This document shows, piece after piece, positions 1 through 21,496 of a DNA stretch of 21,496 nt (position 1 is the first letter of the stretch; each line of letters opens with the position of its first letter). The translations under genes and the position numbers were made by a program. The DNA is from a virus. The stretch covers positions 1 through 21,496 of the IMG/VR virus record IMGVR_UViG_3300046458_000064. One strand, 5' to 3'. Below the pieces are notes generated by a model, which was given only the letters and a program-made list of their open reading frames with translations, made no database searches and was not told where the DNA came from.

Positions 1-411
1 GGCCTGATCGGCTTGCTGCGGGATCTCATCCCAGGCGCCCTTGTCGCGCCGCGAACGGGTCGAACTGCGGCCATGTGGCACCGCTTGCTCGATAGCGCTG
101 CGCAGACCGAGCAGGTTGTCCGGCAAATCAGCGGCGGTCAGCGACGTACGCGCGGCAATCATGCCGCAGCCGATGTCGACGCCGACCGCTGCCGGAATGA
201 TCGCGCCGACTGTCGGGATCACGCTGCCGATGGTCGAGCCCTTGCCCAAGTGCACATCCGGCATGACCGCCAGATGTTTGAAGATGAACGGCATTTTTGC
301 GGTGTTCATCAACTGCTCGCGGGCCTCGTTTTCCACCGGAACGCCTTCGGTCCAGAGTTTGATCGGTTTGCCGTTGGCGACTTCGAGCAATTGGTAAGTG
401 TGATCTTTCAT
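1..411 (-). CDS. rtcB: RNA-splicing ligase RtcB, N-terminal part (cut by window edge)
   Basis: RtcB joins RNA 2',3'-cyclic phosphate or 3'-phosphate ends to 5'-OH ends using GTP and Mn2+, and repairs cleaved tRNA and other RNAs in the cytoplasm. The 137 visible codons run without a stop off the left edge and contain the family signature PDVHLGKGSTIGSVIPT, then VGVDIGCGM, whose Asp and Cys are metal/active-site residues, then RRDKGAW. About a third of a usual ~400-residue protein is present. I chose the ATG at 411 because it matches the N-terminal length of E. coli RtcB to within a few residues. An in-frame double ATG at 456/453 would add 14-15 residues; neither start has a strong Shine-Dalgarno sequence. 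The gene is divergent from rtcR and lies behind a sigma-54 promoter, so it should be induced by RtcR on RNA damage. Confidence 0.95.
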   Translation of the reverse strand, partial: MKDHTYQLLEVANGKPIKLWTEGVPVENEAREQLMNTAKMPFIFKHLAVMPDVHLGKGSTIGSVIPTVGAIIPAAVGVDIGCGMIAARTSLTAADLPDNLLGLRSAIEQAVPHGRSSTRSRRDKGAWDEIPQQADQA

Positions 412-495
412 GTCTTTATTCGACTGCGTATTAAAGAAATTTGAGTTGGCCATCATGGCGTCTCGCTGGGTTTTGCTGTTCGTTGCGATAGACAT

Positions 496-511
496 AGCAG
501 CGGCCGTGCCA
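496..511 (-). promoter_or_regulatory. sigma-54 (-24/-12) promoter of rtcB
   Basis: On the minus strand the site reads TGGCACGGCCGCTGCT. The consensus is TGGCACG-N4-TTGCW, so only the first T of the -12 element differs. The GG and GC doublets have the required spacing. Transcription would start near position 485, giving a leader of about 30 nt to the upstream ATG pair or about 74 nt to the ATG at 411. It fits with the neighbouring sigma-54 activator gene rtcR. Confidence 0.85.
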
Positions 512-619
512 GGTTTTCAACCCCCCTGAAAAAACTTCATAACTCTCTGTTTTAAATGACCTTTATTATCTATCGACTTTTTGAGTGTTTGAATTGACGA
601 CAAACCCTGCGTAGAAAAA

Positions 620-653
620 TTATCATTAGATATCGTTTTTTATCTTTAGAGAT
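620..653. promoter_or_regulatory. Phased pair of TTATC-WTTAGA boxes, candidate RtcR binding sites
   Basis: Two 14-bp direct repeats, TTATCATTAGATAT (620-633) and TTATCTTTAGAGAT (640-653), agree at 12 of 14 positions and start exactly 20 bp apart, about two helical turns. The second also forms a perfect inverted repeat, TTATCT-TTAG-AGATAA (640-655). They lie about 110-145 bp upstream of the -24 element of the rtcB promoter, a normal distance for a sigma-54 enhancer, and directly abut the rtcR start codon, so they could also mediate autoregulation. Assignment to RtcR is inference. Confidence 0.5.
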
Positions 654-657
654 AAGC

Positions 658-2256
658 ATGCAAAATAGACGTACCGTCGCCATCGGTTTTATCGGAGCCA
701 CCCTTGATCGCGTCGGTAAAGGCGCCAATCGCTGGAGCCATTGGCGCCCGAGCGTGGGCCTCTGCCAGCAGGCGGATGTGCTGATCAATCGGCTTGAGCT
801 GATTCACGGCATCGACGCCCGCGACGTCAGTCTCGCCGAGCGGGTGCGCGCCGACATTCAGCAGGTGTCACCGGAAACCGAAGTGCGCCTGCACTCGATG
901 GCGTTGCGCAATCCGTGGGATTTTGAAGAGGTCTACGGCGCGCTGCACGATTTCACCACTGCCTACGCGTTCGACACCGAACACGAGGACTACCTCGTCC
1001 ACATCACCACCGGCACCCACGTCGCGCAGATCTGCTGGTTTCTGTTGACCGAGGCGCGCTACTTGCCCGCTCGCCTGATCCAGACCTCCCCCGCCAAGCG
1101 CAAGAGCGAAGACGAGCACGCCTGCGGCACCCACGCCCTGATCGACCTCGACCTGTCGCGATACGATCGCATCGCCTCACGCTTCGCCAATAAACGCCTG
1201 GAAGGTCTGGCATTTCTGAAGTCCGGCATCGCCACACGCAATGCCGCGTTCAACCGCTCCATAGAGCAGATCGAACGCGTTGCGGTACGCTCGAAAGCCC
1301 CCATGTTGCTGATCGGCCCGACCGGTGCCGGCAAATCCTTTCTGGCTCGACGCATCTACGAACTCAAACGCAACCGCCATCAGATGCAGGGGCGCTTTGT
1401 TGAAGTCAACTGCGCCACCCTGCGTGGCGACGGTGCGATGTCGACCTTGTTCGGCCACAGCAAAGGCGCCTTCACCGGCGCACAGAACGCCCGCGACGGC
1501 CTGCTGCGCGCGGCCGATGGCGGCATGCTGTTCCTCGATGAAATCGGCGAACTGGGCGCCGACGAGCAGGCGATGCTACTCAAAGCGATTGAAGAGAAAC
1601 GCTTCTTTCCACTGGGTTCTGACAAGGAGGTGGAGAGCGACTTCCTGATCATCGCCGGCACCCATCGCGACCTGCGCAGCCGGGTCGCTGAAGGCCTGTT
1701 TCGCGAAGACTTGTACGCACGCATCAACCTCTGGACGTTCGACCTTCCCGGCCTCGCCGGTCGCCGCGAGGATATCGAGCCGAATATTGATTTCGAGTTG
1801 CAGCGCCATGCCCGTGAGCATGGGCAATTGGTGCGCTTCAACCTTGAAGCACGCCGCCGCTATCTGGCCTTCGCCAGCTCTAGTGAAGCGGCGTGGCTGG
1901 GCAATTTCCGCGAACTGTCTGCGTCGATCACGCGCATGGCGACATTGGCGGATAGCGGGAGAATTGATGAGGCGCAGGTGCAGGAAGAGATTGAGCGGTT
2001 GCGTTATGCCTGGGGCCTGACCCAAGTGGGAAGCAACTCAGAAGATTTGCCAGGGAATGAAGAGAGCATGGATCTGTTTGACCGCTTGCAGTTGCGGGCA
2101 GTGCTTGAGGTCTGCCGGCAAGCAGACAGCCTGTCAGATGCCGGTCGCCGCTTGTTTGGCATCTCGCGCCTGGCCAAGGCGCAGCCTAATGATGCGGACC
2201 GCTTGCGCAAGTACCTGGCCCGGTTCGGGATTGAATGGAGCCAGTTGGCGCCGTAG
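658..2256 (+). CDS. rtcR: RtcR, sigma-54-dependent activator of RNA repair genes
   Basis: This 532-residue protein is a bacterial enhancer-binding protein that activates rtcB/rtcA transcription. Residues 1-~185 form the RtcR sensory domain, a CARF-type Rossmann fold that in characterised homologues senses RNA ends or fragments (known from the family). The AAA+ core follows, with Walker A GPTGAGKS near residue 220, the sigma-54-contacting GAFTGA loop near 270, and Walker B LFLDE near 292. The C-terminal ~60 residues hold the DNA-binding helix-turn-helix region. The length is usual for RtcR. The ATG at 658 follows a weak AGAGA ribosome site embedded in an inverted repeat. The gene is divergent from rtcB, the classical arrangement. 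I see no clear terminator behind it. All key ATPase residues are present, so the gene looks functional. Confidence 0.97.
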   Translation: MQNRRTVAIGFIGATLDRVGKGANRWSHWRPSVGLCQQADVLINRLELIHGIDARDVSLAERVRADIQQVSPETEVRLHSMALRNPWDFEEVYGALHDFTTAYAFDTEHEDYLVHITTGTHVAQICWFLLTEARYLPARLIQTSPAKRKSEDEHACGTHALIDLDLSRYDRIASRFANKRLEGLAFLKSGIATRNAAFNRSIEQIERVAVRSKAPMLLIGPTGAGKSFLARRIYELKRNRHQMQGRFVEVNCATLRGDGAMSTLFGHSKGAFTGAQNARDGLLRAADGGMLFLDEIGELGADEQAMLLKAIEEKRFFPLGSDKEVESDFLIIAGTHRDLRSRVAEGLFREDLYARINLWTFDLPGLAGRREDIEPNIDFELQRHAREHGQLVRFNLEARRRYLAFASSSEAAWLGNFRELSASITRMATLADSGRIDEAQVQEEIERLRYAWGLTQVGSNSEDLPGNEESMDLFDRLQLRAVLEVCRQADSLSDAGRRLFGISRLAKAQPNDADRLRKYLARFGIEWSQLAP

Positions 2257-2377
2257 ATCTCTTAGACGTATAACGCCTGGCCACCTTACTTGACCTGATG
2301 CCGCTGGTCTGATGTACCGCACCTTCGCCCTGTGAGTTCTTCCAATGCAGTACATCCCCGACCTGGAAGACAACCTC

Positions 2378-2647
2378 ATGAACAAGCGAATGATTGCTAT
2401 CGGATTGGCAAGCCTGCTTTCACTGTGCCCACTGTTTTCCCTTGCGGCTGAAAAAACAGGCGGCTCCTCAGTTCCAGCCACTGCGATTCCCGGCGTAAAC
2501 CAAGGCGGATCCGAGTCAAAAGAAGACAAAGCCGACAAGAAAGGCGAGGAAGCATCAGGATCAAATTCCGGTGCCGAAGCACACGAAACACAGAAGGATG
2601 CCAACACCTCGAGCGATTCTGCAGATGTTAAAAAACCCAGCCAGTGA
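2378..2647 (+). CDS. Small exported low-complexity protein, function unknown
   Basis: An 89-residue protein that I do not recognise. Residues 1-~24 (MNKRMIAIGLASLLSLCPLFSLAA) form a clear Sec signal peptide ending in an AxA-like site. The mature part is short, hydrophilic and rich in K, E, D, S and G, with no cysteine and no predicted fold visible. I use the ATG at 2378 because GGAAGA lies 7 nt upstream; an in-frame ATG at 2345 lacks a ribosome site and would put charged residues before the signal peptide. It stands alone between rtcR and another exported protein on the same strand. It probably acts in the periplasm as a disordered protein, which is inference only. Confidence 0.7.
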   Translation: MNKRMIAIGLASLLSLCPLFSLAAEKTGGSSVPATAIPGVNQGGSESKEDKADKKGEEASGSNSGAEAHETQKDANTSSDSADVKKPSQ

Positions 2648-2731
2648 ACCGCTGATTTTGGCCGATGAACAGATGGTAGCGCCGAGCCATGAATGCTAAC
2701 GTTCCCGGCCAACATTCAGGGATGGCGTGCC

Positions 2732-3091
2732 ATGTTCAATCGGTTTCTGGCGACAACGGCAATACTCCTCACTTTCAGCCCTGCAGCACACAGCGCACCC
2801 TTGCCCAGCGAATATCTGGAAGAGTGCCAGCGAGTCGAAAATTCGGCCAAAGCCATCATGAAAGCCAGGCAAGGAGGCGTGCCCCTCTCCTCCGTCCTGG
2901 AACTGGCCGACAACGCAGGAAAGGAGAGCGAGTATGTGGGTAGTTTGTACAAAGCCTTGATCGGGCAGGCCTACGACATGCCTAGGGAGTCGGACGCGAG
3001 GAAGCAGGAGAAGGTGGTGGCTGACTTTCAGCAAACTTTTTATTCGCTTTGCATCGATTCGGCACAGAAAACGGCGAGTGAAAGAAGCTGA
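2732..3091 (+). CDS. Small exported hypothetical protein
   Basis: A 119-residue protein of unknown function. The N-terminal ~22 residues (MFNRFLATTAILLTFSPAAHSA) are a Sec signal peptide with an A-H-S-A cleavage site. The mature part is helical in character, with two cysteines (in EECQ and SLCID) that could form a disulphide. Its pattern of KALIGQAYDMP followed by a C-terminal FxxxxxxxC resembles small secreted proteins I associate with Pseudomonas and Acinetobacter genomes, but I cannot name a family. The ATG at 2732 is preceded by AGGGA 9 nt upstream; an earlier in-frame ATG at 2693 would bury the signal peptide. It ends 87 nt before the tRNA-Pro remnant, on the chromosomal side of the presumed prophage junction. 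Confidence 0.72.
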   Translation: MFNRFLATTAILLTFSPAAHSAPLPSEYLEECQRVENSAKAIMKARQGGVPLSSVLELADNAGKESEYVGSLYKALIGQAYDMPRESDARKQEKVVADFQQTFYSLCIDSAQKTASERS

Positions 3092-3133
3092 CGGGAAATG
3101 CTCTTCTATAGAGAGCAAAAATCACTGCGCATG

Positions 3134-3161
3134 AAAAAGCCCAATCTTTTCAGATTGGGCT
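3134..3161 (-). terminator. Intrinsic terminator behind tRNA-Pro remnant
   Basis: A perfect 10-bp stem (AGCCCAATCT with AGATTGGGCT, 4-nt loop) is followed on the minus strand by a T run. It sits 17 nt past the CCA of the tRNA fragment, as expected for the original tRNA terminator. This marks the left side as native tRNA downstream flank. Confidence 0.88.
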
Positions 3162-3177
3162 AAGTCATTGAATTATA

Positions 3178-3227
3178 TGGTCGGGACGGAGTGATTCGAA
3201 CACTCGACCCCTAGCACCCCATGCTGG
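3178..3227 (-). other. 3' fragment of tRNA-Pro(GGG): prophage attachment-site scar
   Basis: Read on the minus strand, this piece has the anticodon arm with loop ATGGGGT (anticodon GGG at 3220-3218), the variable loop, a perfect T-arm (GAGTG-TTCGAAT-CACTC), the 3' acceptor strand CGTCCCG, discriminator A and encoded CCA (3180-3178). The D-arm and 5' acceptor strand are missing: upstream of 3227 the sequence is unrelated. The anticodon stem has one mismatch (C3226/A3212), so identity with the intact tRNA probably ends near 3225. Such 3' fragments are left when tyrosine-recombinase elements integrate into a tRNA gene. The orientation puts the element to the right and predicts the intact tRNA at its far end. 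Confidence 0.8.
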
Positions 3228-3433
3228 GGACTGTAGCAGTCCAAGCATTTGTTTTGTAAGGATAAAGCCCTACTTTCAGGATAGCAAAACATCCGTTTTT
3301 TTGTGCTTATGCAAACGGAAAGACGCGGCCTGCAGAGGAGGTTTTGCGCAGGCGCTGGACTGCCTCAGTCTCCAGGATTTTTAGGCAGTGTGGTAGGTTT
3401 GCAGGCCACATAAACCCGATCAAGGAATGAACC
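3228..3433. other. Non-coding stretch inside the prophage end
   Basis: No convincing gene is present. Three short inverted repeats are visible: GGACTG-TAG-CAGTCC directly beside the tRNA fragment (3228-3242), GCCTGC...GCAGGC, and ACTGCCT...AGGCAGT, the last upstream of the following small gene. The stretch next to the tRNA fragment is where phage-side integrase arm sites would be expected, but I cannot identify them by eye. Confidence 0.4.
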
Positions 3434-3676
3434 ATGAAGGACAAGGTCAAGCTCAACCCAGGCGAAGAGTTAAAGTTCGAGAGCTCTCGTTCAAAGGGTT
3501 TCATGGCGGAAGAGGATATCAACGAATACTCCGTCGTAAACGCTGCCGGACAGGTTGTCGGACAGGTAACACACACCGATCACACGGCGGTGCGAGGCTT
3601 TAGAAGAACTCAGACGGTCCGCCAGACAGACGTTAATGGAAAGGTAATTGTCGACGAGCACTGGGAAGGCGCATAG
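3434..3676 (+). CDS. Small conserved-looking hypothetical protein
   Basis: An 80-residue soluble protein without signal peptide, membrane segment or cysteine. It has alternating hydrophobic residues typical of a small beta-rich fold (EYSVVNAAGQVVGQVTHTDHTAVRGFRRTQTVRQTDVNGKVIVDEHW). The ATG at 3434 is preceded by AAGGAA at a good distance. I recall similar short proteins at the ends of Pseudomonas prophages, but I assign no function. It is the first gene inside the attachment-site scar, on the plus strand, opposite to the phage late genes, which suggests expression in the lysogen. A 9-bp inverted repeat lies just behind it. Confidence 0.65.
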   Translation: MKDKVKLNPGEELKFESSRSKGFMAEEDINEYSVVNAAGQVVGQVTHTDHTAVRGFRRTQTVRQTDVNGKVIVDEHWEGA

Positions 3677-3686
3677 CAACCTTCTA

Positions 3687-3723
3687 TTGCGTGCCTAGGT
3701 TTCTCTTGTAAGCCGGCACGCAA
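3687..3723. repeat. 9-bp inverted repeat with 19-nt loop
   Basis: TTGCGTGCC (3687-3695) and GGCACGCAA (3715-3723) are perfect complements, 11 nt past the stop codon of the 80-residue gene. There is no T run, so it is either a Rho-independent-like relic, an mRNA-stabilising stem or a protein site. Confidence 0.5.
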
Positions 3724-3733
3724 GCCCACCACC

Positions 3734-3748
3734 ATGTCAAGGTGACAT
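3734..3748. repeat. Short palindrome, possible operator
   Basis: ATGTCA-AGG-TGACAT is a perfect 6-bp inverted repeat with a 3-nt spacer in the otherwise gene-free stretch 3677-3990. Its size suits a dimeric phage regulator, but only one copy is present, so the assignment is weak. The rest of this stretch, apart from the LexA box at its right end, shows nothing I can name. Confidence 0.3.
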
Positions 3749-3953
3749 CGGAATGACCGTAAGCTGCTGATATAAAAGAGAAACAGCCCTAAAATCGCAG
3801 GGTAAAAAGTCGCCATTACACCCTATAAGAATCAACAACTTAGCGCTGTATTTTCCTACAGTGCTTTGCCCTCCTACGGCGTCCTGCCGACAGTCACCGA
3901 TCCAGAATCCTACAGCTCGTCGACTCACCCTCGCTCACCCGACCGCCCTCGAT

Positions 3954-3973
3954 TACTGTATATCCAAACAGTA
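3954..3973. promoter_or_regulatory. LexA (SOS) box
   Basis: TACTGTATATCCAAACAGTA matches the 20-bp E. coli SOS consensus at 17 positions. It has the complete CTGT-N8-ACAG core and the flanking TA pairs. It lies 17 nt upstream of the GTG start at 3991, where it would overlap the promoter of that gene and repress it until DNA damage. Confidence 0.85.
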
Positions 3974-3990
3974 CAAAGCAAGGCACCTCT

Positions 3991-4359
3991 GTGGACCCCA
4001 TCTATATAGAAGAAACCGACGATTGGCTCGGCTGCCCGACGCCGCTCGAAACCTGCCGGCACCAGCTCGCCATCTACGAGAATGAGTTCGAAGAATTGAA
4101 CCTGCAGCTGCGCCAAGCAAGGGAGCGGATATTCAAGCTGGTTGAAATGCACGCTGGCGCCTCAGCCGAGTGCGAAACACTCCGATCCCAACTGAGCGCC
4201 GCGAAGTCAGAAGCGGCAGACGCCAGAAGGCGTGCTACCGACATCGAGACCAAAAGCACTTGGGAGTTGATGGCGAAGAACAAGCACATCAGCGAATTGG
4301 TCACCAAACTGGAAGCCGCAACGGGCATCAGTGTGCGCACAGGTCAGCAGATCCGTTAA
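3991..4359 (+). CDS. LexA-controlled coiled-coil protein, function unknown
   Basis: A 122-residue cytoplasmic protein starting at GTG, with AAGG 7 nt upstream. Residues 1-~20 are acidic and contain WLGCP. Residues ~22-112 are almost entirely heptad-like (NEFEELNLQLRQARERIFKL, CETLRSQLSAAKSEAADA, ISELVTKLEAA), so a long coiled coil is likely. There is no signal peptide and no catalytic motif. The near-consensus LexA box just upstream predicts induction by DNA damage. Known LexA-repressed prophage genes include antirepressors such as Tum of phage 186 and those of Gifsy prophages, which are small proteins that titrate the phage repressor. An antirepressor or lysis-timing role is therefore a reasonable but unproven guess. 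A relic of a lysis cassette begins 2 bp behind its stop codon. Confidence 0.75.
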   Translation: MDPIYIEETDDWLGCPTPLETCRHQLAIYENEFEELNLQLRQARERIFKLVEMHAGASAECETLRSQLSAAKSEAADARRRATDIETKSTWELMAKNKHISELVTKLEAATGISVRTGQQIR

Positions 4360-4360
4360 C

Positions 4361-4431
4361 GACCATCACGGCACACCAGTGAAGGAAACTTGTCGGCCCG
4401 GCTTGAGATTCCGTTTAGCTTTCGCCACCCA
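4361..4431 (-). pseudogene. Relic of hydrolase 3' end and Rz start
   Basis: This stretch aligns without gaps to 6179-6249, with 54 of 71 bases identical by my count and the first 15 identical. On the minus strand it reads VAKAKRNLKPGRQVSFTGVP-stop, matching the intact hydrolase end AAKAKQTLKLGGHVFFKDVP-stop. It also keeps the same TGATG overlap with a following Rz-like start (M-V-V instead of M-V-I). Homology stops abruptly on both sides, at the coiled-coil gene stop codon and near 4432. It is a fossil of a second, diverged lysis cassette. Confidence 0.85.
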
Positions 4432-4576
4432 CCACAACGGACGTCGATGACTTCATTTACCGATTCTCAATCGTTCAGTCTACGACGCCATGCCGACCTT
4501 ACATCGCTCCACTCGTGTATCATCTACGCCCAAAATTACACAGCGCTATGCTAGGCAAACAAAATCTAGGGAACCC

Positions 4577-5656
4577 ATGAAAAACAACACGGACCGTATA
4601 GTCTTCCTTGACTACATGCGAATATTGGCTTTCGTTAGCGTGCTGGTAGGGCACAAATTCATTCAACAGATAATAGCAGTGATGCTAGACGAGAAGACTC
4701 ATGCGTCATTAAGGCTTGTCGCAGAAGTTGCCTATCAGATTTGCTACGGCGGTGCCGCAGGCGTCGTTGTTTTCTTCCTGACCTCTGGCTACATCATTTC
4801 TCACGTACTTCAATCTGAGCCTACAACCGAATTCATCATCAAACGAATTTTTCGGATTTACCCTCTTTTCATTTTTGCCGTGATTATGCAGGCACTGCTT
4901 GATCGCTACGTATCTGGCGTACCATTCGCTGATTTCTGGATGTGGATACCTAGACTGCTGCTTCTTGGAGATTACTTCGGCATTCCTCCCGTAATTGGTA
5001 GCGTTGAATGGACGCTTAGAATTGAAATTTCCTTTTACGTATTCATGGCGGTTATGAAGGCCGTCGGTATCATGCGCTACCAAAACTATCTTCCGGCAGT
5101 ATTTGTCGTGGCTACCGGCTTGCTGCATTATCTACCGCCATTCCCAAGTACTCCAGGGCTGGCCTTGGCCTATTTTTCTACCTACGCTCCATTTCTGTTC
5201 GCAGGTTCGTGCATCTATCTTATCGAGAAAAAGAAAGCATCAATCAATATCTGCATTGCCGCGATACTCATAATTATGTACTCATTCTTTGTCAAGACGA
5301 CAAAGTACCTACCCGACTGGAACAACCTCAACTACGGCATATACGCGCTGGGGTTATTCTTGGCAGCTTGGCTGTTAAGAAAATCCATGAATGACGGTCC
5401 GATTATCCGATTACTTTCTACACTCACTTATTCGGTCTATCTCTTTCATAACTGGCTTTGGAATTACATTCTAATGGCGGCCTCCAGCCTTGGAGTTCAA
5501 GAAGCACTCATCAAACCAGTCACCTTGGTGGTCCTATTAATCTTCTGCTATGCCATAAATAAGACTGTAGAAGAGTATGGCTTGAATGCTGGACGGGCGG
5601 TAATTAATCGTTTTAGGTCATCTAGGGCGCGAACTCTGATATCTACGCCCTCATAG
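4577..5656 (+). CDS. Acyltransferase-3 family membrane protein (probable O-antigen acyltransferase)
   Basis: A 359-residue integral membrane protein of the acyltransferase 3 family (OafA/OatA-like), which transfers acetyl or similar groups to surface sugars at the inner membrane. Diagnostic motifs appear in order: FLDYMRILAFVSVLVGHKF at the N-terminus with the catalytic-type His, GAAGVVVFFLTSGYIISHVL, then the basic FIIKRIFRIYPLF, then VEWTLRIEISFYVFM. About ten hydrophobic segments follow each other to the C-terminus. The ATG at 4577 has TAGGGAA just upstream; an in-frame ATG at 4490 would add 29 polar residues. The gene is clearly more AT-rich than the tail genes, on the opposite strand, and lies between the attachment scar and the lysis genes. 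That is the usual place for lysogenic-conversion genes that alter O-antigen and block phage adsorption. Confidence 0.88.
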   Translation: MKNNTDRIVFLDYMRILAFVSVLVGHKFIQQIIAVMLDEKTHASLRLVAEVAYQICYGGAAGVVVFFLTSGYIISHVLQSEPTTEFIIKRIFRIYPLFIFAVIMQALLDRYVSGVPFADFWMWIPRLLLLGDYFGIPPVIGSVEWTLRIEISFYVFMAVMKAVGIMRYQNYLPAVFVVATGLLHYLPPFPSTPGLALAYFSTYAPFLFAGSCIYLIEKKKASINICIAAILIIMYSFFVKTTKYLPDWNNLNYGIYALGLFLAAWLLRKSMNDGPIIRLLSTLTYSVYLFHNWLWNYILMAASSLGVQEALIKPVTLVVLLIFCYAINKTVEEYGLNAGRAVINRFRSSRARTLISTPS

Positions 5657-5680
5657 TGGGCTTCAGAGCAATTGTTTTAA

Positions 5681-6184
5681 TCAGCGCGACACCGTCCTGA
5701 CATAAGCCTGACAGGCCTGCAAGGCGATCAGTCCACGGTCGCCGGTGTCGGTGATGGCGATAATTCGTTGAGCATGCGCCGGGTCAAGTCGGGCGCGTAC
5801 GGTTGCATGATCCACGCCGCTGGCGCCGGTGGTTTTTGGCACGTCACAGCCACTGGCTGAATCCGCGTCGAGGAGGACTGACAGCCGCAGATCAGAAGTG
5901 GCAAGGCGATCGCGCAGGCGATCTTGGTCACGTTGGGCATCGGTCATTTTCCTGAAGTGGGTTTGCTCGCTGGCCACCAGCCGCTGCTCGATCGCCAGAC
6001 GCTTGTCCTGCTCGGCCTGCTGCGCGGTGGCGGCCGCCTGCGTAAGTTGGTTGAGGGTTTCGGCGTGCTGTTTGTCTTGCTGGGCCAATTGATTCCCGTA
6101 GCGCCAGTCCTGAAACTGCCAGGCGCTGCCGAAGCCGGCGAGAAAAAGCGTCAGCAGGCCGACCGCTTTCCACGGAATGACCAT
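5681..6184 (-). CDS. Rz: Inner-membrane spanin Rz
   Basis: A 167-residue Rz-type i-spanin that, with Rz1, bridges the periplasm and fuses inner and outer membranes in the last step of phage lysis. Residues ~5-22 form one N-terminal transmembrane segment (GLLTLFLAGFGSAW). The next ~90 residues are a Q/A/E-rich coiled coil, followed by a C-terminal domain with two cysteines. The ATG at 6184 overlaps the stop codon of the hydrolase gene (TGATG), with AAGGATG as ribosome site; the GTG one codon earlier is less likely. Rz1 is encoded inside it in another frame. It is the last late gene before the convergent acyltransferase gene. Confidence 0.9.
   Translation of the reverse strand: MVIPWKAVGLLTLFLAGFGSAWQFQDWRYGNQLAQQDKQHAETLNQLTQAAATAQQAEQDKRLAIEQRLVASEQTHFRKMTDAQRDQDRLRDRLATSDLRLSVLLDADSASGCDVPKTTGASGVDHATVRARLDPAHAQRIIAITDTGDRGLIALQACQAYVRTVSR
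5728..5940 (-). CDS. Rz1: Outer-membrane spanin lipoprotein Rz1 (nested in Rz)
   Basis: A 70-residue lipoprotein encoded entirely within Rz in a different frame, the same layout as lambda Rz/Rz1. It begins with a basic N-terminus and a hydrophobic stretch (IACAIALPLLICGC) whose lipobox I-C-G-C gives a lipidated Cys near residue 20. A Pro-rich linker (KPPAPAAW) follows, which is characteristic of o-spanins. AGGAAA lies upstream of the ATG. It would sit on the inner leaflet of the outer membrane and pair with the C-terminus of Rz. Confidence 0.88.
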   Translation of the reverse strand: MPNVTKIACAIALPLLICGCQSSSTRIQPVAVTCQKPPAPAAWIMQPYAPDLTRRMLNELSPSPTPATVD

Positions 6185-6606
6185 CACGGCACATCCTTGA
6201 AGAACACGTGGCCGCCCAGCTTAAGCGTCTGCTTTGCCTTCGCCGCCCAAGCCGGCGCCTTGATGCTGGTGGCGTAATAATGCGTAGCGCCGCCGGTTGG
6301 ATCAGGCACCTTGCCGTCGATCACCTGGTCAGCAGCGATCCGGCATTGCGCCAGCTCGCGGAACGGGATCTGCTTCACGCCGATCAGGAACTGGTAGTTC
6401 GGGTCGGTCTTGTTCCAGCAGCTGAACTGCCACGGCTTTTGGCAGACCCCAGCGTAGCCCTCGCCCCACCACGAATTGGTCTTGCCATCGAATACGCGGT
6501 TGCGGATCGTCCAAGCCACGGCGATCTGGCCGGCGGTTCCTTCGCCGCGAGCTTCGCCCCAAATCGTGCGGGCGAGGATAACGCGGTCTTGTTCGGTAAC
6601 TGTCAT
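6184..6606 (-). CDS. Cell wall hydrolase, SleB/Hydrolase_2 family (endolysin)
   Basis: A 140-residue peptidoglycan hydrolase. The sequence LARTIWGEARGEG near the N-terminus, with Glu residues typical of the lytic-transglycosylase-like SleB/CwlJ fold, and the following IAVAWTIRNRV and VCQKPWQFSCWN are diagnostic of Hydrolase_2 proteins. These serve as endolysins in many Pseudomonas prophages. There is no signal peptide or N-terminal anchor, so export would need a holin, which I do not see in the window. I start at the ATG at 6606 because GGAGA precedes it by 7 nt; a GTG lies one codon upstream. It overlaps Rz by the TGATG junction, and an intrinsic terminator separates it from the tail-fibre genes upstream. 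Confidence 0.9.
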   Translation of the reverse strand: MTVTEQDRVILARTIWGEARGEGTAGQIAVAWTIRNRVFDGKTNSWWGEGYAGVCQKPWQFSCWNKTDPNYQFLIGVKQIPFRELAQCRIAADQVIDGKVPDPTGGATHYYATSIKAPAWAAKAKQTLKLGGHVFFKDVP

Positions 6607-6620
6607 CACTTTCTCCAGGC

Positions 6621-6656
6621 AAAAAAATACCCGCTCAGGGCGGGTTCGTTTTTTTT
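6621..6656 (-). terminator. Intrinsic terminator between fibre chaperone and hydrolase
   Basis: Stem ACCCGC/GCGGGT with a 5-nt loop is followed by T7 on the minus strand and by TCG-T8 on the plus strand, so it could work in both directions. The minus-strand T run leads directly into the CTGGAGAAAG ribosome site of the hydrolase gene. Confidence 0.8.
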
Positions 6657-6663
6657 AGCAGCT

Positions 6664-7086
6664 TCAGATTGAAGGCGCGGCGCGGGCCACGGTCGTCTCT
6701 TCGTTATAGGGCGCTGGCTGCTCAGGCCAAGCGGGCTGAGTCGGCCAGATCGGCTGGCCGGTCACTCGGCCCAGAAGAACGCGATACGTCTTCCAGTCAG
6801 TCAGCGCCGAAACGCGAATCGGCTTTTCATCGACTTCCTCGGGTAGCGCGTAGTCGCCATCGATGGCATCGTTGATCGCATCAATACGGCCTTGGAGTGC
6901 GGTAATTTGCGCAGTTGCGAGGCGGGTTCTTGCGTTCAGGTCGGCCGTCGTGTCGCGCAATAGATCTTGTGCGGCGATTGCGTCGATGAGCGATTGAGGA
7001 ATCATCTCCACGTAAGATTCACCTTCCATCAAGGCCATGTCGGGATTGATGGCTCTCCAGCTTGAAGCAGTGATTGCGTAGGGCAT
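6664..7086 (-). CDS. Tail fibre assembly chaperone (Tfa-like)
   Basis: A 140-residue protein of the caudovirales tail fibre assembly family, which helps fold or trimerise the tail fibre encoded just before it. The N-terminal part is a small variable domain (SWRAINPDMALMEGESYVEMIPQ). The centre is a coiled coil (DLNARTRLATAQITALQGRIDAIND). The C-terminus has the family hallmark, a Trp-Lys-x-Tyr-Arg segment followed by a Pro/Trp-rich stretch (WPTQPAWPEQP). The ATG at 7086 has AGGTGAG upstream, overlapping the stop of the fibre gene, so the two are translationally linked. A much longer open frame extends upstream inside the fibre gene, but its residues look out of frame. Confidence 0.85.
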   Translation of the reverse strand: MPYAITASSWRAINPDMALMEGESYVEMIPQSLIDAIAAQDLLRDTTADLNARTRLATAQITALQGRIDAINDAIDGDYALPEEVDEKPIRVSALTDWKTYRVLLGRVTGQPIWPTQPAWPEQPAPYNEETTVARAAPSI

Positions 7087-7090
7087 TTTC

Positions 7091-8344
7091 TCACCTGTCG
7101 AAGTAGTAACCGATGCAGTACACGGAGGCCTTCGCATTGCCGCTGGCCTGGTAGGTAATCGTTCCATCTGAAGAAATGGCGCATCGGGCGTTCTGCACTT
7201 GCCCCGATTGCACAAAGATGGACCAGCCAGTGGTGATCGCGGTGCCCGCATCCGATGGTGTGAACTGGGCGTAGGTTCCAGCTGAGCCGGGGTTTTGCCA
7301 AGCTCCTTCAAGAGTGTGGGCAGTGACGGGCGTGCACGGCCTGCACGAAAACGAAGCTATCCCAGATACTGCGCTGAGAAGAATGAATGGGGCGGTCTGG
7401 GGATCAGCGTGCTTGTAGCAGACATAACCTTGGTCTGGGTAATGCTCGAACTTATAAACTTGGTTCGCCGTTGTTTTTGCCAAAAGCGATCCGATATAGC
7501 GTCGGGTGTTATCGCCAGTCTTCTGATGCGCCTGGTTGTAGTAGCGAGCCGGACTGGTCCCGCTTTGCTCAATGGCGCCAGCAGCTGTCAGATATATGTG
7601 GATGGAGGTATTGGCCGCGCCTGATGGCGCGATGGTTCCGCCGGGGTAGGCCACCACCTTTTGGGCTGAAGGCACGTATGCGCTGCCCGGCCCGATCACA
7701 ATCGACGTCGCTGATGTCCAGGTCAGCGTCAATCCTTCAATGTAGCCAAGCGCACCGCCGTTCCCGCCCTGCTCCCGCGACAGTGGCACGGTCAAGCCTG
7801 TTATCTCGGTGATATCACCGTTTTGCCCTTTGCCGGCCTTGCTGAACTGCAACTTCGCCAAGGCCGCGAGAACGTTGTCCGTTGCAACAACAGCAGAGGC
7901 TTCGCCCGGCAGCGTGAACCCAGCCAGAGTTGCAGCCCTTACTCGTGCGTCGGTGAAATACTTGTTGGTCGAGCCGTCCGGTAGGCCGTCCGCGTCCGTG
8001 AGTCCTAAAGCCGCCCGCACGCCGACCAAGGTTGGATCTTCGCCCAACACCGCCAACACGCCGCCGAACTGATTCTTCAAGCTGTTGAAAGCGTCGGCCA
8101 GTAGTTTCGGATAGCCCTGCACTGGCATGATCGCGTAGGCAGATCCGCTTACGGTAGCGCCTTTATATGCGGGGATGATCGAAAGCTGGGTCGGACTGGC
8201 GATGTTGCCGATCTCATAATTCAGCCCATCAGGCCCTACGAACGCATCGCCCACTCGAGCGTTGGCCACAAAATCGGCATTCGTCCCTACGACAGTCGTT
8301 GATCCGCTGGTGACGGCGACTGTTCCCCCTCGGAGCCAAGGCAT
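7091..8344 (-). CDS. Phage tail fibre protein
   Basis: A 417-residue fibre/tail protein. The N-terminus (MPWLRGGTVAVTSGSTTVVGTNADF) is a beta-rich module common at the start of Pseudomonas prophage fibres. A stretch with the fibre-repeat-like phrase STNKYFTDARVRAATLAGF follows near residues 140-160. The C-terminal half is Gly/Ser/Thr-rich with several cysteines and probably forms the receptor-binding part. The ATG at 8344 follows AAGGAAA by 6 nt. The gene is flanked upstream by a terminator and downstream, 4 nt away, by the fibre chaperone, which supports the role. Which receptor it binds cannot be read from the sequence. Confidence 0.85.
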   Translation of the reverse strand: MPWLRGGTVAVTSGSTTVVGTNADFVANARVGDAFVGPDGLNYEIGNIASPTQLSIIPAYKGATVSGSAYAIMPVQGYPKLLADAFNSLKNQFGGVLAVLGEDPTLVGVRAALGLTDADGLPDGSTNKYFTDARVRAATLAGFTLPGEASAVVATDNVLAALAKLQFSKAGKGQNGDITEITGLTVPLSREQGGNGGALGYIEGLTLTWTSATSIVIGPGSAYVPSAQKVVAYPGGTIAPSGAANTSIHIYLTAAGAIEQSGTSPARYYNQAHQKTGDNTRRYIGSLLAKTTANQVYKFEHYPDQGYVCYKHADPQTAPFILLSAVSGIASFSCRPCTPVTAHTLEGAWQNPGSAGTYAQFTPSDAGTAITTGWSIFVQSGQVQNARCAISSDGTITYQASGNAKASVYCIGYYFDR

Positions 8345-8367
8345 GGTGTTTCCTTTTTTTGGTCGAT

Positions 8368-8392
8368 AAAAAAACCCGCTCATCGGCGGGTT
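8368..8392 (-). terminator. Intrinsic terminator before tail fibre gene
   Basis: On the minus strand a 7-bp stem AACCCGC/GCGGGTT with a 6-nt loop is followed by T7. It lies 11 nt after the stop of the upstream 241-residue tail gene and just before the fibre ribosome site. Confidence 0.82.
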
Positions 8393-8402
8393 GTATGTAG
8401 AT

Positions 8403-9128
8403 TTACAAAGCGCGCATGGGCCTAGCGGCGAACGTCGTCCTGCCGTTCTTGGCAGTGCCACCCTCGGAACTGACCAGTGCCCCCACGTAACCATTGAGTG
8501 TCGAGCGCACACCTGCATGGAAGCCGCAAGGAGTCTCGAGCGTTGTGTTGCCGTTATAGATCTTCCCGCCCAGCAAGGTGGAGGCGAGGAAATAATCCTC
8601 GTAGGACCCGGTCCATGGCATCTGGTACCCACTCCAGTAGATGCCAGACACCTCCCCTCCTCTGTTATCCAGCGACCAGCCCTCGTTGATCGGGAATCCT
8701 GTCAGGACCAGAAGGTTGTCCGCTCCAACGAAGATCTGTTCATTGGCTGCATTGCGCAGTCGCAGATCATATTGATTCGGCGGTGAGGTTGAGCGGAAAG
8801 TCGCTACCAGCCATTTACCGCTGCAGTCCGTACTGTTGAACGGCGCCATCAAGTGAAGTTTGAAGGCAAAGCCCGTCCAGTTCCCTGCACCGCCCGAGTG
8901 AATCAGCGTGTGATACATACCTTGGTTGGTCGGATTGAGGAACACATGAGGAGCGTCGGCGGTGGTTATTGGCGAAGGGTAAGTGATGACTGCAGTAGTG
9001 ATTGTTGTTGGCGAGGTCGGGGGTTTACCAATCGAGTAGCTGCCTGAAGCCGCGACGTTTAGAACCCTGTTTTCGCTATCGATCTGAAAAAAGTTCGACC
9101 CGTTTCGCGACCGGAACCCGTAGTCCAT
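8403..9128 (-). CDS. Putative phage tail structural protein
   Basis: A 241-residue protein without signal peptide or membrane segment, located between J and the tail fibre in the late operon. It begins MDYGFRSRNGSNFFQIDSENRVLNV, an N-terminal pattern that recurs in small virion proteins downstream of J in Pseudomonas prophages. The rest is beta-rich and Gly/Thr/Ser/Trp-rich (SGIYWSGYQMPWTGSYEDYF), with little charge. It starts at the ATG at 9128 behind AGGAGCG and lies 8 nt from the previous gene. Position and composition indicate a tail-tip or fibre-associated structural protein; the exact role is unknown. Confidence 0.75.
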   Translation of the reverse strand: MDYGFRSRNGSNFFQIDSENRVLNVAASGSYSIGKPPTSPTTITTAVITYPSPITTADAPHVFLNPTNQGMYHTLIHSGGAGNWTGFAFKLHLMAPFNSTDCSGKWLVATFRSTSPPNQYDLRLRNAANEQIFVGADNLLVLTGFPINEGWSLDNRGGEVSGIYWSGYQMPWTGSYEDYFLASTLLGGKIYNGNTTLETPCGFHAGVRSTLNGYVGALVSSEGGTAKNGRTTFAARPMRAL

Positions 9129-9136
9129 GCTCGCTC

Positions 9137-9433
9137 CTATTGGTATGTCAGGATGAAAACATTGAGCACCATGCCTTGCCCGCGCCTTACCCTTAACTGT
9201 CCCGCCGACCAGAAAACGGCAGGCAAGGTAGAAAATTCATTGGTCGGATTGGGCAAAGTTACACAGACAAATGACTGTGCGGTGATCTCCGGCATGCTGA
9301 TGAAGCTGGTAAAGTCACTTGTGATCGGAGGGACGGTGACCTGTTTTGTCACGACTGATCGAACGGTCATCGTCGATGACTCCAGCGTCACCCTTCCCAT
9401 TGCGTCTTTCGTCCTCGCGCCGTAGTAATCCAT
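9137..9433 (-). CDS. Small tail-tip associated protein, hypothetical
   Basis: A 98-residue protein whose ATG overlaps the stop codon of J (TGATG) and which is preceded by GGGAAG at 8 nt, so it is probably translationally coupled to J. It is beta-rich with hydrophobic and Thr residues (TVRSVVTKQVTVPP, GMVLNVFILTYQ) and has no signal peptide. Its N-terminal MDYYGARTKD loosely resembles that of the next gene (MDYGFRSRNG), so the two may be related virion components. No function can be assigned beyond a probable structural role near the tail tip. Confidence 0.72.
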   Translation of the reverse strand: MDYYGARTKDAMGRVTLESSTMTVRSVVTKQVTVPPITSDFTSFISMPEITAQSFVCVTLPNPTNEFSTLPAVFWSAGQLRVRRGQGMVLNVFILTYQ

Positions 9434-12400
9434 CACGTCATCTTCCCGAGCGCTGCGCGCTCGATGTAGTTGAGGTCGTAGACGTAGATTCCGTTGTTGT
9501 TGAGCAGCGTATAGCCGCTGTCGGACTGACCACGTAGTGTGAACGTCCCTGCCGGAATGTTGATCTCGAGAAGCGGCAGGCCCTGATTGTTCAGCGCTGC
9601 AGACCTCAGCGTCATGCCAAGCACCAACTCCTTGATGAAGGCCTGGCTGATGATTGCCGTGTTCATGAACACTTGGCCACCTTGAACCACGAACGGCGCA
9701 ATCATCTGCCCGCTCACCTCATCCAGAATCGCAAAACGCTGAGCGAACGCGAGGATCTGCGACTCCTGCTGCTCGCCTTCTACACCAATGGCCAAGCCAG
9801 CCATGACGGTTCTCCCGCCTACGGTGGTGGACGTCTTGATCGTTGTAAGCGCTGAAACCTTACCGTTCAAGCCAGCAACTACGGTGCTGGCAATCTCGGC
9901 CTTTGCTGTGGCGTCACTTGTTTTCGCGGTGAGGGTGTCGATCTTCTGAGCCGTCGCTTCCTTGTCGGTCGCTACAGCAGTCGCCAGAGAGGTGACATTT
10001 GCCGCGTTGGTTTCCACGGCCGCATCAAGCGTCGTGATCCTGGTTGCAGACGCTCGGTTTTCCTCCGCCCTCACTTTGTCGTTATTCACGATGCTGGCTG
10101 TGTTTTTCCAGCCGTGAAGCGCATCGGCCATTGCACCGGTTCCATCATCTTCACGCCAGGCAGCCTGCAGCGCCTGCATCGTCGATGCCTGCGCCGACAC
10201 CTTGCCGTCGAGGGTTTCGATCTGCGCGCTGTGTTGCTGAACCTGCAAGGCCAAGGCATTGGTGGTCTCAGCGATCGTCCCCATGTCATACCAGAACTCG
10301 GGGTCCGGTGGTGCCGTGCCGGCCGGTACAGCCTTGATCGCCGAGAACAAGCGACCATCGAGCCGAACCACTTCACCTTTGCCATACGGCTTCGCCGGGT
10401 CATAAACCATGGCATCGGTAATTTCACCGATCAGCTCTTCCAGCTCCTGCTTGGCCTGTTCGATCCGGTCGTTCACCGACCCTTCCTCATCACCCGAGAT
10501 CTTCCCGATTTCCTCGAGCAGTTTCTGCCCCAGAGCGGACTCCTGGATCTTGCCGAGGAAGTACTTCTCGTACTCAGACTGGTCGATGCTAACCTGCCCG
10601 TTGACCCCGTTCACTGCTGGAAACCACGGACCAACGTTGCCAGTTCGGTCGACCAGACGCGCCCAAAAAAACAAGCTGGTACCGGGAACGATGTTTTGCA
10701 TTTCGTGGTTTGCCTGTGGGTAGGCAAAGTCTGCCAACTTCACAGCGGCGGCCAGATCGTTGGTCTTGCTGTTCCATATCTCGGTGCGCTGGGTGTCTTC
10801 CGCACCAGGTGGGAACCCCCACTCAAGGCCGATACCGTAGACCTTGCTAAAGGTATGCAGGAAAGCCACCGCAGGTGGCAAACCCTCCTTGCCGCTGAGG
10901 TTGGTCAAGATCGAGTTGCGCCAGATCGACGAGATATCGAACACACTCACCGCGCGAACCCGGGCCACATAGGCGCCAGCGTAGATTCCGACCACGTCCA
11001 CGTTGGTCATGCCGGTACGCTGCAGCTTGATCCAGTTGCCGCTGTCTTTGCGCCATTCGACGTCGTAGCCGACCGCGCCATCTACGGCTGGCCATGTGAT
11101 CGTCATGGTGGCCACGGCCAAGCCCTGCACAACCGATGAAGTCGACGACAGCGAAACACTCGCCGGCGCTGGAACGACGGTGATCGGGATCACGCTGATC
11201 GGACGCTCTTCCAGGCGTGCGCCGGTGTCGATGAAAGCGAACTTGCTCGGCTCGAACTGGAGCGCGCTGATTTCGTAGTCGCCCTCGGTGGTGCGCTTGG
11301 TACGCAGCACACGGTAAAGCGGGATCGCCAGATCATCCGCATCAAGCGCCCACTGCAACTGCGCCACAGGCGGTTCGCTGTAGGCGACCGTGACAGTCAC
11401 GGCGCGGCCGTTGACGCTTTGCACGGTGCGGCCTTCGGCACGGCCGCCCGGCAGGTTGATGATCAGTCGATCACCGGCCTTGGCCTGAGTGTCGCGATCG
11501 AGCGTGATAACCCGCCCCGCCACCGCCGAGATCCGGCCGCCGACTTCACGACCCGCCAGCAACGAGTCAGCCACAGGGATGATGTGCCCCGGCAGCGGAA
11601 TAACACCTTCCATGCCGGTCTTGAACGACACAGTGCGGTCTTGGTTGTTGCTCAAGATCGCCCACTTGCCACGCCGCTGGGCCTCGGAGGCGCGAGTGCA
11701 GCCAATGGCGCTCAGCTCGGTCGGCCGGTCGCCGTAGCGGCGTTGCAGATCCAGGTCAGCGAAGGGAATGACGTCGGTGTCGTAGTTGTTCGCCGGGTTG
11801 TCGTAGCTGACTAGCGCCCGGGTGTAACGGGTCTTCGCCGACGCGCTGCCATAGGAGAACTTGCCGTCGATGACGTTGGCACGCGTGAAGACATAGTCGA
11901 AGTCCTGCGCGCGCGGCATGTCCGCCTGCATAACCAGTTGACCTTGCGCCCAGTACGTCATGCCTCGGTAAATCGCCGAGATATCACGCAGCAGCGACCA
12001 GGCATCAGCCTTGCCCTGCAGGTTCATGTCGCAGAGAAAGCGCGGTTCCTGCCCACCGAGTCCGTTCGGCACCAGTTGGTCGCAATACTGGGCGATGCGG
12101 TACAGCTCCCACTTATCGACCATGAACGGCTTGATGCGCTTGCCCAGGCCGAAACGCTCTTCCGTACAAATGCCGTATGTGATCCACGCCGGGTTATTGG
12201 TCCAGGCCGATTTCATCGAGCCGTCCCACGTCCCGGTGTAGGTGCGCAGGATTGGGTCGTAGTTGCTCGGCACCATCCAGCGACGGGCCTTGCACTTCAC
12301 GGTCACCGCCGGGATGTTGGTGAATTGCTCGGCGTCGAATTCGATGTAGAGCAGCGCAGTGTTCGGGTAGCGCAGCTTGGCGTCGATGACTTCGGTGTAA

Positions 12401-13038
12401 CCGGCCACCAGCATGGTGTCGGCGATCTTGTTGGTGTTCTGGTTCGGCGTAAGGCGGCGCACGCGGATCTGCCAGCCAGTGGTGGCGTCCGGCAGGTCGA
12501 TGCGGCGGGAGCGCTCGTAGCGCGTGGTGGTTTTGCCGTCGACGGCGTCCACCAGCACCTGCTGATAGGAGCCGCCATCGGTGGCCACGTCGATCGCGTA
12601 TTCGATGCGGTACCCGCCGACGTTGCCCTGGTCATCAGACCGTTGCAGAGCGGGCCAAGCCAAACGCATGCGCACGGCGGAAAGCTGGGTGTTGGTGATC
12701 GACCGCACCCACGGCGCATCGCTGCGCAGCTCAATGTTCAGCGACGTCTCGTTCTCGACTGATGGAATGCCCGGGATGTAGGTCTGATCCACCGAGCCCG
12801 GGCGCCAGTCCCACTTCACGTTCGGGAAGTTGTAGTTGCCGCTGGCATCGCGAATCGGCGTGTTGTCCAGGTAGATGTCGTAATCGGTCGGAATGCCGTC
12901 GAACTCGCCCTCGCCCACGGCGATCAGCAGTTTTGCAAGGTTGGTCGAGCGCAGGCTGTCGCTGGCTTCGACCGGCGACTTCGGCTTGCTGCTGCCGCCT
13001 TTCTCACCGTGGATATCGATCTGTGCTGCTGCGCCCAT
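9433..13038 (-). CDS. J: Host specificity / tail tip protein J
   Basis: A 1201-residue homologue of lambda gpJ, the central tail tip protein that contacts the host receptor. The N-terminus MGAAAQIDIHGEKGG and the SLRSTNLAKLL segment match lambda J. The conserved LRYPNTALLYIEFDAEQF, the RRWMVPSNYDP segment, and DKWELYRIAQYCDQLVPNGLGGQEPRFLCD follow in the same order as in lambda. A fibronectin-III-like domain lies near residues 625-715, a coiled coil near 815-875, and a short chitin-binding-like segment near 876-918 (YGKGEVVRLDGRLFSAIKA ... EFWYDMG). A second long coiled coil (~920-1050) and a DUF1983-type C-terminal domain (~1055-1135) complete it. The ATG at 13038 follows CTGGAGGAAAG. The C-terminal part probably sets host range. 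Confidence 0.95.
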   Translation of the reverse strand: MGAAAQIDIHGEKGGSSKPKSPVEASDSLRSTNLAKLLIAVGEGEFDGIPTDYDIYLDNTPIRDASGNYNFPNVKWDWRPGSVDQTYIPGIPSVENETSLNIELRSDAPWVRSITNTQLSAVRMRLAWPALQRSDDQGNVGGYRIEYAIDVATDGGSYQQVLVDAVDGKTTTRYERSRRIDLPDATTGWQIRVRRLTPNQNTNKIADTMLVAGYTEVIDAKLRYPNTALLYIEFDAEQFTNIPAVTVKCKARRWMVPSNYDPILRTYTGTWDGSMKSAWTNNPAWITYGICTEERFGLGKRIKPFMVDKWELYRIAQYCDQLVPNGLGGQEPRFLCDMNLQGKADAWSLLRDISAIYRGMTYWAQGQLVMQADMPRAQDFDYVFTRANVIDGKFSYGSASAKTRYTRALVSYDNPANNYDTDVIPFADLDLQRRYGDRPTELSAIGCTRASEAQRRGKWAILSNNQDRTVSFKTGMEGVIPLPGHIIPVADSLLAGREVGGRISAVAGRVITLDRDTQAKAGDRLIINLPGGRAEGRTVQSVNGRAVTVTVAYSEPPVAQLQWALDADDLAIPLYRVLRTKRTTEGDYEISALQFEPSKFAFIDTGARLEERPISVIPITVVPAPASVSLSSTSSVVQGLAVATMTITWPAVDGAVGYDVEWRKDSGNWIKLQRTGMTNVDVVGIYAGAYVARVRAVSVFDISSIWRNSILTNLSGKEGLPPAVAFLHTFSKVYGIGLEWGFPPGAEDTQRTEIWNSKTNDLAAAVKLADFAYPQANHEMQNIVPGTSLFFWARLVDRTGNVGPWFPAVNGVNGQVSIDQSEYEKYFLGKIQESALGQKLLEEIGKISGDEEGSVNDRIEQAKQELEELIGEITDAMVYDPAKPYGKGEVVRLDGRLFSAIKAVPAGTAPPDPEFWYDMGTIAETTNALALQVQQHSAQIETLDGKVSAQASTMQALQAAWREDDGTGAMADALHGWKNTASIVNNDKVRAEENRASATRITTLDAAVETNAANVTSLATAVATDKEATAQKIDTLTAKTSDATAKAEIASTVVAGLNGKVSALTTIKTSTTVGGRTVMAGLAIGVEGEQQESQILAFAQRFAILDEVSGQMIAPFVVQGGQVFMNTAIISQAFIKELVLGMTLRSAALNNQGLPLLEINIPAGTFTLRGQSDSGYTLLNNNGIYVYDLNYIERAALGKMT

Positions 13039-13056
13039 GCTTTCCTCCAGGCATAA

Positions 13057-13079
13057 AAAAAACGCCTCAAGGGCGGTTT
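13057..13079 (-). terminator. Intrinsic terminator just before J
   Basis: On the minus strand CGCC-CTTGA-GGCG, extended by three A-T pairs after one mismatch, is followed by T8 and then directly by the ribosome site of J. The stem is short, so readthrough is plausible. Confidence 0.65.
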
Positions 13080-13180
13080 GGTCACAAGCGCTGAGGCTCA
13101 CGTAAAGTTTCATCGCACAGATAGCAAAGCGGATTAAATTCCAAGTAATTGCGCGAATCCGTGGAAACGATTTTCCCATC

Positions 13181-13206
13181 AAAAGCCCTCCTTCAACTTG
13201 GAGGGC
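13181..13206 (-). terminator. Intrinsic terminator behind tail assembly gene I
   Basis: A 7-bp stem GCCCTCC/GGAGGGC with an 8-nt loop is followed by TTTT on the minus strand, 35 nt after the stop of gene I. A second GAGGG/CCCTC hairpin (about 13211-13231) lies between it and the stop. The rest of 13039-13240 holds only the terminator before J and no separate gene. Confidence 0.75.
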
Positions 13207-13240
13207 CAATCCCTCCTCGTTTGGGTGAGGGTTTTTGCTG

Positions 13241-13843
13241 TCAGGTCTTATCTTCCGCCAGGATCGAGGCTGAGATGATCATCCCGCCCCACCGGCGTTC
13301 GCCGATACAGATCGGAACCGGGTTGCCACTGGCCGTGGTGTTCTTGGCGCTACCGAAGGCGTAGGACGGGGAGTTTTCGGGGGAGGCGCTTTGCTTCAGG
13401 CCTGAGGCTTGGGGGCTGAGCATCTGGATCACGCCGCCGGCGACAAGGCCGATACCCGCGCCAATCAGTGGCGCACCAAATGGTGTGGTCGAAAGAAACG
13501 TACCGGCAACGATCAGAACAGCACCGACAATGGTTTGAATCAACCCAGCCTTCTTCCTTCCGTTGATGGCCGGCACGATACGAATGTCGGTTGCGCCACC
13601 CAAGCCAAATTCCGCTTCGCCAACGTTCTTTCGATTGCGAAACACGGCGAAGCGCATGCCCAGCCGATCAAGGCGCTGAATCTCCTCCTTGAACCCCTCA
13701 AGCGTTGCCTTCAATGATCGGAAGGCTTCCCAAGTCTGGCCAGAATCCAATACTCGACGATGAACTCTGCCAAACTTGGCCGCAAGAGATCCGGACAGCT
13801 TGATCGTAGTCATCGGCTGATAATGAGCAACGCTCGATTGCAT
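13241..13843 (-). CDS. I: Tail assembly protein I (lambda gpI family)
   Basis: A 200-residue protein of the lambda tail assembly I family, which is needed to build the tail tip around J. The N-terminal two thirds contain TTIKLSGSLAAKFG and the middle part FRSLKATLEGFKEEI typical of the family. Residues ~100-145 hold hydrophobic Gly/Ala-rich segments (TIVGAVLIVAGTFL; PLIGAGIGLVAGGVIQML). The C-terminus has the hallmark GNPVPICIGERRWGGMIISASI. The start at 13843 follows GGAGAA by 6 nt; the alternative ATG at 13813 has no ribosome site. It directly precedes J as in lambda, but with an unusually long 200-bp gap carrying two terminators. Confidence 0.9.
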   Translation of the reverse strand: MQSSVAHYQPMTTIKLSGSLAAKFGRVHRRVLDSGQTWEAFRSLKATLEGFKEEIQRLDRLGMRFAVFRNRKNVGEAEFGLGGATDIRIVPAINGRKKAGLIQTIVGAVLIVAGTFLSTTPFGAPLIGAGIGLVAGGVIQMLSPQASGLKQSASPENSPSYAFGSAKNTTASGNPVPICIGERRWGGMIISASILAEDKT

Positions 13844-13859
13844 GACTTTCTCCAGACAT

Positions 13860-13881
13860 AAAAAAACCGCCCGAAGGCGGC
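13860..13881 (-). terminator. Intrinsic terminator between lipoprotein gene and I
   Basis: On the minus strand CCGCC-TTCG-GGCGG, a textbook stem with a UUCG tetraloop, is followed by T7 running into the CTGGAGAAAG ribosome site of gene I. It lies 16 nt behind the lipoprotein stop. Confidence 0.9.
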
Positions 13882-13896
13882 TGAATGCGAATTGAT

Positions 13897-14319
13897 TTAC
13901 TGATAATCGACATATGGTCCGATAAAGAAGCCGCTCATGTCTCCACTGATTCGGTAGAGGCTTTCTTTGCCACTTTGCACATTGGCAGAAATTGTACGAA
14001 TGGCTGCCCCGCCGCACAGCCCGGAGCCAGCGAGACCTGCTCCAATACTTGGATTCCCCGGCGGCAGGTAAAAGGAGGCGCGTTGACCAGTGCCGATTTT
14101 CGCGGCCTTCCGGCCATCGACATACACGACGATGTCACAACCCGATCCAACCATTCCGGAGTCCCGGACGACCGTTAGCTTGCCGCTTTCGCCAGTAGGT
14201 TTGGTTTGAAACGCGTACAGCTCATCACGCGGCACCGGATCAGCCTGGCTCACCGGAATAGCGGAAGACGCACACCCAGCCAACAGCACTACCGCCAGCG
14301 CCCCTATCACAATCCGCAT
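13897..14319 (-). CDS. Phage-encoded lipoprotein (third of the cluster)
   Basis: A 140-residue lipoprotein. Residues 1-~16 (MRIVIGALAVVLLAGC) form a short signal peptide with lipobox LAGC. The mature part is Gly- and Val-rich, with VVRDSGMVGSGCDIVVYVDGRKAAKI and ASFYLPPGNPSIG. This resembles the beta-sandwich periplasmic lipoproteins of the DUF2846 type (my recollection; not checked). Three further Cys/Gly-rich positions lie in GLAGSGLCGGAAI. The ATG at 14319 has AAGGAGT placed at the very end of the upstream gene. The sequence encoding its leader is similar to those of the other two lipoproteins. A superinfection-exclusion role, as for T5 Llp or phi80 Cor, is possible but not shown. Confidence 0.85.
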   Translation of the reverse strand: MRIVIGALAVVLLAGCASSAIPVSQADPVPRDELYAFQTKPTGESGKLTVVRDSGMVGSGCDIVVYVDGRKAAKIGTGQRASFYLPPGNPSIGAGLAGSGLCGGAAIRTISANVQSGKESLYRISGDMSGFFIGPYVDYQ

Positions 14320-14321
14320 AT

Positions 14322-14648
14322 TTACTCCTTATGGTCTCGCACGCTGAAGGTGAAGAAATAGAACGAAATTTTTTCGTCCTCGATATCCCTTAACTCGTAA
14401 CGGATTCTATCCAGACCGCGGTCGATGCGAGTTACGACGAGGTCCATGAATTGGGTTAGTCCGCCCCCGAAGCCGCTTAGGTTCAGTGAGCTGACATCAT
14501 GAAAAATAGCCGTCACACCCTCGATTTCTGGATCTTCCGAGGAAGACATAGTCAGGCTGAGGCTGTACTTGAAATCCACCATTTCGAGCTTGATCGCAGC
14601 TACGCAATTGTGCTCGAAAAGGAGTTCGTTTAAGCGAGGCAGCTCCAT
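14322..14648 (-). CDS. Hypothetical protein in the accessory block
   Basis: A 108-residue soluble acidic protein that I do not recognise. It has no signal peptide, membrane segment or cysteine cluster. The sequence alternates strands (LNELLFEHNCVAAIKLEMVDFKYSLSLTM; EDEKISFYFFTFSVRD), suggesting a small alpha/beta or beta-rich fold. The ATG at 14648 is preceded by GGAGT at 6 nt. Its last codons (AAG GAG TAA) provide the ribosome site of the following lipoprotein, so the two are co-translated and may work as a pair. It lies between two lipoproteins in the block separating K from I. Confidence 0.75.
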   Translation of the reverse strand: MELPRLNELLFEHNCVAAIKLEMVDFKYSLSLTMSSSEDPEIEGVTAIFHDVSSLNLSGFGGGLTQFMDLVVTRIDRGLDRIRYELRDIEDEKISFYFFTFSVRDHKE

Positions 14649-14729
14649 TTATGACTCCGATTGCAGATCGGCTGAAGCACGCAGCGCTACTGCTCCAATA
14701 CCAGTTCCAGTTGCGCTCGTGATTTCGAG

Positions 14730-14951
14730 TCAGGGATCGACCTTCTCATCGAAAACTATTTGATACTGTTTTCTACCAGTACCCTCAAGAAGGTCCTTCA
14801 GAGCTTGGGCTCGACGATCTAAGCAGGCTTTAAAACCTGAGCTTTCAGGGGGGCCGAAATCTAAGCAAGGGTCACGATTATCAAGTGGTTGCCTCTTGTG
14901 GGAGCACCCCAACAGAAGCGCTACCGCCAGCGCTCCTACGATCAATTTCAT
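14730..14951 (-). CDS. Short phage-encoded lipoprotein (second of the cluster)
   Basis: A 73-residue lipoprotein. The signal peptide MKLIVGALAVALLLGC has a clear lipobox (LLGC). The mature part has only ~55 residues, is polar, and carries two further cysteines (DPCLDF, KACLDR). The ATG at 14951 follows AGGAG by 8 nt. Its ribosome site and signal-peptide coding sequence are nearly identical to those of the lipoprotein at 15149-15499, while the mature parts are unrelated. Directly upstream is a truncated second copy of the K 3' end, which shows that in its parent phage it followed K immediately. Small lipoproteins at this position could shield receptors or block DNA entry (inference). Confidence 0.82.
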   Translation of the reverse strand: MKLIVGALAVALLLGCSHKRQPLDNRDPCLDFGPPESSGFKACLDRRAQALKDLLEGTGRKQYQIVFDEKVDP

Positions 14952-14990
14952 GCAGGTCACTCCTGTGGGAAAGGGTGAACGATATCACTG
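14917..14990. repeat. 74-bp direct repeat, copy 1 (partner at 15465-15538)
   Basis: This differs from 15465-15538 at one of 74 positions; the last 60 bp are identical. Each copy covers the final codon and stop of a K-like gene (CAGTGA), the spacer, the AGGAG ribosome site, the start codon and most of the signal-peptide codons of a lipoprotein gene. The copies are 548 bp apart in direct orientation. Confidence 0.95.
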
Positions 14991-15113
14991 CGCGTACTTG
15001 TGGCGCAGCACCAACCGTGTGCGGTCGAGCCACGGCCCGCCGAAGACAATGACATCAGGCGCTAGTCCGTACATATGGTGTAAATAACGGGCAAAAACCG
15101 AACGCTGCGGCAT
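14985..15113 (-). pseudogene. Truncated second copy of tail gene K (3' end)
   Basis: A 42-codon open frame, MPQRSVFARYLHHMYG...RHKYAQ-stop, whose last 31 residues match the C-terminus of intact K (HHLYGRPSEVIVFGGPWLERTRLIL...) at about 22 positions. The catalytic NlpC and JAMM parts are absent. Homology to K begins close behind a decayed terminator, so 15114-15150 is probably a recombination joint. The frame still has an ATG with GGAAC before it, but a function for so short a fragment is unlikely. Confidence 0.85.
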
Positions 15114-15122
15114 GTTCCAAAC

Positions 15123-15150
15123 AAAAAAACCGCCCGACGGCAACTCCGTC
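15123..15150 (-). terminator. Decayed terminator behind first lipoprotein
   Basis: On the minus strand GACGG-AGTTG-CCGTC is followed by GGGCGG and T7. Compared with the terminator at 13860-13881 the GC stem looks disrupted, so activity is uncertain. It overlaps the stop of the lipoprotein gene. Confidence 0.5.
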
Positions 15151-15499
15151 AAAGACATTTATTCACAACTTCGGCTCGTCGGTTTTTACGCCAATCCATC
15201 AGTCCAGACGTGAAATACAATTCAACGCGGCTTCCATTTGAAGAGTTCTTAAAATCCGCAAACTCAATCTGGCCTGCGCTTACGACTGTCTTACCACTAT
15301 CAGGAAGCGGCTGCACAAAAACGTCGTAATGCGCCCCAGCTATGGACTGATTCTGCCAGCCATAGAGAACACATTCGGCCACAGTAGTAGCATCTTTTTT
15401 ACTGTTAAATGTTTTCCATGGTCCGTCAGCACGACGCTCGCTCATTGAGGCACAACCAGCCAACAGCGCTACCGCCAACGCTCCTACGATCAATTTCAT
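15149..15499 (-). CDS. Phage-encoded lipoprotein (first of the cluster)
   Basis: A 116-residue lipoprotein with signal peptide MKLIVGALAVALLAGC and lipobox LAGC. The mature part contains a mixed strand pattern (AHYDVFVQPLPDSGKTVVSAGQIEF; SRVELYFTSG) and three further cysteine-or-Trp-rich spots (ECVLYGW, NKCL at the C-terminus). I do not recognise a family. The ATG at 15499 follows AGGAG by 8 nt. Leader and ribosome site duplicate those of the lipoprotein at 14730-14951 almost exactly, whereas the mature sequences do not align. It directly follows the terminator of the P63C gene, so it is either read through from the late operon or from that gene's promoter. Superinfection exclusion is a possible role. 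Confidence 0.83.
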   Translation of the reverse strand: MKLIVGALAVALLAGCASMSERRADGPWKTFNSKKDATTVAECVLYGWQNQSIAGAHYDVFVQPLPDSGKTVVSAGQIEFADFKNSSNGSRVELYFTSGLMDWRKNRRAEVVNKCL

Positions 15500-15538
15500 G
15501 CAGGTCACTCCTGTGGGAAAGGGTGAACGATATCACTG
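15465..15538. repeat. 74-bp direct repeat, copy 2 (partner at 14917-14990)
   Basis: This copy spans the start of the first lipoprotein gene and keeps the CAGTGA codons of a lost K-like end, although no K sequence remains upstream of it; the P63C-gene terminator begins 20 bp further on. Homologous recombination between the copies would delete the first lipoprotein and the K relic. Confidence 0.95.
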
Positions 15539-15553
15539 GGCTGGACGGAAATG

Positions 15554-15579
15554 AAAAAGCCCGGCGCTGGGCCGGGCTT
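15554..15579 (-). terminator. Strong intrinsic terminator of the P63C gene
   Basis: On the minus strand a 9-bp stem AAGCCCGGC/GCCGGGCTT with a 5-nt loop is followed by further T residues, 18 nt behind the stop codon. It closes the P63C gene as an independent transcription unit. Confidence 0.9.
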
Positions 15580-15596
15580 GAACGTGTCTTATATCA

Positions 15597-16577
15597 TCAC
15601 TCTCTCAGGTCTAGGCTCTGTTGGCCGTAGATCTTTTCAGCGATGTATTTTTCATATTCAGCTCTTGAGTCTGAAACCGTCGCGATACCAATAATTTTAC
15701 CAATTTGGGTTCGCAGAGCCTTCACACCAATTTCAGACAAAAACATGTGAACCTTGTCACCCTTCTCGCCGTTGACCTGCTTGCTTGATTTGGCGAGATC
15801 GAAAACCTTGCCATGGCTGCGCGCGAGGGGCTTGTAGATATGGTCTATCGTCAGATACTTAAATTCCCATGGGCGCCCGCGCTCAGGCTTCGTCAGGCCG
15901 TACAGCCGATACCATTGCTCATATAGCTCCGGTGAAAATTCTTTCTCGTATTCCCGCGCTTCTTCTCTCACGTACAGTTTGTACGCTTCGATTACATCTT
16001 CTTTTGTACGATCATAGCCAGCAAGAGCGTAAACCAGGCCTTGAATACCAGCTTTCGCGGATGCCCCGAGAATGATTCGAGCTTGATTGACGATTCGCTC
16101 GTAACGGTATCGCGGTACAAGCTCACTTCGACCATCCGCCATGATTAGGGCTTGGCAAATATCAATCAGAAGTCCTACTTCGTAGCCATTGATCTGCCCT
16201 TGAAACTTGGCTGCCGCTCCCGCGTGGTCGCCCTTGAAAATCAAGGGTTTGTCTATCTTTTCAAGGATCTCCGCTCCCAGGGCTTTAGAAACAGTTTGGC
16301 CCTTTGCAAAGCGCGGCAATGCGCTACCGCCTGAATCAGCGTTGAGGAGAATTTCAGCCATTCCTCGCTGGCTGATAACAGCAGTCTTCTTCAGATCATT
16401 CAGAACATAGCAATCTACATCAATGCCGAACGCATCAAGGAAGTTGCCTTTGTGGGTTACAGTCAGACCCCACCTCGTATTGGCTGCGGCTTTAGCAATC
16501 GCTGACCGCTCAGCAGGTGATAACGCCTTCGCCCTGGCTTTCCCGCCCACAGCTTTCGACTCATTCTTATCTGACAT
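15597..16577 (-). CDS. P63C-domain protein, phage moron of unknown function
   Basis: A 326-residue soluble protein. The N-terminus carries the phrase KALSPAERSAIAKAAANTRW, then a central helical domain (residues ~50-200). The C-terminal ~100 residues (REYEKEFSPELYEQWYRLYGL, FKYLTIDHIYKPLA, HMFLSEIG, LRTQIGKIIGIATVSDSRAEYEKYIA) match what I know as the P63C domain, found in phage and mobile-element proteins without a known biochemical role. The ATG at 16577 follows GGGAGGTG; in-frame upstream ATGs lie in the operator region and lack ribosome sites. The gene interrupts the tail operon between K and I and has its own promoter, four operator boxes and a terminator. Base composition is closer to even than in the tail genes. 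Expression in the lysogen and a host-benefit or anti-phage role are plausible but unproven. Confidence 0.83.
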   Translation of the reverse strand: MSDKNESKAVGGKARAKALSPAERSAIAKAAANTRWGLTVTHKGNFLDAFGIDVDCYVLNDLKKTAVISQRGMAEILLNADSGGSALPRFAKGQTVSKALGAEILEKIDKPLIFKGDHAGAAAKFQGQINGYEVGLLIDICQALIMADGRSELVPRYRYERIVNQARIILGASAKAGIQGLVYALAGYDRTKEDVIEAYKLYVREEAREYEKEFSPELYEQWYRLYGLTKPERGRPWEFKYLTIDHIYKPLARSHGKVFDLAKSSKQVNGEKGDKVHMFLSEIGVKALRTQIGKIIGIATVSDSRAEYEKYIAEKIYGQQSLDLRE

Positions 16578-16658
16578 GCAAGCACCTCCCATTCGGCATG
16601 CTTGCATAATAATCCGCACAACTGAAAATGCAAGCATGCCAATAATTATATGCTTGCA
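16577..16658. promoter_or_regulatory. Four-box operator array TGC-WW-GCA
   Basis: Boxes are TGCAAGCA (16577-16584), TGCTTGCA (16599-16606), TGCAAGCA (16629-16636) and TGCTTGCA (16651-16658). Centre spacings are 22, 30 and 22 bp, and orientations alternate. The middle two extend to a perfect 13-bp inverted repeat (GGCATGCTTGCAT with ATGCAAGCATGCC). The array covers the P63C-gene promoter region up to its start codon, so a repressor binding here would silence the gene. The regulator is not identified. Confidence 0.8.
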
Positions 16659-16671
16659 GATTTGTGTCGAA
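16645..16671 (-). promoter_or_regulatory. Putative sigma-70 promoter of the P63C gene
   Basis: On the minus strand a perfect -10 TATAAT (16650-16645) is preceded by a weak -35 TTCGAC (16671-16666) with a 15-bp spacer. A second possibility is TTGCAT with TATTAT (16611-16606). The TATAAT contains the TAA stop codon of K. Operator box 4 lies between the -35 and -10, so repression by occlusion is expected. Confidence 0.55.
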
Positions 16672-17404
16672 GGATCAGGCGTGTCCGTTCGAGCCAAGGC
16701 CCGCCGAAGACAATGACCTCTGATGGCCTGCCATACAGGTGGTGCAGCAGGAACGGGCCAGGGCCGAACGTGGCCGCATCCTCACCAGGCAACGACGGAT
16801 CACTACCGAGGAATATGCCGGCGTGGTTCGGGTAAACGGTGCGCCCTACTTCCATCACGATCATGTCGCCGCGCTGCGGCTGGTCGACGCGGTAGAAGCC
16901 GGCTGTCTCGTAGTTCGCTTCGTACAGGCTGGTGTTGTCCTTGCTCTCCCACCAGCCATCGGCACGCTTGAAGGCTTCGAACTCCAGCCCCCACTCGCGC
17001 CTGTACCAATCGGCGCACACTTGCCAGCAGTCCCACGCACCGTGCACGAATGGCCGTTTCAGCAGCGGCACATCACCAGTCGGAACAATGGTTCGAAGAT
17101 CCCCTTCCGGCCAGCTCAGGATGTGCCATGGAATCGCCGTCGCTTCGCACATCGCAAGGTCGCGCGGTGACGGCCTGCTGGTAGCGTCCGGATGTGAATG
17201 AATAACGCCGATTACTTCGCCTTCGTCTTCGGCAGCTGCGTACTGCTCGGGATCGATTCGGAACTCTTCATTCGGCTCAGTCGAGACGTTGACGCAAGGG
17301 AAGTATTGTTGCTTGCGCCCGATCGCCAGCAGCAGCCCGCAGCACTCTTTCGGGTACTCGGCCGCTGCGTGCGCCTGGATCGCGCTCAAGATGTGCTTTC
17401 GCAT
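16646..17404 (-). CDS. K: Tail assembly protein K: JAMM + NlpC/P60 peptidase
   Basis: A 252-residue two-domain protein of the lambda gpK family, acting in tail tip assembly. The N-terminal JAMM/Mov34 metalloprotease domain has Glu20 (PKECCGLLL) and the zinc motif H69-S-H71-P ... S79-x-x-D82. The C-terminal NlpC/P60 cysteine-peptidase domain has the catalytic Cys126 in GAWDCWQVC and His194 in PNHAGIF. All catalytic positions are intact. The ATG at 17404 lies one base past the stop of L, with GGAG 6 nt upstream. Its TAA stop is part of the promoter of the following P63C gene. A diverged duplicate of the last ~40 codons lies at 14985-15113. Confidence 0.94.
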   Translation of the reverse strand: MRKHILSAIQAHAAAEYPKECCGLLLAIGRKQQYFPCVNVSTEPNEEFRIDPEQYAAAEDEGEVIGVIHSHPDATSRPSPRDLAMCEATAIPWHILSWPEGDLRTIVPTGDVPLLKRPFVHGAWDCWQVCADWYRREWGLEFEAFKRADGWWESKDNTSLYEANYETAGFYRVDQPQRGDMIVMEVGRTVYPNHAGIFLGSDPSLPGEDAATFGPGPFLLHHLYGRPSEVIVFGGPWLERTRLILRHKSASI

Positions 17405-17405
17405 G

Positions 17406-18155
17406 TCAGCTCCGTGCGATCAAGGAAACAGCGGGGAAGCCACCGAACGGCAGTGGGTTGCCCTCGCCGAAGCGCGGGATGCAGCCTTTTCCCAAGGTGG
17501 AGTCGCACTCGTCCAGTTCCGGGTTGTCGGTGATGACGCCATCCTTCGTGACGTACGGCCCGGTGTAGCCGCAATTCGGCCCGCGATATCCGCCGGTGAG
17601 GCACCAATGGCACAGCGTTGTGGCCTGCCGGCCGATGGACTCGTTTCCAACATCGCCCGGGCTGGCAAGCTCCCAACTGACATTCTCCCCGTCCTCGTTC
17701 GTTTTCTGGTCGATGTACCAGACCTCGATCGTCTCTTGGGTTGGATCTGCCGTTGGATTGCCGGCCGGAAAGTTGGCAGCATCAAGGTAGCTGCCGAGCG
17801 TGTGTCGCATCGTCAGCTTGAACTCGAGCAGATCCTCGAACGCTAGACAAAGCGCAGTGATGCGCCCGTTGACGTTGCCCACCGACAGCGTCGGTCGTAC
17901 CGCCGTGCCGTCGCCGTTGGTCTCAATGCCATCGATCTGCATCGGCCATGCGCTGTACTCGTTGCCCTGCCAGTAGATCGCCTTCGCCGGCAGTTGGTCG
18001 GCATCGTCGCCGGCGGCAATCAACTCGGCCGGCGTGTGCGGTATCGCGTGTCCGTGGAAGCGCAGAACGTCCGCGCCGTATTCCGTGCCGTCCAATTCAA
18101 ACAGCAGCACTTCGCTGCCAGGCTCAAGCACCTGGATGTCACTGATCAGCGGCAT
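17406..18155 (-). CDS. L: Minor tail protein L (Fe-S tail tip protein)
   Basis: A 249-residue homologue of lambda gpL, a tail tip component. The N-terminal part (SDIQVLEPGSEVLLFELDGT) and the central LTMRHTLGSYLDAANFPAGNPTADPTQ are conserved features. The C-terminal domain holds five cysteines (182, 185, 195, 217, 225; LCHWC, NCGY, ECDST, GCIPRFG). In characterised gpL relatives such cysteines coordinate an iron-sulphur cluster, so a cluster is expected here (knowledge of the family). The ATG at 18155 follows AAGGGG. It sits between M and K exactly as in lambda. Confidence 0.94.
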   Translation of the reverse strand: MPLISDIQVLEPGSEVLLFELDGTEYGADVLRFHGHAIPHTPAELIAAGDDADQLPAKAIYWQGNEYSAWPMQIDGIETNGDGTAVRPTLSVGNVNGRITALCLAFEDLLEFKLTMRHTLGSYLDAANFPAGNPTADPTQETIEVWYIDQKTNEDGENVSWELASPGDVGNESIGRQATTLCHWCLTGGYRGPNCGYTGPYVTKDGVITDNPELDECDSTLGKGCIPRFGEGNPLPFGGFPAVSLIARS

Positions 18156-18164
18156 GGTTGCCCC

Positions 18165-18503
18165 TTATGGATGGAATGCACGCTCGAACGTGGCGGTAAG
18201 TTTGAAAACCCCACCGCCCACCGGAGTGGGCACGGGGTTCTTGCACGTGAACAGGCCAAGCTGGCCCAAAGGCGTCGTCCAAAGGAAGGCTTTTGCGCCG
18301 GCGTGCCGGTCGAGGAACACCATGATCTCCAGTACCTTGGCTTGAGGGCCGCTGTAGGTGATCGGGTACGCGTCTTCCTTGTTGTTCGGCCCGTCGCCAA
18401 CTTCCTGTTTGTAGCCGCCGCCAAACTGCGAGGTGCGCACCCGATAGGAAATCTCGGGTGAATCACCATGCTGAGTCGGCCAAGTAAATTTTTCGATGGC
18501 CAT
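18165..18503 (-). CDS. M: Minor tail protein M
   Basis: A 112-residue homologue of lambda gpM, a tail tip protein added after the tape measure. Recognisable features are the N-terminal WPTQHGDSPEISYRVRTSQFGGGYKQ and the C-terminal VFKLTATFERAF, both typical of this family. The length is usual. The ATG at 18503 overlaps the stop codon of H by one base (TGATG) and is preceded by GGGAGGGG, a strong ribosome site, so translation is coupled to H. Gene order H-M-L-K matches lambda. Confidence 0.93.
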   Translation of the reverse strand: MAIEKFTWPTQHGDSPEISYRVRTSQFGGGYKQEVGDGPNNKEDAYPITYSGPQAKVLEIMVFLDRHAGAKAFLWTTPLGQLGLFTCKNPVPTPVGGGVFKLTATFERAFHP

Positions 18504-21496
18504 CAGCCCCTCCCATTTGTAAGGCGCCAGATAGAACCGCCTGGCTGAATCGCTCGGGCGATCGCGGTTTCAGCTTCGGTTTTTGCCGCCTGCTGAATGC
18601 CTTTGCCAAGCTGGGTCGTATTTTCAGTACTGGCCGAGCCGCCACTGCCTTGGGTTTGTACCGACACCGCGACGGGGAAGTTGTAGACGCTGCCGCCGCC
18701 ACTCCCGCCGCCGCTGATTGCGCGCACGCCCAGTTGGCCGCCAGCGGTGCGGGTCAGTGGCATGATTGCCTCTGGCCCTGCCTCACCCATGACGCCAGTC
18801 TGCCCTCCAGCCATCCCGAACGCTGTCGGCTTGCTCACAACGGAGTTGGTGAACGCAGCGCCATTGGCGAACATCTGCACGCCCGACGACCAGGCACCGC
18901 CGAGCGCCTGCGGGAAGTAGGTGCTGGAGTAACCTGCCGAGGACGCGCCGAGATTCGAAGACGTCGCACCGGCAGATCCAGCCGCCAGCCCGTTACCGCC
19001 GCCTCCGCCAGTGAAGTAACTGGTGGCAGCACCGACAAGGCTGCTCAGCAGCGCCGAACTGGCCTGTCGAGTTGCTATCCGCGCCATATCCGCCAGAATC
19101 GACTTGGTGAAGTCAGCAAAAGACAGCTTCCCGGTCATGGCGAAGTTGACGACCGCGTCTTCCATCGAGCTGAAGGCGTTGCCGAACAGGGTTTTTGTCT
19201 GGCCGGCGATATTGCTCGCCGAGTCCAGGTAGTTGGCCCAGGCCGATGTGGCGCCCTTCGTCCAATCACCCTGCGCCGCCTCCACGTCCGCATAATTCTG
19301 CCGGATCTGATCGGTTGCGGCCTTGTTCGCATCGGCGAGAGCCTGCGACTTCCGGGCGAATTCCTCCTCCGACATGTTCCGCGACGGATCGGACTTCTGG
19401 TTTGCCAGTTCCAGCGACTGCTGAGCGAACCGATCCTGTTGGCTGTTCAGTTCATTGTTGAGCGCGTTCTGGCGATCGCCCTGACCGACGCCGAGAACGG
19501 CGCGCTGCCCTGCCAGTTCCAGCGCTCGCTGTTGCTGAGCCAAGGCCTGAACGTAGGTGGTGATTGAACGCTCTTGTCGGGCGAGACGGCCGGTCTCGTT
19601 TGTGGCCAAGACATCGAGTTGGCTATCCGCGTCCTTCTGCGCTTTGACCATTGCCGCGCGCGCGTCGGCAATCTTCTGATCGAGCTGGATGCTTTGCGCG
19701 GCAGAAGTGGTCTTCTTCGCCTTCGCGGCTTCCAGCGCGGAGATCTCCGCCTCGTAGGCTGCGGTCACCTCGTCGCGCTCGTTACCGATCAGCGCTTCGC
19801 GCTTCAGGGCATAGTCGGCTTGAGAAACGAGTCCGGCCTTCAGCGCTGCGTCCAGTTCCTTCTGGGCGTTTTTGTACTCTTCACTGATGGCTGCGAGGTT
19901 GATCTTGGCGTTGTTGAAACTGGTCAGATCAACCTGCGACCCAGCCGCTTTCGAATCCTTGAACTGGTCGTTGATGTTCGCCAGGTTCTTGTCGATCGCC
20001 GCCTGATTCAGCCGCGGGTCATTGGGTGCAACCTTTCGGATGTCTTCGAGCTGCCGCTTGTACTCCTTGATCGCATCGGTACGTTTCTGCTCATTCGTCC
20101 ATGCTGACTTGGTGAGTGCGTCGACCTTCGCCATTGAGGAGACGGCATCGCCCTGAGCTTTCGCCTGCTCTCCCTGCCACTTGGCGATATCGGCTTCTGC
20201 CGATTTCTGGTCCTCCAGCATGTTGAGACGATTTTGGTATAGATCAATCATCTCCTGCTTGTTCTGGAACAGGCCGACATTGCCTGCCTGCGCACCTGCC
20301 AAGTCGCGCTGAGCCTGCTCGATATCGGCGCCGATATCGCTACGCCCGATATTCTTCAGTCCATCAGCAGCCCGAGCAACGGCGTTGTAACCCTTCTCCC
20401 AAAAACTCAGGTTCTCCAGAATTCGCGGTGTGCGCTCGTTGATCGCGTCTGCAAAAGACTCAGTAGCGAGCTTCACGGCGCCGGCATGGTCGCCCTGCTT
20501 CTCCAGTGCAGTGATCTGCGAGTAAACCGAAGCGGTCAGGTAGTGGTACTGCTCATTCAGCGCGGCAGAGGCTTTGACCGGGTCGTCGGCGAGCTTGGCG
20601 AACTCGGCGACAGTCTCGCTAACGGCCTTGCCGGTTGCTTCCTGCATCGAGACAGCGGCTTGAGTGATGCCGGTGAAACTCTCGCCTGCGATCTTGCCGT
20701 TGCCCGCCAGCAGCGCCAGTACCTCAGCGGCTTGGCCGGTGGTGCCAACTGTGGCGCTAACCTGGCGCGCCATGTCGCCAAGCTGGCCAGCGCTGACGCC
20801 AGCATAGTTACCCGTCAGGATCAGCGATTTGTTGTAGCTGTCCTGCTCCTCACTGCCCTTGTAGAAAGCGTATGCCAGCCCACCCACTGCGGCGGTGGCC
20901 AGCGCAAGAGGGCCAAGAATGGCGAGCAGTCCCGCCGCACCCTCACCCGCACCAGCGCCCAGTTGTGCGACTGCGCGAACGCCGCTACCCCAGTCTCCCG
21001 AAGACAGCGCATTCCCCAGTTGCACGACGTTTTCCTGTGCCTGGCGCGTGCCAAGTCGCAGTTTGTCGAAACCGGTGGTGGTTCTGTTGAGTTTGTCGTA
21101 GTCCTTATCGATCTTGCTCAGGGCGATGTTGTACTCGTCCTGGCTGATTCGGCCGGCATCCAGATGCTTACCCAGTTGCTCGACCTGAGTATCCAGCTTC
21201 GCCAGTGCGGCGCGCGCGGGGTCGATGGCGCCCAGCAGGCTGTTCAGTGCCTTCTGCTCATCCATGGCCGACTTGGCCAGCGCTACCTGTTGCTTGTCGA
21301 GCTGCGCAGAGATCTTCGCGGCTTCAGCCTCGCCATAGGCGCCGGTCTTGGTCAGCTTCGCCAGCGCATCGCGCTGTTTGGCAAGGTCCTGTGTGGTTTT
21401 TGCGCTGGTAGAAAGCGACTTCTCCAGTGCCTGCATTTCGTTCATCAGCGAAACGGCGGACTGCTCGGCCCGGCCGCCGGCCTTCGCCATCTCATC
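18503..21496 (-). CDS. H: Tail length tape measure protein H (N-terminus beyond window)
   Basis: About 997 residues are visible, open to the right edge. The frame continues past the ATG at 21490 as D-E, so the true start lies outside. The protein sets tail length and is probably ejected into the host during infection. The N-terminal visible part is coiled coil. A prophage tape-measure domain follows (EEQDSYNKSLILTGNYAGVS ... GNGKIAGESFTGITQAAVSM), with hydrophobic segments near LLAILGPLALATAAVGGLAY. A long Q/A/E-rich coiled coil comes next, and the lambda gpH-type C-terminal domain (YLDSASNIAGQTKTLFGNAF ... GKLSFADFTKSILADMARI) precedes a Gly/Ser-rich tail. The next gene M overlaps its stop. 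Confidence 0.95.
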   Translation of the reverse strand, partial: DEMAKAGGRAEQSAVSLMNEMQALEKSLSTSAKTTQDLAKQRDALAKLTKTGAYGEAEAAKISAQLDKQQVALAKSAMDEQKALNSLLGAIDPARAALAKLDTQVEQLGKHLDAGRISQDEYNIALSKIDKDYDKLNRTTTGFDKLRLGTRQAQENVVQLGNALSSGDWGSGVRAVAQLGAGAGEGAAGLLAILGPLALATAAVGGLAYAFYKGSEEQDSYNKSLILTGNYAGVSAGQLGDMARQVSATVGTTGQAAEVLALLAGNGKIAGESFTGITQAAVSMQEATGKAVSETVAEFAKLADDPVKASAALNEQYHYLTASVYSQITALEKQGDHAGAVKLATESFADAINERTPRILENLSFWEKGYNAVARAADGLKNIGRSDIGADIEQAQRDLAGAQAGNVGLFQNKQEMIDLYQNRLNMLEDQKSAEADIAKWQGEQAKAQGDAVSSMAKVDALTKSAWTNEQKRTDAIKEYKRQLEDIRKVAPNDPRLNQAAIDKNLANINDQFKDSKAAGSQVDLTSFNNAKINLAAISEEYKNAQKELDAALKAGLVSQADYALKREALIGNERDEVTAAYEAEISALEAAKAKKTTSAAQSIQLDQKIADARAAMVKAQKDADSQLDVLATNETGRLARQERSITTYVQALAQQQRALELAGQRAVLGVGQGDRQNALNNELNSQQDRFAQQSLELANQKSDPSRNMSEEEFARKSQALADANKAATDQIRQNYADVEAAQGDWTKGATSAWANYLDSASNIAGQTKTLFGNAFSSMEDAVVNFAMTGKLSFADFTKSILADMARIATRQASSALLSSLVGAATSYFTGGGGGNGLAAGSAGATSSNLGASSAGYSSTYFPQALGGAWSSGVQMFANGAAFTNSVVSKPTAFGMAGGQTGVMGEAGPEAIMPLTRTAGGQLGVRAISGGGSGGGSVYNFPVAVSVQTQGSGGSASTENTTQLGKGIQQAAKTEAETAIARAIQPGGSIWRLTNGRG

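Follow-up and report, generated by a model that had tools for sequence, protein, structure and literature searches.

SulA- and YmfM-type division inhibitors are SOS-induced small proteins that act on host division, and LexA-controlled prophage genes are usually taken for antirepressors. Such antirepressors serve the Gifsy, 186 and N15 phages, and the known ones are small proteins whose genes lie outside the immunity region (PMC3121763). In Pseudomonas putida, the LexA-controlled prophage gene PP_3901 has been reported to be necessary for damage-induced prophage expression (PMC4595014), and GIL01 gp7, a small phage protein, binds LexA and interferes with LexA cleavage (PMC4551915). The SRAP domain, an SOS-linked autopeptidase domain, is also found in prophages (PMC3765255). 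The window, that is, the whole stretch of DNA analyzed here, is a 21.5-kb viral record that contains the host gene rtcR (RtcR Pfam match at 658-2256), left of att, then the att junction and a prophage with minus-strand lysis and tail genes. Between the att/int end and the lysis cassette of this Pseudomonas prophage sits a gene for a 122-aa coiled-coil protein, with the following features in and around it:

3177-3225, minus strand: att core, the 3' half of a host tRNA gene, at the prophage/host junction (exact match of about 50 nt in many carrier prophages)
3910-3934, plus strand: element CTACAGCTCGTCGnCTCACCCTCGC upstream of the promoter, some 20-45 nt 5' of the box, conserved and recurring in most homologous loci
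3954-3973, plus strand: predicted SOS/LexA box TACTGTATATCCAAACAGTA (consensus match; same spacing in 139 of 142 loci)
3980-3983, plus strand: ribosome-binding site AAGG, as read from the sequence
3991-4359, plus strand: gene of the 122-aa coiled-coil protein, GTG start (homologues; dN well below dS in most pairs)
4009-4053, plus strand: conserved N-terminal motif EETDDWLGCPTPLET, residues 7-21, a putative docking motif (alignment; for the most part not within the modeled helix)
4042-4323, plus strand: one long helix spanning residues 18-111, a heptad coiled coil (AlphaFold2; periodicity)
4577-5656, plus strand: cargo gene for an O-acyltransferase, filling the slot that separates the SOS gene from the lysis genes (Acyl_transf_3, E 3.5e-22; phrog_3333, E 2.2e-43)

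A preliminary description of this DNA had claimed an SOS box with an intact core, placed 17 nt before a GTG start with its ribosome site, and a product of 122 residues, all of which the sequence confirms. TACTGTATATCCAAACAGTA matches 17 of the 20 consensus positions (three mismatches) with a complete CTGT-N8-ACAG core, the GTG start at 3991 follows 17 nt past the box, and ORF 3991-4359 has the length announced. No other match of that quality occurs in the window, and none appeared in 100 shuffles. The upstream element CTACAGCTCGTCGnCTCACCCTCGC gives way to GGCGTCCTGCCGACGAACACC in other homologous loci. A second exact CTGT-N8-ACAG at 3846-3861, absent from the preliminary description, is probably no LexA site, since its left half is unconserved and many relatives have GTTGTATATTCCTACAG at that place.

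The conservation of the box with the gene argues against a chance match. Upstream DNA of 80 nt or more is available for 142 homologous loci, which share ancestry and include some near-duplicate contigs. Of these, 120 have the exact core upstream and 19 more a core with one mismatch, in nearly every case at about -33 to -37 from the start; the three loci without the box include one with a partial match. By comparison, only 64 of 2313 control ORFs, defined mechanically as ORFs of at least 90 aa from the same loci, have a core in the same range (17 exact, 47 with one mismatch). The extended box positions are conserved too (TTA before the core, TA after), and the box is also present ahead of distant homologues found by profile search. 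The ORF is under purifying selection, most pairs having a dN much lower than dS in either half of the protein, and therefore box and ORF evolve together. As in members of the SOS regulon, a LexA box lies in the promoter/start region and is conserved with the gene across species. LexA control of the gene through the predicted box is thus strongly supported, having survived the search for homologues lacking the box, and the protein is very probably made upon host DNA damage.

The same early description had called the product a coiled coil. This was borne out by AlphaFold2, run on an alignment of the window and locus proteins only, which predicts one 94-residue helix (residues 18-111) with a pLDDT of about 97, and by a hydrophobic periodicity of 3.5 residues that none of 5000 shuffles equalled. 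The protein is probably a self-associating coiled coil, which would form dimers. Its family N-terminus reads I-E-D-T-x-D-W-L-G-C-P-T-P-L-E-T, giving an acidic motif EDTxDWLGxPTPLE in which, together with the flanking residues, T9, W12, G14, P16 and T21 are invariant across the window and locus proteins. The C-terminal parts form three large classes, and phages have exchanged the stretch beyond about residue 60: in 51 pairs, the N-terminal 60 residues are at least 85% identical while the C-terminal parts are less than 30% identical. Searches of Pfam, PHROGs and NCBIfam, DinI and PsiB families included, returned only coiled-coil background for this protein, as did a PDB sequence search; Foldseek against viral models gave nothing below E 2, as expected for a structure consisting of one helix. 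The match to YabA (PF06156) reached 13.6 bits against a cut-off of 30 and belongs to the coiled-coil background, and no profile backs the annotations “minor tail protein” and “DarA” carried by homologues. Judged from these searches, the protein founds a new family, on which we found no paper among the open-licence literature.

Searches turned up homologues on 13 genome contigs, on 61 viral contigs and in five phage records. The family is carried by 113 of 399 Pseudomonas genomes (28% of the sampled species), some of which hold two to four copies. Among 294 sampled genomes of the order, the only clear matches were two genomes already in the genus search, with a third, marginal match (E 1e-3), so that the family was not found convincingly outside Pseudomonas. 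A composite DNA pattern over the family yielded zero matches, being too strict for this result to carry information.

The location near the attachment site, also proposed earlier, was upheld by the exact match of about 50 nt to a tRNA half at 3177-3225, common to many such prophages. The tRNA is probably tRNA-Pro(GGG); ARAGORN found no intact tRNA, and phage-conserved DNA follows the core. Beside att, a non-coding stretch of about 160 nt (3726-3890) is strongly conserved in at least 15 prophages. As read, it has an IHF-like site AATCAAnnnnTTA, an extended -10-like motif TGTATATT and a CGGCGTTCTGCCG hairpin; in the window it also contains the CTGT-N8-ACAG at 3846-3861. It may represent an arm of attP or a promoter whose gene has been lost. 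Between att and the SOS gene, an ORF of 80 aa (3434-3676) has no family match and is not among the ORFs that recur in related loci. The minus-strand ORF 3610-3816, considered as a small hydrophobic (TisB-like) peptide, has no family match, and an Rfam search of 3000-4700 gave no match.

Upstream of the gene and on its strand, other loci often have a conserved 69-aa ORF (MPNSDLLPSLLFKINENQLALEAAI...), which is missing from the window; it occurs in L064 (about 1240-1530) and in the majority of 28 further loci. In L013, L014, L042, L049-L051, L056, L059, L060 and L069, another exact LexA-like box (CTGTATATATAAACAG or a variant of it) is found near the start of a divergent gene, at about -195 to -255 relative to the SOS gene. 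The divergent gene, which in several of these loci encodes a Dam-like adenine methylase, may also be SOS-controlled. The slot downstream of the SOS gene holds cargo that varies between loci (acyltransferases, Dam-like methylase, SRAP). SRAP, confirmed by Pfam for one, is the most frequent same-strand cargo; its start lies at most 60 nt past the stop of the SOS gene in 15 loci and at most 300 nt in 19 of 144. The link to SRAP may be incidental, since most loci have no SRAP and the slot also holds unrelated cargo. In the window, a 71-nt stretch following the SOS gene (4360-4431) is 76% identical to one at the endolysin/Rz junction (6179-6249), pointing to an earlier recombination event by which the acyltransferase cargo may have been acquired.

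What the protein does can be approached through the repressors of the phages that carry it. An antirepressor of the Tum/GfoA/AntC type, under LexA control, would bind the phage repressor, free the DNA and couple induction to SOS. The position of the 122-aa gene, under predicted LexA control from outside the immunity region and beside att and the lysis genes, fits this explanation, as does the role reported for PP_3901. The repressors themselves fit it less well. They were compared in 31 carrier phages, the immunity region of the window, with its own repressor, lying outside the record. S24 repressors, which are of the self-cleaving type and should respond to RecA directly, are encoded by 28 of the 31, a class here taken from family membership, whereas an antirepressor would be expected beside a non-cleaved cognate repressor. 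The few carriers without S24 are more favorable to it: two of the remaining three have a helix-turn-helix (HTH) repressor without S24 together with the same protein family, and no repressor was found in the third. Clustered at 45% identity, the S24 repressors form nine groups, and the protein shows no covariation with the repressors (Spearman rho 0.005, p 0.92, 351 pairs for protein versus repressor identity). Thus, L076 and L077 have 100% identical proteins and repressors only 22% identical, while the repressors of L076 and L032 are 99% identical and their proteins 44%. An antirepressor hitting a feature common to all S24 repressors would likewise be decoupled from repressor identity. PP_3901, located through a published primer sequence, is no homologue: it matches DUF1654 (PF07867), which the window protein does not, the family profile has no match in the PP_3901 prophage, and in 9 of the 31 carriers DUF1654 occurs alongside the 122-aa family. 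Because S24 repressors predominate and the protein varies independently of them, the interpretation given in the preliminary description stands for LexA control, through the conservation of the box, and is weakened for an antirepressor that couples damage to induction. We regard an antirepressor for the phage's own repressor as rather improbable, and as less likely than an adaptor directed at the host.

Far less probable still is a lysis-timing or anti-lysis factor acting on the neighboring Rz/endolysin genes, an earlier suggestion for which gene proximity was the sole basis. The 122-aa gene usually faces Rz or endolysin in convergent orientation, and an overlap of some 20 nt with the Rz end is common. 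Nevertheless, the lysis genes lie on the opposite strand with a separate promoter, some loci (e.g., L016, L075) have no recognized lysis gene nearby, and in others up to 2 kb of cargo separates the two. The product, for its part, is a soluble coiled coil, a single heptad helix that matches no spanin, holin or endolysin family.

We favor, with a probability of about 0.5, a LexA-derepressed phage coiled-coil adaptor that acts on conserved host DNA-damage, replication or division machinery. Host machinery is the likeliest target because the protein is unchanged alongside many unrelated repressors and sometimes lies in an apparent operon with SRAP. In the lysogen, host LexA would repress the gene, and RecA-triggered LexA cleavage would turn it on directly, without involvement of the phage's own repressor. 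The conserved N-terminal motif would then dock on a component alike in all Pseudomonas hosts, most likely in the RecA/LexA pathway, the replisome or the divisome, and the exchangeable C-terminal helix would tune activity or engage a second partner. Damaged lysogens would thereby be conditioned for phage DNA replication and for survival during induction. LexA binding, dimerization, target and effect are what we infer for the protein on these grounds.

One form that such an adaptor might take, put forward tentatively, is a modulator of the host SOS core (RecA filament or LexA), similar to DinI/PsiB or to GIL01 gp7. It is equally tentative that this modulator would set the duration of S24-repressor and LexA cleavage. 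A universal host target would be alike whatever the repressor and so accounts for the independence from repressor type; the acidic N-terminus and the precedent of gp7 are in agreement with it, although the curated families, DinI and PsiB among them, and the PDB sequences gave nothing above background. More speculatively, these proteins might be genus-wide modular SOS adaptors whose fixed N-terminus docks on one host DNA-damage protein and whose exchangeable tails redirect it, the host SOS state (e.g., RecA/LexA cleavage) being set for all resident prophages whatever their repressor. The family keeps its LexA box across deep divergence and is indifferent to the repressor of the carrier phage. 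This makes it directly testable, in ordinary laboratory pseudomonads, whether prophages are tied to host DNA damage by a second route that does not depend on the repressor.

Compared with known systems, a functional likeness to SulA/YmfM-type inhibitors is possible, with no family similarity found. The 122-aa protein resembles Tum (phage 186), GfoA/GfhA (Gifsy-1/-3) and AntC (N15) as a small prophage protein, LexA-controlled (by prediction here) and encoded outside the immunity region. By contrast, those proteins act on non-cleaved repressors, whereas most carriers of the 122-aa protein have S24 repressors that it does not track; no DinI-like part was detected in it. PP_3901/DUF1654 likewise belongs to a Pseudomonas prophage and has a CTGT-N8-ACAG, about 30 nt before its GTG, but it is an unrelated protein of 86 aa. 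GIL01 gp7, likened here by description, is also a small phage protein in a LexA circuit, in a phage whose host is Bacillus thuringiensis. Finally, prophage genes of the SRAP (YedK/HMCES) family are SOS-linked and, in 15 loci, come next in what looks like one operon with the 122-aa gene; they encode a DNA-associated autopeptidase domain, in contrast to the plain coiled coil of the 122-aa protein.
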